Below, piece after piece: positions 1-64,000 of a DNA stretch of 64,000 nucleotides. How positions within the stretch are numbered: position 1 is the stretch's first letter; every line of letters starts with the position of its first letter. Where the stretch lies: the NCBI RefSeq assembly GCF_002005225.1, contig NZ_CP019724.1, positions 2,356,001 to 2,420,000 on the forward strand, given 5' to 3'. The translations under genes were made by a program, and so were the position numbers. This DNA is from Streptomyces pactum (GTDB lineage: Bacteria > Actinomycetota > Actinomycetes > Streptomycetales > Streptomycetaceae). The notes beneath the pieces are model-generated. The model was not told the DNA's origin. It worked only from the letters and a program-made list of their open reading frames with translations, and made no database searches.

Positions 1-1590
1 CGGCCCGGCGGGCAGGGGCTGGCGGGCGAGGAGCAGCCCCGCGTCGACCAGGTCGGTGATCGTGTCGACGCGGATCACGCCGGCCTGCCTCAGCAGCGCG
101 GAGACCGTCGCGTGGGGCAGCCGCGTCGCCCGTACCGCGTGCCCCTGTGGCGCCACGCCGCCGTGCCGGGCGCCCTGCACCACTACCAGCGGCTTGACCG
201 CCGCCGTGCGCCGGGCCAGGCGGGTGAACTTGCGCGGGTTGCCGATGGACTCCAGGTACATCAGCGCGACGTCGGTCTCCGGGTCGTCGTACCAGTACTG
301 GAGGACGTCGTTGCCGGAGACGTCGGCCCGGTTGCCGGACGAGACGAAGGTCGACACCCCGGTGACGCCGGTGACCCCGCCGCCGCGCCGGTGCAGCCGG
401 GACAGCAGGGCGATGCCGATGGCGCCGGACTGGGCGAACAGGCCGATCCGGCCGGGGCGCGGCGTCTCGGGGGCGAGGGAGGCGTTGAGCCGCACATCCG
501 GGGAGGTGTTGATGATCCCGAAGGCGTTGGGTCCGATGATCCGCATGCCGTACGTGCGCGCCTGGCGCACGAGGGCGCGCTGGCGTTCACGTCCCTCGGG
601 GCCGCTGTCGGCGTACCCGGCGGAGATCACGACGAGGCCCTGCACGCCGTGCTCACCGCACTCGGTGACGACCCCGGGCACGTGCTCGGCGGGCACGGTG
701 ACGACGGCGAGGTCGACGGGGCCGTCGATGTCGCGCACCGAGCGGCGGGCGGGCACCTGGTCGAGTTCCCTCAGGTCCTCGGGGAAGGCCTTGTTCACGG
801 CGTACAGCCGGCCGGTGTAGCCCGCGTCCCGGATGTTGCCGAGGATGCTGCGGCCGACGCCTCCCGGTGTGCGGCCGGTGCCGATGACCGCCACCGAGCC
901 CGGCTGCAACAGCCGCTGAACGGAACGCGCCTCCGCGCGGTGCTCGCGCGCGTACTGCACGGCGAGCGAGCGGTCGGTGGGTTCGAGGTCGAATTCCAGC
1001 CGGACCACGCCGTCCTCGAAGCTGCGCTTCTGGGTGTACCCGGCGTCCATGAACACTTTGATCATCTTGGTGTTGGCGGGCAGTACCTCGGCGGCGAAGC
1101 GGCGGATGTCGCGCTCGCGGGCGACGGCGGCGATGTGTTCCAGCAGCGCGGAGGCGACGCCGCGTCCCTGGTGGGCGTCCTGGACGAGGAAGGCGACCTC
1201 GGCCTCGTCGGAGACGGGAGGGGCGGGCGCGACGGGCCCTCCGGAAGGAGTGGTGGCGGGCGGCGGATGGGACGAGGCGGGTGTTCCGCCGGCGCCGATC
1301 CGGTCGTAGCGTACGGTGGCGATGAACTCGCCGCCGATGGTGGCCGCGAGTCCCACCCGGTCCACAAAGTCGTGGTGCGTGAAGCGGTGGACGTCCTTGG
1401 CGGACAGGCGAGGGTACGGCGCGAAGAAGCGGTAGTACTTCGACTCGTCGGAGACCTGCTCGTAGAAGCTGACCAGGCGCTCGGCGTCATCAACGGTGAT
1501 GGGGCGGACGCGCGCGGTGCCGCCGTCGCGCAGCACCACGTCGGCCTCCCAGTGGGCGGGGTACTCGTGCCGGTCCGACGAGGTCTGCAT
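1..1590 (-). CDS. Pat-like GNAT / acyl-CoA synthetase (NDP-forming) fusion, C-terminus missing
   Basis: About 530 N-terminal codons are present; the rest lies left of the window. The first 230 or so residues form a GNAT acetyltransferase domain (acetyl-CoA loop near VQDAHQGRGVASALL). It is followed by a CoA-binding Rossmann domain (SVAVIGTGRTPGGVG) and the succinyl-CoA-ligase-like part of NDP-forming acyl-CoA synthetases (IIGPNAFGIIN; GRIGLFAQSGAIG). Proteins of this architecture are protein lysine acetyltransferases of the Pat type, which typically inactivate AMP-forming acyl-CoA synthetases. In the enterobacterial enzyme the GNAT domain is C-terminal; here it is N-terminal, as in actinobacterial versions. 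An insert rich in proline and glycine (around residues 95-125) interrupts the GNAT domain before VAFLVQD. The start is the ATG at 1588-1590. Function is inferred from domains only. Confidence 0.85.
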   Translation of the reverse strand, partial: MQTSSDRHEYPAHWEADVVLRDGGTARVRPITVDDAERLVSFYEQVSDESKYYRFFAPYPRLSAKDVHRFTHHDFVDRVGLAATIGGEFIATVRYDRIGAGGTPASSHPPPATTPSGGPVAPAPPVSDEAEVAFLVQDAHQGRGVASALLEHIAAVARERDIRRFAAEVLPANTKMIKVFMDAGYTQKRSFEDGVVRLEFDLEPTDRSLAVQYAREHRAEARSVQRLLQPGSVAVIGTGRTPGGVGRSILGNIRDAGYTGRLYAVNKAFPEDLRELDQVPARRSVRDIDGPVDLAVVTVPAEHVPGVVTECGEHGVQGLVVISAGYADSGPEGRERQRALVRQARTYGMRIIGPNAFGIINTSPDVRLNASLAPETPRPGRIGLFAQSGAIGIALLSRLHRRGGGVTGVTGVSTFVSSGNRADVSGNDVLQYWYDDPETDVALMYLESIGNPRKFTRLARRTAAVKPLVVVQGARHGGVAPQGHAVRATRLPHATVSALLRQAGVIRVDTITDLVDAGLLLARQPLPAGP

Positions 1591-1727
1591 GGGCCCCAGA
1601 GTACGGCTCGCGTACGACAACGGCGCGAGGCAGTCTGTGGAGGACGGAAGGTCGGGCCGAGGCCGCGGTCCGACGACCACACGGGACGGCGCACGGTGCC
1701 GTACACCCACGCTTCACGATATGGGAA

Positions 1728-1743
1728 ACTGGTCTAGACAAGA
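1728..1743. promoter_or_regulatory. DasR-type site (dre) 1, upstream of ptsH
   Basis: The sequence actggtctagacaaga closely matches the dre consensus ACTGGTCTAGACCACT bound by the GntR-family regulator DasR, which in streptomycetes controls the PTS genes in response to glucosamine-6-phosphate. The central gtctagac is a perfect palindrome. It lies 48 nt before the ptsH start. Confidence 0.8.
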
Positions 1744-1758
1744 CTGGTCTAGACAACA
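1743..1758. promoter_or_regulatory. DasR-type site (dre) 2, upstream of ptsH
   Basis: A second near-identical copy, actggtctagacaaca, begins exactly 15 nt after the first, so the two sites abut in a head-to-tail array. It ends 33 nt before the ptsH ATG, where bound repressor would block transcription. The double site is visible directly; DasR binding is inferred. Confidence 0.8.
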
Positions 1759-1790
1759 TGAAACCTTGAACACCTGAAGGGCAGCATCAC

Positions 1791-2072
1791 ATGGCTGAGC
1801 GCCGCGTCAACGTCGGCTGGGCCGAGGGTCTCCACGCCCGCCCCGCCTCCATCTTCGTCCGAGCCGCCACGGCCACAGGCGTCCCGGTGACGATCGCCAA
1901 GGCCGACGGTTCCCCCGTCAACGCGGCCTCCATGCTGGCCGTCCTCGGCCTCGGCGCCCAGGGCGGCGAGGAGATCGTCCTCGCCGCCGACGCCGAGGGC
2001 GCGGACGCCGCCCTGGACCGGCTCGCGAAGCTGGTCTCCGAGGGGCTCGAGGAACTCCCCGAAACCGTCTGA
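1791..2072 (+). CDS. ptsH: Phosphocarrier protein HPr
   Basis: This 93-residue protein is the normal HPr length. The active-site histidine is His15 in GLHARPAS, which accepts phosphate from enzyme I and passes it to sugar-specific IIA proteins of the phosphotransferase system in the cytoplasm. The residue at the Firmicutes regulatory serine position is present (NAASMLAVLGL, Ser47), although HPr kinase is not known in streptomycetes. The gene is monocistronic: two DasR-type sites lie just upstream and a 14-bp-stem terminator follows 12 nt after the stop. The start ATG at 1791 lacks a strong Shine-Dalgarno; gaagggc 11-17 nt upstream is the best candidate. Confidence 0.97.
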   Translation: MAERRVNVGWAEGLHARPASIFVRAATATGVPVTIAKADGSPVNAASMLAVLGLGAQGGEEIVLAADAEGADAALDRLAKLVSEGLEELPETV

Positions 2073-2083
2073 CAACGGCAGCA

Positions 2084-2119
2084 CGAAAGGCCCGCCCGGA
2101 AAACTGGGCGGGCCTTTCG
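2084..2119. terminator. Bidirectional terminator between ptsH and the GntR gene
   Basis: A perfect 14-bp inverted repeat (cgaaaggcccgccc, 2084-2097, and its complement at 2106-2119) with an 8-nt loop sits between two convergent genes. The A/T-rich ends (gaaagg/cctttc) suit termination in both directions. Confidence 0.85.
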
Positions 2120-2202
2120 CTTTCCACTTTCCAATCGCTCACCTTTTGAAGGCAGCAGAAAGCGACCCCCGCTTTTCCCTCTCTTTGTATACGGTGCCCG
2201 TG

Positions 2203-2898
2203 TTAATACCGCAGGCTCGGAGTGTTTACGGCACGTTGCGAGTTCCTCACACGTTCCGCCCGTCCCCCGCCGGAGGAGAATCGCAGCCTGTGCGCCGACG
2301 TCGACCGCTCGGTGTGCAGCGTCATGAGCGCACGCGCGCGCTCGCCGTCGCCCCGGGCCACCGCGTCGACGATCGCACCGTGCTCCGCCCAGTTCTCCAC
2401 GGGCCCGGCCGGCGGCTCCACGGCGTACATCCAGGCGATCTTGTGGCGCAGTTGGGCCAGCATGGCCGTCAGGGAAGGGCTGCCGACGGACTGGGCGAGG
2501 GTGTCGTGGAACCAGCCGTCCAGTGAGCGCAGGTCCTCGCTGTTGCCCTGCCTGGCGCGTTCCCGTCCGAGCCTGACCAGCCCGCGGAGCACCTTGAGGT
2601 GCGCCTCGGTGCGGCGCCGGGCGGCCCGGGATGCGCCCAGGGGTTCAAGGAGCATGCGCGTCTCCAGGAGGTCGGCGGCCTCCTGCTCGGTGGGTTCCGC
2701 GACGCACGCGCCCGCGTGCCGCCGTGTCACCACGAAGCCCTCGGCCTCCAGCGTGCGCAGGGCCTCACGGACGGGGACGCGGGAGACGCCGTAGCGGCGG
2801 GCCAGGAGTTCCTCGGTCAGCCGGCTGCCTCGCCCGTGGACGCCGGTGACGATGTCGTCCCGGATCGCCGTGCACACCGAATGCGCCGGAATACGCAT
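2203..2898 (-). CDS. GntR-family (FadR-like) transcriptional regulator
   Basis: This 231-residue protein has an N-terminal winged helix-turn-helix (residues about 5-65: LLARRYGVSRVPVREALRTL, then EGFVVTRR) and an all-helical C-terminal FCD-type effector domain. The C-terminal part carries the usual His/Asp metal or ligand residues, for example WFHDTLAQ and EHGAIVDAVARGD. The start at 2898 is chosen because a good Shine-Dalgarno (ggaggt) precedes it and the HTH begins immediately after; the frame stays open far upstream without homology. The ligand is unknown. It converges on ptsH, but nothing shows that it regulates ptsH; the dre sites there point to DasR. Confidence 0.88.
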   Translation of the reverse strand: MRIPAHSVCTAIRDDIVTGVHGRGSRLTEELLARRYGVSRVPVREALRTLEAEGFVVTRRHAGACVAEPTEQEAADLLETRMLLEPLGASRAARRRTEAHLKVLRGLVRLGRERARQGNSEDLRSLDGWFHDTLAQSVGSPSLTAMLAQLRHKIAWMYAVEPPAGPVENWAEHGAIVDAVARGDGERARALMTLHTERSTSAHRLRFSSGGGRAERVRNSQRAVNTPSLRY

Positions 2899-3052
2899 GC
2901 CCGACCTCCGACTTAATCCCCGTGAAACGTCGACCATTGACGTGTGTTCAGTGACTCTAGGGCAATCACGCGGATATTCCGACGGCGAGGCGGATTTCAT
3001 GGACATTTTTTGGGACGACGGCGGTACCGGAGCCGCGGCCGGAAACCGCGAA

Positions 3053-3077
3053 AGCCCCGGCTCGTGAAGCCGGGGCT
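3053..3077. terminator. Terminator after the M23 peptidase gene
   Basis: A perfect 10-bp stem (agccccggct at 3053-3062, complement at 3068-3077) with a 5-nt loop lies 24 nt beyond the stop codon of the minus-strand M23 peptidase gene. Confidence 0.8.
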
Positions 3078-3100
3078 CTCGGGTGCCGCACCGTCCGTCG

Positions 3101-3865
3101 TCAGAGGTTGACGCCGTGGGAGCGGAGATACGCGAGGGGGTCCATGTCCGAGCCGTACTCGGGGCTCGTGCGAGCCTCGAAGTGCAGGTGCGGTCCGGTG
3201 ACGTTGCCGGTGGCGCCGGAGAGGCCGATCTGCTGCCCGGGGACGACCGACTGGCCGACCGAGACGCCGATGGACGACAGGTGGCCGTACTGCGTGTACG
3301 TACCGTCGTGCATCTTGATGACGACCTGGTTGCCGTACGCCCCGCCCCAGCCGGCCTCCACGACGGTGCCGACGCCGACCGCGTGGACGGTGGTACCGCT
3401 GGAGGCGTGGAAGTCGATGCCGGTGTGGCTGCCGGAGGACCACAGGGAGCTGCCCGCCTGATAGGCGGTGGAGACGTAGGACGCGGTGATCGGCGACACG
3501 AAGGTGTTGAGCCGCTTGCGCTCCGCCTCACGTGCGGCGCGCTCCTTGGCCTCGCGCGCCTGCTCGGCCGCCTCGGCCGCCCGCTCGCGCGCGGCCTCCT
3601 GGGCCGCCTCACGGGCGGCGGCGTGCAGTGCCGCCCGCTCCTGGGCGGTGGCCTGGGCGTCGATCTCGTCGGCTATGGAGTCGCCGATGGTGATGACCGG
3701 GGTGAGTCCGCTCTGCTCCGCCTCGGACTCGGCGGCGAGCGCCGGAGCCGCGAGGGTGCCGACGACGCCGGTGGTGGCGAGGGCCGCGACACCCGCCGCG
3801 CGGGCGGTGGTGCGGTGCACCCGGCTGGGACGGCGGTGCTTCCCGGTGGCGCGCGTGAACGCCAT
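3101..3865 (-). CDS. Secreted M23-family (LytM/lysostaphin-like) cell-wall peptidase
   Basis: The 254-residue precursor has a twin-basic N-terminus and a hydrophobic signal sequence ending at about residue 44 (APALA). An alanine/glutamate/arginine-rich coiled coil follows (residues 70-120), then a C-terminal M23 domain. The zinc ligands are visible: His147 and Asp151 in SHTGIDFH and His228 in GPHLHFE; His195 in YGHL supports catalysis. Such enzymes are zinc endopeptidases that cut peptidoglycan cross-links outside the cell. The 5' leader carries a c-di-AMP riboswitch, as is typical of streptomycete cell-wall hydrolases, and a hairpin terminator follows the gene. The start at 3865 is the ATG next to the riboswitch. 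Confidence 0.93.
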   Translation of the reverse strand: MAFTRATGKHRRPSRVHRTTARAAGVAALATTGVVGTLAAPALAAESEAEQSGLTPVITIGDSIADEIDAQATAQERAALHAAAREAAQEAARERAAEAAEQAREAKERAAREAERKRLNTFVSPITASYVSTAYQAGSSLWSSGSHTGIDFHASSGTTVHAVGVGTVVEAGWGGAYGNQVVIKMHDGTYTQYGHLSSIGVSVGQSVVPGQQIGLSGATGNVTGPHLHFEARTSPEYGSDMDPLAYLRSHGVNL

Positions 3866-3871
3866 GTAGAG

Positions 3872-4035
3872 GCTGGTCCTTTCCTTCCCTCTCGCCTACC
3901 GGGTTAGCTGACGGGTTCGGAGGTGGAAGGTCTCCTACGGACCCCCTCGCTGCGCGCGGGCGTCCGATTCACCCCAGGGACTGCATGGGTCCCCGGCTCC
4001 CCTGGCTCGCGCCGTACGGGGACTCGGCGATGACT
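3872..4035 (-). ncRNA. ydaO/yuaA-type cyclic di-AMP riboswitch
   Basis: Read on the minus strand, the leader contains the hallmark blocks of the ydaO class in order: ccggggaccca, ggggtgaatcgga, gtccgtaggaga, and ccgaacccgtcagctaaccc followed by ggtaggcg and gaaggaaagga. The element ends just before the M23 gene start. Ligand-bound RNA of this class usually reduces expression of the downstream gene, coupling wall hydrolase synthesis to c-di-AMP and osmotic state. The boundaries are approximate, because I placed them by motif and not by covariance scoring. Confidence 0.88.
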
Positions 4036-4180
4036 GTCCGGTGCCGCGGATGCGGCGCACTGCCTGACGAACAGCCCGGATGACGCTAAACGCGGCTGTC
4101 TTCAATCCTCAAACGCAACAAGCTTTTTGTAGCGCACGCCACAGGGCAGACGGGCAGCCTCTCCCCCAATTCGGACAAAT

Positions 4181-4216
4181 GGCGGCCCTGGTGACACTCG
4201 GGTCACCAGGGCCGCC
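4181..4216. terminator. Terminator after the M16 peptidase operon
   Basis: A perfect 15-bp stem (4181-4195 with 4202-4216) and a 6-nt loop end 14 nt beyond the stop of the downstream M16 gene on the minus strand. The 145 nt between this hairpin and the riboswitch hold the promoter region of the M23 gene, with a local A/T-rich patch (aacaagctttttgta) but no firm promoter match. Confidence 0.85.
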
Positions 4217-4230
4217 ACGCGCGCGTGCCG

Positions 4231-5619
4231 CTACTCGGCCGCCACCACGGTGACTTCACCGATACCGAGGGCCTCGACGGGCTCCTTGATCTGTGCCGCG
4301 TCGCCGACGAGGACGGTGACCAGCCGGTCCACCGGGAAGGCGTTCACGACCGCCGCCGTGGCCTCCACCGTGCCCGTGGCGGCGAGTTGGCGGTACAGCG
4401 TCGCCTGGTAGTCGTCGGGCAGGTGCTGCTCGACCTGGTCGGCCAGGGTGCTCGCCACGGCCGCCGCCGTCTCGTACTTCAGCGGCGCCACGCCCACCAG
4501 GTTCTGCACGGCCACGTCCCGCTCGGCGTCGGTGAGCCCCTCCGCGGCGAGCTTGCGCAGCACCGTCCACAGGTCGTCCAGGGCGGGACCCGTGTTGGGG
4601 GTGTCCACGGAGCCGCTGATGGCGAGCATGGCGGCGCCCGTGCCGTCGGGCGCGGAACGCAGGACCTGCCCGAACGCCCGTACGCCGTAGGTGTAGCCCT
4701 TCTCCTCGCGCAGGACGCGGTCCAGGCGCGAGGTGAGGGTGCCGCCGAGGCAGTACGTCCCGAGCACCTGCGCGGGCCACACCCGGTCGTGCCGGTCCGC
4801 GCCGGTGCGGCCGATGAGCAACTGGGTCTGGACGGCACCGGGCCGGTCCACGATGACGACCCGGCCGGTGTCGTCGGCGGTGATCGGGGCTACGGGCCGC
4901 GCCTCGGCCGCGGAGCCGGCCCACGCGCCCAGCGTCTCTCCGAGCAGCGCGTCGAGGTCGACGCCGGTGAGGTCGCCGACGACCACGGCGGTGGCCGTGG
5001 CGGGCCGGACGTGCTTCTCGTAGAAGGCCCGCACGGCCGCCGAGTCGATGCTCGCCACCGTCTCCTCGGTGCCCTGCCGCGGGCGCGACATGCGCGTGCC
5101 GGCCGGGAACAGCTCCTTGTACAGCTCCTTGGCCGCCCGGCGGGCGGGGTTGGCCAGCTCGTGCGGAATCTCGTCGAGCCGGTTCCGGACCAGCCGTTCG
5201 ACCTCCCCGTCCGCGAAGGCGGGCGCCCTGAGGGCGTCGGCGACCAGGCCGAGGGCCTTGGCGAGGCGCGAGACGGGCACCTCCAGGCTCAGCCGGACGC
5301 CGGGGTGGTCTGCGTGTGCGTCCAGGGTCGCGCCGCAGCGCTCGAGCTCGGCGGCGAACTCCTCGGCGGAGTGCTTGTCCGTGCCCTCGGAGAAGGCGCG
5401 CGCCATGATCGTGGCGACACCGTCGAGACCGGTGGGCTCGGCGTCCAGGGGCGCGTCGAGGAGCACCTCCACGGCGACGACCTGCTGGCCGGGGCGATGG
5501 CAGCGCAGGACGGTGAGGCCGTTGCCGAGGCTGCCGCGCCCGGGGGCCGGGAACGCCCACGGCTTGGGCTCGCCGGCCTGCGGCTGGGCGTGGAATTCCA
5601 TGGTGGCGAGCTCGGTCAC
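4231..5619 (-). CDS. M16-family peptidase-like protein, non-catalytic type
   Basis: This 462-residue protein has the two-lobed M16 fold: an N-terminal M16 domain (about residues 35-175) and a C-terminal M16_C domain with RPATATAVVVGDLTGVDLD. The inverted zinc motif HxxEH is absent; the corresponding place reads FSEGTDKHSAEEF. It therefore resembles the non-catalytic partner of two-subunit M16 proteases. The gene overlaps the catalytic M16 gene by 4 nt (ATGA), so the pair is probably translationally coupled and forms a heterodimer. Substrate unknown. Confidence 0.9.
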   Translation of the reverse strand: MTELATMEFHAQPQAGEPKPWAFPAPGRGSLGNGLTVLRCHRPGQQVVAVEVLLDAPLDAEPTGLDGVATIMARAFSEGTDKHSAEEFAAELERCGATLDAHADHPGVRLSLEVPVSRLAKALGLVADALRAPAFADGEVERLVRNRLDEIPHELANPARRAAKELYKELFPAGTRMSRPRQGTEETVASIDSAAVRAFYEKHVRPATATAVVVGDLTGVDLDALLGETLGAWAGSAAEARPVAPITADDTGRVVIVDRPGAVQTQLLIGRTGADRHDRVWPAQVLGTYCLGGTLTSRLDRVLREEKGYTYGVRAFGQVLRSAPDGTGAAMLAISGSVDTPNTGPALDDLWTVLRKLAAEGLTDAERDVAVQNLVGVAPLKYETAAAVASTLADQVEQHLPDDYQATLYRQLAATGTVEATAAVVNAFPVDRLVTVLVGDAAQIKEPVEALGIGEVTVVAAE

Positions 5620-6983
5620 TTGGCCGCCTCCTCGTTCTCGTCGGTGGCGTCGTTCGGGTCGGCTTCGGCGTCGTCGGCGGGGGCGGTCGGCTCGTAGACG
5701 AGCACCGCGCGGTTGTCGGGGCGCAGGCGGGCCTTGGCGACCTCCTGGACCTCCTCGGCCGTCACCTCGAGCACCCGCTGTACGGCGGTGAGGGCGAGCT
5801 GCGGGTCACCGAACAGGACGGCGTACCGGCACAGTTCGTCGGCGCGGCCCGCGACCGTGCCCAGGCGGTCCAGCCACTCGCGTTCCAACTGGGCCTGGGC
5901 GCGCTCCATCTCCTCGGCCGTGGGGCCCTCCTCGGCGAACCGGGCGAGCTCCTCGTCGATGGCGGTCTCGATGACCGGCACCTCGACGTCACCGGACGTC
6001 TTCACGTCCAGCCACCCGAGGGAGGGTGCTCCGGCGAGCCGCAGCAGGCCGAATCCGGCGGCGACGGCTGTGCGGTCACGCCGTACCAGCCGGTTGTACA
6101 GGCGGGACGACTCGCCACCGCCCAGGACGGTGAGGGCCAGGTCCGCCGCGTCGCACGCGCGCGTGCCGTCCTCCGGCAGACGGTAGGCCGCCATCAGGGC
6201 GCGGGCCGGGACCTCCTCCTCGACGATCTCGCGCAACTGCCCGCCCATGACGTCGGGCAGTGAGCCGTCCCGGGGGGGCTGCTTGCCGTCGTGCGAGGCG
6301 ATGGAGCCGAAGTACTTCTCGATCCAGGCGAGCGTCTGCTCGGGGTCGATGTCGCCGACGACCGAGAGCACCGCGTTGTTCGGCGCGTAGTAGGTGCGGA
6401 AGAACGCGCGCGCGTCCTCCAGCGTGGCCGCGTCCAGGTCGGCCATGGAGCCGATCGGCGTGTGGTGGTAGGGGTGGCCCTCCGGGTAGGCGAGGGCGGT
6501 CAGCTTCTCGAAGGCCGTGCCGTAGGGCACGTTGTCGTAGCGCTGGCGGCGTTCGTTCTTGACGACGTCCCGCTGGTTCTCCATCGACTCGTCGTCCAGC
6601 GCGGCCAGCAGGGAGCCCATGCGGTCGGCCTCCAGCCAGAGGGCGAGCTCGAGCTGGTGGGCGGGCATGGTCTCGAAGTAGTTGGTGCGCTCGAAGCTGG
6701 TGGTGCCGTTGAGCGAGCCGCCGGCTCCCTGTACCAGCTCGAAATGGCCGTTGCCCTTGACCTGGGCGGAGCCCTGGAACATGAGGTGCTCGAAAAGGTG
6801 AGCCAGGCCGGTGCGCCCCTTGACCTCGTGGCGCGAGCCGACGTCGTACCAGAGGCACACCGCCGCGACCGGGGTCAGGTGGTCCTCGGAGAGCACCACG
6901 CGCAGGCCGTTGGCCAGGCGGTGCTCGGTCGCTGTCAGGCCGCCGGAGTCTGCCTGGGCTGTGGCCGTGTGACCCATGGGCAT
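5616..6983 (-). CDS. M16-family zinc metallopeptidase, catalytic subunit
   Basis: This is a 455-residue pitrilysin-type peptidase. The inverted zinc motif is intact, with His62, Glu65 and His66 in AHLFEHLMF; the downstream glutamate ligand lies in the ENQRDVVKNERRQRYDN segment. The C-terminal M16 domain carries the NAVLSVVGDIDPEQ strand. It probably acts with the overlapping non-catalytic paralogue downstream, like the alpha/beta pairs of processing peptidases and PqqF-type enzymes. The start at 6983 is supported by aaggga 7 nt upstream. No signal peptide is visible, so the protein is probably cytoplasmic. Confidence 0.93.
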   Translation of the reverse strand: MPMGHTATAQADSGGLTATEHRLANGLRVVLSEDHLTPVAAVCLWYDVGSRHEVKGRTGLAHLFEHLMFQGSAQVKGNGHFELVQGAGGSLNGTTSFERTNYFETMPAHQLELALWLEADRMGSLLAALDDESMENQRDVVKNERRQRYDNVPYGTAFEKLTALAYPEGHPYHHTPIGSMADLDAATLEDARAFFRTYYAPNNAVLSVVGDIDPEQTLAWIEKYFGSIASHDGKQPPRDGSLPDVMGGQLREIVEEEVPARALMAAYRLPEDGTRACDAADLALTVLGGGESSRLYNRLVRRDRTAVAAGFGLLRLAGAPSLGWLDVKTSGDVEVPVIETAIDEELARFAEEGPTAEEMERAQAQLEREWLDRLGTVAGRADELCRYAVLFGDPQLALTAVQRVLEVTAEEVQEVAKARLRPDNRAVLVYEPTAPADDAEADPNDATDENEEAAK

Positions 6984-7296
6984 GTACGTCCCTTCGATCG
7001 CGGAATCCTTGGTGGAATCACTTGGTGGATCATTGGGCGGAACTGCGGAATTCCGCCGATCCTGCCACTGTATGCAAGCGTGCGGGACACCGGTGGAGTT
7101 CCCGGACCCCGTACGCCGAGAGCGAGAACGGGGCCGGCGGCCAGACGGGGGGCGAGCGCGCGGGACGAGGGCGTACCCTGCGGGCAGCGCCGGGCCGGGC
7201 AGCCCGTGACGGGTCCTGGTCGGTCGCTGTCAGTGCCGCAGTCCACAATGGACCTCGTCAGATCACCGTTCACGCTTCAGCAAGGAGCCGGCAGCG
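6984..7296. other. Divergent intergenic region, M16 operon / parC
   Basis: This 313-nt region must hold both promoters. Its left end contains a short degenerate tandem array (gaatccttggtg, gaatcacttggtg, gatcattgggcg at about 7001-7033). The parC start is preceded by a good ribosome site (agcaaggagcc). I see no gene and no confident promoter match. Confidence 0.5.
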
Positions 7297-9753
7297 ATGG
7301 CCCGCCGTAGTACGAAGACCCCGCCGCCCGACGACTCGTACGAGGAGAAGATCCTCGACATCGACGTCGTCGACGAGATGCAGGGCTCCTTCCTCGAGTA
7401 CGCGTACTCGGTCATCTACTCCCGTGCACTGCCGGACGCCCGCGACGGCCTCAAGCCGGTGCACCGCCGCATCGTGTACCAGATGAACGAGATGGGCCTG
7501 CGGCCCGAGCGCAGCTATGTGAAGTGCGCCCGCGTCGTCGGCGAGGTCATGGGCAAGCTGCACCCGCACGGCGACGCGTCGATCTACGACGCGCTGGTGC
7601 GCATGGCCCAGCCCTTCTCGATGCGCGTCCCCCTGGTGGACGGCCACGGCAACTTCGGTTCCCTGGGCAACGACGACCCGCCGGCCGCCATGCGGTACAC
7701 CGAGTGCCGGATGGCCGAGGCCACCAGCCTGATGACGGAGTCCATCGACGAGGACACCGTCGACTTCGGCCCCAACTACGACGGCCAGGAACTCGAGCCG
7801 GTGGCGCTGCCCGCCGCCTTCCCGAACCTGCTGGTCAACGGCGCCTCCGGCATCGCGGTCGGCATGGCCACGAACATGCCGCCGCACAATCTGCGCGAGG
7901 TGATCGCGGCCGCCCGGCACCTGATCCGGTACCCGAACGCCGACCTCGAAGCTCTCATGAAGCACGTTCCGGGCCCCGACCTGCCCACCGGCGGCCGGAT
8001 CGTCGGCCTGCCCGGCATCCGGGACGCCTACGAGACGGGCCGCGGCACCTTCAAGATCCGGGCGACCGTCGCCGTCGACACGGTGACGGCCCGCCGCAAG
8101 GGTCTCGTCGTGACCGAGCTGCCCTTCGCGGTCGGCCCGGAGAAGGTCATCGCCAAGATCAAGGACCTGGTCGGCTCGAAGAAGCTCCAGGGCATCGCCG
8201 ACGTCAAGGACCTCACCGACCGCGAGCACGGGCTGCGCCTGGTCATCGAGATCAAGAACGGCTTCGTGCCGGAGGCCGTCCTGGAGCAGCTCTACAAGCT
8301 GACGCCGATGGAGGAGTCCTTCGGCATCAACAACGTCGCCCTGGTGGACGGCCAGCCGCTCACCCTGGGCCTCAAGGAACTGCTGGAGGTCTACCTCGAC
8401 CACCGGTTCAACGTCGTCCGGCGCCGCAGCGAGTTCCGCCGCGGCAAGAAGCGCGACCGTCTGCACCTGGTCGAGGGCCTGCTCACCGCCCTGGTCGACA
8501 TCGACGAGGTCATCCGCCTCATCCGCTCCAGTGAGAACTCCGCACAGGCCAAGCAGCGCCTGATGGAGCACTTCTCGCTCAGCGACGTCCAGACCCAGTA
8601 CATCCTGGACACACCGCTGCGCCGGCTCACCAAGTTCGACCGCATCGAGCTGGAGTCGGAGAAGGAACGGCTGAAGGCGGAGATCGAGGAGCTGACCCGG
8701 ATCCTCGACTCGGACGCGGAGCTGCGCAAGCTGGTCTCCGCCGAACTCGCCTCGGTGGCCAAGAAGTTCGGCACCGACCGCCGTACGACGCTGCTGGAGT
8801 CGTCCGGTGCCCCGGTCGCCGCCGTTCCGCTCCAGGTGGCGGACGACCCGTGCCGGGTGCTGCTGTCCTCGACGGGCCTGCTGGCCCGCACCGCGAACGA
8901 CGAGCCGCTCGTCACGGAGGCGGGCGCCAAGCGCGTCAAGCACGACCTGATCGTCTCGGCGGTGCCGGCCACGGCGCGCGGCGAGGTGGGCGTGGTGACG
9001 TCGGCCGGGCGTCTGCTGCGGGTGAACGTCGTGGACCTGCCCCAGCTCCCGGAGCCCATGCCGACGCCGAACCTCTCGGGGGGCGCACCGCTGGCGGAGT
9101 TCGTGACCCTGGAGGACGACGAGACGGTCGTCTGCCTGACCACGCTGGACGAGTCCTCGCCCGGTCTGGCGCTCGGCACCGAGCAGGGTGTCGTCAAGCG
9201 CGTGGTGCCCGACTACCCCTCCAACAAGGACGAGTTGGAGGTCATCACCCTCAAGGATGGCGACCGGATCGTCGGCGGCGCCGAGCTGCGCACCGGCGAC
9301 GAGGACCTGGTCTTCATCACGGACGACGCGCAACTGCTGCGCTACCAGGCCTCGCAGGTCCGACCGCAGGGCCGTCCGGCGGGCGGTGTGGCGGGCGTCA
9401 AGCTCACCGACGGCGCCAAGGTCATCTCCTTCACCGCGGTGGACCCGGCCGCGGAGGCCGTGGTCTTCACGGTCGCCGGTTCGCGCGGCACGCTGGACGA
9501 CTCCGTCCAGACCACGGCCAAGCTCACCCCGTTCGACCAGTACCCGCGCAAGGGCCGCGCCACGGGTGGCGTGCGCTGCCAGCGGTTCCTGAAGGGCGAG
9601 GACTGCCTGGCCTTCGCCTGGGCGGGCGCCACCCCGGCGCTCGCCGCGCAGAAGAACGGCACCCCGGCCCAGCTCCCGGACATCGACCCGCGCCGCGACG
9701 GCTCGGGCGTGTCGCTGCCGAAGACGGTGTCGGTGGTGGCGGGGCCCGCCTAA
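7297..9753 (+). CDS. parC: DNA topoisomerase IV subunit A
   Basis: This is an 818-residue type IIA topoisomerase A subunit. The catalytic tyrosine is Tyr134 in [10 protein letters not shown], and the breakage-reunion domain is followed by a C-terminal beta-propeller (from about residue 500). It pairs with ParE to decatenate chromosomes. The assignment as ParC and not GyrA rests on the second-copy genomic context: parE about 11 kb away, with no gyrB/recF/dnaN neighbours. In the quinolone-determining loop, [10 protein letters not shown], the residue equivalent to E. coli GyrA Ser83 is alanine (Ala94), while the Asp87 equivalent (Asp98) is kept. The stop codon overlaps the stop of the convergent CobW gene. 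Confidence 0.95.
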
Positions 9754-10862
9754 GGGGCGGGCGGCCACTCCTCGCCGCCCGGTTCCTCGGCGTGGAGCTC
9801 CTCGGCCTGGGGCTCCTCGCCGTCAGGGTCCGGTACGTAGCGCAGGACGCCCCACATACCGTGCTCGTCGGCGGGTGAGGCGTCGGCGTCCCCGCGGCAC
9901 GCGTCGAGTTCCTCGGCGAGGGCGGGGGCGTCGATGCCGGAGCCGATGAGCACGAGCTGGGTGCGGCGGGCGTCGGCGGGCTTCCAGGGTTCGGGGTAGA
10001 AGCGCAGAAATCTGCCGACGGCGTGTACGGCGTACCGGTTGCGCGTGTCGTACGGGCCGAAGTCGACGTACCCCTTGATCCGGTACAGGCCCTCGGGCCG
10101 GCTGTCGAGGAACCGCATGAGCCGGCGCGGGTCGAGCGGCAGGTCGGAGACGAACGAGAGGGTGTCGTAGGCGGCGTGCAGGTGCTCGGCGTGTGCGCCG
10201 CCCCCGGAGTGGTCGTGCAGGTCGTCGAAGGAGAGCTGCCCCACGCGCTCCTCGCTCGGCCGGCAGTCGTAGAGGAACTCGGGGTCGATGCGGCCGTAGG
10301 TGGCGGGCACGACGGCGGCGCGGTCGCCGAGCGACCGGACGAGCGCGAGTACGGCCTCGGCGTCCGGGGCCCGGTCGGTCTTGTTGACCACGATCAGGTC
10401 GGCGAGCGCCAGGTGCCGGTCGATCTCCGGGTGCTTGGCGCGCGTGTCGTCGAACTCGGCGGCGTCGACGACCTCGACGAGTCCGCCGTAGACCACCCCG
10501 GTCTGCTCGCTGGCGAGGAGCATGCGCACGAGTTCCTGCGGCTCGGCGAGACCGCTGGCCTCGATGACGATGACGTCGATGCCCGCGTCGGGGCGGGCGA
10601 GCCGCTCCAGGTACCCGTCGAGTTCACTCGCGTCGACGGCGCAGCACAGGCACCCGTTGCCGAGCGACACGGTGGAGTCGCCGAGTGCGCCGGCGACGGC
10701 CATCGCGTCGATCTCGATCGAACCGAAGTCGTTGACGATGGCGCCGATGCGGCTGCCTCCGCTGCGGTGGAGGAAGTGGTTGAGGAGTGTGGTCTTTCCG
10801 GAGCCGAGGAATCCGGCGAGCACGACGACCGGGATCTGCTGCGGAGTCGGGCGATGCCCCAC
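9750..10862 (-). CDS. CobW/COG0523-family GTPase (metal-handling)
   Basis: This 370-residue G3E GTPase has Walker A GFLGSGKTT (residues 17-25), the metal-binding CxCC motif at residues 71-74 (GNGCLCCAV), the base-recognition NKTD motif near residue 160, and a C-terminal CobW_C domain. Family members deliver zinc or cobalt to client proteins. No Zur-like box was seen upstream, so the metal is not assigned. The C-terminal 25 residues are rich in glutamate and proline. The TAG stop overlaps the TAA stop of parC by 2 nt. Confidence 0.92.
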   Translation of the reverse strand: MGHRPTPQQIPVVVLAGFLGSGKTTLLNHFLHRSGGSRIGAIVNDFGSIEIDAMAVAGALGDSTVSLGNGCLCCAVDASELDGYLERLARPDAGIDVIVIEASGLAEPQELVRMLLASEQTGVVYGGLVEVVDAAEFDDTRAKHPEIDRHLALADLIVVNKTDRAPDAEAVLALVRSLGDRAAVVPATYGRIDPEFLYDCRPSEERVGQLSFDDLHDHSGGGAHAEHLHAAYDTLSFVSDLPLDPRRLMRFLDSRPEGLYRIKGYVDFGPYDTRNRYAVHAVGRFLRFYPEPWKPADARRTQLVLIGSGIDAPALAEELDACRGDADASPADEHGMWGVLRYVPDPDGEEPQAEELHAEEPGGEEWPPAP

Positions 10863-11180
10863 CGTGCGACCTCTCTCTCACCTACGCGTACGCCGGCCCG
10901 CGGCAGGGCGTACGCCCACGTACGGAATTGCCTGCTCAGGATACGAGCCGGCGGAGTGCCCGGGGAGTGAACGATTGTTAGCAGCACTTGCTGGGCAGAC
11001 GTTTTGCATGGCGCCGGACCGTGCGACCCTCGCTTCCCTCCGTGCGCCGCCTCTCCGCCTCCCCGCCGGTCAGCGCCGCTCGGCACTCTGGAGGCGGCAG
11101 CACCACCCATCGCTCGCCGGTCCCCGTCAGCCGACCCGCACTCGACGACCGGCGGGCGGTCGCCTGATTCGGGGGTTGAC
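10863..11180. other. Intergenic region upstream of the CobW gene and the DUF6082-like gene
   Basis: 318 nt between divergent genes. A 9-bp inverted repeat (gcgtacgcc at 10886-10894, complement at 10907-10915) lies 24-53 nt upstream of the CobW start and could be an operator or a leader hairpin. The remainder shows no gene or recognised site. Confidence 0.5.
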
Positions 11181-11729
11181 ATGGTCACACGGAAGAACAT
11201 CACGGGGAGGTTCGGCTCCGCCGCGGCCGGCATGCTGCTCGCCACGGGGGTGACGCTGGCCGCGCGCCGGCGAGGGCTGGAGAAGGCCCGTCTGCACGAG
11301 CGACAGTTGGAGCTGGAGGAACTGGCCATCCGGCGCGAGTCGCTGCGGCATCAGCAGCGCATGCACTGGGAGTTGCTGGCCAGGGCGATCGACGACCCGT
11401 CCCTGGCCGAGGTCATCGACACGTACGACAAGGACGTCCCGGCCGCGAGGCGCCGCCAGTTCTTCTACGCCAACGCCTGGTACACGTACCTGTTCCACAC
11501 CCACCGCATGGGGTTGCTGGACCGGGAGGAGCTGTACAGGCACCTGCGTGAGTTCTTCCAGAGTCCCGTATTCCGCGCGTACTGGCAGGCGTCGGGGAAC
11601 ATGCGCGACTCCCTCAACGAGGCCTCCGAGGAAGCGCGGCTGGGACGCATGGTCGACGACCTCGTCAGGGACCTCGAGGAGGCCGACACGGAGGAATGGT
11701 GGGTCGTGGGCAATCCCCCGACCGACTGA
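11181..11729 (+). CDS. DUF6082-like protein of unknown function
   Basis: This 182-residue protein is of a type widespread in Streptomyces. After a basic start it has a short hydrophobic stretch (GMLLATGVTLAARRR), then a long charged helix (EKARLHERQLELEELAIRRESLRHQQR). A helical body follows, containing LARAIDDPSLAEVIDTYD, the aromatic FFYANAWYTYLF, and a C-terminal acidic segment ending EEWWVVGNPPTD. The open frame extends upstream, but the ATG at 11181 is where the family resemblance begins. The family assignment is from memory of the DDP/aromatic pattern and is moderate; the function is unknown. Confidence 0.7.
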   Translation: MVTRKNITGRFGSAAAGMLLATGVTLAARRRGLEKARLHERQLELEELAIRRESLRHQQRMHWELLARAIDDPSLAEVIDTYDKDVPAARRRQFFYANAWYTYLFHTHRMGLLDREELYRHLREFFQSPVFRAYWQASGNMRDSLNEASEEARLGRMVDDLVRDLEEADTEEWWVVGNPPTD

Positions 11730-11879
11730 ACAGCCGCCCGCTCCGCGGCGCGGTCAACACACCCATCTCGGGGACACGTCGGAGTGGGTTCGACCATCGA
11801 GTCACAAGAGTCCCGAAATCCCCAGTACCGTGTGCTCGCCATCACTCCGCAGACTCTCTGTTCATAAGGACCGGTACCT

Positions 11880-12116
11880 TTGAAGATCGTGCGCCGCATC
11901 GGTGTGCCTCCCAGCGCCCGGGGCAGTAACTCGGGATCCACCTGCCCCGATGTGTTCGAACTGAGCGACGGCAACTTCGCCGTCATCGGCACCGAGGCCA
12001 CCGAGGCGCTTGAGCGTGAGCTGCCCGCCGACGCCGGGCGTGCCGACTACGAACGCATCGTCGTGGTCAGCCGGGAAACCCTGATCCGCGCCAAGGCGGA
12101 CATCCCCGACGCCTGA
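11880..12116 (+). CDS. Small conserved Streptomyces protein, unknown function
   Basis: This 78-residue protein begins with TTG at 11880, chosen because aagga sits 9 nt upstream. It reads as a compact soluble domain: MKIVRRIGVPPSARGS, then CPDVFELSDGNFAVIGTEAT and YERIVVVSRETLIRAKADIP. It has one cysteine and no membrane segment. Similar short proteins sit beside regulator or DUF6879-type genes in other streptomycetes, but no such partner is adjacent here; it follows the DUF6082-like gene by 150 nt in the same direction. Confidence 0.7.
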   Translation: MKIVRRIGVPPSARGSNSGSTCPDVFELSDGNFAVIGTEATEALERELPADAGRADYERIVVVSRETLIRAKADIPDA

Positions 12117-12253
12117 CGTCACCGCCCGCGTCTCCGGCCGCCTCCACCGTCACCCGCGCCGGACGCCCCACCGCCGAGCAGCCCGGCACCCCGTCCCGCT
12201 CGACGCTCCCCGACCAGGCCTGGCGCCCGAACGGCACCAGGCCGCTCGCGTGC

Positions 12254-13438
12254 TCAGCCCGCCGCGGGTACCCCGACCGGCGCCTGGGGACCCACGTACC
12301 GCGCCGCCGGACGGATGATCTTCGAGTCCGAGGCCTGCTCCAGGATGTTGGCGCTCCACCCCACCACCCGCGCTGCCGCGAACGTCGGCGTGAACATCTC
12401 GCGCGGCAGACCGCACAGCTCCATGACCACGCCCGCGTAGAACTCGACGTTCGTGTGGAGCTCGCGCCCCGGTTTCAGCTCCGCGAGGATCACCTCGACC
12501 TGTCGCTCCACCTCGACGGCGAACTCCACGCGCGGACCACCGAACCGCTGTGCCACCCCTCGCAGCATCCGGGAGCGCGGGTCCTCCGTGCGGTAGACCG
12601 CGTGACCGAAACCCATGATGCGGTCGCCGGCCAGTACCCGCTCACGGATCCAGGGGTCGATGCGGTCGGGAGTGCCGATCGCGTCCAGGGTGTCCAGTGC
12701 CCGGCTCGGCGCGCCGCCGTGCAGCGGACCGGACAACGCCGACACCGCTCCGGCCAGGCAGGCCGCCACGTCCGCACCCGTCGAGGCGATGACCCGCGCG
12801 GTGAAGGTCGACGCGTTGAAGCCGTGATCAATGGTGGAGATCAAGTACTGCTCGACCGCGCGCGTCCGCTGCTCGTCCGGCTCGGTACCGGTCAGCATGT
12901 AGAGGTAGTTGGCGGCGTACGGCAGGTCCTCGCGAGGTTCCACGGGTTCGAGTCCCCGCCCCAACCGGTGCAGCGCGGTGAGCAGCGTCGGTACGGCCGC
13001 GGCGGCCACCAAGGTCTCCTGGCGGCGCTGGTCGGCCGACAGGTCGTACACGGGCCGGAAGCCCAGCGCCGCGCCCAGCAGGGAAAGGCCCGTGCGCATG
13101 CCGGCGAGCGGGCCGGAGCGTCCGCCGGCCGCGGCGATGGCGGGCAGCGCCGTGCGTACCGCGTCGGGAAGCCGGCGCAGGGCCGCGGTCTCGGCGGCGA
13201 AGGCGGCGCCCTGCCGGACGTCGGGCAGTTCGCCGTGGACCAGGAGATGCCAGACGTCCTCGAAGCCGCGGCTCTGTGCGAGCTCGACGGCCGAGTACTG
13301 ACGGTAGTGGTAGAAGCCCTCGAGGCCTCGCACGTCACCGACCTCGGTGTCGGCCACCACGACGCCCGCGAGCCCTCGCGGCACCTCGACGGGTGTTGCG
13401 GCGGGTGTTGCGGCGGGTGCGGTTCTATTGACGGACAT
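12254..13438 (-). CDS. Citrate synthase family protein (citrate / 2-methylcitrate synthase)
   Basis: This 394-residue citrate synthase has the two expected active-site histidines, in GPLHGGAP and in MGFGHAVYRTEDPRSR, and the C-terminal large-domain motif ending RPAARYVGP. At the position of the catalytic aspartate (usual NVD) the sequence reads HTNVEFYAG, so glutamate replaces aspartate. The start at 13438 has ggaggagg just upstream; an upstream in-frame ATG at 13459 lacks support. It is divergent from a second, HTH-fused citrate synthase, and the two share a 114-nt regulatory region with overlapping palindromes. It condenses acyl-CoA with oxaloacetate; whether acetyl- or propionyl-CoA is preferred cannot be told. 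Confidence 0.92.
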   Translation of the reverse strand: MSVNRTAPAATPAATPVEVPRGLAGVVVADTEVGDVRGLEGFYHYRQYSAVELAQSRGFEDVWHLLVHGELPDVRQGAAFAAETAALRRLPDAVRTALPAIAAAGGRSGPLAGMRTGLSLLGAALGFRPVYDLSADQRRQETLVAAAAVPTLLTALHRLGRGLEPVEPREDLPYAANYLYMLTGTEPDEQRTRAVEQYLISTIDHGFNASTFTARVIASTGADVAACLAGAVSALSGPLHGGAPSRALDTLDAIGTPDRIDPWIRERVLAGDRIMGFGHAVYRTEDPRSRMLRGVAQRFGGPRVEFAVEVERQVEVILAELKPGRELHTNVEFYAGVVMELCGLPREMFTPTFAAARVVGWSANILEQASDSKIIRPAARYVGPQAPVGVPAAG

Positions 13439-13474
13439 GATTACCTCCTCCGACTGCACCTAACTGTCCATACT

Positions 13475-13509
13475 TGACTGAAAGTCTGTCAATATTGATT
13501 GAATCAATG
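13475..13509. promoter_or_regulatory. Overlapping palindromes between the two citrate synthase genes
   Basis: Three nested inverted repeats lie in an unusually A/T-rich patch. They are ttgac(9 nt)gtcaa at 13475-13493, the perfect tcaatattga at 13490-13499, and the perfect 15-mer attgattgaatcaat at 13495-13509. They sit 37-71 nt from the upstream gene start and 44-78 nt from the downstream one, so a bound protein could control both promoters. The HTH-bearing citrate synthase next door is the obvious candidate regulator, but this is inference. Confidence 0.6.
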
Positions 13510-13552
13510 CACGGCTCAAGTCAGTACCGGCAGGATCGATACGGTGGCCTCC

Positions 13553-14812
13553 ATGCGCGATCAAGAGCCCGAGCACCCCGACCACGGCGAGCACCGCCTG
13601 ACCACCAGGGAGGCGGCCGAACTGCTCGGGGTGAAACCCGAGACCGTGTACGCGTACGTCAGCCGCGGCCGGCTCGGCAGCCGACGCACGCCCGGCGGCC
13701 GGGGCAGCACCTTCGACGCCGGGGAGGTACGGGCCCTCGCCCGACGCAACCGGCGCGACGGCGGCACCCCTGCGGCATCCGGCCAGGAGTTGGCCGTGCG
13801 CACCGGCATCACCCTCATCGAGGGCGACCGGTTCTACTACCGGGGCGTCGACGCGGTCGAACTCACCGCGCGCCACAGCTACGAAGAGGTGGCCGAGTGG
13901 CTCTGGACCGGGCAGTTGCGCCCCGGCGTCGCCTTCACCGCGCCCGAGGCCTCCGTGGCCCTCGCCCGCCGGGCCGTCGACGCCCTGCCCGAGCACGCCG
14001 GCCCCACCGACCGACTGCGCGTCGCGGCCATCGCCGCCGCGGCCGCGGACCCACTCCGTTTCGACCTGTCCGAGGACGCCGTGCTGGGGACCGCGCGCGT
14101 CCTCATCCCCACCCTCGTCGCCGCGCTGCCGCCCGTACTCGACGACGGGCACGACCGGGACCCGCTCGCCCATCGCCTGTGGACGCGGCTCAGCGGACGG
14201 CCCGCCGACGAGGCGGCGCTGCATGCCCTCGACCGGGCGCTCTCCTTGCTCGTCGACCACGACCTGGCCGCCTCGACGCTCGCCGTACGCGTCGCGGCGT
14301 CGGCCCGGGCGCATGCCTACGCGGCCGTGTCCGCAGGGCTCGGCGTGATCGAGGGCCATCTGCACGGCGCCGCCGGCGGACTCGCCCACCGGCTGCTGCT
14401 GGAAGTGCTCGACCAGGGCAGCGCGGCACCGGTGGTCGCGGAGGAGCTGCGGGCCGGCCGCCGCATCCCCGGACTCGGTCACCGGCTCTACCCCGGAGAG
14501 GACCCACGCGCGCGTGCACTCTTCGCCCTCCTGGAGGACATGCCCCGGGCGGCGCCCGCACTCGCGGCGGCCCGCGACATCCAGGCCACCGCCGCCCGCC
14601 ACACCCCGTTGCACGCAAACGTCGACCTGGCACTCGCCGTGCTCACCGCATCCTGCGGCATGCCCTCCACGGCAGCGGAGACGATCTTCGCGGTGGCCCG
14701 GACGGCGGGCTGGATCGCGCACGCGCTGGAGGAGTACGGGGAGCGGCCGCTGCGTATGCGTCCGAGCGGACTCTACTCGGGTCCCAGGCCGCCTCAGCCA
14801 CTGCCGGAGTAG
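13553..14812 (+). CDS. Citrate synthase with N-terminal helix-turn-helix domain
   Basis: This is a 419-residue protein. Residues 16-62 form a MerR/excisionase-like HTH (LTTREAAELLGVKPETVYAY, then VSRGRLGSRRTPGGRG and a wing before RALARRN). The rest is a citrate synthase domain whose active-site residues are all present: His in EGHLHGAAGG, His in GLGHRLYPGEDPRARA, and Asp in ANVDLALAVL. It lacks the long C-terminal extension of hexameric enzymes. A DNA-binding domain on a metabolic enzyme suggests a metabolite-responsive regulator, probably of the divergent citrate synthase gene and itself. The start at 13553 is the ATG immediately before the HTH; an in-frame ATG at 13499 falls inside the palindromes and is less likely. 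Confidence 0.88.
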   Translation: MRDQEPEHPDHGEHRLTTREAAELLGVKPETVYAYVSRGRLGSRRTPGGRGSTFDAGEVRALARRNRRDGGTPAASGQELAVRTGITLIEGDRFYYRGVDAVELTARHSYEEVAEWLWTGQLRPGVAFTAPEASVALARRAVDALPEHAGPTDRLRVAAIAAAAADPLRFDLSEDAVLGTARVLIPTLVAALPPVLDDGHDRDPLAHRLWTRLSGRPADEAALHALDRALSLLVDHDLAASTLAVRVAASARAHAYAAVSAGLGVIEGHLHGAAGGLAHRLLLEVLDQGSAAPVVAEELRAGRRIPGLGHRLYPGEDPRARALFALLEDMPRAAPALAAARDIQATAARHTPLHANVDLALAVLTASCGMPSTAAETIFAVARTAGWIAHALEEYGERPLRMRPSGLYSGPRPPQPLPE

Positions 14813-14847
14813 CGTTCAGGCGCGGTTGGAAGTCACCACGGCACAAG

Positions 14848-14866
14848 TCAGGTTAGGCTCACCTCT
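14848..14866. promoter_or_regulatory. Iron box (DmdR1/IdeR-type operator)
   Basis: The 19-mer tcaggttaggctcacctct matches the streptomycete iron-box consensus TTAGGTTAGGCTCACCTAA at 15 of 19 positions, with the core aggttaggctcacct exact. It ends directly before the GTG start codon at 14867. Iron-loaded DmdR1 would therefore occlude the promoter and the start of transcription. Confidence 0.88.
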
Positions 14867-15817
14867 GTGAGTACGTGCTCAACCGTCTCCCGAAGCCTCG
14901 CCGAGCCCGTCTCGGGCACCGCGCCCGTCGCGAGGACCTGGTTGCTGCTCGAACAATCCGGCCCGTGGGGCCCGAAGGCGCTCACTGCGAGCCACCTGGA
15001 TCCCGCGCTGGGGCGCGCCCTGGAGACGGCGGCGAAGGGCACCGGAGTACGCGTCGCGCTCATCCGCCGTCCCGGGCGCCACGCGGACGCCGACCGTGGC
15101 GCCCCCACGGAGCGCCGGGTGTACGCGGCCCACACCGTGCCGGGAAACGTGTGGTTGCACGCCACCAGGATCACCGAGCCCCGTCGGCTGCTCGACCTCG
15201 ATTTCGCCGCGCTCGGCAGCGGCGATCGCCATACCTTCGACTCGGTACTCGACGGCGGTCCCCATGCGGGTGATCCACTCGCTCTCGTCTGCACCAACGG
15301 CAAGCGCGACCGGTGCTGCGCACTCCTCGGTCGGCCGCTGGCGGCCGAGCTCGCGGCGTCCGGGGCCGAGGGCGTCTGGGAGGTCACTCATCTGGGTGGT
15401 CACCGCTTCTCGCCGACGGTACTTGTACTGCCCCACGGATACACGTACGGCCGGGTCCGGGCCCACACGGTCAAGGACATCCTGCACGGGGCCGCCGAGG
15501 GGCGGATCGTCCTCGAGGGCTGCCGCGGCAACTCCGCGTGGGAGCGCCCCGGCCAGGCGGCCGAGCTGGCCGTGCGCGCGGCCGTGGGCGAGGACGCAGC
15601 CCGGGCGCTGAACGTCGTACGCACGGACGGTGCGGCCCCGTGCTGGGAGGTGACCCTGGCCCACGCCGACGGCCGGCACTGGCGGGTCACCGTCGAGCAG
15701 GGCGCGTCGGCGCCACCGCGTCCGGAGAGCTGCGGGGCCTCGGTGCTGGGCTCACCGGCGCGGATGGAGGTCACTGCGGTGCGCGAACTGTCGGTGACGG
15801 CGGCGCTCGCGAGCTGA
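14867..15817 (+). CDS. Sucrase/ferredoxin-like (Suc_Fer-like) family protein, iron-regulated
   Basis: This 316-residue protein carries the Suc_Fer-like signature: LVCTNGKRDRCCALLGRPLA and WEVTHLGGHRFSPTVLVLPHGYTYGR, a thioredoxin-fold [2Fe-2S] ferredoxin-type domain with conserved cysteines and histidine. The family is poorly characterised; members are proposed to be ferredoxin-like or ferric-reductase-like redox proteins, often beside siderophore genes. The GTG start abuts an iron box and there is no room for a Shine-Dalgarno, so the mRNA is probably leaderless and derepressed under iron limitation. No siderophore gene is adjacent; the nearest is the NIS operon about 38 kb away. Confidence 0.85.
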   Translation: MSTCSTVSRSLAEPVSGTAPVARTWLLLEQSGPWGPKALTASHLDPALGRALETAAKGTGVRVALIRRPGRHADADRGAPTERRVYAAHTVPGNVWLHATRITEPRRLLDLDFAALGSGDRHTFDSVLDGGPHAGDPLALVCTNGKRDRCCALLGRPLAAELAASGAEGVWEVTHLGGHRFSPTVLVLPHGYTYGRVRAHTVKDILHGAAEGRIVLEGCRGNSAWERPGQAAELAVRAAVGEDAARALNVVRTDGAAPCWEVTLAHADGRHWRVTVEQGASAPPRPESCGASVLGSPARMEVTAVRELSVTAALAS

Positions 15818-16201
15818 CTCTTCGGCCCGGAGGCCGGCGGGGGCCGCCGCACGAGGGCGGAGAGACTCGGGAACGGCGTGAGAGCCGGCGGAACGACGCG
15901 ACAGCCGTGGGAGCGTCCGGAGAGCCCGCGAGAGCGGCACAGAAGCCCGGAGGTAGCACGGAAGCCCGGTAAACGGTGCGCGAGGCCGGGAGCGGCACCG
16001 AAGCCCGAGAGCAGCGCGCAAGGCCGGGAGCAGCGCGCGAACCACGCAGGGCGCGTCAGCCCGGGAGCAGCGCACTCCCCCCGGGGAGCGGCGGCCGGCG
16101 CAGGGCTGCGAGCCCGCCGAACCACTCGCTCCGGAGGCGCTCGGGAGATCCGCGCCACACCCCGTACGGCATGCCGCCACCTCCCACGTACCGTCTTGGG
16201 T
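15818..16201. repeat. Gene-free spacer with degenerate tandem repeats
   Basis: This 384-nt spacer between the Suc_Fer-like gene and the histidine kinase gene has no convincing coding frame. From about 15880 to 16090 it is built of loosely repeated units containing gagagc, gaagcccg, gccgggagc and gagcagcgc (for example at 15990-16000, 16009-16020 and 16027-16038). The pattern looks like expanded low-complexity sequence and not an operator array. The sensor kinase promoter presumably lies in the last 120 nt. Confidence 0.55.
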
Positions 16202-17881
16202 ATGAGCCCCACTCCCCCCGCACGCCGCCTGCGCCTCGGCCTGCCGCGGCGGGTGTTCTCGCAGGTGCTGCTGATGCAACTGGCGATCGCCGCGGGAGTG
16301 GCCGTGCTCGCGACCGGTCTGTTCCTGGCGCCGCTCGGTGACCAGCTCGACGACCAGGCGATGCGCCGTGCCCTCGCGATCGCGCAGACCACCGCGCAGC
16401 AGCCACAGGTCGTACGGGACCTGCGCACGACCCGCCCGGCGCCGGACGGCCCGGTACAGCGGGAAACGGAACGGATCCGGAAGGCCACCAAGGCGGAGTA
16501 CGTCGTGGTGATGGACCGGCAGGGCGTGCGCTGGTCGCACACCGACCCGGAGCGGATCGGCGAGGTCGTCTCGACCGACCCCGGGCAGGCGCTGGCGGGC
16601 CACGAGGTCATGGAGATCGACGACGGCACCCTGGGCCGCTCCGCGCGCGGCAAGGTGCCGCTGCGCGACAGCGACGGCGACATCGTCGGCGCGGTCTCGG
16701 TCGGCATCGCGTACGACAGCGTCCGGGCCCGGCTGATCCACGCCATCCCCGGGCTGTTCGCGTACGCCGGTGGCGCGCTGGCCGTCGGCGCGCTGGCCGC
16801 CTGGCTCATCTCGCGCCGGGTCCAGCGGCAGACCCGGGACCTGGCCTTCTCGGACATCGCGGGCCTGCTCGCGGAGCGCGAGGCCATGCTGCACGGCATC
16901 CGGGAGGGCGTCGTCGCCCTGGACCGCGGCGGCAGGGTGCGCCTGCTCAACGACGAGGCGCAACGCCTGCTGGGCATCGGCGGCGAGGCCGTCGGCTGCT
17001 CACCCGAGGAAGCGCTCGGCCAGGGGCGTACGGCCGACGTCCTGGCCGGCCGGGTGACCGGCACCGACCTGCTGACCGTGCGCGGCCAGCGGGTCCTGGT
17101 CGCCAACCGGATGCCGACCGACGACGGCGGTGCCGTCGCCACTCTGCGCGACCGCACCGAGCTGGAGCAGCTCGGCCGGGAACTGGACTCGACGCAGGGC
17201 CTGATCGACGCGCTGCGCGCCCAGGACCACGAGCACGCCAACCGCATGCACACCCTGCTGGGTCTGCTCGAACTGGAGATGTACGACGACGCCGTGGAGT
17301 TTGTCGGCGAGGTGGTCGGCGACCATCGGGTCACCGCTGAGCAGATCACCGAGCGGATCCAGGACCCCCGCCTCGCCGCCCTGCTGGTCGGCAAGGCGAC
17401 CGTCGCGGCCGAACGCGGAGTCGTTCTGTGCGTGTCGGACCGGACCCGGCTGCCCGACCGGCTGGTCGACCCCTCGGGTGTGGTCACGGTCGTCGGCAAC
17501 CTGGTCGACAACGCGCTCGACGCCGTCGCGGGAACACCGCACGCGCGCGTGGAGGTCGAATTGCGTGCGCAGGGACGAAGCGCCACGCTCCGGGTGCGTG
17601 ACACGGGACCCGGGATTCCGGCGGAACGCCGCGAGCTGGTGTTCACGGCCGGGTGGTCCACCAAAGAGCCGCCGGCGCACCGTCGGCGCGGTATCGGGCT
17701 GTCGCTGGTCCGCAGGCTCGCCGAGCGGCAGGGCGGCAGCGCCACCGTCTGTGAGGCGCGCGGCGGTGGCGCCGAGTTCGTCGTCGTCCTGCCGGAGGCA
17801 CTGGCCGAACCGGACCTGGGCCCCGCCCTCACCGCCCCCGCCGCCCCCGTGAACACCACTGCCGAGGAGGAGTCCCGATGA
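16202..17881 (+). CDS. DcuS/CitA-type sensor histidine kinase
   Basis: This 559-residue kinase has transmembrane segment 1 (about residues 21-43), an extracytoplasmic PAS-like (PDC) sensor domain (44-181) and transmembrane segment 2 (182-203). A cytoplasmic PAS domain follows (225-315), then a dimerisation helix with the phospho-accepting His343 in QDHEHANRMHT and a HATPase domain (NLVDNALDA, DTGPGIP, GIGLSLV). This layout is that of kinases sensing citrate or C4-dicarboxylates. The ATG at 16202 immediately precedes the basic N-terminus and first membrane helix. It overlaps the response regulator by 4 nt. The ligand is inferred from family membership only. Confidence 0.93.
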   Translation: MSPTPPARRLRLGLPRRVFSQVLLMQLAIAAGVAVLATGLFLAPLGDQLDDQAMRRALAIAQTTAQQPQVVRDLRTTRPAPDGPVQRETERIRKATKAEYVVVMDRQGVRWSHTDPERIGEVVSTDPGQALAGHEVMEIDDGTLGRSARGKVPLRDSDGDIVGAVSVGIAYDSVRARLIHAIPGLFAYAGGALAVGALAAWLISRRVQRQTRDLAFSDIAGLLAEREAMLHGIREGVVALDRGGRVRLLNDEAQRLLGIGGEAVGCSPEEALGQGRTADVLAGRVTGTDLLTVRGQRVLVANRMPTDDGGAVATLRDRTELEQLGRELDSTQGLIDALRAQDHEHANRMHTLLGLLELEMYDDAVEFVGEVVGDHRVTAEQITERIQDPRLAALLVGKATVAAERGVVLCVSDRTRLPDRLVDPSGVVTVVGNLVDNALDAVAGTPHARVEVELRAQGRSATLRVRDTGPGIPAERRELVFTAGWSTKEPPAHRRRGIGLSLVRRLAERQGGSATVCEARGGGAEFVVVLPEALAEPDLGPALTAPAAPVNTTAEEESR

Positions 17882-18558
17882 TCGAGGTCCTGGTCGTGGA
17901 CGACGACACGCGGGTCGCGCGGGTCAACGCCGCCTATGTCGAGAAGGTGCCGGGCTTCCACGTCGCCGGCGAGGCGCACCGCGCGCTGGAGGCGCTGCGC
18001 AGCGTGGAGACGCTGCCCCGCCTGGACCTGATCCTGCTGGACCACTACCTGCCCGACCGGACTGGTCTGGAAGTCGTCCAGGAGATGCGGCGGCGCGGCC
18101 ACCAGACCGACGTGATCATGGTGACGGCGGCACGGGACGTGTCGACCGTCCAGGCGGCGATGCGTCAGGGTGCCCTGCAGTACCTGGTCAAACCGTTCGC
18201 GTTCGCGGGGCTGCGCGCCAAGCTGGAGGCGTACGCGGAGTTGCGGCGCACCCTCGACGGCGGTGGTGAGGCGGAGCAGGCGGAGGTCGACCGCATCTTC
18301 GGCGCCCTGTCGGCGCCGTCGGAGCCGGGCCTGCCCAAGGGGCACTCCCCCACCACCGCCGAGCTCGTGCGCCAGTGTCTGATGAAGGCCGACGGTGCGC
18401 TCTCCGCCCAGGAGATCGCCGAGCGGACCGGGGTGAGCCGGCAGACAGCTCAGCGCTATCTGAAGCTCCTGGAACGCACGGGGCGGGCCAGGCTGACCCT
18501 CAAGTACGGCGACGCGGGCAGACCGGAGCACCGCTACGAGTGGGCGACCCGCGCCTGA
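17878..18558 (+). CDS. CitB/DcuR-type response regulator
   Basis: The 226-residue partner of the preceding kinase overlaps it by ATGA. The receiver domain has the acidic pocket VVDDD (residues 6-10), phospho-accepting Asp55 in LILLDHYLPD, the conserved Thr in MVTAARD and Lys in LVKPF. The C-terminal DNA-binding domain has an HTH (AQEIAERTGVSRQTAQRYLK) and the wing GRARLTLKYGDAGRPEHRYEW, characteristic of the CitB/DpiA group. The likely targets are transport and use of a carboxylate; the convergent symporter gene 31 nt downstream is a plausible target but has no visible site. Confidence 0.93.
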   Translation: MIEVLVVDDDTRVARVNAAYVEKVPGFHVAGEAHRALEALRSVETLPRLDLILLDHYLPDRTGLEVVQEMRRRGHQTDVIMVTAARDVSTVQAAMRQGALQYLVKPFAFAGLRAKLEAYAELRRTLDGGGEAEQAEVDRIFGALSAPSEPGLPKGHSPTTAELVRQCLMKADGALSAQEIAERTGVSRQTAQRYLKLLERTGRARLTLKYGDAGRPEHRYEWATRA

Positions 18559-18588
18559 GGAGGACCGGGCCGATCGCGCCACCGCCTC

Positions 18589-20181
18589 CTACACGGCGCC
18601 CGCCCCGGTCAGCGACCGCACCTCGGTCTCGGCGTGTTTGGCCTCGTCCGGGACCTCTCGTGAGGTGAGCGTGCCGAGCCAGCCCGCGAGGAAGCCCAGT
18701 GGGATCGAGACCAGGCCGGGGTTCTGCAGGGGGAAGTACTGGAAGTCGGCACCCGGAATCAGCGACTGCGGGCTGCCGGACACCACCGGGGACAGCAGCA
18801 CGAGCACCACGGCCGGTACGAGGCCGCCGTAGACGGACCAGACGGCGCCGCGCGTGGTGAAGCCGCGCCAGAACAGTGAATAGAGCAGCACCGGCAGATT
18901 CGCGGACGCGGCGACTGCGAAGGCGAGGCCCACCAGGAAGGCGACGTTGAGATCGCGGGCGAGCAGGCCGAGAGCGATCGCGACGGCGCCGATGCCGACG
19001 GCGGCGACGCGCGCGACGGCGACCTCACTGCGCGGCTTGGCCGCACGCCGCCGCAAGGACGCGTACAGATCGTGGGCGACGGACGCGGAGGAGGCCAGGG
19101 TGATGCCGGCGACCACCGCGAGGATGGTGGCGAAGGCGACGGCGGCGACGACCGCGAACAGGACCGTTCCCCCCGTGGACCCCGAGCCGCCGCCCAGGTC
19201 GAGGGCGAGCAGCGGGACCGCCGTGTTCCCGGCGGCGTTCGACGCTCTTACCGCCTCCGGCCCGACCAGGGCGGCGGCACCGAGCCCGAGCACGATCGTC
19301 ATCAGGTAGAAGCCGCCGATGAGACCGATCGACCAGACGACGGACCGCCTCGCCGCCCGGGCGGTGGGCACGGTGTAGAAGCGGGACAGGATGTGCGGCA
19401 GCCCGGCCGTGCCGAGCATCAGGGCGAGTCCCAGACTGATGAAGTCGAACCGCGAGGTCCAGTCCCCGCCGTACGCCAGCCCGGGCACCAGGAACGCGTC
19501 GCCGTGACCGCTGCGCTCGGCCGCCGAGCGCAGCAGTCGGTCGAAGTCGCCGTGGAAGCGCACCAGGACGAGCGTGGTCAGCGCCACGGTACCGCCGAGC
19601 AGCAGTACCGCCTTCACGATCTGGATCCAGGTGGTGGCCCGCATCCCACCCAGCGAGACGTAGATCACCATGAGGGCGCCGACGCCGATGACCGTCCAGG
19701 TCCGCGCCGCCTCGGTCGTGCCGCCGAGCAGCAGGGCGACGAGGCTGCCCGCGCCGACCATCTGCGCCACCAGGTACATGACGGACACGGTGACCGAGGA
19801 TGTCCCCGCCGCGATCCGTACCGGCCGCTCCCGCATCCGTGCCGCCACGACGTCGGCGAGGGTGAACCTGCCGCAGTTGCGCACCAGTTCGGCGACGAGA
19901 AGCAGCACGACGAGCCAGGCCACCAGGAAGCCCACCGAGTACAGCATGCCGTCGTAGCCGTAGAGCGCGATGAGCCCCGAGATCCCCAGGAAGGACGCGG
20001 CCGACATGTAGTCGCCGGCGATGGCAAAACCATTCTCCAGCGGGGAGAACAGGCGGCCGCCCGCGTAGAACTCCTCCGCCGAGCCCTGCCTCTTACGGCT
20101 CACCCACGTCGTGATCGCCAGCGTGACGGCGACGAACGTGCTGAACAGCAGCAGCGCCAGCGTCTGGTGGTCACCCGTCAC
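18589..20181 (-). CDS. Solute:sodium symporter (ActP/MctC-like acetate or monocarboxylate permease)
   Basis: This 530-residue integral membrane protein has about 13 hydrophobic helices and SSSF signatures such as GGRLFSPLENGFAIAGDYMS and GTAGLPHILSRFYTV. With the DUF485 protein encoded just upstream it resembles the yjcH-actP pair for acetate uptake. The GTG start at 20181 overlaps the upstream stop by 4 nt (GTGA), so the two are translationally coupled; longer upstream frames are spurious. The gene converges on the DcuS/CitA-type two-component system. The substrate is inferred as a short-chain carboxylate. Confidence 0.92.
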   Translation of the reverse strand: MTGDHQTLALLLFSTFVAVTLAITTWVSRKRQGSAEEFYAGGRLFSPLENGFAIAGDYMSAASFLGISGLIALYGYDGMLYSVGFLVAWLVVLLLVAELVRNCGRFTLADVVAARMRERPVRIAAGTSSVTVSVMYLVAQMVGAGSLVALLLGGTTEAARTWTVIGVGALMVIYVSLGGMRATTWIQIVKAVLLLGGTVALTTLVLVRFHGDFDRLLRSAAERSGHGDAFLVPGLAYGGDWTSRFDFISLGLALMLGTAGLPHILSRFYTVPTARAARRSVVWSIGLIGGFYLMTIVLGLGAAALVGPEAVRASNAAGNTAVPLLALDLGGGSGSTGGTVLFAVVAAVAFATILAVVAGITLASSASVAHDLYASLRRRAAKPRSEVAVARVAAVGIGAVAIALGLLARDLNVAFLVGLAFAVAASANLPVLLYSLFWRGFTTRGAVWSVYGGLVPAVVLVLLSPVVSGSPQSLIPGADFQYFPLQNPGLVSIPLGFLAGWLGTLTSREVPDEAKHAETEVRSLTGAGAV

Positions 20182-20741
20182 GACACACCGCCCCGCGCGC
20201 CGCGTGTCAGTTCCTGGGTGTCCCAGCGCAGCTCGAGCGCGGCCCGGTCCCTGCGCAGGCGGGCGTGCCGGGCGTACGCCCAGGTGAGCAGGAACGTGGT
20301 GAGGAATTGCCCGAGCCCGGCGACCATCGCCACGTTCACCGCTCCGGCCACCGGCCGGGCCATCAGTGCGGGCGCCGTCGTAGCGGCCACGACGTAGGCG
20401 ACGTACCACACGAAGAAGGCGGCGACCGCCGGCGTCACGAACCTCCGGTACCGGCTGCGGACCTCCTGGAAGGCCGGGCTGCGCTGGACCTCCAGGTACA
20501 CGTCGGCCGCGGACCGGGGCGGCTCCGCCGCCGGTTCCCGGCGCGTCGAGGACGGCGCGGGCTCGGGTACCCCCGTTCCGGTCGACTCGCCCCAACCGGA
20601 GGCGAGGGCGTCGTACCACGGGTCGTCGTACCCCGGACTCGGAGAGGCCTCGGCGCAGGCATCGTCCGGGGCCTCCCGGTGGTCGACCGCGCCTTCTGGA
20701 CCACCCCCGGCACCGTGGCGGCGATCGTTGCTTGACTGCAT
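20178..20741 (-). CDS. DUF485-family membrane protein, symporter partner
   Basis: This 187-residue protein has a hydrophilic, proline-rich N-terminal half (residues 1-95) and a C-terminal DUF485 core of two membrane helices, FVTPAVAAFFVWYVAYVVAA and VAMVAGLGQFLTTFLLTW, joined by a short loop, ending in a basic tail. E. coli YjcH, its family member, sits before actP. The N-terminal extension makes it longer than the roughly 100-residue family norm. The start is uncertain: the ATG at 20741 has a weak ribosome site, and an in-frame GTG at 20792 is possible. Confidence 0.85.
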   Translation of the reverse strand: MQSSNDRRHGAGGGPEGAVDHREAPDDACAEASPSPGYDDPWYDALASGWGESTGTGVPEPAPSSTRREPAAEPPRSAADVYLEVQRSPAFQEVRSRYRRFVTPAVAAFFVWYVAYVVAATTAPALMARPVAGAVNVAMVAGLGQFLTTFLLTWAYARHARLRRDRAALELRWDTQELTRGARGGVS

Positions 20742-21080
20742 GCCCAAGGATGGACAGAACGGAAAGATCCCTGACTCTTCTTCGCCTCGCACTTCACCCC
20801 ATCAGGTGACCGTGCTCCGCACCGCGGGGTCCGACGGCGCCTTCGGCGGCACGGGAACGGCGAGGTCGCCGGATCGGAGTCAGGGTGGGTCATGGGTGGC
20901 GCCCTGCTCAGCGCGGATCTCCCGCCGGGGGCCGAGAACCTGTGCGCGGCCGCTGGACGGCCTTGGGCATGCGCGAGGCCACGCGCACCGACCGGGCCCG
21001 GTCTGTCGTCGACCCCGGGCCCGGCTCGAAGGCTACGTGCGATTACGCATGGTCATCTACGCACGGTCGCCTACGCGTGG
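20742..21080. other. Intergenic region between parE (3' end) and the DUF485 gene
   Basis: 339 nt without a gene. The 21040-21085 segment consists of three imperfect copies of tacgcatggtcatc-like units (tacgcatggtcatc, tacgcacggtcgcc, tacgcgtggtcacg) that run into the parE stop. No clear terminator stem follows parE. The promoter of the DUF485-symporter operon must lie here. Confidence 0.5.
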
Positions 21081-23204
21081 TCACGCGTCGATGCGCGACC
21101 GGTCCAGCGTCGCCGCCGAACTGGAGATGAACTCCTTGCGGGGGGCCACGTCGTTGCCCATCAGCAGGTCGAAGACCTGCTCGGCGGAGTCCAGATCGGT
21201 GAGGTTGATCCGGCGCAGGGTGCGGCGTCGCGGGTCCATGGTCGTCTCCGCGAGCTGGTCGGCGTCCATCTCGCCCAGGCCCTTGTAGCGCTGGATGGAG
21301 TCCTTGTAGCGGATGTTCTTGCTCTGGAACTCCATGAGCTTGTCGCGCAGCTCCCGGTCCGAGTACGTGTAGACGTACTTGTCCTGCCCCTTCTTGGGCT
21401 GGACGAGCTCGATACGGTGCAGCGGCGGCACCGCGGCGAAGACCCGTCCCGCCTCCACCATGGGCCGCATGTAGCGGTGGAACAGGGTCAGGAGCAGCGT
21501 GCGGATGTGGGAGCCGTCCACGTCGGCGTCGGTCATCATGATGATCTTGCCGTAGCGGGCGGCGTCGATGTCGAAGGTACGGCCCGACCCGGCTCCTATG
21601 ACCTGGATGATCGCGCCGCACTCGGCGTTCTTCAGCATGTCGGTCACGGAGGACTTCTGGACGTTGAGGATCTTGCCGCGGATCGGCAGCAATGCCTGGA
21701 ACTCGGAGTTCCGGGCGAGTTTCGCGGTGCCCAGCGCGGAGTCGCCCTCGACGATGAACAGCTCGCTGCGGTCGACGTCGTCACTGCGGCAGTCGGCGAG
21801 CTTCGCGGGCAGTGAGGAGGATTCCAGGGCCGTCTTGCGACGCTGGGCGTCCTTGTGCTGACGGGCGGCGATACGGGTACGGGCCGCGGCGACGGCCTTC
21901 TCCATGATCACCCGGGCCTGCTGGGCCGCGTCGCGCTTGGAGGAGGTCAGGAACGCCTTGAGTTCCTTGCTGATGACGTTGTTCACGATCCGGCGGGCCG
22001 CCGAGGTACCGAGGACCTCCTTGGTCTGGCCCTCGAACTGCGGCTCGGCCAGGCGCACGGTCACGACCGCCGTGAGCCCCTCCAGCGCGTCGTCCTTGAC
22101 GATGTCGTCCTCGGCGACGCGCAGCATCTTCTTGGTCCGCAGCACCTCGTTCATCGTCCTCGCCACCGCCTGCTCGAAGCCGGCGACGTGGGTGCCGCCC
22201 TTCGGTGTGGCGATGATGTTGACGAACGACTTGAGGGTGGTGTCGTAACCGGTGCCCCAGCGCATCGCGACATCGACGCCGAGGTCGCGGGTGACCTCGG
22301 TGGGAGTCATCTGACCGTGCTCGTCCAGGACGGGGACCGTCTCCTTGAAACTGCCCTGCCCGCTGAAGCGCAGGACGTCGCAGACGGGCCTGTCACTGGC
22401 CAGGAACTCGCAGAACTCGCTGATGCCGCCGTCGAAGCGGAAGGACTCCTCACCCTTGCTGCCGCCGTCACCGAGGCCGAACTCGTCACGGACGACGATG
22501 GTCAGTCCGGGCACCAGGAAAGCGGTCTGGCGGGCCCGCTGGTGCAGGTTCTCCAGGGAGAGCTTGGCGTCCTTGAGGAAGATCTGGCGGTCGGCCCAGT
22601 ACCGCACGCGCGTGCCGGTGCGGCTCTTGGGGACCTTCTTGCCCTTGCGCATCCCGCTTCCGGCCTCGAACTTCGCGTCCGGGCCCGCCCCTGTGAACGC
22701 GCCCGGAACGCCGCGCCGGAAGCTGATGGCATTGGTGTTCCCGTTGAGGTCCACCTCGATGTCCAGCCGTGCGGACAGGGCGTTCACCACGGAGGCGCCC
22801 ACGCCGTGCAGACCGCCGGAGGCGGCGTACGCGCCGCCTCCGAACTTGCCGCCGGCGTGCAGCTTGGTCATGACGACCTCGACACCGGACAGGCCGGTCT
22901 TGGGCTCGATGTCGACCGGGATGCCCCGGCCGTTGTCCCGGACCTCCACCGACGCGTCGTCGTGGAGGATCACCTCGATGTGGTCGCAGTAACCGCCGAG
23001 GGCTTCGTCGACGGAGTTGTCGATGATCTCCCACAGGCAGTGCATCAGGCCACGGCTGTCGGTCGATCCGATGTACATGCCCGGACGCTTGCGTACGGCC
23101 TCGAGCCCCTCGAGGACGAGCAGGTGCCGCGCGGTGTAGTTGGATCCGTCCCGGTCTGCTCCTGCCAGCAGCGCAGTGGACGGCACGGACGTTTCGGCGG
23201 TCAC
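21081..23204 (-). CDS. parE: DNA topoisomerase IV subunit B
   Basis: This is a 707-residue type IIA topoisomerase B subunit. The GHKL ATPase domain is marked by RKRPGMYIGSTDSRGL, EIIDNSVDEA and GGLHGVGASVVNALS. The TOPRIM domain carries the catalytic EGDSALG and the metal-binding MTDADVDGSHI; the tail is IQRYKGLGEMDADQL. It supplies ATP hydrolysis to ParC. The GTG at 23204 is chosen because gaggag precedes it at good distance; the frame runs on 21 codons upstream to an ATG with no ribosome site. Confidence 0.96.
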   Translation of the reverse strand: MTAETSVPSTALLAGADRDGSNYTARHLLVLEGLEAVRKRPGMYIGSTDSRGLMHCLWEIIDNSVDEALGGYCDHIEVILHDDASVEVRDNGRGIPVDIEPKTGLSGVEVVMTKLHAGGKFGGGAYAASGGLHGVGASVVNALSARLDIEVDLNGNTNAISFRRGVPGAFTGAGPDAKFEAGSGMRKGKKVPKSRTGTRVRYWADRQIFLKDAKLSLENLHQRARQTAFLVPGLTIVVRDEFGLGDGGSKGEESFRFDGGISEFCEFLASDRPVCDVLRFSGQGSFKETVPVLDEHGQMTPTEVTRDLGVDVAMRWGTGYDTTLKSFVNIIATPKGGTHVAGFEQAVARTMNEVLRTKKMLRVAEDDIVKDDALEGLTAVVTVRLAEPQFEGQTKEVLGTSAARRIVNNVISKELKAFLTSSKRDAAQQARVIMEKAVAAARTRIAARQHKDAQRRKTALESSSLPAKLADCRSDDVDRSELFIVEGDSALGTAKLARNSEFQALLPIRGKILNVQKSSVTDMLKNAECGAIIQVIGAGSGRTFDIDAARYGKIIMMTDADVDGSHIRTLLLTLFHRYMRPMVEAGRVFAAVPPLHRIELVQPKKGQDKYVYTYSDRELRDKLMEFQSKNIRYKDSIQRYKGLGEMDADQLAETTMDPRRRTLRRINLTDLDSAEQVFDLLMGNDVAPRKEFISSSAATLDRSRIDA

Positions 23205-23644
23205 GCGGTTCGCTCCTCGCTGAATTTCAGATGGGGCCCCGCTGGGTAAGGGCGCGGCTCGGTTCACCGGTCAGAGGGTACCGAGGCCTGGTAGAGCCGT
23301 TGTAACGCCACCCTCGTCGCGGACACACCCTAGTGCAGCGTCGCATACCTGTTCGATCCCTCGATGGGGTGAAGTACACATCACGTTCCCTTCGAGGCAT
23401 GAACCATTTAGGCTCCGGGCACGTCCTCATGAACAAACCGGCAACCCAGCCGGCGGGACTGGCACTGACCGACTGCGCGAACCCGTACGACACACAGACA
23501 CGCAATACGGCACATTCGCCGCCAACCGGCAACAGCCTGCCCCTCGAAAAGTTTTTTCGAGGAAAAGCCACGAGCGGGAACGTTTTGGGGCTGGTTGGAT
23601 GTTGACCCTGGTACGACAGCTCGTCGAGCTAGAGAAGAGGCGAC
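23205..23644. promoter_or_regulatory. Divergent control region of parE and the DUF7455 gene
   Basis: This 440-nt spacer has lower G+C than its surroundings. It contains a perfect 9-bp inverted repeat with a 3-nt loop, cctcgaaaa-gtt-ttttcgagg (23542-23562), followed by aaaa. There is also a 6-1-6 palindrome, agctcg-t-cgagct (23618-23630), 14 nt before the DUF7455 start. A ttgacc hexamer (23602-23607) could be a -35 element for the plus-strand gene. The hairpin could be a terminator-like or regulatory element; it is outside any gene. Confidence 0.5.
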
Positions 23645-23875
23645 GTGACTACTGTTCTGACTTCCGCAAGCCCGCTGACGGCCGCCGATCGCTGCGACCG
23701 CTGCGGCGCCCAGGCCTACCTGCGCGTCGTCCTGCTGAGCGGCGGAGAACTGCTCTTCTGCGCCCACCATGGGCGCAAGTTCGAGCCGGAACTCAAGAAG
23801 ATCGCCGCTGAGATACAGGACGAGACGGAGCGGCTGACGGCCGTTCCGGAGTCTTCCCCCGAGGAAGAGCGCTGA
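23645..23875 (+). CDS. DUF7455-family small zinc-ribbon-like protein
   Basis: This 76-residue protein has the putative metal-binding set CDRCG (residues 17-21) and LLFCAHHGRKFEP (about residues 36-48), then an acidic helical tail. It begins with GTG at 23645 after the ribosome site gagaagagg. This small protein is conserved next to hrdB and parE in streptomycetes. The function is unknown; the CxxC...CxHH pattern suggests a structural zinc site and no catalytic role is evident. Confidence 0.85.
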   Translation: MTTVLTSASPLTAADRCDRCGAQAYLRVVLLSGGELLFCAHHGRKFEPELKKIAAEIQDETERLTAVPESSPEEER

Positions 23876-23918
23876 TACTACGCGCCCGACGACGAGCCAG
23901 ACCGGCACAGGCCGGTGA

Positions 23919-23957
23919 ACGGGCGTCCGCCTCCACAAGCCGGAGACGGACGCCCGT
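23919..23957. terminator. Bidirectional terminator, DUF7455 gene / trypsin gene
   Basis: A perfect 11-bp stem (acgggcgtccg at 23919-23929, complement at 23947-23957), with further pairing of cctcc/ggag inside the loop, lies between two convergent genes. Confidence 0.8.
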
Positions 23958-23986
23958 GCTCGTGCCCGGGGAGCTCTCAGGGGCGG

Positions 23987-24844
23987 TCAGACGCCCTCGT
24001 GCTGCCGCGTGGCAGCGTTGTCCCATCCCAGCGTCCGCAGAACGGCGGAGACGCGCGTGTACACCCCGGGACTGCCGGGGCGCCCACAGCCACTCCCCCA
24101 CGACACGAGCCCGATGAGCCTCCCCTGGGCGACCAGCGGCCCCCCGCTGTCCCCCTGGCAGGCGTCGCGGCCCCCGACATCCTCGCCGGCACACAGCATG
24201 GTGTCGGCGACATACCGTCCATCGTCGCTTCCCGGATACGCCCGTTCACAGAGCGCGTCGGGGAGCACGCGCACGCGTGCCGCCCGCAGGCCGTTCGCGT
24301 AGTCCCCGGCGCCCGAGGTGTCACCCCACCCGAAGACGAGCGCTCCCGTATCGGGCCCGTACGCGGAGTCCCCCTCCGCCGCCATCCCTATGACCGAGCC
24401 GGAGGGAAGAGCTTCGGAGAGGGTGAGCACCGCGAAGTCACCGGCGTTGCTGACGTCGTCGTGCGCCGGGTTCACCCAGACGTCGCGGACGGCGATCTCC
24501 TGGCCCTCGTCCGAGAGCAGGTCGGTGCGGCCGGCGATGACCCTCAGATCGCGCACTTGCTCGGGCGGCGACCCGAGAACCTCCTCACCCAGGCAGTGTG
24601 CCGCCGTGAGCACGGTGGTGCGGCCGACGGCCACTCCCCCGCAGAACTGTCCCGCCCGCGTACCTCCGAACCGGGCACGACTGGACAGGGCGACGGTCCA
24701 CGGACTGTCGGACACTTCGACCGGAAAGCCCCCGACGACGATGCTGTCGGCGGATGCGGGGGCGGCGGACACCAGCGGTATCGCGGTCGTCGCGGCCGCC
24801 AGGACCAGCGACCGGGCCAGTGCCCGGACAAAGAGGCGACGCAT
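23987..24844 (-). CDS. Secreted trypsin-like serine protease (S1 family)
   Basis: The 285-residue preproenzyme has a signal peptide of about 32 residues (ending ASA) and a very short propeptide before the mature N-terminus IVVGGFPVEV. The catalytic triad is visible: His in TAAHCLG, Asp in AGDFAVLTL, Ser in QGDSGGPLV. The Asp six residues before the catalytic serine (DACQGDSGG) gives trypsin specificity for Lys/Arg. Paired cysteines fit disulfides. The gene converges on DUF7455 and lies downstream of hrdB in the same orientation but behind a hrdB terminator, so it has its own promoter. Confidence 0.94.
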   Translation of the reverse strand: MRRLFVRALARSLVLAAATTAIPLVSAAPASADSIVVGGFPVEVSDSPWTVALSSRARFGGTRAGQFCGGVAVGRTTVLTAAHCLGEEVLGSPPEQVRDLRVIAGRTDLLSDEGQEIAVRDVWVNPAHDDVSNAGDFAVLTLSEALPSGSVIGMAAEGDSAYGPDTGALVFGWGDTSGAGDYANGLRAARVRVLPDALCERAYPGSDDGRYVADTMLCAGEDVGGRDACQGDSGGPLVAQGRLIGLVSWGSGCGRPGSPGVYTRVSAVLRTLGWDNAATRQHEGV

Positions 24845-24923
24845 GCGGGCTCCTCACTCCGAGGTGGTAATGGAACACCCAGAGTGATCCAGCCCGCCGT
24901 CCCGCGCACCCGCTGGTCAACAC

Positions 24924-24960
24924 GAAGGCCCGGTTCCCCACCTGGTGGAACCGGGCCTTC
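24924..24960. terminator. hrdB transcription terminator
   Basis: A 14-bp stem (gaaggcccggttcc at 24924-24937, complement at 24947-24960) lies 19 nt beyond the hrdB stop on the minus strand. Confidence 0.85.
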
Positions 24961-24979
24961 CCGCTCGTACGACCGGGAC

Positions 24980-26512
24980 CTAGTCGAGGTAGTCGCGCAG
25001 TACCTGGGAGCGCGACGGGTGACGCAGCTTCGACATGGTCTTCGACTCGATCTGGCGAATGCGCTCACGCGTGACGCCGTACACCTTGCCGATCTCGTCG
25101 AGGGTCTTCGGCTGACCGTCGGTGAGACCGAAACGCATGGAGACGACGCCCGCCTCGCGCTCGGACAGGGTGTCGAGGACGGAGTGAAGCTGCTCCTGCA
25201 GGAGCGTGAAGCTGACCGCGTCGGCCGGGACGACCGCTTCGGAGTCCTCGATGAGGTCACCGAACTCGCTGTCGCCGTCCTCGCCCAGCGGGGTGTGCAG
25301 GGAGATGGGCTCGCGACCGTACTTCTGGACCTCGATGACCTTCTCCGGGGTCATGTCGAGCTCCTTGGCCAGCTCCTCCGGGGTGGGCTCGCGGCCCAGG
25401 TCCTGGAGCATCTGGCGCTGCACGCGCGCGAGCTTGTTGATGACCTCGACCATGTGCACCGGGATACGGATGGTGCGGGCCTGGTCGGCCATCGCGCGGG
25501 TGATCGCCTGACGGATCCACCAGGTGGCGTACGTGGAGAACTTGTAGCCCTTGGTGTAGTCGAACTTCTCCACCGCGCGGATCAGACCGAGGTTGCCCTC
25601 CTGGATGAGGTCCAGGAAGAGCATGCCGCGGCCGGTGTAGCGCTTGGCCAGGGAGACCACCAGGCGGAGGTTGGCCTCCAGGAGGTGATTCTTGGCGCGG
25701 CGGCCGTCCTCGGCGATGATCTCCAGCTCACGCTTGAGCTTGGGCGCGAGCTTGTCGGAGTTCGCCAGCTTGTCCTCGGCGAACAGACCCGCCTCGATGC
25801 GCTTGGCGAGCTCGACCTCCTGCTCGGCGTTGAGGAGGGGGACCTTGCCGATCTGCTTGAGGTAGTCCTTGACCGGGTCTGCGGTGGCGCCGGCCGCGGC
25901 GACCTGCTGGGCCGGAGCGTCGTCCTCGTCGTCGTCGGACAGTACGAAGCCCGCGTTCTCGGTGCCCTCGGGCTCCTCGGTCGCGGCCTTCGGCTCCTCG
26001 ATCGCCTCGTCCTCGAGAAGCTCACCGTCTTCCTTCTTGGCGGTGGTCTTCTTGGCCGCCGTCTTCTTGGCGGTCGTCTTCTTGACAGCCGCCTTCTTGG
26101 CGGCGGTCTTCTTGGCCACCGCCTTCTTGGCGGGCGCCTCTTCCTCGACGGCGGGGTCGGTGGCAGGCGCCGCCGGGGCGGCGGGGGCGGTGGCCTTCCT
26201 GCTGGTCACCGTCTTCGCAGCGACCGCCTTGGTGGCGGTCCGCTTGGCGGGACTCTTCGCTGCGACGCTCTTACGGGTGCGCTTGGGCTCCGCGGCACTG
26301 ACCATCAGCGTCACACCCTCTTCCTCGAGGATCTGGTTGAGGCTGCGCAGTACGTTCTTCCACTGAGTGGCCGGAATCTGGTCAGCTTCGAAGGCCCGAC
26401 GCACGTCGTCGCCGGCGATCTGCCCCTCAGCCTTTCCCCGCTCAATGAGCGCCATGACAGAGACGGACTCGGCGATCTCCGGCGGGAGCGTACGGGATGT
26501 GCTGGCCGACAC
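24980..26512 (-). CDS. hrdB: Principal RNA polymerase sigma factor HrdB
   Basis: This is a 510-residue group 1 sigma-70. Region 1.1 is near residues 10-70. A long Lys/Ala/Thr-rich spacer (about residues 75-165, repeats of the type [13 protein letters not shown]) precedes an acidic stretch. Regions 1.2-2 ([49 protein letters not shown]), region 3, and region 4 ([20 protein letters not shown]) follow. The length matches the 511-residue HrdB of S. coelicolor as I remember it. The GTG at 26512 is preceded by gagagg; the in-frame extension upstream has no support. It directs housekeeping transcription. Confidence 0.97.
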
Positions 26513-26939
26513 GAACAACCTCTCGGAACGTTGGAAAACGGCTTCCGGCACCGTCCATGACGGACAGGAGCCGACCGCCGGCCTGGGAGTGGGCCGACGG
26601 CGCGGGCGCGCCGGGGAGATGCACAGCGCCATGAACGGCGTCCGTATTCCCTCCGCGGCTGTCACCTCTTAGGTCATCGCGTTGTTCCCACGAGCGTTAC
26701 GCCCAATCCGCGTGGCCCGAGTCACACCCCGTAAGCGTACAAAATCGGCCATACGCGGATAAAAAAGGTCATCAACGAGTGCCAACCTGGCCATGCCAGG
26801 GGCTCAGCCTCTCATCACACCGTCGGACCCCGCGGAATCACGAGGGATTCCGCGGGGTCCGCGGTGGCGGCGAACCGGCCGGCCACTGCCATAGGAGGGG
26901 TCTGGCGTGCCCGGCCCGCGCCGTTGCGGCGGAACGCGG
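26513..26939. promoter_or_regulatory. hrdB upstream region
   Basis: This 427-nt spacer lies between whiH (ending at 26940) and hrdB. It contains an A/T-rich tract at about 26737-26775 (acaaaatcgg, ggataaaaaaggtc) that is a good place for the hrdB promoter region, which in streptomycetes is known to lie well upstream and to depend on the ECF sigma ShbA. I cannot fix its -10 and -35 by eye. A whiH terminator (26825-26860) insulates it. Confidence 0.5.
26825..26860. terminator. whiH transcription terminator
   Basis: A perfect 15-bp stem (ggaccccgcggaatc at 26825-26839, complement at 26846-26860) with a 6-nt loop lies 80 nt beyond the whiH stop on the minus strand. Confidence 0.85.
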
Positions 26940-27827
26940 TCAGTGCTCGCGCGGGGCGGGCACCACGCGCTCCACCTCGGGGTGGACGGTCAGAAGTTGG
27001 CGCATGGCCGCCTCGGCTGCCGCGCCGTCCCCCGCGGCGAGGGCGTCGACGATCCTGCCGTGCTGCGCCAGCGAGACGTCGTTCGGCCGGTCACAGCCCG
27101 TGACCGGACCGCCGGAGACGTGGAGGGCGGCGGAGACGATCCCGGACAGGTGATCCAGCATGCGGTTGCCCGCGATCTGGATGAGCAGCGAGTGGAACTC
27201 GGCGTCGGCACGCGAGAAGGTGAGCGCGTCACCCTGCCCCATGGCGTGCCCCATGATCCCGACCATGTCGGACAGACGCTGCTGGATGTCCTCGCGCCCG
27301 TGCCCGGCGGCCAGGCGCGCGGCGAGGGGCTCGATCGTCCAGCGCAGTTCGCTGAGCTCGCGGCGCTGGTCGTCGCGCTGCGGCCCGAAGGCACGCCATT
27401 CGATGATGTCCGGGTCGAGAAGGTTCCAGTCACTGACGGGACGCACACGCGTGCCGACGTTCGGGCGGGCACTGACCAGCCCCTTGGCCTCCAGGACGCG
27501 GAGGGACTCGCGGACGACGGTGCGGGACACCTCGAAACGCTGGCCGATCTCCTCGGGCACCAGCGGACGGTCTGCGCCCAGGTCGCCCGAAACGATCATC
27601 TGGCCGAGCTGCTGGACGAGTTGCCCGTGCAGTCCGCGGCCACGGCTGCCCGCGGTGCGCCGGCCCACACGCCCCAGCTCGGGCTCCATCCCTTCCCAGG
27701 CGGGCACCCCGACGCGGTCGACGGCGGGCGCCTCGGCGTAGGGGTAGCGGTCGAGTTCGCCCGGGTTCGCGAGGCCGGAGTCGGCGGAGCGGGCGGCGGT
27801 CATCATGGTGTGCGCAAGGGTAGTCAC
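26940..27827 (-). CDS. whiH: Sporulation regulator WhiH (GntR family)
   Basis: This 295-residue FadR-subfamily GntR protein has an extended N-terminus (about 80 residues), a winged HTH (VPEEIGQRFEVSRTVVRESL, then VLEAKGLVSARPNVGT) and a C-terminal FCD domain with metal/ligand residues (DAEFHSLLIQIAGN, HGRIVDALAAGD). The position directly beside hrdB, the length and the family identify it as WhiH, needed for sporulation septation and known to repress its own gene. The GTG at 27827 has no Shine-Dalgarno but lies 7 nt after a WhiG-type -10, which points to a leaderless transcript. Confidence 0.93.
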   Translation of the reverse strand: MTTLAHTMMTAARSADSGLANPGELDRYPYAEAPAVDRVGVPAWEGMEPELGRVGRRTAGSRGRGLHGQLVQQLGQMIVSGDLGADRPLVPEEIGQRFEVSRTVVRESLRVLEAKGLVSARPNVGTRVRPVSDWNLLDPDIIEWRAFGPQRDDQRRELSELRWTIEPLAARLAAGHGREDIQQRLSDMVGIMGHAMGQGDALTFSRADAEFHSLLIQIAGNRMLDHLSGIVSAALHVSGGPVTGCDRPNDVSLAQHGRIVDALAAGDGAAAEAAMRQLLTVHPEVERVVPAPREH

Positions 27828-27834
27828 GCATCAT

Positions 27835-27864
27835 TTGTCGGCGCCGCCCTCAACTCCCTTGAGG
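27835..27864 (-). promoter_or_regulatory. Candidate WhiG-dependent promoter and inverted repeat upstream of whiH
   Basis: On the minus strand, tcaa (27862-27859) is followed after 16 nt by gccgacaa (27842-27835). This is close to the sigma-WhiG consensus TAAA-N15/16-GCCGATAA. The -35 sits inside an inverted repeat, cctcaa-5 nt-ttgagg (27848-27864), which is a candidate autoregulatory WhiH operator. The predicted transcription start coincides with the GTG start codon. Confidence 0.7.
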
Positions 27865-27988
27865 TCTTTGGTGAAAAGCACACGAAAGGGTGATCGCTCA
27901 CCCCGTCGCAATTGACGCCTTATCGGAAAGAAATGGGCTTTCCCCGGGGAGTTGCGCACACGGTCGGACCGGAAGGGTGAGGCGGGCG

Positions 27989-30322
27989 TCATCGGACCCT
28001 GCTGCGCAGGGTCATGAGCAGGTATGCGCAGAGCAGAGCGGTCAGCGACAACGTCAGTGCGCTGCCGACGGGTTGACCGATCATGCGCAGCATCTCGGCC
28101 AGATACCGCTCACCGCCGAAGGGCCACTGCGTCAGGAGGACCTCCCGCACTCGCATCGGAAGGCCCGCGGCGGTCCGCACGGAAGGGCCCTCCCAGACCC
28201 TTTGTACGAGCGGTACGACGAGGACGGGAACGGCGACCACCGCGGCGAGCCCGGCCGTGGTGGACCGGAAGACACCTGCGGCGAGCACGCCGGACCAGGC
28301 GCATCCGACGACGAGTCCGAGCCAACCGGCGGCGAGTGCGGGCCAGTCGGCGGGAACCCTCGCGAGCTCCTGTCCGTGGAAAAGGTGGAGCACCTCGGCG
28401 TCGCAGCCCACCGTCAGGACGGCCAGCACCAGCGCGGTGGCCGCGGAGACGACGAGTTTGGCGGTGAGCAGCCCCATCCGACGGGGCACGGTGCCGCGGT
28501 CCGCCGCCAGGGCGGGGTGACGGAACTCGTCGCCGAAGGCGAGCGCACCGAGCAGCCCGGCACCGAGCGCCGCGGGCGGCAGCGGCAGCTCTCGCGGCCA
28601 CGCCGCCAGGAGACGCGGCTGCGGAGTGTGTCCGACGCGTGCCAGGACCACGGCGGTGACGGCGGACACGACGAGCACGACGGCGCCGGTGACGAACCCG
28701 GTGCTGATGCCGAGCGCACGGCGGAGTTCGTAGCGGAGTGGACGGAGAGGGCTGGGGGCGGAGCGCACGGAGACGGGGGGCGGGAGCGAGGAGGCCGCCT
28801 TCCTGGAGTCCACTGCGGTGGGGATGAGGGAGGCGTACGGGCGCGGTGCGCGCCGGGGGGTGGCGAGGGCGCGTGGGGGATGCGGGGACCTGAGCCCGGT
28901 GGGGTTGGCGGGCGTGGCGGTGTTGTTGCTGGGCACGGGAGGGACACCGGAGGCCTGCGCGTCGCGGGGTGCCTGCGCGTCGCGGGGCGCCTGCGCGTCG
29001 CGGGGCGCGGCGGCCTCGCCGGGCGGTGCGGAAGCGTCGCCGGGCACCTGTGCGTCGGCAGGTGCCTGTGCGTCGCGGAGTGCGTGAACGTGATCGGGTG
29101 CGGGCGCATCGCCGGGTGCGGGGGCTTCGCCGAGCATGGACTCGGCACCCGTAGCAGGGGCATGGCCGAGCATGGACGCTTCGTCGGTGGCGGAAGCCTC
29201 TCCGAGCACGCTGGATGCGGCGTCGGCGCCGGTGTCCATGGCGGCGGAGGCCTGCCCGGCACTGCCGATGGGCCGAAGGTCGTTGGCAGGCGGCCGGAAG
29301 GCGTCGGCCCCCGGGCGCCGACTGGCGGTCGCGGCCCGGTGCGGCGGGTCGGCGGGTGACGGGTGAAGGCCGGTCCGGTTCCCCGCGTCCGGCGCACGAC
29401 CGTCTTCGGCCCCCCACTGCCGGGCCGCGGGCACCGCGCCCGCCCCGGGGCCCATGTCACCGATCTCGTCGGCCAGTTGATGCACGAGAATCCCGTGACG
29501 GAACGCGGCTTCACCGATGTCGGCACACGTACTGCCGTATACCGCGAGGCGGTTGCCGCCTTCGCGTACGACCTCGACGGAACGGCGGGCCGCGCGTGCC
29601 TCTTTGGCCAGCAGGGCGGCAAGGCGGGCGGCGTGGGGGCTGCGAACGGCGACACGGGGGCGCAGACGGGTGCGGGAGAAGTCCACCACCCCCTGATCGG
29701 CGACGACTCTGCCCCGTTCGAGTGTGACTACGTGATCGGCGGTACGCGCGGCCTCCTTGGGATCCGCCGTGCTGAACAGGACGGTGCCGCCCTGGGCGGC
29801 GTGGGCACGCAACGTGCCGTGGAGGCGGCGGGCCTCGCCGGCGGCCAGCGCGCGGGCGGGGTCGTCGAGCACCAGGGTGTGCGGGTCGGCGAGCAGAGCG
29901 CAGGCCAGTCCGAGGCGCCGGTCCATGCCACGGGAAAGCGTGCCGAGTCGTTCGTCGCGCAGGCTCACGAGCTCGGCCGACTCCAGGACTTCGTCGGCCC
30001 GCCCGACGGGAACCCCGGCCGCGGCGCACAGCATGCGCAGATGGCCGCGAACCGTGCGGGCCGGGTGCCCCGGCACATCCCCCAGCAGGACGCCGACCTC
30101 GCGTGAGGGATGGGCGATGCGATGCAGGGGACGGCCTCTGAAGTAGGTGAGGCCGCGGCCGGGCTGGAGTTCCAGCATGAGTCTGAGCGCCGTCGTCTTG
30201 CCGGCGCCCGATGCTCCGAGCAGTGCGGTGACGTGGCCCGCACGCGCGTCGAACGAGACGTCGTCGACGGCGGGCGGAAGCTCCTTGCGGGGGTCGCTGG
30301 TCAGTCCGAAGGCCTGGATCAC
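27989..30322 (-). CDS. ABC transporter: ATPase fused through a repeat-rich linker to a permease domain
   Basis: This is a 777-residue single-chain protein. Residues about 1-225 are an ABC ATPase: Walker A GASGAGKTT, signature LSRGMDRRLG in place of LSGGQ, and Walker B LVLDDPARAL with Asp instead of the usual Glu after the Walker B aspartate. Residues about 300-500 are a disordered linker rich in Ala, Pro and Asp, with perfect repeats (DAQAPR). The last 250 residues contain about six membrane helices like an ABC-2 permease. The GTG at 30322 begins the conserved VIQAFGLTSDPRKELPP and is preferred over an ATG 15 codons upstream. Substrate unknown. It lies immediately upstream of whiH in the same direction, 161 nt apart. 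Confidence 0.85.
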   Translation of the reverse strand: MIQAFGLTSDPRKELPPAVDDVSFDARAGHVTALLGASGAGKTTALRLMLELQPGRGLTYFRGRPLHRIAHPSREVGVLLGDVPGHPARTVRGHLRMLCAAAGVPVGRADEVLESAELVSLRDERLGTLSRGMDRRLGLACALLADPHTLVLDDPARALAAGEARRLHGTLRAHAAQGGTVLFSTADPKEAARTADHVVTLERGRVVADQGVVDFSRTRLRPRVAVRSPHAARLAALLAKEARAARRSVEVVREGGNRLAVYGSTCADIGEAAFRHGILVHQLADEIGDMGPGAGAVPAARQWGAEDGRAPDAGNRTGLHPSPADPPHRAATASRRPGADAFRPPANDLRPIGSAGQASAAMDTGADAASSVLGEASATDEASMLGHAPATGAESMLGEAPAPGDAPAPDHVHALRDAQAPADAQVPGDASAPPGEAAAPRDAQAPRDAQAPRDAQASGVPPVPSNNTATPANPTGLRSPHPPRALATPRRAPRPYASLIPTAVDSRKAASSLPPPVSVRSAPSPLRPLRYELRRALGISTGFVTGAVVLVVSAVTAVVLARVGHTPQPRLLAAWPRELPLPPAALGAGLLGALAFGDEFRHPALAADRGTVPRRMGLLTAKLVVSAATALVLAVLTVGCDAEVLHLFHGQELARVPADWPALAAGWLGLVVGCAWSGVLAAGVFRSTTAGLAAVVAVPVLVVPLVQRVWEGPSVRTAAGLPMRVREVLLTQWPFGGERYLAEMLRMIGQPVGSALTLSLTALLCAYLLMTLRSRVR
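28953..29006. repeat. Tandem 18-nt coding repeat in the ABC transporter linker
   Basis: Three consecutive 18-nt copies of gcctgcgcgtcgcgggg followed by t or c (28953-28970, 28971-28988, 28989-29006) encode the DAQAPR repeats. Only the last base of the first copy differs, which implies recent expansion. Confidence 0.85.
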
Positions 30323-30445
30323 CCGTAGCAAGATAGCGTGCCATATCCTTTTTTTCGGGCATGGCAAGACCTAACGGGCGCGCGGGGACGGTCGCCGTCG
30401 ATCTCTTGTTCGGCGTTCTCCCCGGGATCCCGCCCGCGCTCGCCG

Positions 30446-31204
30446 TTACACCTCGGGACGCAGCATCGGAGGGTTGAGGAGTGTCGCGCCGCCGGCCCGG
30501 AAGAGCTGAGCGGGACGGCCGCCCTGGCGGGTGGTCGTGCCCCCGGTGGGGACGAGGAAGCCCGGCGTGCCGGTCACCTTGCGGTGAAAATTGCGCGGGT
30601 CGAGCGCCACGCTCCACACCGCCTCGTAAACGCGCCGAAGCTCACCGACGGTGAACTCGGGCGGACAGAACGCGGTGGCCAACGACGAGTACTCGATCTT
30701 GGAGCGGGCCCTCTCCACCCCGTCCGCCAGGATCTGGGCGTGGTCGAAGGCGAGCGGCGCCACCGGCTCGCCTTCGTGGCCGTAACCGCCCTGCTCCAGC
30801 AACTCCTCCACCGGCGCCCAGCGCGCGTTGCTGGCGTCACCGCCCGCCCGTGGTGCGGGCAGGTCGGGAGCGAGCGCGAGGTGGGCGACGCTGACCACGC
30901 GCATCCGTGGATCGCGCTCGGGGTCGCCGTACGTCGCGAGCTGCTCGAGGTGGGCACCGTTGTCCTGGGTGGGTGCGACGGGGTCGTGGACGCACAGCCC
31001 CGTTTCCTCGGCCAGTTCCCGCGCCGCCGCCTGAGCCAGGTCCTCGTCGGCCCGTACGAAACCGCCGGGCAGGGCCCAGCGGCCTTGGAACGGCGGCTCA
31101 CCCCTGCGCACCGCCAGCGCGCACAGGGAATGGCGGCGCACGGTCAGCACGACCAGGTCCACAGTGACGGCGAAGGGCGGAAAAGCTGACGGGTCGTAGG
31201 GCAT
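30446..31204 (-). CDS. Nudix hydrolase with C-terminal winged-helix (NrtR-like)
   Basis: This is a 252-residue protein. The Nudix box is complete (GFVRADEDLAQAAARELAEE then TGL, fitting GX5EX7REUXEEXGU), so hydrolysis of a nucleoside-diphosphate compound such as ADP-ribose is possible. The C-terminal 90 residues, containing SKIEYSSLATAFCPPEFTVG and DPRNFHRKVTGTPGFLVPTG, form the winged helix typical of NrtR-type NAD-metabolism regulators. No NAD salvage gene is adjacent, so enzyme and regulator roles are both open. The start is the ATG at 31204; the ribosome site is weak and an in-frame upstream start exists. Confidence 0.87.
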   Translation of the reverse strand: MPYDPSAFPPFAVTVDLVVLTVRRHSLCALAVRRGEPPFQGRWALPGGFVRADEDLAQAAARELAEETGLCVHDPVAPTQDNGAHLEQLATYGDPERDPRMRVVSVAHLALAPDLPAPRAGGDASNARWAPVEELLEQGGYGHEGEPVAPLAFDHAQILADGVERARSKIEYSSLATAFCPPEFTVGELRRVYEAVWSVALDPRNFHRKVTGTPGFLVPTGGTTTRQGGRPAQLFRAGGATLLNPPMLRPEV

Positions 31205-31335
31205 GCGGTGATCATAGTCGTCTCCCTGACGATAAGCACTCCCTTCGCCGACCGCTTCGCCGGTTGATCCAACCGGATGGGACACGCGTCTCCCCGCCCT
31301 TCCCCGGACGCCGTGCGGGGCCGTGTCATGCCGGG

Positions 31336-33519
31336 TCAGGCTCCTAGTTGCAGCCCGTCGGCGGCCTCTTCGACCATGGCCAGGCCGAGTCGGCTGACCC
31401 GCACCGAGAACGGCGCTCCGGCGACCCGCAGCCCCGTCAGCCCGAGTTCCCCCAGAGGCGCGGCGCGTACGGGACGCAGGGTGACGGTTCTGGCCGGGGC
31501 GTCGGGGCGGATGCCCGCGAGCGTGGTCAGCAGCAGCACTCCGGCGGCCGCCGCGGTGGCGGCGGGGCGGCAGGCCGCCGGGTGCGGGAGGGGAGCGATC
31601 GCGTCGGTGCGCCGCTCACCCGCGTACATCTCCGGCAGACGGTGGCCGAAGGTGCCTGCCGCGGCCACTACGCCGCGCAGCAGCGAGCCCGCCTCCTTCT
31701 CGTGACCCGCAGCGGCCAGACCCGCCACCGCGATCGCCGTCTCATGGACGCGTACCGCCCCGGCGCGATGCCCGAAGGGGTTGTATCCCGCTTCCTTCTC
31801 GGCCAGTCCGCGCAGACCCCAGCCCGAGTCCATGGCCGGATTGCCCAGCAGCCGGGCGAGCCGGCCGGTCTGTGCCGAGTCGAGCAAGCCCGGGGCCGGA
31901 GTACCCCCACCGAGCAGCCCGGTGTCGAGGAGGTGAGCCGCGGCCGCGCTCAGGTGCGGCACGAGGCTTCCGTCCGGGACCCGGGCCGCCGCGGGCCGTC
32001 CGCCTGCCGGGTCGTCGATCCAGAAGTCCCGCCGGAACGCCGTCCGCAGCCGCCGGGCCCACTGCCGCAGACCCTCACCGCCCGGTCTGCCGAAGGCGTC
32101 GAGCAACTCGGCGCCCAGCAGAGCGGCACGGTGGGCGTGAGCCTGGGTCTCGCACCGGACGGGGCCGTCCGGGTGCGGATCGGGTACGTACGTACCGTCC
32201 CCGGCGGTGGTGCGTAGCCAGGTCAGACACCGCTCGGCCGCCGGCATCAGATCCTTGACCTCGCTTTCGTCGAGCCCCCAGCGGCGGGCCTCCGCGAGGA
32301 GTACGGGGAAGAGCAGGGTCGCCTCCGTGCCGGTGCAGCCCGGCGGCAGGTGCGGGCCGGCGTCACGTCTGGGCCCGGGGATCATGCCGGACCGCGGACC
32401 GGGGCCACGACGTTGGGTACGGGCGAGGGCGCGCAGCGTACCCGCGGCGATCCGGGTACCGAGAGGCAGTGCCATCCGAGCGGCGGCGAGGGCCTCGGCG
32501 GGGGCCAGACCGCAGCGCCAGGGGACGCCGGCCGCGAGATGGATGTCGGCGGGATGTGCGGGATCGCGCAGCAGCAGGGCTCTGAGGTCCTCGATGCCGG
32601 TCCGCAGGAGGGCCGGTACTGCCGGGTCGTCACCGGTGGCGTGCGCGGAGGCCACTGGGCCTGCCACCGTGCGGCCCACCGCCCTGAGCGGCCCCGCCCC
32701 GTCCGGCCGTACGCGCAGCTCGAGGATCGTGCTGCCACCCGGAGGCAGGAGGAACTCCCACCGCAGCAGTCCGGCGGACGCCAGTGCGTCGGCGGGCGGC
32801 GGGACGGCCGTGACCGACGCGCTGCCCGCGGCGCCGGACCACCGCAGGCCTGAGTCGTGGACGCTGGCCGACAAGTCGGGGCCCGCGCCGCCGACGGCGA
32901 TCGAAGCCAGGTCGGACAGGTCCGTACCGAGGGCCACCTCGACGGGCAACCGCAGTGGGCGGGCAGCCCAACTGCGCAGCGTGATCCGCTCCGTACCGTC
33001 GGCGTCCCGGGTCCGCTCGACCATGACGTCCGGGTCCGGTCCCGGCGCGGTCGACGTGCGCAGTGTTCCCACGAAGTGGGCACGGTGGGCGCCTGTCATC
33101 CGGGCCTGCGCGGGCAGCGGTTCACGCCCGGCCACGCGAAGCCGGCACCGGGAGAGCAGGCGTCGGCCCGCGCGGTAGAACCCCTCCAGCCCCAGGCCGG
33201 TCAGCTGTCCCTGTTCCGTGGAGATCACGAGGCCGGGGAGCGCCACGCCGATCATGGTCCCGTGCGCGGGCGGCAGGTCCCCGGATCTGTGGGGCATCGC
33301 GGGCGGCGCGCTGCGGGGGGCCAACGGCTTGGCGTCCGGCCACGATGACGAGAGGGACGACGCGGGCCGGGGACGGACCGTCGGCGGGCCGAGGGTCCGG
33401 CCCTGTCCCGAGCCGCGTTTTCCGGCATGCGCCACGGATCCGGCGAGGGCCGGAACCGTGTGCCGCCGTCCGACGGCAGCGGTGTCCGCGGCGGCGGAGG
33501 GCGGGGTCGACTGTTGCAT
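31336..33519 (-). CDS. Glycogen-debranching-enzyme-like protein
   Basis: This 727-residue protein has a beta-sandwich N-terminal domain resembling the glycogen debranching N-terminal domain (about residues 85-290; GLVISTEQGQLTGLGLEGFY). A C-terminal (alpha/alpha)6 domain of the amylo-alpha-1,6-glucosidase type follows, with MDSGWGLRGLAEKEAGYNPF and VRVHETAIAVAGL. About 85 low-complexity residues precede the first domain. It may debranch or hydrolyse a storage polysaccharide, but no glycogen genes are adjacent. The ATG at 33519 has gagggagc upstream. No signal peptide. Confidence 0.8.
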   Translation of the reverse strand: MQQSTPPSAAADTAAVGRRHTVPALAGSVAHAGKRGSGQGRTLGPPTVRPRPASSLSSSWPDAKPLAPRSAPPAMPHRSGDLPPAHGTMIGVALPGLVISTEQGQLTGLGLEGFYRAGRRLLSRCRLRVAGREPLPAQARMTGAHRAHFVGTLRTSTAPGPDPDVMVERTRDADGTERITLRSWAARPLRLPVEVALGTDLSDLASIAVGGAGPDLSASVHDSGLRWSGAAGSASVTAVPPPADALASAGLLRWEFLLPPGGSTILELRVRPDGAGPLRAVGRTVAGPVASAHATGDDPAVPALLRTGIEDLRALLLRDPAHPADIHLAAGVPWRCGLAPAEALAAARMALPLGTRIAAGTLRALARTQRRGPGPRSGMIPGPRRDAGPHLPPGCTGTEATLLFPVLLAEARRWGLDESEVKDLMPAAERCLTWLRTTAGDGTYVPDPHPDGPVRCETQAHAHRAALLGAELLDAFGRPGGEGLRQWARRLRTAFRRDFWIDDPAGGRPAAARVPDGSLVPHLSAAAAHLLDTGLLGGGTPAPGLLDSAQTGRLARLLGNPAMDSGWGLRGLAEKEAGYNPFGHRAGAVRVHETAIAVAGLAAAGHEKEAGSLLRGVVAAAGTFGHRLPEMYAGERRTDAIAPLPHPAACRPAATAAAAGVLLLTTLAGIRPDAPARTVTLRPVRAAPLGELGLTGLRVAGAPFSVRVSRLGLAMVEEAADGLQLGA

Positions 33520-33910
33520 GGAAGGGCTCCCTCATTGCTCGGTGCGCCTCGGGGCGGACTGGCGCCGTACGGGGTCCGACCGGACCGCCGCGGTGCGGTC
33601 CCGTCCGGTCCGGGCGTTCCGCCACTCAGGTGAACGGAGTGGGTGTCTTCCGGGTCACGCTCGCGGCGGGCTCGTACGGCGAACGAGGGTGCGGGCCGGG
33701 CATCGACTCCCCCAGCCTTGTCGGCCGGTACCCCTGACCGGTCATGACGGCCGAACGACAGGCGATTTCATGCCGTGGGCAGCCCACTGAGCGACATCTA
33801 CTCGTCCCCTCCCACTGGCAGACGTCTACTCGCCTCCCTCCCACTGGCAGACGCCTGCTCGCCTCCCCTCCCGGTGGCCACGTCGGCCTGCCGGCCCCGG
33901 CAACCGTCTC
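33520..33910. other. Spacer between the DUF4192 and debranching-like genes
   Basis: This 391-nt region contains no credible gene. It carries a tandem repeat at 33798-33883 (listed separately) and must include the promoter of the debranching-like gene. No hairpin terminator was found after DUF4192. Confidence 0.5.
33798..33883. repeat. Tandem 28-29-nt repeat, three copies
   Basis: Copy 1 (33798-33825), copy 2 (33826-33854) and a diverged copy 3 (33855-33883) share the frame ctactcg-cctcccctcccactggcagacg. Copies 1 and 2 share the 18-mer tcccactggcagacg with flanks. They begin 28 nt beyond the DUF4192 stop on the minus strand. Confidence 0.75.
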
Positions 33911-35470
33911 TCACGCTCGCTCTCCGCCCCCTTCATTCCCGTGCTCTCCCGCACCTGCCCCCTCCGCGGAGGTCTCCTTCCGGCCCGTGGCCTCTGCCCC
34001 CGAGGCGCGCGACCGCGTGCGGACCGGCCGTGCGACGCCCGGGCGGTCAGCGCCCGACGGCGTGCGGGGACGCGCGATCCTCCCGCCCGGCTCGCGGCTC
34101 TGCGCCCTCGCACGGCGACGGACTCCGGCGTCGACCGGGGTGAGGGAGCGCGTGCGCCGCCGGCGACCGGACGGCGCCTGCGGGGCGGGCGAGGGCTCGG
34201 CCGGCTCGTGCCCGACGGGTCCGTCGATCTGGTCGCCACCGTCCGCGGCACCGGCTCCCCCACTCCCACGGCTCCCGCGCTCCGCTCGCAGACAGCGGCG
34301 GACCGACTCGGGATCGAGGCCCTCGTTGCACGCCTGGTGCAAAAGCCGGGCGAAGAGGTAGTCCGGGTCTGCGCCGAGTGCCATGGCCAGAGCCTCCCGG
34401 GCCTCCAGTTCGTCGCCGGTCGACCAGGCGACCCATCCCGCGAGAGTGAGGGGCGCGGCCGCGTGTTCGCCGTAGGAACGGACGCAGCGACGGGCCAGGG
34501 CCCGCCAGAGACGCAGCGCGGGCCGCGCCTCGTCGCCCTCCATCCACTCCGCCGCGCGGTCACGGGTCGTACGGTCCTGAAGGCCGAGGATCAGCGCCGC
34601 CGCCTCATCGTGCCCGAGCAGTTGGTCGTCGCGCAGATCCTCGGCGGGCATGCCGGACACGGGCGGGGCCTCATCGAGGCGTCGCATGACCCGCCGCGCC
34701 AGATGCAGCGTCTCGTCTGCCACGTCCGCGCGGCCGGCGTCATCGAGGATCCGGGAGACCACCGTCACGGCGGCCGCGTCCAGGGCTGTCTCCTGCTCGC
34801 GCGCCTCGGCGTTCTCCCGGGGCAGCAACCTGGCCCTCAGTTCGCTCAGCGAACCGCGCACCTGGATTCCTGCGTAGGTGGCCGCCGCGGCCAGCACGGA
34901 CGTGCCCGGCAGTCCCATGGGGACGCCCTCGGCCGGGCAGCAGGATTCTTCGTCGCAGCAGTACGACCAGAAGTGGCCCGCCGAGATGCACAGCGCCTCG
35001 ACGACCGGTACGTCGAGGGCGCCGCACTCGACGCGCAGCTTCTGGGCCAGCGGCCGCAGTCGCTCCATCACCTCTCGGCCGGTCTCGCCCCGCGCCGGTT
35101 CCTGGCAGAGGTAGGCGACCATCTGCTCGGGCCTCACGCCCCGGCGTTCGCTGCCGGTCACCAGGCCGTGGACCAGTTGTCCGGCGGCGCCGGCCCAGTC
35201 GTCCGCGTTGGCTGGAATGCCCAGCCTGGCCCGGCCGCCGAAGCGGCCCCGCCCGTCCCTGTCGCGCAGGGCGGCCAGGACGATGCTGTCCTCGGGGCGG
35301 TACCCGAGCAGGTACGGCAGGGCGTCGGCCAGTTCGGCGGGGGTGCGCAGGGTGACCTGGTGCTCGTCGCCGGGCCCCTCGTACGAGGTGTCGGCCGCCC
35401 GGCCGGGCTCGACGGGGCTCGGGATGTCACCGTTCTCGGAGGGGCCGGTCGTTTCGCTGTGGTTCGTCAT
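33911..35470 (-). CDS. DUF4192-family protein
   Basis: This 519-residue actinobacterial protein has a DUF4192 domain covering about residues 38-385 (RTPAELADALPYLLGYRPED to MALGADPDYLFARLLHQACN) and a basic disordered C-terminal tail of about 120 residues. A cysteine cluster, YCCDEESCCPAEG, lies near residue 170 and could bind metal. The function of the family is unknown. It is divergent from the RecQ-phosphoribosyltransferase gene with 135 nt between starts, so a joint role in DNA metabolism is possible but unproved. Confidence 0.9.
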   Translation of the reverse strand: MTNHSETTGPSENGDIPSPVEPGRAADTSYEGPGDEHQVTLRTPAELADALPYLLGYRPEDSIVLAALRDRDGRGRFGGRARLGIPANADDWAGAAGQLVHGLVTGSERRGVRPEQMVAYLCQEPARGETGREVMERLRPLAQKLRVECGALDVPVVEALCISAGHFWSYCCDEESCCPAEGVPMGLPGTSVLAAAATYAGIQVRGSLSELRARLLPRENAEAREQETALDAAAVTVVSRILDDAGRADVADETLHLARRVMRRLDEAPPVSGMPAEDLRDDQLLGHDEAAALILGLQDRTTRDRAAEWMEGDEARPALRLWRALARRCVRSYGEHAAAPLTLAGWVAWSTGDELEAREALAMALGADPDYLFARLLHQACNEGLDPESVRRCLRAERGSRGSGGAGAADGGDQIDGPVGHEPAEPSPAPQAPSGRRRRTRSLTPVDAGVRRRARAQSREPGGRIARPRTPSGADRPGVARPVRTRSRASGAEATGRKETSAEGAGAGEHGNEGGGERA

Positions 35471-35605
35471 GGCCCGACGATCTCGCGGATCGAGAAGTTC
35501 CGCTTTGGCCTGTGGATAACTCCCATCAGGGACACGTCATCCGGTGTGGCGCCGAAGCCCGCGCCCCCTCGCCCCGCCGCCCGGCTGTCAGTCCCGTCCT
35601 GTTGT

Positions 35606-37780
35606 ATGGAACGCATGGAGCACACGAGCAACCCGGATCTCCGGACAGCGGCCGACGCGGTCCTCGCCCGTCTCGTCGGGGACGCCTCCGGCGCCGCCCG
35701 ACTGCGGGAGGACCAGTGGCGTGCGATCGAGGCACTGGTCGCCGACCGGCGCCGGGCCCTGGTCGTCCAGCGCACGGGATGGGGCAAGTCCGCGGTCTAT
35801 TTCGTGGCGACCGCCCTGCTGCGTGACCGGGGCGCCGGGCCCACGGTGATCGTCTCCCCGCTGCTCGCGCTGATGCGCAACCAGGTCGAGGCCGCGGCAC
35901 GGGCCGGCATCCGCGCCCGCACCATCAACTCCTCCAACACCGAGGAGTGGGAGGCGGTACAGGACGAGATCGCCGCGGGCGAGGTCGACGTGCTGCTGGT
36001 GAGTCCCGAGCGGCTCAACAACCCGGACTTCCGCGATCAGGTGCTGCCCAAGCTGTCCGCCGCGACCGGGCTCCTGGTGGTGGACGAGGCCCACTGCATC
36101 TCCGACTGGGGCCACGACTTCCGCCCGGACTACCGGCGGCTGCGGACGATGCTCACCGACCTCCCTCCCGGTGTGCCCGTCCTGGCGACCACGGCCACCG
36201 CCAACGCGCGCGTGACCGCCGACGTGGCGGAGCAGCTCGGCACCGGCGGCACGTCGGACGCCCTGGTGCTGCGCGGCCCGCTGGACCGGGAAAGCCTCAG
36301 CCTGAGTGTGCTGCGGCTGTCCGACGCCGCGCACCGGATGGCCTGGCTCGCCGACCACCTCCAGCAGCTTCCGGGCTCAGGGATCATCTACACGCTCACC
36401 GTGGCCGCCGCCGAGGAGGTCACCGCCTTCCTGCGGCAGCGCGGCCACACAGTCGCCTCCTACACCGGCAAGACCGAGAACGCGGACCGGCAGCAGGCCG
36501 AGGAAGACCTGCTCGCCAACCGGGTCAAGGCGCTGGTCGCCACTTCGGCGCTGGGCATGGGATTCGACAAGCCCGATCTGGGCTTCGTGGTGCACCTGGG
36601 GTCACCCTCCTCCCCCATCGCGTACTACCAGCAGGTGGGCCGTGCCGGGCGCGGTGTCGAGCATGCCGAGGTGCTCCTGCTGCCGGGGAAGGAGGACGAG
36701 GCGATCTGGGAGTACTTCGCCTCACTGGCCTTCCCGTCGGAGGATCTGGTGCGCCGCACGCTCGACATCCTCGCGGGCGCGGAGCGCCCCCTGTCGCTGC
36801 CCGCTCTGGAGCCCCTGGTGGAGCTGCGCCGCTCCCGCCTGGAGACCATGCTCAAGGTCCTGGACGTGGACGGCGCGGTCAAGCGGGTCAAGGGCGGCTG
36901 GATCGCGACCGGGCAGCCGTGGGCCTACGACGCGGAGCGGTACGACTGGGTCGCGCGGCAGCGGAAAACCGAACAGCAGGCGATGCGCGACTACGCCACG
37001 GCGACGGACTGCCGGATGGAGTTCCTGCAGCGCCAGCTCGACGACGAGGGGGCCAAGCCCTGCGGCCACTGCGACAACTGCGTGGGCCCGCGCTTCACAG
37101 CGGACACCTCCACCGACGCCCTGGACGCCGCGCGGGTCGACCTCGGCCGAGCCGGCGTCGAGGTCGAGCCGCGCCGCATGTGGCCGACCGGGCTGCCGGC
37201 CATCGGCGTCGAACTGAAGGGGCGCATCCCGGCCGGGGAACAGGCCGAGCCGGGCCGGGCGTTGGGCCGTCTGTCCGACATCGGCTGGGGCAACCGGCTG
37301 CGACCGATGCTCTCGGCCCAGGCTCCGGACGGCCCGGTGCCGGAGGATGTCGCGAAGGCCGTCGTGGGGGTACTGGCCGACTGGGCGAAGGGTCCCGGCG
37401 GCTGGGCCTCGGGCGCGGCGGGCGGCCGGCCACGTCCCGTCGGTGTGGTGACCGTCGCCTCGCGCACCCGACCTCAACTGGTCCGCTCTCTGGGAGCGCG
37501 CATCGCCGAGGTCGGTCGGCTGCCGCTGCTCGGTTCGGTCGAGTACACGGGCGAGGCCCCCAGGGCGTCGCGCAGCAACAGCGCGCAGCGACTCAAGGCC
37601 CTCGACGGCGCGCTGGCGGTGCCGCCCGCTCTCGCCGCCACGCTCACCGGTCTCGAGGGCCCGGTTCTCCTCGTCGACGACTGCACCGAGACCGGCTGGA
37701 CCCTCGCGGTGGCGTCCCGGTTGCTCCGCCGCGCGGGTGCCCGAGGGGTGTTGCCACTGGTCCTGGCCGTGCAGGGCTGA
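35606..37780 (+). CDS. RecQ-family DNA helicase with C-terminal phosphoribosyltransferase-like domain
   Basis: This is a 724-residue protein. The helicase core has Walker A QRTGWGKSAVYF, Walker B VVDEAHCISDWGHDFRPDY, motif III ATTATAN, and motif VI QQVGRAGRG. The RecQ zinc-binding region has cysteines in CRMEF and PCGHCDNC. From about residue 560 the HRDC domain is replaced by a domain ending VLLVDDCTETGWTLAVAS, a PRPP-binding loop of type I phosphoribosyltransferases. RecQ enzymes unwind recombination and replication intermediates 3'-5'. The ATG at 35606 is used; a second in-frame ATG at 35615 has the better ribosome site (ggaac). Confidence 0.92.
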   Translation: MERMEHTSNPDLRTAADAVLARLVGDASGAARLREDQWRAIEALVADRRRALVVQRTGWGKSAVYFVATALLRDRGAGPTVIVSPLLALMRNQVEAAARAGIRARTINSSNTEEWEAVQDEIAAGEVDVLLVSPERLNNPDFRDQVLPKLSAATGLLVVDEAHCISDWGHDFRPDYRRLRTMLTDLPPGVPVLATTATANARVTADVAEQLGTGGTSDALVLRGPLDRESLSLSVLRLSDAAHRMAWLADHLQQLPGSGIIYTLTVAAAEEVTAFLRQRGHTVASYTGKTENADRQQAEEDLLANRVKALVATSALGMGFDKPDLGFVVHLGSPSSPIAYYQQVGRAGRGVEHAEVLLLPGKEDEAIWEYFASLAFPSEDLVRRTLDILAGAERPLSLPALEPLVELRRSRLETMLKVLDVDGAVKRVKGGWIATGQPWAYDAERYDWVARQRKTEQQAMRDYATATDCRMEFLQRQLDDEGAKPCGHCDNCVGPRFTADTSTDALDAARVDLGRAGVEVEPRRMWPTGLPAIGVELKGRIPAGEQAEPGRALGRLSDIGWGNRLRPMLSAQAPDGPVPEDVAKAVVGVLADWAKGPGGWASGAAGGRPRPVGVVTVASRTRPQLVRSLGARIAEVGRLPLLGSVEYTGEAPRASRSNSAQRLKALDGALAVPPALAATLTGLEGPVLLVDDCTETGWTLAVASRLLRRAGARGVLPLVLAVQG

Positions 37781-38061
37781 TCGCCCGCCCGCGGCGCACC
37801 TCGCCGCACCCGGCTCCACGTGGCTGCGGGTGGCGCGTCCCGTGCGTCACCCGGCCACGCTCTGGGTAGGGATATAGGACGCGCATCATCCGATATCGGT
37901 CGTCGGTCCCAATTGCTCGTTGCCGCAACCAAGTTCGACAGGAAGAATTGAAGTCCGCTCCCCGCACGGCTCGTCCGTGATCCGGCAGGGCTTCACTGCG
38001 GTGCGCGCTCCCCCGAATCCGACCCCGCCCGCAGTGTGGGCGCGTAGCCGAAGGGAGGAAC

Positions 38062-38670
38062 GTGACCTTCGGATTCGCTCCGTCCTCGGCGGCATCGTTG
38101 TCGTCGTCCGCCGCTTCCGCCACTCGCATGCTCGAACCGGCGGAGTGGGCCGCCGCCGGAATCCCGCTGCTGCGCAATCCGCGAGAGGTCGTCGGCGGAC
38201 TGCACTCGCGGCACCACCCCAAGCCGGCGACCGCGATCGTGGCCGTGCTCGATCCGGACGAACGGCTGCGTGCGAGCGCCTCGTTCACCAGCCGACGGAC
38301 CCCGGCCGACGGGTGGATGTTCCGCAATGCGCTGCTCGCCCAACTTCGCCGCGTGATCCCGCACGATCTGCGGCGCCGTACTCCGGTGCGCACCGCCGTG
38401 CTCCTCTACTGCCGTGAGGGGGAGGCGCGTTGGACGGAGGAGGACGGCGCGTGGATGTGGGGGCTGCGGGACGCGTGCACGTTGCACGGACTGCGCTGCG
38501 GCGCGTACATCACGCTGACCCGTGACGGCTGGCAGGTCCTCGGCGAGGGCCGCGGCGGACGTCGGCCCAACGCGGCGTCCGAGCCGGAGCCGTTCGCCGC
38601 GTCGGAGACGCCGCCACCGCGCACCGGTGGCGTCGCGTCGGACGTGCTGCGCCGCGCGGCGGCTCGCTGA
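38062..38670 (+). CDS. Conserved Streptomyces protein of unknown function
   Basis: This 202-residue protein starts at GTG 38062 with a strong ribosome site (gggagg). It has a serine/alanine-rich N-terminus, a soluble alpha/beta core from about residue 28 to 155 (ATAIVAVLDPDERLRASASF; RTAVLLYCREGEARWTEEDG; MWGLRDACTLHGLRCGAYIT; LTRDGWQVLGEGRGGRRP) and a disordered tail. I do not recognise the fold. It follows the RecQ gene by 281 nt in the same orientation; the spacer between them contains a perfect ccgatatcgg palindrome at about 37888-37897. Confidence 0.75.
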   Translation: MTFGFAPSSAASLSSSAASATRMLEPAEWAAAGIPLLRNPREVVGGLHSRHHPKPATAIVAVLDPDERLRASASFTSRRTPADGWMFRNALLAQLRRVIPHDLRRRTPVRTAVLLYCREGEARWTEEDGAWMWGLRDACTLHGLRCGAYITLTRDGWQVLGEGRGGRRPNAASEPEPFAASETPPPRTGGVASDVLRRAAAR

Positions 38671-38892
38671 GCACCACGGGCGCGGCGCGCTCCATGGCCG
38701 CGCCGCGACGTCCGGTCGACGTCCGGGTCCGCGAGAGCGTCCGGCAACGCCGTACGCCGCTCGGCGGACGTCAGCCGTCCGGGTGCGCCGAAGCCGCCAT
38801 CACGCGGGCACGGCGGAGCCGCCACCGATGGGGGGCCGGTTTCGACGGCCCCCGGTGTCCCGTCGGCGTCCGCCGCGCGCGGCGGAACGGGC

Positions 38893-39525
38893 TCAGACGC
38901 CCGCGCCCAGCACCGAGTTGATCCGCTGCGGGTCACCGCAGACGATCAGCAGGGCGCCGGCCCGGGAGTGGGCCACGGACAGGGCGGTGGCAGCGGCGGC
39001 TTCGGGGCCACCGTTGAGCGCGACCACGACCACGGCCCGCGACGCGGCACGGTCCGCGACGGTGGCGTCCGCGTAGAAGACGTCGTCACCCGCCTCGTGC
39101 TGCGCCCAGTAGGCCGCGTCGCCGAAGGACAGTTCGTGGGCGGCCCACGGGTGCGGTTCGCCGGTGGTGATCACCAGCACGTCACCTGGGGTGCGACCCG
39201 AGTCCAGCAGCAGGTCCACGGCTTCCTCGGCGGCGTCGAGCGCGCCGTCGGGAGTGGCCGGGATCAACTGGATCTGCGGGGCGGCCGGGGCGGCTGCCGG
39301 AGCGGCCGGTCCCGACGGGCCGGGTTTGGCCGCGGCCGTGTCGCGCGACGCACGTTGCGTCGGCGGCGCCGGCCGCGCGGGGCCGGGGCGACCGGGACGC
39401 GGCGGAGCCGCGGGACGGGGGCCGGGTACGGGGCGGGGGGTCGGCGCGGTACGGCCGCTGGCCGGTGTGGCGCGGGGACCCTGGGCCTTCTCGTGAATCT
39501 GAGGCTCCTCGGGAATGAGAGGCAT
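38893..39525 (-). CDS. Proline-rich protein with a helicase-C-terminus-like domain, unknown function
   Basis: In this 210-residue protein, residues 1-85 are Pro/Ala/Arg-rich and disordered. Residues about 86-210 form an alpha/beta domain with GDVLVITTGEPHPWAAHELS, DVFYADATVADRAASRAVVV and SVAHSRAGALLIVCGDPQRI. The last segments resemble motifs at the end of UvrD-type (superfamily I) helicases, where the family has a VV-N followed by ALSRAR and a GDP-containing strand. No ATPase motif exists here, so it would be a stand-alone remnant or adaptor. It follows rnhB by 68 nt and is probably cotranscribed. The resemblance is weak. Confidence 0.7.
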   Translation of the reverse strand: MPLIPEEPQIHEKAQGPRATPASGRTAPTPRPVPGPRPAAPPRPGRPGPARPAPPTQRASRDTAAAKPGPSGPAAPAAAPAAPQIQLIPATPDGALDAAEEAVDLLLDSGRTPGDVLVITTGEPHPWAAHELSFGDAAYWAQHEAGDDVFYADATVADRAASRAVVVVALNGGPEAAAATALSVAHSRAGALLIVCGDPQRINSVLGAGV

Positions 39526-39593
39526 GAGCTGATATTTATCAAACGTTGGTGCGGCTCGCGTCGGCGGGTGGCGCATGCCTGCGAGCGGAACCG

Positions 39594-40295
39594 TCAGAAA
39601 TCGAATCCGAGCTGACCCTCGATCTCCGGAACGCTTCCGTCCACCCAACTGCGGACCTTCTTGAGGTGCCGCCACTGGGGCAGCGCATCAAGATACGCCC
39701 ACGACAACCGGTGGTGCGGGGTGGGCCCCCGCTCCTCCAGTGCGGCCTTGTGCACGGGCGACGGATACCCGGCGTTGTCCGCAAAACCGAAGTCTGCATG
39801 GTCGATACCCAGTTCGGCCATCATTTTGTCGCGCTGGACCTTGGCGAGCACCGATGCGGCCGAGACGGCCACACAGGACTGATCACCCTTGATCACCGTA
39901 CGGACCTTCCAAGGCGCCCCGAGATAGTCGTGCTTGCCGTCGAGGATGACGGCGTCGGGGCGGATCGGCAGGGTCTCCAAGGCACGCACCGCCGCGAGTC
40001 GCAGCGCCGCGGTCATCCCCAGTGCGTCGATCTCCTCCGGAGAGGCGTGCCCCAGGGTGTAGGACGTCACCCAGGTCCGCAGCTCCGCGGCGAGTTCGGT
40101 GCGTCGCTTGATGGTGAGCAGCTTGGAGTCGGTGAGGCCGGCCGGGGGCCGACGCAGTCCGGTGATCGCGGCACAGACGGTGACCGGACCGGCCCACGCA
40201 CCGCGCCCCACCTCGTCGACACCGGCAATGATCTTCGCTCCGGTCGTGGCGCGGAGAGAGCGCTCGACGGTGTGAGTTGGTGGTTCGTACGGCAT
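39594..40295 (-). CDS. rnhB: Ribonuclease HII
   Basis: This 233-residue enzyme removes ribonucleotides and RNA from RNA-DNA hybrids. The catalytic acidic residues are visible: Asp27 and Glu28 in [15 protein letters not shown], Asp in [11 protein letters not shown], and the later one in [16 protein letters not shown]. The typical C-terminal [15 protein letters not shown] motif reads [14 protein letters not shown]. The start ATG at 40295 lies a few bases from the first motif-bearing strand, and no longer N-terminus is needed. Confidence 0.95.
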
Positions 40296-40377
40296 GGCGT
40301 ACTTAGCCTACGCCGCCGCGAACCTCTGGCGACACCCCGGTTCCCCAAACGGGGCCGGGACCCGCGCGACCGGAAGG

Positions 40378-40998
40378 TCAGCTCCTGCCGGGCCGCAGCA
40401 GCGGGACCATCAACTGGTCGATCATTTCCTCGATCTCCCGGTCCGTCCATTCACTTCCACAAACCTTCGAGCGGTACATCATCATCGCCGGCATGGCGTC
40501 GAAGACGTATCCGTTCGCCGCGTCACGCCGGACCTCCCCCCGCTCTATTCCGCGGTTGATGACCTCGCGGAGCATGGTGAGGGTCGGCTCGATCACCCCC
40601 TTGACGATGACCGTGTGGAAGCGCTCCGCCTGCACGCTGTCGCATTCGTGAATCACCGACCGCAAGGCCAGCCCGGGGCGGGAGAACATCGCGTCGCGCG
40701 CCCTGAGGCACAGCGTCAGGAGGTCTTGGCGCACGCTCCCCGTGTCGGGCACCGTGTCGAAGCGCGGGAGCCCGGACCGGAGCGCGTCCACGACGAGGTC
40801 CTCCTTGGACGGCCAGCGGCGGTAGACCGCCGCCTTGCCGGTCTGCGCTGCGGCGGCCACTCCCTCCATCGTCAGACCGTTCCAGCCGACGGTGCCGAGC
40901 TGGTCCAGCGCGGCGTCGAGGATCGCGCGTTCGAGGACCGCGCCACGCCGGCGGGAGGGCGTCCGGGCGGAGGCGGCCGCCCAGTGCGAAGCAACCAT
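40378..40998 (-). CDS. TetR-family repressor of the adjacent MFS efflux gene
   Basis: This 206-residue protein has an N-terminal TetR HTH (residues about 20-68: LERAILDAALDQLGTVGWNG, then MEGVAAAAQTGKAAVYRRWP) and a helical ligand-binding C-terminus (TetR_C type). It is divergent from the MFS gene across 187 nt that contains two near-identical 20-bp inverted repeats, the expected operators. It should repress both genes until a drug or metabolite binds. The ligand is unknown. Confidence 0.92.
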   Translation of the reverse strand: MVASHWAAASARTPSRRRGAVLERAILDAALDQLGTVGWNGLTMEGVAAAAQTGKAAVYRRWPSKEDLVVDALRSGLPRFDTVPDTGSVRQDLLTLCLRARDAMFSRPGLALRSVIHECDSVQAERFHTVIVKGVIEPTLTMLREVINRGIERGEVRRDAANGYVFDAMPAMMMYRSKVCGSEWTDREIEEMIDQLMVPLLRPGRS

Positions 40999-41094
40999 GT
41001 CGAGGGTCTCCAGGAAGCGGGGAAGGCGAGTTTTCGGGGAAAGGAGGCACGCCGCGCGGCCACAGCGGGGGACGGGCCACGCGACGGCACGGTA

Positions 41095-41114
41095 AGTGAA
41101 CGCTTGCGTTCACT
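41095..41114. promoter_or_regulatory. TetR-type operator 1 (perfect 9-2-9 palindrome)
   Basis: agtgaacgc-tt-gcgttcact is a perfect inverted repeat, 97 nt from the repressor start and 72 nt from the MFS start. Confidence 0.85.
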
Positions 41115-41142
41115 GTCGGGGAGTCACTAACGTTGAGGCAAC

Positions 41143-41162
41143 AGTGAACGCCATCGTTCACT
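41143..41162. promoter_or_regulatory. TetR-type operator 2 (8-4-8 palindrome)
   Basis: agtgaacg-ccat-cgttcact repeats the half-sites of operator 1 exactly. The two centres are 48 bp apart. It ends 24 nt before the MFS GTG, so binding would block that promoter or its start. Confidence 0.85.
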
Positions 41163-41185
41163 AAGTCAGTCGTGGGGGACTCATA

Positions 41186-42733
41186 GTGACAACCTCGTCT
41201 CTGCTCAAAGACCAGAAGCCGGGAGCGGCCCGCCGGGAGGGGCGTCCCGGCATCGCGCTCACGGTCATCGCGGCCTGCCAACTCATGGTGGTACTCGACG
41301 CGACGATTGTGAACATCGCTCTCCCGCACATCCAAGAAGCGCTCAGCTTCAGCACCACCGACCTCACCTGGGTCGTCAGCGCCTACACGCTCACCTTCGG
41401 CGGTCTGCTCCTGCTCGGCGGCCGGGCCGGTGACATCCTCGGCCGTCGCCGGGTCTTCATGACCGGCATCCTGCTGTTCACCTTCGCCTCGCTGCTCGGC
41501 GGCTTCGCCCAGGAACCCTGGCAACTGCTTGCGGCGCGTGTCCTGCAAGGTGTGGGAGGCGCGATCGCGTCGCCCACGTCGCTGGCCCTCATCACCACCA
41601 CCTTCCCCGAAGGACCGGAACGCAACCGGGCCTTCGGCGTCTTCGCGGCCGTGTCCGCGGGCGGCGGTGCCATAGGGCTGCTGGCGGGCGGCATGCTCAC
41701 CGAGTGGCTCGACTGGCGCTGGGTGCTCTTCGTCAACGTACCGATCGGCGTCCTGATCGCCGTACTCACCCCGATGTACATCAGCGAGTCCGAACGGCAC
41801 TCCGGACGCTTCGACATAGCCGGGGCGGTGACCTCGACAGCGGGCATGGCGTCTCTCGTCTACGGCTTCATCCGCGCCGCGGACGAGGGCTGGCGGGACG
41901 ACGTGACCATCGGTTCCTTCGCGGCCGCGGTGGTCCTGCTGGTGCTCTTCGTGTTCATCGAGTCGCGGGCCAAGGAGCCGATCACCCCTCTGAGGATGTT
42001 CGCCGACCGCAACCGCGCCGGTACGTACGTGATCATGCTGAGCCTGGCCGCGGCGATGTTCGGCATGTTCTTCTACATCGTGCTGTTCGTTCAGAACGTA
42101 CTGGGCTACACCCCCATCCAGGCCGGTCTGGCCTTCCTGCCGGTCACGGTGGTGATCGCGCTCGGCGCGGGGCTGTCGCAGCGGTTCCTGCCCGTGTTCG
42201 GCCCGAAGCCGTTCATGGTGGTGGGCTCGGCACTCGCCGCGGTCGGGCTCGGCTGGCAGGCCCTCATCAGCTCCGAGAGCTCCTACGTCGGCGGAGTCCT
42301 CGGCCCGATGCTGATCTTCGGCTTCGGCATGGGGCTGAATTTCGTGACGCTGACGCTGACCGCGGTCTCCGGGGTCGCCCAGCACGAGGCGGGCGCGGCG
42401 TCCGGCCTGCTCAACGCGATGCAGCAGGTGGGCGGATCGATCGGCCTCGCCATCCTGACGACGGTCTTCGGCACGGCCAGCAAGGACGAGGCGGAGAAGC
42501 AGGTGCCGGACTTCCTCACCAACGGTTCGGCGGAGCAGAAGGCGGAGTTCGCCCAGACGCACCAACTGCCTGCGCCATGGGGACACGACGTGCTGGCGCA
42601 GGGCATCTCGGCGGCCTTCATCCCGGCTGCCGCCATGGCCGTACTCGCCCTGGCCACGGCGTGGCTGGTGATCCGGGTACGCAAGAGCGACCTGGAGGCA
42701 CTGTCCGGCTCGGCCGGGCCGGGAATCGGCTGA
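41186..42733 (+). CDS. MFS drug efflux transporter, DHA2 (EmrB/QacA) type
   Basis: This 515-residue permease has about 14 transmembrane helices. DHA2 motifs include ATIVNIALPHIQEAL in helix 1, GGRAGDILGRRRVFM (loop 2-3) and the helix 5 motif AGGAIGLLAGG-like (AVSAGGGAIGLLAGGML). It exports a hydrophobic compound in exchange for protons. The GTG at 41186 has gtggggga upstream. It is controlled by the divergent TetR gene. The substrate is not known; no biosynthetic gene is next to it. Confidence 0.94.
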   Translation: MTTSSLLKDQKPGAARREGRPGIALTVIAACQLMVVLDATIVNIALPHIQEALSFSTTDLTWVVSAYTLTFGGLLLLGGRAGDILGRRRVFMTGILLFTFASLLGGFAQEPWQLLAARVLQGVGGAIASPTSLALITTTFPEGPERNRAFGVFAAVSAGGGAIGLLAGGMLTEWLDWRWVLFVNVPIGVLIAVLTPMYISESERHSGRFDIAGAVTSTAGMASLVYGFIRAADEGWRDDVTIGSFAAAVVLLVLFVFIESRAKEPITPLRMFADRNRAGTYVIMLSLAAAMFGMFFYIVLFVQNVLGYTPIQAGLAFLPVTVVIALGAGLSQRFLPVFGPKPFMVVGSALAAVGLGWQALISSESSYVGGVLGPMLIFGFGMGLNFVTLTLTAVSGVAQHEAGAASGLLNAMQQVGGSIGLAILTTVFGTASKDEAEKQVPDFLTNGSAEQKAEFAQTHQLPAPWGHDVLAQGISAAFIPAAAMAVLALATAWLVIRVRKSDLEALSGSAGPGIG

Positions 42734-43046
42734 CGGCGCGGTACCGCGGTCCGGGCGGTGGCCACCGGCGGGCGTCACACGCGCCCGCCGGTGCCCGTCC
42801 CGGCGGCCGGTGGTCGGCGGGGTGCTCGACCTGGCGAGCAGCACGAGGAACAGCAGCGCGAAGACCGGCACCCACGACGTCCTCATGACTCACCCCCCTC
42901 GTGACACTCCGGGCTGCGCGCGGCTCATGCCTCGCACAGCGGATGACACGACAACGGGCGAGCGGTCACATAGCGTTCCCGTCACACACGGAGAGTTTGC
43001 TGGCGGCTCCGGCGCTCGTCTGCCGGCCCTCATCGGCGCGGATCCG
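42734..43046. other. Intergenic region after the MFS gene
   Basis: 313 nt between convergent genes. On the minus strand an ATG at 42886 behind gaggggggtgag opens a hydrophobic peptide (MRTSWVPVFALLFLVLLARS), but the frame then runs antisense through the whole MFS gene without stopping, so I do not call it. No clean terminator stem was identified. Confidence 0.45.
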
Positions 43047-43952
43047 CTAGGGAGACGTCACCATCCACTCGGGCAGCGTCTCGACCCGCCCCGACCACTC
43101 GGCCGGCGGCGCTCCCGCCTTCGCCCCGGCGACCACCCCGCCGACGATGGCGCAGGTCGTGTCCACGTCGCCGCCGACCTGGGCGGTCGTCCAGAAGGCG
43201 CGTTCATAGTCTCCGAGGGAGCGCGCCGCGGACCAGAGGGCGAAGGGAACCGTGTCGTGGGCGGTCGTACGCCTGCCACAGCCCAGTACCGCCGCGACCG
43301 TGGCCGCGTCGCCGTAGTCGAGCATGTCCCGGGCACGGCGCAGACCGGCGCCGACCGCGCTCTTCGGTACCAGGGCGATCACCCCGTCGAGGAGCGCGTG
43401 CGCGGTGGGTGGGCCGCTGGGATCCGCGGCCAGTGCGGCGGCCGCGGCGACCGCCATGGCGCCGACCACCGCCTCACGGTGCTGATGCGTCGGATAGGCC
43501 GAGATCTCGGCCTGGTGGGTCGCCTGCTCGGGGTCGTCCGCGTACCAGGCACCCAGCGGCGCGATGCGCATCGCGGCACCGTTGCCCCAGGACCCTTGGC
43601 CGTTGAAGAGCGCGGCGGCGAGCTCACGCCAGTCGCCGCCCTCCCGGACCAGTCGCAGCAACCGGTTGACCGCGGGGCCGTAGCCACGGTCGAAGTCGTG
43701 GTGCCGGGCGAAGGAGAGCGCCAGCGCGTCCTGGTCGATCCGGTGGTGGGTGGCCAGGACGGAGACCACGGAACAGGCCATTTCCGTGTCGTCCGTCCAC
43801 TGCCAAGTGCCGGGGGGCAGCTCGCGGGGCCTCAGCAGCGGATAGTTCGCGGGCACGAAGAACTGAGAGCCCAGCGCGTCCCCCACCGACAGGCCGCGCA
43901 GGCTGGACAGCGCCCGGTCCAGGCGTACGTCAGGAGATGAATGAGCGGTCAT
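43047..43952 (-). CDS. ADP-ribosylglycohydrolase (ARH/DraG) family protein
   Basis: This is a 301-residue all-helical enzyme. The metal-binding motifs of the family are present: GLSVGDALG at the N-terminus, WTDDTEMACS for the TDDT ligands, and GGDVDTTCAIVGGVVAG for the C-terminal DxDTT-type site. Members remove ADP-ribose from proteins or hydrolyse related glycosidic bonds, using Mg2+. A histidine phosphatase gene ends 12 nt upstream in the same orientation, so the two form an operon. The substrate is unknown. Confidence 0.92.
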   Translation of the reverse strand: MTAHSSPDVRLDRALSSLRGLSVGDALGSQFFVPANYPLLRPRELPPGTWQWTDDTEMACSVVSVLATHHRIDQDALALSFARHHDFDRGYGPAVNRLLRLVREGGDWRELAAALFNGQGSWGNGAAMRIAPLGAWYADDPEQATHQAEISAYPTHQHREAVVGAMAVAAAAALAADPSGPPTAHALLDGVIALVPKSAVGAGLRRARDMLDYGDAATVAAVLGCGRRTTAHDTVPFALWSAARSLGDYERAFWTTAQVGGDVDTTCAIVGGVVAGAKAGAPPAEWSGRVETLPEWMVTSP

Positions 43953-43964
43953 CGCCCTGCCACT

Positions 43965-44624
43965 CTATCCGGTGATCCCGTACGGCTCCGGATCTCGCCA
44001 GCGTTCGAAGGGGCGGTCAAGGCTGTACTTGCCGTCCTCACCGAGAACGAGCATCCGCATCTCGCCGTTCCCGGGGTTCGACAGCGACTCGAATTCCGCG
44101 ACCGTCCAGTGGAACCACCGCATGCAGAACAGCCGCATGGCCAGACCGTGGGTCACCAGAAGCACGTTCGGCGGATGGTCGGGGTCCTCGAAACTGCGGA
44201 ACAGGCTCTCCAGGAAGCCGCCGACCCGGTCGTACACGTCGGCACCGGACTCGCCCTGGACGAAGCGGTAGAAGAAGTGGCCGTAGGCGTCCCGGTAGGC
44301 CTTCTGCAGGCGCACGTCGTCCCGGTCCTGCCAGTTGCCCCAGTCCTGCTCACGCAGCCGGGGTTCCTCCCGTATCCGTATGAGTGCGGGGTCGAGGCGG
44401 AAGGCGCGCAGCGTCTCGTGGGTGCGGCGGTACGGGGAGACGTACACGCTGACCCGCTCGCGGCCGAACACCTCGCGCAGCCCCTTGCCCGTCTCCTCCG
44501 CCTGGGCCCGGCCCTGCTCGGTGAGGGCCAGCGCGTGGTCGGGTTCGCGCTCGTACACCGAGTCATCGACGTTGCCCGTCGATTCGCCGTGCCGGACAAG
44601 AACGATGCGCCGTGGTCGTGCCAT
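43965..44624 (-). CDS. Histidine phosphatase (phosphoglycerate-mutase-like) family protein
   Basis: This 219-residue protein has the RHG motif (VLVRHGESTGN) with its catalytic histidine near residue 12 and the second histidine in VLLVTHGLAMRLF. Intervening arginines in SPYRRTHETLRAF complete the phosphate pocket. Members hydrolyse phosphomonoesters; the length is that of a phosphatase and not of a cofactor-dependent phosphoglycerate mutase. It is the first gene of a two-gene operon with the ADP-ribosylglycohydrolase. Confidence 0.93.
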   Translation of the reverse strand: MARPRRIVLVRHGESTGNVDDSVYEREPDHALALTEQGRAQAEETGKGLREVFGRERVSVYVSPYRRTHETLRAFRLDPALIRIREEPRLREQDWGNWQDRDDVRLQKAYRDAYGHFFYRFVQGESGADVYDRVGGFLESLFRSFEDPDHPPNVLLVTHGLAMRLFCMRWFHWTVAEFESLSNPGNGEMRMLVLGEDGKYSLDRPFERWRDPEPYGITG

Positions 44625-44745
44625 GCCAGAACCCTAGATCGAGACGGGTGGAACCAAGCATTCGAACGGCCCCCGTACGGCGTACGTCACACAGTTTCCA
44701 CATCCCGGTCGGCACCCGTAGGTGCCGGGATGGTCAGTCCGGTTC

Positions 44746-45351
44746 TCAAACGGTCCACGAGGGCTCCAGTTGCACGATGTCCCCCGTCAGGGCCGCGATG
44801 TCGGCCTCCGTCTGGGCGCGCAGGGCCAGCCGTTCCACCCGCTCGGTGCGGTACTTGCCGTGCTCGGCGGCCGACCGCCACATGGACAGCACCAGATACT
44901 CGCTCCCCGGCGCCTCGGCGAACAGCCCGCGGACCATGCCGGGCGAGCCGGCCATCGCGGGGTTCCAGACCTTCTCCTGCATGAGGACGTAGTGCTCGGC
45001 CCGCTCCTCGTGGACGCGGCAGAGCGCCACCCTCAGCAGGTCGGCGTCCGTGAAGCGCGGTTCGAACCCGGTCTTCACGTCGAACCGGTAGTCGAAGAGC
45101 CTGACCTGCGCGTCTTTGAAGGTGCCCGCCTGGGTTGAGGCGAGCCGGTCGTGGGAGCGGGCCATGAAGGAGTCGTAGAAGGCACGGCTCTCCCAGAAGG
45201 CGAAGACGTGCGCCACGTCCGGCCGCCCCCGGCTCCAGCCACCCCCCTGTCCCCGAAAACCCGGCTCCCCCGGAAGCCCCGCCCACTTCCGCTGCCCCCG
45301 CTCGAAACCGCGGCGGTCCACCACGGTGCAGCGAATCCACTTGACCAGCAC
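44746..45351 (-). CDS. DUF4937/YdbC-like protein
   Basis: This 201-residue protein is built of two dimeric alpha/beta-barrel-like halves. The N-terminal part (LVKWIRCTVVDRRGFERGQR; HVFAFWESRAFYDSFMARSH) and the C-terminal part (VLMQEKVWNPAMAGSPGMVR; EYLVLSMWRSAAEHGKYRTE) both show the strand-helix rhythm of monooxygenase-like ABM or DUF4937 domains. The function is unknown. The GTG at 45351 is chosen because the family begins with LVKWIRC; no clear Shine-Dalgarno precedes it. Confidence 0.8.
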   Translation of the reverse strand: MLVKWIRCTVVDRRGFERGQRKWAGLPGEPGFRGQGGGWSRGRPDVAHVFAFWESRAFYDSFMARSHDRLASTQAGTFKDAQVRLFDYRFDVKTGFEPRFTDADLLRVALCRVHEERAEHYVLMQEKVWNPAMAGSPGMVRGLFAEAPGSEYLVLSMWRSAAEHGKYRTERVERLALRAQTEADIAALTGDIVQLEPSWTV

Positions 45352-45508
45352 CGCGCCATGGTAAGGCCAGGGAACGTGGCACCGGTCACTCTCCGGAGGA
45401 CCACTTGCCCCCACCGGCCTCGCTGTGCGTGGCAGGATGGACAACCGGCCGTCACCGTCCGGCAGTTCAGGTGGCCGGGCAGGGCGGGGACCTGGGAAGG
45501 GGAAGTCT

Positions 45509-46042
45509 GTGAACGGCCTCAGCAAGGGCATTCGCAAGGTCGAGGTCGCGCTGCGGTGGGACCCGAGTCCGGCGGGGCAGCCACCCGCCGACCTGGACGT
45601 CGTCGCCGGTACCTATGTGGCGGACGATCCGTACGGCGATCCCTCCTATGTGGTGCACTACGACAGCCGCTCCCCCGACGGGACCATCTATCTCAACCGG
45701 GACAGCCAGGACGGCAAGGGCTTCGGCTTCGACGAGGTCATGATGCTGGAGCTGGAGCGGCTCGACGCCCGGTACGCGCGTGTCGTGGTGGGCGTCGCGA
45801 TCCAGCAGCGCACCGAGGACCGGACCTTCGGTGACGTCGCCAACCCGGGCCTGCGCATCCGCGAGGGCTACACCGAACTGGCCACGGACGACTTCAGCGG
45901 TGTCCTGGGCGCGACGGCGGCTACGGTCGCGGAGTTCGTCCGGGACGAGACGGGGGCCTGGGAGTTCCGGGCCGGCGTCCACGGCTTCGAGGGGGATCCC
46001 GCCACCTTCGCCGCCGCCATGGGCGCGGCACGCCGGCCCTGA
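45509..46042 (+). CDS. TerD-family protein
   Basis: This 177-residue protein starts at GTG 45509 after the ribosome site gaaggggaag. TerD family traits are a Ca2+-binding beta-sandwich with KVEVALRWDPSP, DLDVVAGTYVADDP, DGTIYLNRDSQDGKGFGFDE and the FGDVANPGLRI strand. Family members occur in tellurite-resistance and stress or phage-response gene sets; this one stands alone. It is divergent from the DUF4937 gene and ends at a strong terminator before nrdJ. Confidence 0.9.
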   Translation: MNGLSKGIRKVEVALRWDPSPAGQPPADLDVVAGTYVADDPYGDPSYVVHYDSRSPDGTIYLNRDSQDGKGFGFDEVMMLELERLDARYARVVVGVAIQQRTEDRTFGDVANPGLRIREGYTELATDDFSGVLGATAATVAEFVRDETGAWEFRAGVHGFEGDPATFAAAMGAARRP

Positions 46043-46098
46043 CGCGGCGACGCGCGCGCCAGAAGACGGTACGAGTGACGCGCGTATGAAACGGCATA

Positions 46099-46135
46099 AG
46101 TAAGGGGCGTCCGCCATTGGCGGACGCCCCTTACT
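46099..46135. terminator. Bidirectional terminator between terD-like gene and nrdJ
   Basis: A perfect 17-bp stem (agtaaggggcgtccgcc at 46099-46115, complement at 46119-46135) with a 3-nt loop ends 16 nt beyond the nrdJ stop. It is the strongest hairpin seen in the window. Confidence 0.92.
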
Positions 46136-46151
46136 CATGGGGACCTACGCG

Positions 46152-49055
46152 TCAGCTACAACCGCTGGTCGAACCGCAGCCCTCGCAGATGTAGCAGGAA
46201 CCGGCGCGCTGCATCTTCGTGCCGCAGGAGAAGCACAGCGGGGCGTCGGCCTGGATGCCCAACTGCATCTCCACCAGCTCGGCGCTGGTGTGCGCCTGCT
46301 GCGGAGCGGGCTCGGCCGCCTCGACCTCTGCCTTCGGCGTGGCGACGGCCTTCAGTTCCTGGGCGCGCGGCGCCGACTGGGCCAGGCCCTCGACGTCGAG
46401 CTCGTCGTCGGACGGCTCGTACGAACCCGTCTCCAGGTGACGCTGGCGCTCCTCGGCGGAGTGGATACCGAGGGCGGAGCGCGTCTCGAAGGGCAGGAAG
46501 TCCAGCGCCAGGCGGCGGAAGATGTAGTCGACGATCGACTGCGCCATCCGCACGTCCGGGTCGTCCGTCATGCCGGCCGGCTCGAAGCGCATGTTGGTGA
46601 ACTTCGAAACGTACGTCTCCAGCGGCACGCCGTACTGGAGGCCGACGGAGACCGCGATGGAGAAGGCGTCCATCATGCCCGCGAGGGTCGAACCCTGCTT
46701 GGACATCTTCAGGAAGACCTCACCGAGACCGTCGTCCGGGTAGGAGTTGGCCGTCATGTAGCCCTCGGCGCCGCCGACCGTGAAGGAGGTGGTGATGCCG
46801 GGACGTCCCTTCGGGAGGCGCTTGCGGACCGGACGGTACTCGACGACCTTCTCGACCGTCTCGCGGATGGCCGCCTCGGTCTTCTCCGTGACGGCGTCCG
46901 TTACGGACTTCTCCTTCTCCTTGGTCTTGGCGGAGAGGGGCTGGCCGACCTTGCAGTTGTCGCGGTAGATGGCGAGCGCCTTGACGCCCATCTTCCAGGC
47001 CTCGAAGTAGACCTCCTCGACGTCCTCGACGGTCGCCGACTCCGGCAGGTTGACCGTCTTGGACAGGGCACCGGAGATCCACGGCTGGATCGCGGCCATC
47101 ATGCGGACGTGGCCCATCGCGGAGATGGAACGCTCGCCCATGGCGCAGTCGAAGACCTCGTAGTGCTCGTGCTTGAGGCCGGGGGCGTCGATCACGTTGC
47201 CGTGCTCGGCGATGTGGGCGACGATCGCCTCGATCTGCTCCTCCTGGTAGCCCAGGCGGCGCAGGGCCTGCGGGACGGTGCCGTTGACGATCTGCATCGA
47301 GCCGCCGCCGACCAGCTTCTTGAACTTGACCAGGGCGAGGTCGGGCTCGAGGCCGGTGGTGTCGCAGGACATCGCCAGACCGATGGTGCCGGTCGGGGCG
47401 ATGACGGACGCCTGGGAGTTGCGGAAGCCGTTCTTCTCGCCGAGGCGCAGCACGTCCTGCCAGGCCTCGGTGGCGGCCGCCCAGATCGGCGTGTCCAGGT
47501 CGTCCATGCGGACGGCCTTGGCGTTCTCGTCCGAGTGCTGCTTCATGACCCGCAGGTGCGGCTGCGCGTTGCGGGCGTAGCCGTCGTACGGGCCGACGAT
47601 CGCGGCGAGCTCGGCGGAGCGCCGGTACGACGTGCCGGTCATCAGGGAGGTGATGGCGCCGGCCAGGGCGCGGCCGCCGTCGGAGTCGTACGCGTGGCCG
47701 GTCGCCATCAGCAGGGCGCCGAGGTTGGCGTAGCCGATGCCGAGCTGGCGGAAGGCGCGGGTGTTCTCGCCGATCTTCTGGGTCGGGAAGTCCGCGAAGC
47801 AGATGGAGATGTCCATCGCGGTGATGACGAGCTCGACGACCTTGGCGAAGCGCTCGGCGTCGAAGGACTGGTTGCCCTTGCCGTCGTCCTTCAGGAACTT
47901 CATCAGGTTCAGCGAGGCGAGGTTGCAGGACGTGTTGTCCAGGTGCATGTACTCGCTGCAGGGGTTCGAGCCGTTGATGCGGCCGGACTCCGGGCAGGTG
48001 TGCCAGTGGTTGATCGTGTCGTCGTACTGGATGCCCGGGTCGGCGCAGGCCCACGCGGCCTCGGCCATCTTGCGGAAGAGCGACTTGGCGTCGACCTCCT
48101 CGATGACCTCACCGGTCATGCGGGACGTCAGGCCGAACTTGCCACCGTCCTGGACCGCCTTCATGAACGTGTCGTTCACGCGGACCGAGTTGTTGGCGTT
48201 CTGGTACTGGACGGACGTGATGTCGTCGCCGCCCAGGTCCATGTCGAAGCCCGCGTCGCGCAGGGCGCGGATCTTCTCCTCTTCCTTCACCTTGGTCTGG
48301 ATGAAGTCCTCGATGTCGGGGTGGTCGACGTCGAGGATGACCATCTTGGCGGCGCGGCGGGTGGCGCCGCCCGACTTGATGGTGCCGGCGGAGGCGTCGG
48401 CACCGCGCATGAAGGAGACCGGGCCGGATGCGTTGCCGCCGGAGGAGAGCAGCTCCTTGGAGGAGCGGATCCGGGAGAGGTTCAGGCCTGCGCCCGAGCC
48501 GCCCTTGAAGATCATGCCCTCTTCCTTGTACCAGTCGAGGATCGACTCCATGGAGTCGTCGACGGACAGGATGAAGCAGGCGGAGACCTGCTGCGGCTGG
48601 GGCGTGCCCACGTTGAACCACACGGGGCTGTTGAAGCTGAAGATCTGGTGCAGGAGGGCGTACGCCAGCTCGTGCTCGAAGATCTCGGCGTCGGCGGGCG
48701 AGGCGAAGTACTTGTGGTCCTCGCCGGCCTTCCGGTACGTCTTCACGATGCGGTCGATGAGCTGCTTCAGGCTCACCTCGCGCTGCGGGGTGCCCACGGC
48801 ACCCCGGAAGTACTTGCTGGTGACGATGTTGACCGCGTTCACCGACCAGAACTCGGGGAACTCGACGCCACGCTGCTCGAAGTTGACCGAGCCGTCGCGC
48901 CAGTTGGTCATGACGACGTCACGACGCTCCCAGGCCACCTCGTCGTAAGGGTGGACGCCGGGAGTGGTGTGGACGCGCTCAACGCGGAGTCCCTTGCCCG
49001 CCTTGGTGCCCTTGGCGCGGGAACTCCGTGCCGGACCGCTCGCCGTCTCTGTCAT
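46152..49055 (-). CDS. nrdJ: Vitamin B12-dependent (class II) ribonucleoside-diphosphate reductase
   Basis: This 967-residue enzyme reduces ribonucleotides to deoxyribonucleotides using adenosylcobalamin as radical source. Core motifs include CFILSVDDSMESI, GGSGAGLNLSRIRS, NGSNPCSEYMHLDNTSCNLA and GTIGLAMSCDTTGLEPD. The C-terminus has a zinc ribbon (CFSCGTKMQRAGSCYICEGC). It forms an operon with nrdR, whose stop is 166 nt upstream. The start at 49055 has ggga-ggcggc upstream; the longer frame is spurious. No B12 riboswitch was seen in the short leader. Confidence 0.97.
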   Translation of the reverse strand: MTETASGPARSSRAKGTKAGKGLRVERVHTTPGVHPYDEVAWERRDVVMTNWRDGSVNFEQRGVEFPEFWSVNAVNIVTSKYFRGAVGTPQREVSLKQLIDRIVKTYRKAGEDHKYFASPADAEIFEHELAYALLHQIFSFNSPVWFNVGTPQPQQVSACFILSVDDSMESILDWYKEEGMIFKGGSGAGLNLSRIRSSKELLSSGGNASGPVSFMRGADASAGTIKSGGATRRAAKMVILDVDHPDIEDFIQTKVKEEEKIRALRDAGFDMDLGGDDITSVQYQNANNSVRVNDTFMKAVQDGGKFGLTSRMTGEVIEEVDAKSLFRKMAEAAWACADPGIQYDDTINHWHTCPESGRINGSNPCSEYMHLDNTSCNLASLNLMKFLKDDGKGNQSFDAERFAKVVELVITAMDISICFADFPTQKIGENTRAFRQLGIGYANLGALLMATGHAYDSDGGRALAGAITSLMTGTSYRRSAELAAIVGPYDGYARNAQPHLRVMKQHSDENAKAVRMDDLDTPIWAAATEAWQDVLRLGEKNGFRNSQASVIAPTGTIGLAMSCDTTGLEPDLALVKFKKLVGGGSMQIVNGTVPQALRRLGYQEEQIEAIVAHIAEHGNVIDAPGLKHEHYEVFDCAMGERSISAMGHVRMMAAIQPWISGALSKTVNLPESATVEDVEEVYFEAWKMGVKALAIYRDNCKVGQPLSAKTKEKEKSVTDAVTEKTEAAIRETVEKVVEYRPVRKRLPKGRPGITTSFTVGGAEGYMTANSYPDDGLGEVFLKMSKQGSTLAGMMDAFSIAVSVGLQYGVPLETYVSKFTNMRFEPAGMTDDPDVRMAQSIVDYIFRRLALDFLPFETRSALGIHSAEERQRHLETGSYEPSDDELDVEGLAQSAPRAQELKAVATPKAEVEAAEPAPQQAHTSAELVEMQLGIQADAPLCFSCGTKMQRAGSCYICEGCGSTSGCS

Positions 49056-49221
49056 GCCGCCTCCCTGTACGGGCGAAAACGCCCTGAAGTGCCCCGATTG
49101 TTCCCGTGGCACGATGTTCTGTCTGGTGTTGCGGGCATCTCTCGGTCCGCCCGCAACAGGTCTTCTCACTCGCCGCCGCCCGGCCGGACCCCGGCGCCGA
49201 AGTCCGGGTCCGGCCCGCCGG

Positions 49222-49782
49222 TCAGTCGGCGGCGCCTGCGGGCTCGGGGACCTGTGCCGTCCCCGTGGACCCGCGGTCGTTCTCCTGGCTCCCCGCACCG
49301 GCGTCGTCGCCGGCGTCGCGGCCTCCGCCGGGGCGCCCCGTCGCCTCCCTGAGCTCCACGATCGCGGCCTCGAAGTCCTCGAGCGAGTCGAACGCCCGGT
49401 AGACGGAGGCGAATCGCAGATAGGCGACGAGGTCGAGTTCCTGCAACGGGCCGAGTATGGCCAGCCCCACGTCGTGGGTGGTCAGCTCGGCACTTCCGGT
49501 GGCTCGCACCGCTTCCTCGACCCGCTGGCCGAGCTGGGCGAGCGCGTCCTCGGTGACGGGCCGGCCCTGGCAGGCCTTGCGTACACCGTTGATGATCTTG
49601 GTGCGGCTGAACGGTTCGGTGACCCCGGACCGCTTCACCACCATGAGCGAGCACGTCTCCACGGTCGTGAAACGACGGGAGCAGTCAGGACACTGGCGGC
49701 GCCTGCGGATCGACGTCCCGTCGTCGGTCGTACGGCTGTCGACGACGCGGCTGTCGGGGTGCCTGCAGAAGGGGCAGTGCAT
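49222..49782 (-). CDS. nrdR: Transcriptional repressor NrdR
   Basis: This is a 186-residue regulator of ribonucleotide reductase genes. The zinc ribbon is at the N-terminus (Cys3, Cys6, Cys31, Cys34), followed by an ATP-cone domain (about residues 46-136: [20 protein letters not shown]) that binds (d)ATP. A 40-residue glycine/glutamate-rich tail extends beyond the usual length of about 150. It is first in the nrdR-nrdJ operon and should repress it and itself through two boxes 110-155 nt upstream. Confidence 0.96.
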
Positions 49783-49891
49783 GAACTCCGAACCCTCCTC
49801 ACAGCAGACTCAATAGCCTCGCGGGGCTCTTCAGGCCCCTCGAAGCAGTCCCCAGCATAGGCGATCGTGGCGGGCTCGAAGACCCGGGGGA

Positions 49892-49904
49892 CCACAACTT
49901 GTGG
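49892..49904. promoter_or_regulatory. NrdR box 1 (nrdR-proximal)
   Basis: ccacaa-c-ttgtgg is a perfect palindrome of the NrdR-box type, 110 nt upstream of the nrdR start. Confidence 0.8.
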
Positions 49905-49922
49905 GCTGCAGATGCAATCCAA

Positions 49923-49935
49923 CCACTAGATGTGG
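49923..49935. promoter_or_regulatory. NrdR box 2 (nrdR-distal)
   Basis: ccac-tagat-gtgg is a second box whose centre is 31 bp from that of box 1. This matches the three-turn spacing typical of NrdR box pairs. Confidence 0.8.
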
Positions 49936-50263
49936 GGATTGACTCACACACACGCCCCGCACGCGTGTCGCTCCGGTACGTACAGGTGCCGTACGGCCGG
50001 GCCGCGCGGCGGACACGCACGGCCGTATCGCCCGGGCGCGTGCGGAGATACCGTGGGCACCGCGAGGAGAGGGCGTGGGACTACCGCACAGATGAGGGGA
50101 CCCACGCCGTCGAACGGGGTGCCGGATGGCAGACTGGGGCGACCTCCCCGAGGTTGTCACCACGGCGGTGAAGAGTACAGCAATGGGCCCTTTTGTCCGC
50201 CAGGCATCGCGATAGCCATACACCCAGACACACGACCCAGGCGGGCGATTCGCGATTTTTCAC

Positions 50264-50279
50264 TCGAACGTGTGTTTGG
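50264..50279. promoter_or_regulatory. LexA (SOS) box upstream of lexA
   Basis: tcgaacgtgtgtttgg matches the actinobacterial/Gram-positive SOS box (CGAACRNRYGTTYG) across its core, cgaac-gtgt-gtttg. It lies 60 nt before the lexA start and supports autorepression. Confidence 0.88.
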
Positions 50280-50338
50280 CGCAACCTTTCGAAAGCTACT
50301 ACCGTTGTGCAGCAGGGAGACCATCGAGAGGGGCCGAC

Positions 50339-51118
50339 GTGACCACCACCGCCGACAGTGCCACCATCACTGCCCAGGACCGCCCCCAGGGCCGACCTGA
50401 GCCGGTGCACGCGATGAGCGACGCCACGAATCCCGAGGGGCACAAGCGCTCCCTGCCAGGGCGACCTCCTGGCATCCGGGCTGACAGCTCGGGACTCACC
50501 GATCGCCAGCGCCGGGTGATCGAGGTCATCCGCGACTCCGTGCAGCGGCGCGGGTACCCGCCGTCGATGCGGGAGATCGGCCAGGCCGTCGGCCTCTCCA
50601 GCACCTCCTCCGTCGCACACCAGCTCATGGCGCTGGAGCGCAAGGGCTTCCTGCGCCGCGACCCGCACCGTCCGCGCGCCTACGAGGTGCGCGGCTCCGA
50701 CCAGGCCGCCTCCGTGCAGCCCACGGACACCGCCGGCAAGCCGGCCGCATCGTACGTGCCGCTGGTCGGGCGTATCGCCGCCGGTGGCCCGATCCTCGCC
50801 GAGGAGTCCGTCGAGGACGTCTTCCCCCTGCCCCGGCAACTGGTCGGTGACGGCGAACTCTTCGTACTGAAGGTCGTCGGCGACTCGATGATCGAGGCCG
50901 CCATCTGCGACGGCGACTGGGTCACGGTCCGCCGCCAGCCGGTCGCCGAGAACGGCGACATCGTGGCCGCGATGCTCGACGGCGAGGCCACCGTCAAGCG
51001 CTTCAAGCGCGAGGACGGCCACGTCTGGCTCCTCCCGCACAACTCGGCGTACGAGCCGATCCCGGGTGACGACGCGACCATTCTCGGCAAGGTGGTGGCT
51101 GTACTGCGTCGCGTCTGA
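50339..51118 (+). CDS. lexA: SOS-response repressor LexA
   Basis: This 259-residue protein has an N-terminal winged helix (residues about 53-118: [20 protein letters not shown], then [20 protein letters not shown]) and a C-terminal S24 autoprotease domain. The cleavage site is Ala148-Gly149 in GRIAAGG; the catalytic pair is Ser183 (VGDSM) and Lys220 (TVKRF). The 50-residue N-terminal extension is longer than in enterobacteria but usual for streptomycetes. The GTG at 50339 follows gagagggg; in-frame ATGs upstream lie before the SOS box and are excluded. Confidence 0.96.
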
Positions 51119-51166
51119 GCGCCACGGCGGGCGGGCACGCCACGACAGCGACCCGCCGACCCGACC

Positions 51167-51200
51167 GGGCCCCGGAACCTCTGCGCCGGTTCCGGGGCCC
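51167..51200. terminator. Bidirectional terminator between lexA and the DinG-like gene
   Basis: A perfect 13-bp stem (gggccccggaacc at 51167-51179, complement at 51188-51200) with an 8-nt loop lies between the convergent genes. Confidence 0.85.
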
Positions 51201-51255
51201 CGCGCTGTCCGGAGGACCAGGACCAGGCCCCGGCTCCCGGCGTACGGGCCGGCGC

Positions 51256-53244
51256 TCAGTCGCCCTCCGCCGCCGACTCCGCCTGCCGCGCCTTCGCGTC
51301 GATCGCGGCCAGCGACTTGCGGGCCTGGTTACGGTCAGTGGTGAACCAGAAGTCGGGCAGTGACGCCTTCAGATAGCTTCCGTACCGGGCCGTCGCCAGT
51401 CGCTGGTCCAGTACGGCGACCACGCCGCGATCGCCCGACGCCCGTACGAGGCGGCCTGCGCCCTGGGCCATCAGCAGCGCGGCGTGCGTGGCGGCGACCG
51501 CCATGAAGCCGTTGCCGCCGGCCTCCTCCACCGCCTTCTGGCGGGCGCTCATCAGAGGGTCGTCCGGGCGCGGGAACGGGATCTTGTCCATGACGACCAA
51601 CTGGCAGCTCGGCCCTGGAACGTCGACGCCCTGCCAGAGCGAAAGGGTGCCGAAGAGGCAGGTCTCCGGGTCGGCCGCGAAGTTCTTGATCAGCTCCCCG
51701 AGCGTCTCCTCGCCCTGCAGCAGGATCGGGTACTCCGGGATACGGGAGCGCAGCTCCTCGGCGGCCATCTGGGCCGCCCGCATCGAGGAGAAGAGACCCA
51801 GCGTGCGACCGCCCGCCGCCTGGATCAGCTCCGTGAGCTCGTCGAGCATGTCGCCGCGGTCCCCGTCCCGCGCGGGGCGTGCCAGGTGCTTGGCGACGTA
51901 CAGGATGCCCTGCTTGCGGTAGTCGAAGGGCGAGCCGACGTCGACGCCCTTCCACTGGGGCACGTCATCGCCCTCGGTGCCCTCGGGTGCGAGGCCCAGG
52001 GAGGCCCCCACGCCGTTGAAGTCGCCGCCCAGCTTGAGGGTCGCGGAGGTCAGGACGACCGAGCGGTCGGCGAAGAGCTTCTCGCGCAACAGACCCGCGA
52101 CGGACATGGGGGCGACGCGCAGCGAGGCGCCGAACCGGTCGTGCCGCTCGTACCAGACGACGTCCCACTCGGAGCCGTTCGTGATCCGCTCCGCCACGTC
52201 GTGCACGGACTCGACGGAGGCAAGCGCCTGCTTGCGGACGGCGTCCTCGTCCTGCACGGACTTGTCGCGGGTCGCGCCGATCGCGGAGATGACCGTGCGG
52301 CAGGCGTCACGCAGGGCCATCAGCGCATAACCGAGGTCCTCCGGGATCTCCTCGAGACGGCCCGGCAGCGCCAGCTCCATGAGCCGCTCGAAGCCCTCGG
52401 AGGCCGTCTGGAGCTGGTCGGCGGCCTTCTCGTTGACGAGCTTCGCGGCCCGCCGCACCGCGCGGTTCACCTGGCCCGGGGTGAGCTCGCCGGTGGCGAC
52501 GCCGGTGACCCGGGAGACCAGCTCGTGCGCCTCGTCCACGATCAGCACCTCGTGCTGCGGCAGGACGGGGGCGCCCTCGATGGCGTCGATGGCGAGCAGC
52601 GCGTGGTTGGTGACGACGACCTCGGCGAGCTTGGCGCGCTCGCGGGCCATCTCGGCGAAGCACTCGGCGCCGTAGGCGCACTTCGAGGCGCCGAGACACT
52701 CCCGGGACGACACCGACACCTGCGACCAGGCACGGTCGGAGACGCCCGGCGTGAGGTCGTCGCGGTCACCCGTCTCCGTCTCGTCCGCCCAGTCGCGCAT
52801 CCGCAGCAGGTCCTGGCCCAGCCTGCTGGTGGGTGCGGCGGCCTCGAACTGGTCGAAGAGGCCTTCCTCCTCGTCCTGCGGGACGCCCTCGTGGAGCCGG
52901 TGCAGGCACAGGTAGTTCGACCTGCCCTTGAGCATCGCGAACTCCGGGCGGCGGCGGAGCTGGGGGTGGAGCGCGTCGACCGTGCGGGGCAGGTCCCGCT
53001 CGACCAACTGGCGCTGCAGGGCCAGGGTCGCGGTGGCCACCACGACCCGCTCCCCGTGAGCCAGCGCGGGCACCAGGTAACCCAGCGACTTGCCGGTGCC
53101 GGTGCCGGCCTGGACCAGCAGATGGGAGCCGCCGTCGATGGCTTCCTCGACGGCTTCGGCCATGGCCACCTGGCCGGGACGCTCCGTGCCGCCGACGGCG
53201 GTGACGGCGGCGTGCAGGAGTTCGGGGAGTGAGGGCTTCGTCAT
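51256..53244 (-). CDS. dinG: DinG/XPD-family ATP-dependent helicase
   Basis: This is a 662-residue superfamily 2 helicase. Walker A is QAGTGTGKSLGYL (residues 45-57), the DEAH box is LIVDEAHELV, motif VI is MAQGAGRLVRASGDRGVV. A [4Fe-4S] cluster is suggested by Cys113 (SNYLC) and Cys183, Cys189 and Cys195 (RECLGASKCAYGAEC). DinG/XPD enzymes unwind DNA 5'-3' and remove roadblocks such as R-loops. It converges on lexA, but no SOS box was found in front of it. The start at 53244 is the ATG directly before the first helix. Confidence 0.93.
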   Translation of the reverse strand: MTKPSLPELLHAAVTAVGGTERPGQVAMAEAVEEAIDGGSHLLVQAGTGTGKSLGYLVPALAHGERVVVATATLALQRQLVERDLPRTVDALHPQLRRRPEFAMLKGRSNYLCLHRLHEGVPQDEEEGLFDQFEAAAPTSRLGQDLLRMRDWADETETGDRDDLTPGVSDRAWSQVSVSSRECLGASKCAYGAECFAEMARERAKLAEVVVTNHALLAIDAIEGAPVLPQHEVLIVDEAHELVSRVTGVATGELTPGQVNRAVRRAAKLVNEKAADQLQTASEGFERLMELALPGRLEEIPEDLGYALMALRDACRTVISAIGATRDKSVQDEDAVRKQALASVESVHDVAERITNGSEWDVVWYERHDRFGASLRVAPMSVAGLLREKLFADRSVVLTSATLKLGGDFNGVGASLGLAPEGTEGDDVPQWKGVDVGSPFDYRKQGILYVAKHLARPARDGDRGDMLDELTELIQAAGGRTLGLFSSMRAAQMAAEELRSRIPEYPILLQGEETLGELIKNFAADPETCLFGTLSLWQGVDVPGPSCQLVVMDKIPFPRPDDPLMSARQKAVEEAGGNGFMAVAATHAALLMAQGAGRLVRASGDRGVVAVLDQRLATARYGSYLKASLPDFWFTTDRNQARKSLAAIDAKARQAESAAEGD

Positions 53245-53289
53245 AGCGCGACCACCCTACGGCCCGGGACTGACAACCGGGCGGGCAAG

Positions 53290-53435
53290 GCGGGTGCGAG
53301 GTGCGAGACGTACAGGAGGTGCAGGAGGTGCAGGACGCGCGAGGGGCGCAGGACATGCCGTAGGTGCAGGACATACAGGAAGTGCAGGAGGTGAAAGCGG
53401 ACGGGCAGGACGTACAGAAGCGGCAGGAGGTGTCG
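53290..53435. repeat. Degenerate 9-nt tandem repeat array upstream of the dinG-like gene
   Basis: About 15 consecutive units vary around gtgcaggag (gtgcaggag, gtgcaggac, gcgcaggac, atacaggaa and similar), in phase with a 9-nt period except for one 12-nt unit. This array fills about half of the 315-nt spacer 53245-53559 between the dinG-like gene and the acetyltransferase gene. It could be read as a Cys/Thr/Ser repeat on the minus strand, but no gene start supports coding. Confidence 0.7.
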
Positions 53436-53559
53436 CCGGGGCTCGAGGGCCCGTGCGGGCTGTGAGGAGGGCGGTGGCAAAGGTTGGCTCCTGGGCGGGC
53501 GGCGGGGCCGGTCGGTGAGCCGGGGCAGCACGGATCAGCCTGCGGACTGTGCCACGACG

Positions 53560-54258
53560 CTACGGCAGCTCGCGCGACGTCCGGGCGCGGATCATGAGGG
53601 CGGCCCGCTTGGCGGGCAGGTCGACCTCGGCGGCGAACCGGAACCCGGCGCCGAGGAAAGCGGCGACGGAGGCCGTGTTGCGGACGTCGGGTTCGGCGAG
53701 CACGCGCGTGCAGGCGGGCCGCCTCGCCAGGACGAGGTCGGTGACGGTCCTGATCAGCGTGGTCCCGATGCCCTGCCCGCGGTCGGCCACATCGCCGATC
53801 AGGAGGTGAAGACCGGTGTCGTGCGGCCGGACGGGACAGTACCGGGCCAGCGGGTCGAGGTCGGCCCGGTAGATCTCCCAGTAGCTCATCGGCACCCCCT
53901 CCAGCACGCCGACGCACGGGACGCTGCGTCCGTCGCCGGCGAGCTGCGCCCGTACGTGTCCCTCGGTCACACTCTGCGGTCCGGTCAGTTCCCAGAACGC
54001 GGCGACGGCGGGGTCGTTCATCCAGCGGGTGACGAACGGCACGTCCTGTTCGACGCGGACGGGCACCAGGTGGAACGTGCCGGCGGGTGTGTCGGCCGGA
54101 CCCCAGTCGACGACGCGGTCGAGCAGGTCGTCGCCTGCTCGCGGCGTCTCCGCTCCTGCGGGGAGGTTCCTCTCCTCGCCCTTCCTGAAGAGGGCGCCGA
54201 ACTCTTCGGGGAGGTGCAGGTCCAGGGTGTCGTCGGCGCTCGCATCGGTGGAAGCCAC
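53560..54258 (-). CDS. Siderophore-type N-acyltransferase (IucB/RhbD-like GNAT)
   Basis: This 232-residue GNAT belongs to the siderophore acetyltransferase group. The acetyl-CoA loop is DRGQGIGTTLIR, and the C-terminal EPDVRNTASVAAFLGAGFRF is typical of enzymes that acylate an (N-hydroxy)amine during hydroxamate synthesis. It has about 50 extra N-terminal residues. It is the last of three genes (aminotransferase, synthetase, acyltransferase), 43 nt after the synthetase. Its usual substrate, an N-hydroxylated diamine, would need a flavin monooxygenase that is not encoded here. Confidence 0.87.
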   Translation of the reverse strand: MASTDASADDTLDLHLPEEFGALFRKGEERNLPAGAETPRAGDDLLDRVVDWGPADTPAGTFHLVPVRVEQDVPFVTRWMNDPAVAAFWELTGPQSVTEGHVRAQLAGDGRSVPCVGVLEGVPMSYWEIYRADLDPLARYCPVRPHDTGLHLLIGDVADRGQGIGTTLIRTVTDLVLARRPACTRVLAEPDVRNTASVAAFLGAGFRFAAEVDLPAKRAALMIRARTSRELP

Positions 54259-54301
54259 GGTGTCGCTCTTTCGGGAGACGGGGACGGGGTCGGCGGTGTA
54301 C

Positions 54302-56539
54302 TCAGGCGTGCAGCGGGTTGGTGACGGTGACGTAGACGGACTGGGTGTCCACCGGGCCGGCGAGTTCGTCCAGGCCGCGCAGCCGGGTCAGCAGGTTGGC
54401 CTTGCAGCGCAGTACGGGTGAGTCGAGCAGGCGTGCGGGCAGCGGACTGCGCAGCGTGGCGGGACCCGAGGCGAGATCGCCCAGGAAGCGGCGGAAGGCC
54501 GCGAGCAGCAGCCGTTCGTCGGCGAGATGCTGGGAACCGAAGGCTCCGATGAGACCGAACACGTTGTTGATGGCGAGGTAGTAGGCGAAGCGCTCGTCGG
54601 TCACCTCGTCGGAGACGAACGTGTCGCTCCGCTCGCCGATGCCGGGCAGCCGGGCGTCGAGTTCCGCACGCCGGGATGCGCGGAAGTAGTAGCCCTGGTT
54701 GTCGCGGTAGCGGCCGCCGGCGGGCCAGCCGTCGGTGTCCAGCAGGAGGAGCGTGTTCTGCTGGTGCGCCTCCAGGGCGATCCCGGTATGGGCGTCCAGC
54801 CACAGGACGGGGCGTACGACGTGGTGGAGGTAGCGCAGGAACCACTCGGCGGCGACGGCTTGGCGGAGGCGGCCGGTCCGCCCGGCGAGTCGGGTGACGA
54901 CCTCGGCCAGCCGGGAGCGCGGGACGTGCGCGGTGTGCCGGCCGGACCCGTCCGCCTGCCCTCGCGGCCGGGGCGCGACGAGCCCCGCGACGCAGGAGAC
55001 GTCGTCCGTGGGCCGGAAGGGGTTGTGCCGGATGACGACGTCTAGCCCTCGCACGGGCCTGCCGTCCGGACCGTCGACGGCGAGCCAGGCCGGGTCACGG
55101 ACGATGTCGAAGTCCGGGTGGGCGGCCTGCCACTGGCGGGACACCCCGGTGCGCAGCAGACGGTGGACCTCGATCCCGCGGTGAAGTTCCTTGCGGAGGT
55201 TCTCCCGGCGGGAGTTGGTGATGTGCAGGGCCAGCGAGAGCTTGAGCATGGCGGGGGCGCCGGTCCGGTAGACGGTTCGCAGGGAGGAGGTGGGGTGCCA
55301 GACGGCGCCCCGGGAGCCGAGGTCCCTGAGCAGTCCGGCGTCCAGCAGGGCCGCGGTCTCCGGTCGGTGCCGTACCGCGCGGAACTGCCAGGGATGCAGG
55401 GGAAGGACCGCGTAGCCGTCCGGTGGCGCCGGCCCGTCTCCGGCGAGGCGTGCGGTGAGCCGGGGCGCGGTGACAGGGCGACCGCCCTCGGTCCAGGCCG
55501 AGTCGGTGGCGAGGACGGAGGGGGCGATGGCCACCCAGTGCAGGGGAAAGGAGCCGCGTACTTCGGGTGAGTACCGCTGTGCCTCCTCCTCCGTGAGCCC
55601 TTCGCGGCTCTTCGGTGTGGGGTGCAGGGGGTGCCCGAGGACCAGTGCCTGCTCGGCGGCGAGGAAGAGGTCGGGGCCGCCGGGGTCACCATGGCCGCCG
55701 GGGCCTCCAGGGTCACCGGAGCCCCCGGGGGCACCGCAGCCCCCGGAGGCTGCGGAGGGGTGGTCCTCCCGGCGCTCCCGGAGGAAGACGGCGGTACGCC
55801 GGACGGAGTCGGCGACACGCCCCACGAGGTCGGTCCCCCCGGGGCCCACGTCGTCGGCCGTCTCCCGGACGAGCAGCGCGGCGACGGTGACGGCGTCGAC
55901 CGGGGGCGCCGATTCGGGGGCGCCGGACAGGCGCGGGAGGCCGAAGCGGTGCCGTCCCGTCGGTGACCAGTACTGGACGGGTACGGCCAGGGCAGTGCCG
56001 CTGGCCGGGAGCGGCACTTGGAGGACGCCGCTGCCGGGGGCGGTCGCGTCGGTCTCGCGCGCCCAGCAGCGCAGCAGGTTCTCCACGGCCGCCGCCTGAG
56101 CCCCGCTGTACGGGTCGGGGTGGTCCAAGGCGTCGGTGGGTGGCGGAGGCGCGGGCGGGTGAGGGGCGGCGGGGGCCGGTACGGGGTCGAACGCGGGCGC
56201 GGGGGCGGGGTCAGCAGCGACGGCGGGTGCCGACACCGGACTGGCGGTGGCGGTGGAGGACGAACCGGCGATGGTGCCGGGAACCGAACCGGCGGCGGCA
56301 GCGGGGGCCGGCGTCGGATGGGCGGGAGCGGCCGCCGGTGGCGGAACTGCGGCAGCGGCGGTCGTATCTGACGGCGACGCCGGAGGCATCGCGGTGGGTG
56401 TCGGCGATCCGGTGATCGCGGTGGGTGTCGGTCGAGGTGTGGGGGTGCTGTGCAAGGCGGTTCCTCGTGACGTGCTGTGGCCTGGGCGGCGAATCTCAGC
56501 GCGCGGCGCGCGCCCCGTGCGGTGGCGCGTGGTCGCCAT
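54302..56539 (-). CDS. IucA/IucC-family siderophore synthetase (NIS) with atypical N-terminus
   Basis: This 745-residue protein joins an amine or alcohol to a carboxylic acid such as citrate with ATP. The core (residues about 140-735) has the NIS synthetase motifs LVLGHPLHPTPKSREGL (ATP site), MLKLSLALHITNSRRENL, and ALEAHQQNTLLLL. FhuF-like C-terminal helices follow. The first 135 residues are almost entirely Pro, Ala and Thr, and a collagen-like Gly-Pro-Asp insert (about 25 residues) interrupts the region near residue 280. Both are unusual, as the family is normally 580-620 residues long. The start overlaps the upstream aminotransferase by 44 nt; a later in-frame ATG (56389) would remove 50 residues of the tail. 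Confidence 0.88.
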   Translation of the reverse strand: MATTRHRTGRAPRAEIRRPGHSTSRGTALHSTPTPRPTPTAITGSPTPTAMPPASPSDTTAAAAVPPPAAAPAHPTPAPAAAAGSVPGTIAGSSSTATASPVSAPAVAADPAPAPAFDPVPAPAAPHPPAPPPPTDALDHPDPYSGAQAAAVENLLRCWARETDATAPGSGVLQVPLPASGTALAVPVQYWSPTGRHRFGLPRLSGAPESAPPVDAVTVAALLVRETADDVGPGGTDLVGRVADSVRRTAVFLRERREDHPSAASGGCGAPGGSGDPGGPGGHGDPGGPDLFLAAEQALVLGHPLHPTPKSREGLTEEEAQRYSPEVRGSFPLHWVAIAPSVLATDSAWTEGGRPVTAPRLTARLAGDGPAPPDGYAVLPLHPWQFRAVRHRPETAALLDAGLLRDLGSRGAVWHPTSSLRTVYRTGAPAMLKLSLALHITNSRRENLRKELHRGIEVHRLLRTGVSRQWQAAHPDFDIVRDPAWLAVDGPDGRPVRGLDVVIRHNPFRPTDDVSCVAGLVAPRPRGQADGSGRHTAHVPRSRLAEVVTRLAGRTGRLRQAVAAEWFLRYLHHVVRPVLWLDAHTGIALEAHQQNTLLLLDTDGWPAGGRYRDNQGYYFRASRRAELDARLPGIGERSDTFVSDEVTDERFAYYLAINNVFGLIGAFGSQHLADERLLLAAFRRFLGDLASGPATLRSPLPARLLDSPVLRCKANLLTRLRGLDELAGPVDTQSVYVTVTNPLHA

Positions 56540-57977
56540 GGCTTCGCTCCACCGCCTCCACTGCGTCGGCGAGGCGGTCCAGGACCGCCGACATCTGCTC
56601 CTCGGTGACGATCAGCGGCGGCAGCAGTCTCACGACGCTCCCGGAGGGGCCCGCGAGGTCCACGATCAGTCCGCGGCGCAGGCACTCCCGCTGGACGGCG
56701 GCGGCCGTCTCGGCGGCGGGGCGCGTGCCCGGCACGGGGCCCGTGCCCGTGCCGTTGGCGCGGGTCTCGCGCGCACCGTCCGGTGCGACCAGTTCGACAC
56801 CGATCATCAGGCCCCGCCCCCGCACGTCACCGACGCACCGGAACTCCCCGGCAAGGCCGCGCAGTCGCGTCAGCATCCGCGCCCCCAGTACGGCGGCGTG
56901 CTCGGCGAGTCGGTGCTCGCGCACGTGGGCGAGAGTCGCCGCGCCGGCGGCCAGGGCGAGTTGGTTGCCGCGGAAGGTGCCGGCACCGGGCTCTCCCGTG
57001 TGCAGGCCGTCCCGGTGCACCACCGCGGCCAGCGGCAGGCTGCCGCCGATCGCCTTGGACAGGATCAGCACGTCGGGGACGACACCGCTGTGTTCGACCG
57101 CCCAGAAAACCCCGGTTCGCGCGACGCCCGTCTCGGTCTCGTCGGCGATCAGCGGAATGGAGCGTTCGGCCGTGACGCGCCGCATTCGCCGCATCCAGGC
57201 GTCCGGCGCGGGAAGCACCCCGCCTTCGCTCTGGACCGGTTCGAGGACCATCCCGGCGGGCAGCGGCTCCCCCGACCGGCGGTCGTCGAGGACCGACTCC
57301 GCCCAGTGGGAGGCGAGTTCGGCCCCGCGCTCACCCCCGACACCGAACGGGCAGTGCCGGTCCTGCGGGTAGGGCAGGGGCGCGCGGCGGGCCTCACCGG
57401 GCCCCGCGCACGCCTGGGCCGCCGCCTGGTGGGCACCGGTGAAGGCGATCACCTGGTTCCGCCCGGTGGCGGCGCGGACCAGTCCGACGGCGGTGGCGAC
57501 CGGGTCCGTACCGGACGGTCCGCAGAACCGCACGCGCGCGTGGGCGGCGAGTCCGGGCGGCAGGGTGCGCAGCAGCTCGGTGACGAAGGCGTCCTCGACG
57601 GGGGTGGCGAGGTCCATGACCTGCAAGGGAGCGCCGGAGTCGAGGACCTTGCGGATGGCCTCCAGCACGACCGGGTGGTTGTGTCCCAGGGCCAGTGTCC
57701 CAGCGCCCGACACGCAGTCGAGATAGCGGCGGCCGTCGGCTCCCTCGATGGTGAGCCCCCGGGCCCGGACCGGTACGACGGGAAGTGCGCGGGCGTAGGT
57801 GCGTGCCGCGGATTCACGCGCCGACTGACGCCTCGGGGCGCTCTCCTGCCCGGTACGCGCCCGCGCGGGCGCCTCGCCGCACGCCCGGGCGGATGCCTCG
57901 GCCGGAGCGCCCTCCCCCGGGGTCGGCCCGGCGTTCCTGCCCCTGGGCGCGAGCCCCCTGCACGCGGATTCCGCCAC
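56496..57977 (-). CDS. Class III aminotransferase, diaminobutyrate-2-oxoglutarate type
   Basis: This 493-residue PLP enzyme has the lysine that binds PLP in LILSKAIGGSLPLAA. Other fold motifs are YLDCVSGAGTLALGHNHPVV and GPSGTDPVATAVGLVRAAT. The closest family, from the FCGPSGTD and EDAF regions, is the DABA aminotransferase group that supplies 2,4-diaminobutyrate to rhizobactin- and schizokinen-type siderophores. It is the first gene of the three-gene NIS operon. The start is uncertain: the GTG at 57977 has gggaggtcaggga before it, and an ATG 23 codons upstream (58046) is in frame. The N-terminal 60-70 residues before SARESAARTYARALP have no family match. Confidence 0.86.
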   Translation of the reverse strand: MAESACRGLAPRGRNAGPTPGEGAPAEASARACGEAPARARTGQESAPRRQSARESAARTYARALPVVPVRARGLTIEGADGRRYLDCVSGAGTLALGHNHPVVLEAIRKVLDSGAPLQVMDLATPVEDAFVTELLRTLPPGLAAHARVRFCGPSGTDPVATAVGLVRAATGRNQVIAFTGAHQAAAQACAGPGEARRAPLPYPQDRHCPFGVGGERGAELASHWAESVLDDRRSGEPLPAGMVLEPVQSEGGVLPAPDAWMRRMRRVTAERSIPLIADETETGVARTGVFWAVEHSGVVPDVLILSKAIGGSLPLAAVVHRDGLHTGEPGAGTFRGNQLALAAGAATLAHVREHRLAEHAAVLGARMLTRLRGLAGEFRCVGDVRGRGLMIGVELVAPDGARETRANGTGTGPVPGTRPAAETAAAVQRECLRRGLIVDLAGPSGSVVRLLPPLIVTEEQMSAVLDRLADAVEAVERSHGDHAPPHGARAAR

Positions 57978-58364
57978 GGCTCCCTGACCTCCCGCTGTCC
58001 AGCCGCGACCCGACGTGTCGGGGCGTCCTCGGCACGGGGGCCGCACTCGGACAGCGGGCCCCCCACCGCTACCAACAGCCGTGCGGCCACCGGGTTACGG
58101 GTTGCCCGAAATCCTTGCCGGGGCGAGTGCCCTTCCCTCGCTACGCTGTCGCCGAGCATGCCCCGTACGGCGAGGACCGGGCGAGGACCGGGCGAGGACC
58201 CCGACGACGCGACGCCCCCGACGAGACCGGGCCACACTGGACGGATACGTGCCAGGTCAGACGGCTTGTGTCCGAACCGTTGCCGTACCGTCGGAACTCC
58301 CCCACAGCGAACGAATAGTGTGTGGCCCGTTCTTGTGCAGTTCACACCAGGGGGAGTCATCACC
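57978..58364. other. Divergent spacer between the NIS operon and the first lipoprotein protease
   Basis: 387 nt upstream of both the aminotransferase and the protease genes. I searched it for an iron box and found none. A short direct repeat, cgaggaccggg twice (about 58179-58200), is present. The protease side has a purine-rich ribosome site (gggggag) 9 nt from its start. Confidence 0.55.
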
Positions 58365-59594
58365 ATGCGATCCATACGGCCGTCGTTCACCACGCGCGGA
58401 CACGAGCGCGGGCGGCGCAGAACCTCCCCCGTACCGGTCACCGTGGCGCTCGTCTCGGCACTCGCGCTGACCGCCACCGCCTGCGAGTCGGGTGACCCCG
58501 AGGCGGGCGGCGACGCCTCGGCCTCCGCGCCCGCCGCGGGCGGCGGCAACGGCGAGATCCGGATCCCGGACCACATCAAGGACAAGCTCAAGGAACACGG
58601 GATCGACGTCGACGAGTGGAAGAACGGCGCCTGGAAGAACTGGAACAAGGACGACTGGCTGCGTGAGGCGCAGGACTTCGTCAATCCGATCATCGAGGAT
58701 CTGTGGGACCCGGACCGCATGCGGGACGCCGAGGAGCCCGACCAGGAGGTCGACGACAGCGACCTCTCCGGTGACCAGGGCGTCACCGATCCGGAGCCGC
58801 GGCCGGTGCAGGCACAGGCCGTGCCGCCCAAGTACCACGCCAGCGCCGCCACCGCGGGCAAGCTGCTCTTCGACTCCCCCCAGGGCTCGATGGTCTGCTC
58901 GGCCACCGTCGTGGAGGACCCGGCCAACCCGGGCAAGTCCAACCTGGTGTGGACGGCCGGCCACTGCGTGCACGCGGGCAAGAAGGGCGGCTGGTACCGC
59001 AACATCGCCTTCGTGCCGTCCTACAACGATGCCGGAAAGCCGACCGAGGAGCTGCAGAACGCCACCAAGGAGGAGGTCGCTCCCTACGGCGTCTGGTGGG
59101 GCGACTGGGCGCAGACCTCGGACCAGTGGATCGAGCAGGGCGGCGCAACGGGCGGGGACGGCGCGTCGTACGACTTCGCCGTCATCCACGTGACGCCGGA
59201 GAAGGGCAGCGACGGCAAGTCGCTGGAGGAGACGGTCGGCGCCGCGCTTCCGGTGGACTTCGCCGCGCCCGCGGTGCCCCAGGTGAAGTCCCTCAAGGCG
59301 ATCGGCTACCCGGCCGCGCCTCCGTACGACGGCCAGAAGTTGTTCCAGTGCGAGGACAAGCCCGGTCGGCTGTCGATCAGCGCCGCCGACCCGACGATGT
59401 ACCGCATCGGCTGCTCCATGACCGGCGGTTCGTCCGGCGGTGGCTGGGTCGGGACTGGTTCCGACGGCAAGCCGGCGCTGGTGTCCAACACCTCCATCGG
59501 CCCGGTGACGGCCGGCTGGCTGGCCGGCCCGCGGCTGGGCGAGGAGGCCAAGGGTGTGTTCGACGCGGTGAGCGGCAAGTTCGCGGGCCAGTGA
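58365..59594 (+). CDS. Trypsin-fold serine protease, lipoprotein, paralogue 1
   Basis: This 409-residue precursor has a lipobox in ALALTATAC, so the lipid-modified cysteine is Cys40. An Asp/Gly-rich spacer precedes a conserved module, KLKEHGIDVDEWKNGAWKNW and the following residues to WDPDRMRD (about residues 68-125). The catalytic domain follows: His in WTAGHCVHAG, Asp in SYDFAVIHV, Ser in MTGGSSGGGW. Four cysteines fit two disulfides. The protein would be anchored outside the cell membrane. The ATG at 58365 is preferred over the much longer open frame because the lipoprotein signal starts there. Confidence 0.88.
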   Translation: MRSIRPSFTTRGHERGRRRTSPVPVTVALVSALALTATACESGDPEAGGDASASAPAAGGGNGEIRIPDHIKDKLKEHGIDVDEWKNGAWKNWNKDDWLREAQDFVNPIIEDLWDPDRMRDAEEPDQEVDDSDLSGDQGVTDPEPRPVQAQAVPPKYHASAATAGKLLFDSPQGSMVCSATVVEDPANPGKSNLVWTAGHCVHAGKKGGWYRNIAFVPSYNDAGKPTEELQNATKEEVAPYGVWWGDWAQTSDQWIEQGGATGGDGASYDFAVIHVTPEKGSDGKSLEETVGAALPVDFAAPAVPQVKSLKAIGYPAAPPYDGQKLFQCEDKPGRLSISAADPTMYRIGCSMTGGSSGGGWVGTGSDGKPALVSNTSIGPVTAGWLAGPRLGEEAKGVFDAVSGKFAGQ

Positions 59595-59723
59595 CCGCAC
59601 ACTGAATCAGAGCGCTCAACTCGGGGGGCGGTGGGGTGCGTCGGGCAAGCCCGTCACCCCACCGCGCCTTCCACACCCTTCATCGGCTTCCACACGTTTC
59701 CGAATTCATACGCTCAGCTCTCA

Positions 59724-59767
59724 TTCGCGCCGCATCCGTTCGCGCCGCATCCGTTCGCGACGCGTCC
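59724..59767. repeat. Short direct repeats before the second protease gene
   Basis: ttcgcgccgcatccg occurs twice in tandem (59724-59738 and 59739-59753), followed by a diverged third copy (ttcgcgacgcgtcca). They lie 43-86 nt before the start of the second protease gene. Confidence 0.75.
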
Positions 59768-59809
59768 AATGCGTTCCGCATTCACACGCTTCAACGGGGG
59801 TCTCTCACC

Positions 59810-61063
59810 ATGCGTTCCGCACCCACGCCTGCCGCGCCACGGCAACGGCGGCGCGCCGCGCTCGCCGCCACCGGCCTCGTCGCCGCCCTGGCGCTCACCG
59901 CGACCGCCTGTGGCGGTTCGGAGAAGGACGAGGCCGACGCCAAGCCCAGCGGCGGCACCTCCCAGGCCGCCGACACCGGCACCGGCACCGGCACCGGCAC
60001 CGGCACCGGCACCGGCACCGGCGGTGAGGGAAAGGCCGAGGTCCCGGCCGGCCTCGCGGACCGGCTCAAGGAGCACGGCATCGACGTCGACCGGTGGAAG
60101 GACGGCGGCTGGAAGGACTGGGACAAGGACGAGTGGCTCAGTGAGGCAAAGGACTTCGTCAATCCGGTGATCGAGGGTCTGTGGGAGCCGGACCGGATGC
60201 AGTCCGCGACCGAGGCCGACAAGACCGTCACGACCAAGGACACCGCCGCGGACCAGGGCGCCACCGACCCGGAGCCGACGCCCGTCGAGGCCGTGGCCGA
60301 GAAGACGCCGTACCACGACAACGCCGCCCCGGTCGGCAAGGTCTTCTTCGACTCCCCGGAGGGTTCGATGGTCTGCTCCGGCACGGTCGTCAAGGACGCG
60401 AACCACCCGGGCAAGTCCAACCTGGTCTGGACCGCGGGCCACTGCGTGCACGCCGGCGGCAGCGGCGGCTGGTACCGCAACATCGCCTTCGTACCGTCGT
60501 ACAACGATCTCGGCAAGGCCGAGGCGGAGCTGGCGAGCGCGACGACCACCGAGATGGCCCCGTACGGCACCTGGTGGGCCGACTGGGCCTCGACCTCGAA
60601 CCAGTGGATCAAGGGCGGTGCGGAGGACGGCGGCGACGGAGCCGCGTACGACTACTCCGTGCTGCACGTGAAGCCGGAGCAGGGCGGCAAGTCCCTGGAG
60701 GAGACGGTCGGCGCCGCCTTGGAGGTGGACTTCTCCGCCCCTTCCGCGACGGAGGTCGCCAGCATGGGCGCCTGGGGCTACCCGGCCGCCGCGCCGTACA
60801 ACGGCCTGGAGATGTTCAAGTGCGTCGACCGGCCCGGCCGGCTGTCGCTGAGCCCGTCGCTGCCGACGATGTACCGCATCGGCTGCACCATGACCGGCGG
60901 CTCGTCCGGCGGTGGCTGGTTCCGGGTGGTGGACGGCGAGACCAAGCTGGTCTCGAACACCTCGATCGGCCCGCTGGAGAACACCTGGCTGGCGGGACCG
61001 CAGCTCGGCCGGGAAGCCGAGGCCATGTACCAGAAGATGAGTCAGACGTACGGCGGCCGGTGA
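59810..61063 (+). CDS. Trypsin-fold serine protease, lipoprotein, paralogue 2
   Basis: This 417-residue protein is clearly a duplicate of the preceding gene. The lipobox (LALTATAC, Cys34) is followed by a Gly/Thr spacer that includes eight Thr-Gly repeats encoded by a run of accggc. The same KEHGIDVD-WK-module is next (about residues 85-140), then the protease domain with WTAGHCVHAG, YDYSVLHV and MTGGSSGGGW. Both catalytic triads are complete. The two genes are 215 nt apart in the same direction; a strong terminator follows the second. The start ATG at 59810 has aacggggg upstream. Confidence 0.88.
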   Translation: MRSAPTPAAPRQRRRAALAATGLVAALALTATACGGSEKDEADAKPSGGTSQAADTGTGTGTGTGTGTGTGGEGKAEVPAGLADRLKEHGIDVDRWKDGGWKDWDKDEWLSEAKDFVNPVIEGLWEPDRMQSATEADKTVTTKDTAADQGATDPEPTPVEAVAEKTPYHDNAAPVGKVFFDSPEGSMVCSGTVVKDANHPGKSNLVWTAGHCVHAGGSGGWYRNIAFVPSYNDLGKAEAELASATTTEMAPYGTWWADWASTSNQWIKGGAEDGGDGAAYDYSVLHVKPEQGGKSLEETVGAALEVDFSAPSATEVASMGAWGYPAAAPYNGLEMFKCVDRPGRLSLSPSLPTMYRIGCTMTGGSSGGGWFRVVDGETKLVSNTSIGPLENTWLAGPQLGREAEAMYQKMSQTYGGR

Positions 61064-61081
61064 CACGCACGCGCACGTGCT

Positions 61082-61117
61082 GAGGGCCCGCCCCCTGTCG
61101 GCAGGGGGCGGGCCCTC
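61082..61117. terminator. Bidirectional terminator between the protease pair and hflX
   Basis: A perfect 16-bp stem (gagggcccgccccctg at 61082-61097, complement at 61102-61117) with a tetraloop tcgg lies between the convergent genes. Confidence 0.9.
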
Positions 61118-61143
61118 GTCGTCGCTGTGCGACCGAGCGGACC

Positions 61144-62637
61144 TCAGGCGAGCGGGACCGGAACGTACGGCGTGAGCTCCGCCGCCAGTTCCTCGTGCAC
61201 CCGCACCTTGAGCAGGGTGCCCTCCGGGGTGTGCTCCTCGGAGATCACCTCGCCCTCGTCATGGGCACGGGCGACCAGCTTGCCGTGGGTGTACGGCACG
61301 AGCGCCTCGATCTCGACCGACGGGCGCGGCAGATCGTTGTCGAGCAGAGCGAGCAGTTCGTCGATGCCCTGGCCGGTGCGCGCCGAGACGGCGATGGACC
61401 GCTTCTCGGTCCGCAGCAGCCGCTGGAGCACCAGCGGGTCGGCCATGTCGGCCTTGTTGATCACGACGATCTCGGGTACTTCGGTGGCGCCGACGTCCCT
61501 GATCACCTCGCGCACGGCGGCCAACTGCTCCTCCGGGACCGGGTGCGAACCGTCCACCACGTGCAGGATCAGGTCGGAGTCGCCGACCTCCTCCATCGTG
61601 GAGCGGAACGCCTCGACCAAGTGGTGCGGCAGGTGCCGGACGAAGCCGACGGTGTCCGCCAGGGTGTACAGCCGGCCGCTCGGTGTCTCGGCGCGGCGCA
61701 CGGTCGGGTCGAGAGTGGCGAACAGCGCGTTCTCCACCAGCACGCCCGCGCCCGTGAGGCGGTTGAGCAGCGAGGACTTGCCCGCGTTGGTGTAACCCGC
61801 GATGGCGACGGACGGCACCTTGTGGCGCTTGCGCTCCTGGCGCTTGATCTCGCGGCCGGTCTTCATGTCCGCGATCTCGCGGCGCATCTTCGCCATCTTC
61901 TCGCGGATCCGGCGCCGGTCCGTCTCGATCTTGGTCTCACCGGGGCCGCGGGTGGCGAGACCGCCGCCCTTGCCGCCACCCATCTGCCGGGACAGCGACT
62001 GACCCCAGCCGCGCAGCCTCGGCAGCATGTACTGCATCTGCGCGAGCGCGACCTGTGCCTTGCCCTCTCGGGACTTGGCGTGCTGGGCGAAGATGTCCAG
62101 GATCAGGGCCGTACGGTCGATGACCTTGACCTTGACGACGTCCTCGAGGTGGATGAGCTGACCCGGGCTGAGCTCACCGTCGCAGATGACGGTGTCCGCG
62201 CCCGTGTCGAGGACGACGTCGCGCAGTTCCTCGGCCTTGCCGGAGCCGATGTAGGTGGCGGCGTCGGGCTTGTCACGGCGCTGGACGACTCCGTCGAGCA
62301 CGAGCGCGCCGGCGGTCTCCGCGAGGGCGGCCAGCTCGGCGAGGGAGTTCTCCGCGTCCTGCACGGTGCCCGAGGTCCACACGCCGACGAGGACGACCCG
62401 CTCCAGACGGAGCTGGCGGTATTCGACCTCGGTGACGTCCTCGAGCTCGGTGGAGAGGCCCGCCACCCGGCGCAGGGCCGCGCGGTCGGAGCGGTCGAAC
62501 TGCTCACCGTCCCACTTCGGGTCGATGTCGTGGCTCCAGGCGACGTCCTCTTCCATCAGGGCATCGGCCCGGAGGCCCTCGGGATAGGTCTGCTCGAGAC
62601 GCTTCGTGTCCTGGGAGGGGGAAGAAGAGGAGGTCAT
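61144..62637 (-). CDS. hflX: Ribosome-associated GTPase HflX
   Basis: This 497-residue GTPase has an N-terminal HflX domain (about residues 70-225: RDVVLDTGADTVICDGELSP, QVALAQMQYMLPRLRGWG) and a G domain with GYTNAGKSSLLNRL (G1), DTVGFVRHLPHHL (G3) and NKADM (G4). HflX binds the 50S subunit and rescues stalled or stress-damaged ribosomes. The C-terminal part ends SVEIEALVPYTHGKLVARAH, as usual. The ATG at 62637 has aaggat upstream; longer frames are not supported. The long acidic N-terminus is common in actinobacteria. Confidence 0.95.
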   Translation of the reverse strand: MTSSSSPSQDTKRLEQTYPEGLRADALMEEDVAWSHDIDPKWDGEQFDRSDRAALRRVAGLSTELEDVTEVEYRQLRLERVVLVGVWTSGTVQDAENSLAELAALAETAGALVLDGVVQRRDKPDAATYIGSGKAEELRDVVLDTGADTVICDGELSPGQLIHLEDVVKVKVIDRTALILDIFAQHAKSREGKAQVALAQMQYMLPRLRGWGQSLSRQMGGGKGGGLATRGPGETKIETDRRRIREKMAKMRREIADMKTGREIKRQERKRHKVPSVAIAGYTNAGKSSLLNRLTGAGVLVENALFATLDPTVRRAETPSGRLYTLADTVGFVRHLPHHLVEAFRSTMEEVGDSDLILHVVDGSHPVPEEQLAAVREVIRDVGATEVPEIVVINKADMADPLVLQRLLRTEKRSIAVSARTGQGIDELLALLDNDLPRPSVEIEALVPYTHGKLVARAHDEGEVISEEHTPEGTLLKVRVHEELAAELTPYVPVPLA

Positions 62638-62784
62638 TGGATCCTTACGTAGCTGGATTCGAATCGCGCGGCACTGATACCGCGACATTCCGCACAACGC
62701 ACGAGTCGCCGTGGAGATTCCCGCGGTGCCCCTGCCGTGCCGTCCCGAAGATGGTCGCACGGCACGGGCCGTCTCGTCACCGGC

Positions 62785-64000
62785 TTATTCCCCGCGCGCC
62801 TTCCCGGTGCCGGCCGCCGGCGCCTGGTCGGTCGCCGTCGGCTTCCAGTCCGGGTGGCCGGGCATCGGCGGGGTCTTCTCGCCGTACAGCCAGGCCTGGA
62901 AGAAGCCGCCCAGGTCTCGGCCGGAGATCTCGGAGGCGAGCCGGACGAAGTCGGCGGTCGTTGCCGTGCCGTCCCGGTGACGGCTGACCCAGGCACGTTC
63001 GAGGCGCTCGAAGGCGGGGCGGCCGACCTCCTGGCGCAGGGCGTAGAGCACGAGGGCGGCACCGTCGTACACGTTGGAGCGGAAGATCCCGGTCTTGCTG
63101 CCGTTCTTCGGCGGCTCGGGAGCGGCCGGCGGTCCGCCCGCCGCGCGCCAGCGGTCGGAGGCGCCGTAGGCGGCCTTCATGCGCGCCGCCATGGGCTTGT
63201 CCGCGGTCTCCTGCGCGTACAGCGCCTCGTACCAGGTGGCGTGTCCCTCGTTGAGCCACAGGTCGGACCAGGTGCCCGGGCTGACGCTGTTGCCGAACCA
63301 CTGGTGGGCCAGCTCGTGCACCATGATCGACTCGGTGTACCACCTGGGGTAGGCGGGTTCGGTGAACAGCTCCCGCTCGAAGAGGGAGAGGGTCTGGGTC
63401 TCGAGTTCGAAGCCGGTGGTGGCGTCGGCGATGAGCAGGCCGTAGGTCTCGAAGGGGTAGCGCCCGACCTTGTCCTCCATCCAGGCGATCTGGCCGGGGG
63501 TCTTCTCCAGCCACGGTTCGAGCGCCGCGCGGTGCTTCGTCGGCACGACGTCCCGCACGGGCAGTCCGTGCGGACCGGTGCGGTGCAGGACCGTGGAGCG
63601 GCCGATGGACACCTGGGCCAGCTCGGTGGCCATCGGGTGCTCGGTGCGGTACGTCCAGGTGGTCGCTCCGCCGGCCCGGTCCACGCTCGTCGGCAGGCCG
63701 TTGGCGACGGCCGTGAGCCCGTCGGGGGCGGTCACGCTGATGGTGAAGCGCGCCTTGTCGGAGGGGTGGTCGTTGCAGGGGAAGACCAGGTGGGCGACGT
63801 CGGCCTGGTTGGCCATGGCGAGGCCGTCGGAGGTACGCACCCAGCCGCCCTGGCGGTCCTCGGGGTACACGGGGTCGCTGCTGTGCCGCACGGTGATACG
63901 CGTCCACTCCCCCTCGTCGAGCGCGTCCTCGGGCGTGACGACGAGGTCCTCGCCGGCCGTGGCGAAGCCGGCGGGCTCGCCGTCGACCTCGACGGAGTCG
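62785..64000 (-). CDS. M1-family metallopeptidase (aminopeptidase), N-terminus outside the window
   Basis: 405 codons are visible, running off the right edge. The zinc motif HELAHQWFGN followed by the glutamate ligand in LNEGHATWYE (HExxH-18-E) is complete. A substrate-binding pattern typical of M1 enzymes is visible upstream (FTISVTAPDGL). M1 peptidases remove N-terminal amino acids. The visible C-terminus carries an ARMC-like helical region ending in a GTGKARGE tail. Export cannot be judged without the N-terminus. Confidence 0.9.
   Translation of the reverse strand, partial: DSVEVDGEPAGFATAGEDLVVTPEDALDEGEWTRITVRHSSDPVYPEDRQGGWVRTSDGLAMANQADVAHLVFPCNDHPSDKARFTISVTAPDGLTAVANGLPTSVDRAGGATTWTYRTEHPMATELAQVSIGRSTVLHRTGPHGLPVRDVVPTKHRAALEPWLEKTPGQIAWMEDKVGRYPFETYGLLIADATTGFELETQTLSLFERELFTEPAYPRWYTESIMVHELAHQWFGNSVSPGTWSDLWLNEGHATWYEALYAQETADKPMAARMKAAYGASDRWRAAGGPPAAPEPPKNGSKTGIFRSNVYDGAALVLYALRQEVGRPAFERLERAWVSRHRDGTATTADFVRLASEISGRDLGGFFQAWLYGEKTPPMPGHPDWKPTATDQAPAAGTGKARGE

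Follow-up and report, generated by a model that had tools for sequence, protein, structure and literature searches.

A citrate synthase homologue with an N-terminal helix-turn-helix and its putative operator suggest a family of local transcription factors

Why should a citrate synthase homologue begin with a DNA-binding domain, and why should it be encoded back to back with a second citrate synthase? The question arises in the window analysed here, a stretch of 64,000 nt from the genome of Streptomyces pactum. A sequence-only reading had proposed that the fusion protein, hereafter HTH-CS, is both an enzyme and a transcription factor, controlling its neighbour and itself. The answer that we favour, with a probability of about 0.8, is that HTH-CS acts as a local transcription factor, with its citrate synthase domain as the sensor, and would control the divergent citrate synthase gene through an array of TTGAY half-sites.

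Architecture of the locus

The features are given below. Conservation refers to 78 spacers, namely that of the window and those of 77 of the 80 Streptomyces loci retrieved (L008, L015 and L023 were left out of the alignment).

13438..12254, minus strand: divergent type II citrate synthase ("partner"), 394 aa, ATG at 13438, catalytic Asp replaced by Glu (NVEFY)
13439..13552, no strand: intergenic spacer, 114 nt, 49% GC
13463..13468, minus strand: predicted -10 (GACAGT) of the partner promoter, 18-nt spacing; 72 of 78 spacers have ACTGTC equally far from the array
13474..13508, no strand: putative operator array of four half-sites (TTGAC 13474-13478, TGTCAA 13487-13492, TTGAT 13495-13499, ATCAA 13503-13507), outlined by the 78-spacer footprint
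13487..13492, minus strand: predicted -35 (TTGACA) of the partner promoter, also one array half-site; letters 99-100% conserved in the 78 spacers
13489..13498, no strand: core 10-bp palindrome TCAATATTGA, read from the sequence
13494..13508, no strand: 15-bp palindrome ATTGATTGAATCAAT, 7-1-7, whose centre base cannot self-pair
13540..13545, plus strand: predicted -10 (TACGGT) of HTH-CS, 7 nt before the ATG
13553..14812, plus strand: HTH-CS, 419 aa, from ATG 13553 to the stop at 14812, SCO5831-type by gene order
13595..13756, plus strand: winged helix-turn-helix domain, residues 15-68 (Pfam HTH_17 and AlphaFold2 model)
13637..13663, plus strand: putative recognition helix, residues 29-37, inside PETVYAYVSRG (near-invariant across phyla; role assigned from the fold)
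13793..14764, plus strand: citrate synthase domain, residues 81-404, with H271, H310 and D358 (Pfam, alignment, fold)

The proposed order of domains was confirmed by Pfam, which places HTH_17 at residues 16-66 (E 1.4e-8; 35.3 bits against a cut-off of 27) and Citrate_synt (PF00285) at residues 81-404 (E 9e-62). The MerR entry PF00376 scores 26.4 bits, below its cut-off of 28.2, and the NCBIfam entry HTH_BldC (E 2.1e-7, 30.7 bits) falls far below its cut-off of 77. An AlphaFold model of the HTH had been suggested as a check, and the AlphaFold2 model gives a winged HTH, with helices at 18-25, 29-37 and 56-68 and wing strands at 43-45 and 52-55; by its place in the fold, helix 29-37 would be the recognition helix. 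Confidence (pLDDT) is 74-88 per 10-residue block from 11 to 60, and 67 for block 61-70. In the model, helix 56-68 leads through a low-confidence stretch (70-80) into the citrate synthase domain, with no MerR coiled-coil dimerisation helix and effector domain. The nearest solved HTH is 6amk/6ama (E 0.0018-0.0024), which we take to be BldC, while all 50 Foldseek matches listed for the citrate synthase fold are citrate or methylcitrate synthases (best E 1.7e-14).

Citrate synthases use two His residues and one Asp in catalysis. Aligned to the best-scoring citrate synthase of the genome, HTH-CS has all three: H271 (the His of LHG), H310 (of GLGHR) and D358 (the Asp of NVD). The partner was also correctly described as divergent across 114 nt, positions 13439-13552 lying between the two ATGs. 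Pfam finds only Citrate_synt in it (E 1.2e-107). Its Glu at the expected catalytic Asp had been overlooked; in the alignment the same Glu is seen in chain 2c6x, a citrate synthase of B. subtilis and the best solved relative of the partner.

A conserved, genome-unique half-site array

The spacer is A/T-rich for this DNA (49% GC versus 71% in the window), and the repeats described in it, the 15-bp and 10-bp palindromes and a 5-9-5 inverted repeat (TTGAC-N9-GTCAA at 13474-13478/13488-13492), were all recovered by direct reading. They merge into a single array of TTGAY half-sites. By itself the longest palindrome is only modestly unusual, since among 2000 dinucleotide-shuffled versions of the spacer 19 reached a 7-nt arm; the weight of the repeats therefore lies in their conservation. 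Half-site letters are 90-100% conserved in the 78 spacers (TGTCAA, TTGA and TCAA 99-100%), and the positions just downstream are not. The array is unique in the 8.55-Mb genome (control 0): neither the ATTGATTGAATCAAT palindrome at 2 mismatches nor the exact composite pattern TCAA-N2-TTGA-N5..9-TCAA was found elsewhere in it. A wide HTH-CS regulon was dropped for want of such further sites. In a sample of 150 genomes of the genus, the 21-nt pattern (0-1 mismatch) was present in 91 of 97 with an HTH-CS match and in 0 of 53 without one, by hand count; off-locus matches in G433 and G360, each with 2 mismatches, were set aside.

In 72/78 spacers the array lies equally far from the predicted partner promoter, whereas its distance from the predicted HTH-CS -10 ranges over 14-74 nt. 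TACGGT stands 6-8 nt ahead of the HTH-CS ATG in 71 of the 78 spacers, so placed that the HTH-CS mRNA is possibly leaderless. A general rule by which the operator frames a -10 hexamer was abandoned: a -10-like hexamer (at most 1 mismatch) occurs in 12 of 37 operators versus 25% in shuffles, so that promoter occlusion leaves no sequence signature common to the family.

In four Streptomyces loci HTH-CS is present but partner and array are both missing (L008, L118 in G023, L119 in G193 and L120 in G398); L118 and L120 probably share one loss event. The HTH of these four has a pairwise dN/dS of 0.11-0.50 (highest in L119) against a background median of 0.18, and their HTH-CS looks under purifying selection. 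A genome-wide search of G023, G193 and G398 for the 21-nt pattern at 2 mismatches found no site. These loci count against our best explanation. Conversely, where a partner gene has no adjacent HTH-CS, the core site is absent in all four loci covered (L165-L168, out of 8 known genomes of this kind).

The array accompanies HTH-CS across phyla

A variant of the array, the composite TCAA-N2-TTGA-N5..9-TCAA, lies upstream of HTH-CS genes (31-50% identity) in other actinobacteria, Deinococcus, Alpha- and Betaproteobacteria. Among 42 non-Streptomyces loci (280,960 bp), which are partly non-independent (e.g. L138/L143, L098/L101), there are 43 exact matches. Of these, 39 fall within -260 to +30 of the start of the HTH-CS match, directly upstream of the gene in 34 loci, and the other four precede the first gene of a co-directional cluster that includes HTH-CS (L107, L140, L150, L152). 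The remaining four loci have one core mismatch (L101, L137) or the core only (L093, L156). Of 28 HTH-CS genes from outside Streptomyces, 24 have the core TCAANNTTGA upstream. The 23 plasmid loci were picked for taxonomic spread from among the matches listed, not all of which were included, before their upstream DNA was inspected; L105, which begins at a contig end and has no match over the HTH part, was dropped.

The site is kept beside divergent genes other than citrate synthase: HMGL-like genes (L094, L134, L135; that of L134 so called by eye, from its similarity to the L094 gene), CoA transferases (L146, L147), 2-hydroxyacid dehydrogenase/transporter clusters (L136, L151, L153-L155) and DUF2332 (L145, L148). 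Taken together with the partner loci that lack both an adjacent HTH-CS and the core, this indicates that the site tracks the HTH-CS protein. Judged by gene order, HTH-CS relatives would control other local genes, several of them in acyl-CoA, 2-oxo acid or 2-hydroxy acid metabolism. The regulatory half of the original proposal gained strong computational support from an array that is conserved, unique in the genome and faithful to HTH-CS across phyla and neighbour types. Control of its own gene fared unevenly. Outside Streptomyces the site usually lies just ahead of the HTH-CS start, which makes autoregulation plausible there; in Streptomyces it is the distance to the partner promoter that is fixed, and the four loci that lack the partner lack the array too.

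The proteins themselves form one clade in a tree, with 37 HTH-CS and 0 of 20 other citrate synthases inside. The recognition segment reads TLYAYVSRG or TVYAYVSRG in 31 of these 37, from diverse taxa, and carries one or two changes in the other six. Our best reading is that HTH-CS represents a cross-phylum family of local transcription factors, whose citrate synthase sensor domain has kept the catalytic His, His and Asp. This suggests metabolic enzymes converted into gene switches.

How HTH-CS may act, and how it compares with known systems

We infer DNA binding by HTH-CS, together with its sign of regulation, ligand, oligomeric state and autoregulation, along the following lines. The N-terminal winged HTH would bind the array through the core TCAA-N2-TTGA and flanking inverted half-sites, and the citrate synthase domain would serve as dimerisation and ligand-sensing module, the ligand being perhaps a 2-oxo acid such as oxaloacetate, an acyl-CoA, or both. 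Since the predicted partner -35 lies in the array, bound HTH-CS would most likely repress the partner gene until ligand accumulates; we lean towards repression, without great firmness. More tentatively still, substrate-induced closure or turnover of the catalytically complete domain might move paired HTH heads on the four-half-site operator. A Claisen-condensation active site would then directly gate genes for the same kind of substrate (citrate synthase, HMGL-type enzymes, CoA transferases, 2-hydroxyacid dehydrogenases) in one-component regulators spread across phyla.

Both catalysis and oxaloacetate/acyl-CoA sensing are compatible with the retained active-site residues, and HTH-CS could be a bifunctional trigger enzyme, catalysing the formation of citrate or a different Claisen product besides acting as a regulator, with turnover or substrate occupancy as the signal. 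The catalytic His, His and Asp are present in 37/37 HTH-CS, they and several Arg are invariant in 16 diverse ones, and HTH-CS genes without partner and array are still conserved. However, the residues beside the catalytic ones vary (NAST becomes AAST or PVST; GPLHGGA becomes HLHGAA or VRHGG), and a kept active site may equally mean ligand binding only. In Caulobacter, of citB and citC only CitB is reported to have complemented an E. coli gltA mutant (PMC7083601), which is relevant if CitC carries an HTH. We regard this possibility as real, though short of an even chance. A similar standing, that of a serious but minority option, may be given to a MerR-like activator, whose binding would recruit or realign RNA polymerase. 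The HTH is MerR-superfamily-like, the palindrome lies immediately upstream of the predicted partner -35, and the promoter spacer is entered by the 5-9-5 repeat; yet the predicted -35 under the array is itself a half-site, and the spacing of 18 nt, in promoters that are predicted only, differs from the 19-20 bp reported for MerR promoters (PMC8113463).

Could the spacer simply hold a promoter and sites of other regulators, MtrA or GlnR-like, beside a vestigial HTH? In S. coelicolor, MtrA is reported to control citA3/citA4 (sco5831/sco5832) and to bind their spacer, shifting a probe with TTGACTTAACTGTCCA, and late in the time course the mtrA mutant had markedly raised levels of both genes (PMC12323332). 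Gene order and site identify this as the same intergenic region: TAACTGTCCA (13461-13470), which overlaps the predicted partner -10, is common to the reported MtrA site. ACTGTCCAT persists in the HTH-CS-less locus of G321. The MtrA block, however, lies beside the TTGAY array and outside it, and the core accompanies HTH-CS into Proteobacteria and Deinococcus, beside unrelated genes. A vestigial HTH was rejected, given that the HTH is under purifying selection, and we consider the whole reading very improbable. The HTH of SCO5831 goes unmentioned in the excerpt of the MtrA account cited here (PMC12323332). Least credible is a spare citrate synthase isozyme with no regulatory role, as the public names (citrate synthase or citrate synthase family protein) would have it, given the separate clade, the putative operator associated with HTH-CS genes, and an HTH Pfam entry alongside the citrate synthase domain in the best 120 proteins of each of two homologue lists.

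Should HTH-CS proteins prove to be regulators, a set of annotations in the TCA cycle would be in error, and the citrate synthase fold would count among the enzyme folds that serve as transcriptional sensors. With so short a composite operator, their targets could be predicted in each genome; the divergent genes suggest that 2-oxo acid/acyl-CoA status is what is signalled. In Streptomyces, a citrate synthase gene already reported under MtrA control would then also be switched directly by a metabolite.

Enzyme-derived DNA-binding regulators include BirA, PutA, NadR and MocR/GabR. HTH-CS may be likened to them, as an enzyme fold with a DNA-binding domain reporting on its own substrate: it lies beside a metabolic gene, with the putative operator in the shared upstream region or, in four loci, at the head of a cluster. 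Among the matches listed from the open-access literature we found no citrate synthase member of this group, and none that described a citrate synthase fused to a DNA-binding domain. In B. subtilis citA/citR, a regulator is likewise divergent from a minor citrate synthase, but CitR is a LysR-type protein, whereas HTH-CS is itself homologous to citrate synthase and its HTH is MerR/BldC-like. CcpC, of LysR type, and CcpE are described as citrate-responsive transcription factors of carbon metabolism; the abstract that describes CcpC names no citrate synthase domain. Caulobacter CitA, a moonlighting cell-cycle regulator, resembles HTH-CS as a citrate synthase homologue with a regulatory role, although the cited excerpt describes no DNA-binding domain for it, and citB/citC (consecutive locus tags) are again two neighbouring citrate synthase genes of which one was active in E. 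coli (PMC7083601). With MerR proteins HTH-CS shares the N-terminal winged HTH. The closest likeness in HTH fold and sequence is to the BldC/MerR type, but BldC is a stand-alone winged HTH of 68 residues whose binding sites are head-to-tail direct repeats, AATTXXXX(C) (PMC5859096), whereas the half-sites conserved beside HTH-CS are inverted (TTGAY/RTCAA) and its HTH forms one protein with a citrate synthase domain about 330 residues long.

The locus and its predicted operator

Four citrate synthase genes are recognised by Pfam in the source genome (a single contig of 8.55 Mb), and two of them form the divergent pair considered here:

13553-14812, plus strand: fusion gene (HTH-CS), 419 aa, N-terminal HTH_17 followed by a citrate synthase domain
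13438-12254, minus strand: partner gene, 394 aa, type II citrate synthase
13439-13552: spacer, 114 nt
13474-13508: operator-like array of TTGAY half-sites, predicted from sequence

Genes for a histidine kinase and a response regulator lie downstream of the fusion. From the gene order SCO5828-SCO5831 in extracts of PMC9739823 and the site distances in extracts of PMC12323332, we infer that the fusion and the partner are SCO5831 and SCO5832 of S. coelicolor, respectively. In the same kind of extracts, the SCO5831 protein is reported as detected, with higher abundance in phosphate proficiency (PMC9739823, PMC8981147), and MtrA as an additional regulator of the equivalent sco5831-sco5832 spacer (PMC12323332).

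The sequence-only reading had described an A/T-rich spacer with a perfect 15-bp palindrome, a 10-bp palindrome and a 5-9-5 inverted repeat, and the spacer sequence bears this out. A named-genome search yielded 80 loci (79 from Streptomyces, one from an unspecified actinobacterium), with a divergent partner match in 78 and none in L008 and L015. The window and 77 alignable loci gave an alignment of 78 spacers, L023 being too distant to align. The 22-nt core TGTCAATATTGATTGAATCAAT was found with 0-2 mismatches in 69/78 spacers (0: 33, 1: 23, 2: 13), with three in 7/78, with four in one and with five in one. The half-site letters TGTCAA, TTGA and TCAA are conserved at 99-100% and the outer TTGAC arm at 90-99%; the N7 separating TTGACT from TGTCAA varies, as does the stretch adjoining the array on its fusion-gene side. 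Judged by this alignment, the spacer holds a conserved operator-like array.

Read on the minus strand, the invariant TTGACA is a possible -35, with GACAGT 18 nt further as the predicted -10 of the partner gene. The distance of this -10 to the array is constant in 72/78 spacers, and the array thus sits on the partner's predicted promoter. For the fusion gene, TACGGT lies 6-8 nt 5' of the ATG in 71/78 spacers, 14-74 nt from the array. At 13461-13470, next to the array, TAACTGTCCA overlaps the partner's predicted -10; the S. coelicolor MtrA site as presented in extracts of PMC12323332 shares this sequence.

The fusion protein

The helix-turn-helix claimed for the fusion was recovered in an AlphaFold2 monomer model (67 sequences; mean pLDDT 84.3), which predicts a winged HTH (residues 15-68) joined to a citrate synthase fold by a low-confidence linker (70-80). 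The closest solved structure to this HTH is 6amk/6ama, which we take to be BldC. Across diverse taxa, 31 of 37 HTH-CS proteins carry TLYAYVSRG or TVYAYVSRG in the HTH; the variants are TIYAYVSRG (L133), TLYANVSRG (L141, L149), TLYSYVSRG (L148), TLYAYASRG (L153) and SLYSYVSRG (L156). In a tree of citrate synthase domains the 37 fusions form a single clade (local support 0.949), with 0/20 other citrate synthases within it.

Citrate synthase enzymology assigns the catalytic roles to two histidines and an aspartate. The claim that the fusion retains all of them agrees with the alignment, where they are present in 37/37 fusions. At the aspartate position the 20 other citrate synthases have Glu in 18 (NVE...) and Asp in one (L001, the genome's best-scoring citrate synthase), and one is cut short. 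Glu is found in the window partner (12254-13438, minus strand), in the partner citrate synthases of aligned loci and in L003, and the aligned B. subtilis chain 2c6x has Glu there too. In Caulobacter, citB and citC adjoin and, according to extracts of PMC7083601, the two citrate synthases differ in that CitB, and not CitC, complements an E. coli gltA mutant; CitC is a possible HTH-CS.

Association of the site with the fusion

Within the whole genome, the palindrome (at up to two mismatches) has a single match, inside this spacer, and so does the exact composite TCAANNTTGAN{3,9}TCAA, a TCAA-N2-TTGA core with a third arm. Among 150 Streptomyces genomes searched, the fusion was found in 97, the partner in 94, and the pattern TGTCAANNTTGATNNNATCAA at up to two mismatches in 105. 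Matches with 0-1 mismatch occurred in 91/97 genomes with the fusion versus 0/53 without it (hand count), and in the 14 fusion-less genomes with a match every match has two mismatches. The exceptions among fusion genomes were G353 and G423, whose arrays carry insertions of 1 nt and 2 nt, respectively, G391, where the match is fragmented, and G023, G193 and G398. Since array and gene occupy one locus, this association is partly trivial, and we therefore compared rearranged loci, other taxa and other neighbours.

When some 2.4 kb separate fusion and partner (L023), the array remains at the partner. When both genes lie on the same strand (L117, from G326), an array copy precedes each, the copy before the fusion having one half-site altered (TGTTAA) and the palindrome intact. 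In G182 (L113/L114) and L015, other sequence interrupts the partner near codon 41 and the array is kept; the two loci resemble each other beyond the cut as well, which suggests that a mobile element favours this integration site. The rest of the G182 partner gene lies about 163 kb off on the same contig. G307 has a broken partner but retains the palindrome. Four loci (G023, G193, G398, L008) have the fusion without the partner and also without the array, which counts against a simple model in which the protein controls its own gene. HTH pairwise dN/dS in these four is 0.11-0.50 (G193 highest; background median 0.18). The protein thus seems to be used there, under apparent purifying selection.

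A phylum search of 296 genomes (cut-off 1e-40) gave a match in 27, of which 20 lie outside Streptomyces (L093-L112). Plasmid searches added relatives from Embleya, Nonomuraea, Deinococcus, Comamonadaceae, Cupriavidus, Agrobacterium, Chelatococcus, Azospirillum, Roseomonas, Pararhizobium, Paraburkholderia, Caballeronia and Thioclava, among others. Of the initial 28 loci (19 + 9), 24 have the core TCAANNTTGA and 23 the composite in the 170 nt upstream, whereas 200 dinucleotide-shuffle sets average 0.085 cores and 0.005 composites per set; the rest of the same loci (148,626 bp) holds two composites, those of L107 and L140. With 14 further loci, the 42 non-Streptomyces loci (280,960 bp; not all independent) contain 43 composite matches: 39 inside -260..+30 of the HTH-CS hit start (34 loci) and four elsewhere. 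Whole loci of apparent misses were scanned with the expectation of a site at the cluster head, and these four matches (L107, L140, L150, L152) precede the first gene in a co-directional cluster including HTH-CS. Among the composite misses, L101 and L137 have the core with one mismatch, while in L093 and L156 the core is present and the third arm is not at the right place. In L150 and L152 the composite's intergenic region also contains another inverted repeat, upstream of the SDR gene start: TGTTGATTCAATGAATCAAG in L150, and a version with a single base changed in L152.

An opposite-strand partner citrate synthase lies within 1.1 kb upstream of HTH-CS in 16/19 actinobacterial loci (L107 with an extra gene between them), and also occurs in Embleya, Agrobacterium, Chelatococcus and Pararhizobium. 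Other loci have other divergent genes.

Table. Divergent genes other than citrate synthase
HMGL-like: L094, L135 (Pfam); L134 (read by eye)
CoA transferase: L146, L147, L156
2-hydroxyacid dehydrogenase, or a transporter then one: L136, L151, L153-L155; L137 (Pfam)
DUF2332: L145, L148 (Roseomonas/Pseudoroseomonas)

In these loci the composite is exact save in L137 and L156. In a neighbouring genus, partner orthologues (66-69% identity) occur in 7/31 genomes; these seven gave no fusion match at 1e-60, a more divergent fusion elsewhere in them being possible, and the three partner loci examined have neither an adjacent HTH-CS nor a core site. The Streptomyces genome with the partner and no fusion (G321) likewise has no HTH-CS alongside and no core site at its partner locus; the array is absent and ACTGTCCAT is retained. 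By these comparisons, the predicted site follows the HTH-CS protein, not the neighbouring gene. The DUF2332 gene divergent from HTH-CS may hint at a role of this uncharacterised family.

Proposed mechanism and known designs

The protein architecture, the conservation of the array and its association with the protein are observed; oligomer, DNA binding, ligand and sign of regulation belong to the proposed mechanism. A dimeric citrate synthase body would carry two HTH heads, which would sit on the inverted TTGAY arms, and a ligand in the oxaloacetate or acyl-CoA pocket would shift the heads. Because the array contains the partner's predicted -35, repression relieved by substrate would be expected in the window.

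Among the open-access papers listed, none was seen to describe a DNA-binding citrate synthase fusion or its operator; the HTH and citrate synthase architecture is already visible in the Pfam annotation of the listed proteins. The combination of an HTH with an enzyme domain is a known design, exemplified by BirA, PutA, NadR and MocR. The citrate synthase fusion would be a version of this established design with a testable operator.
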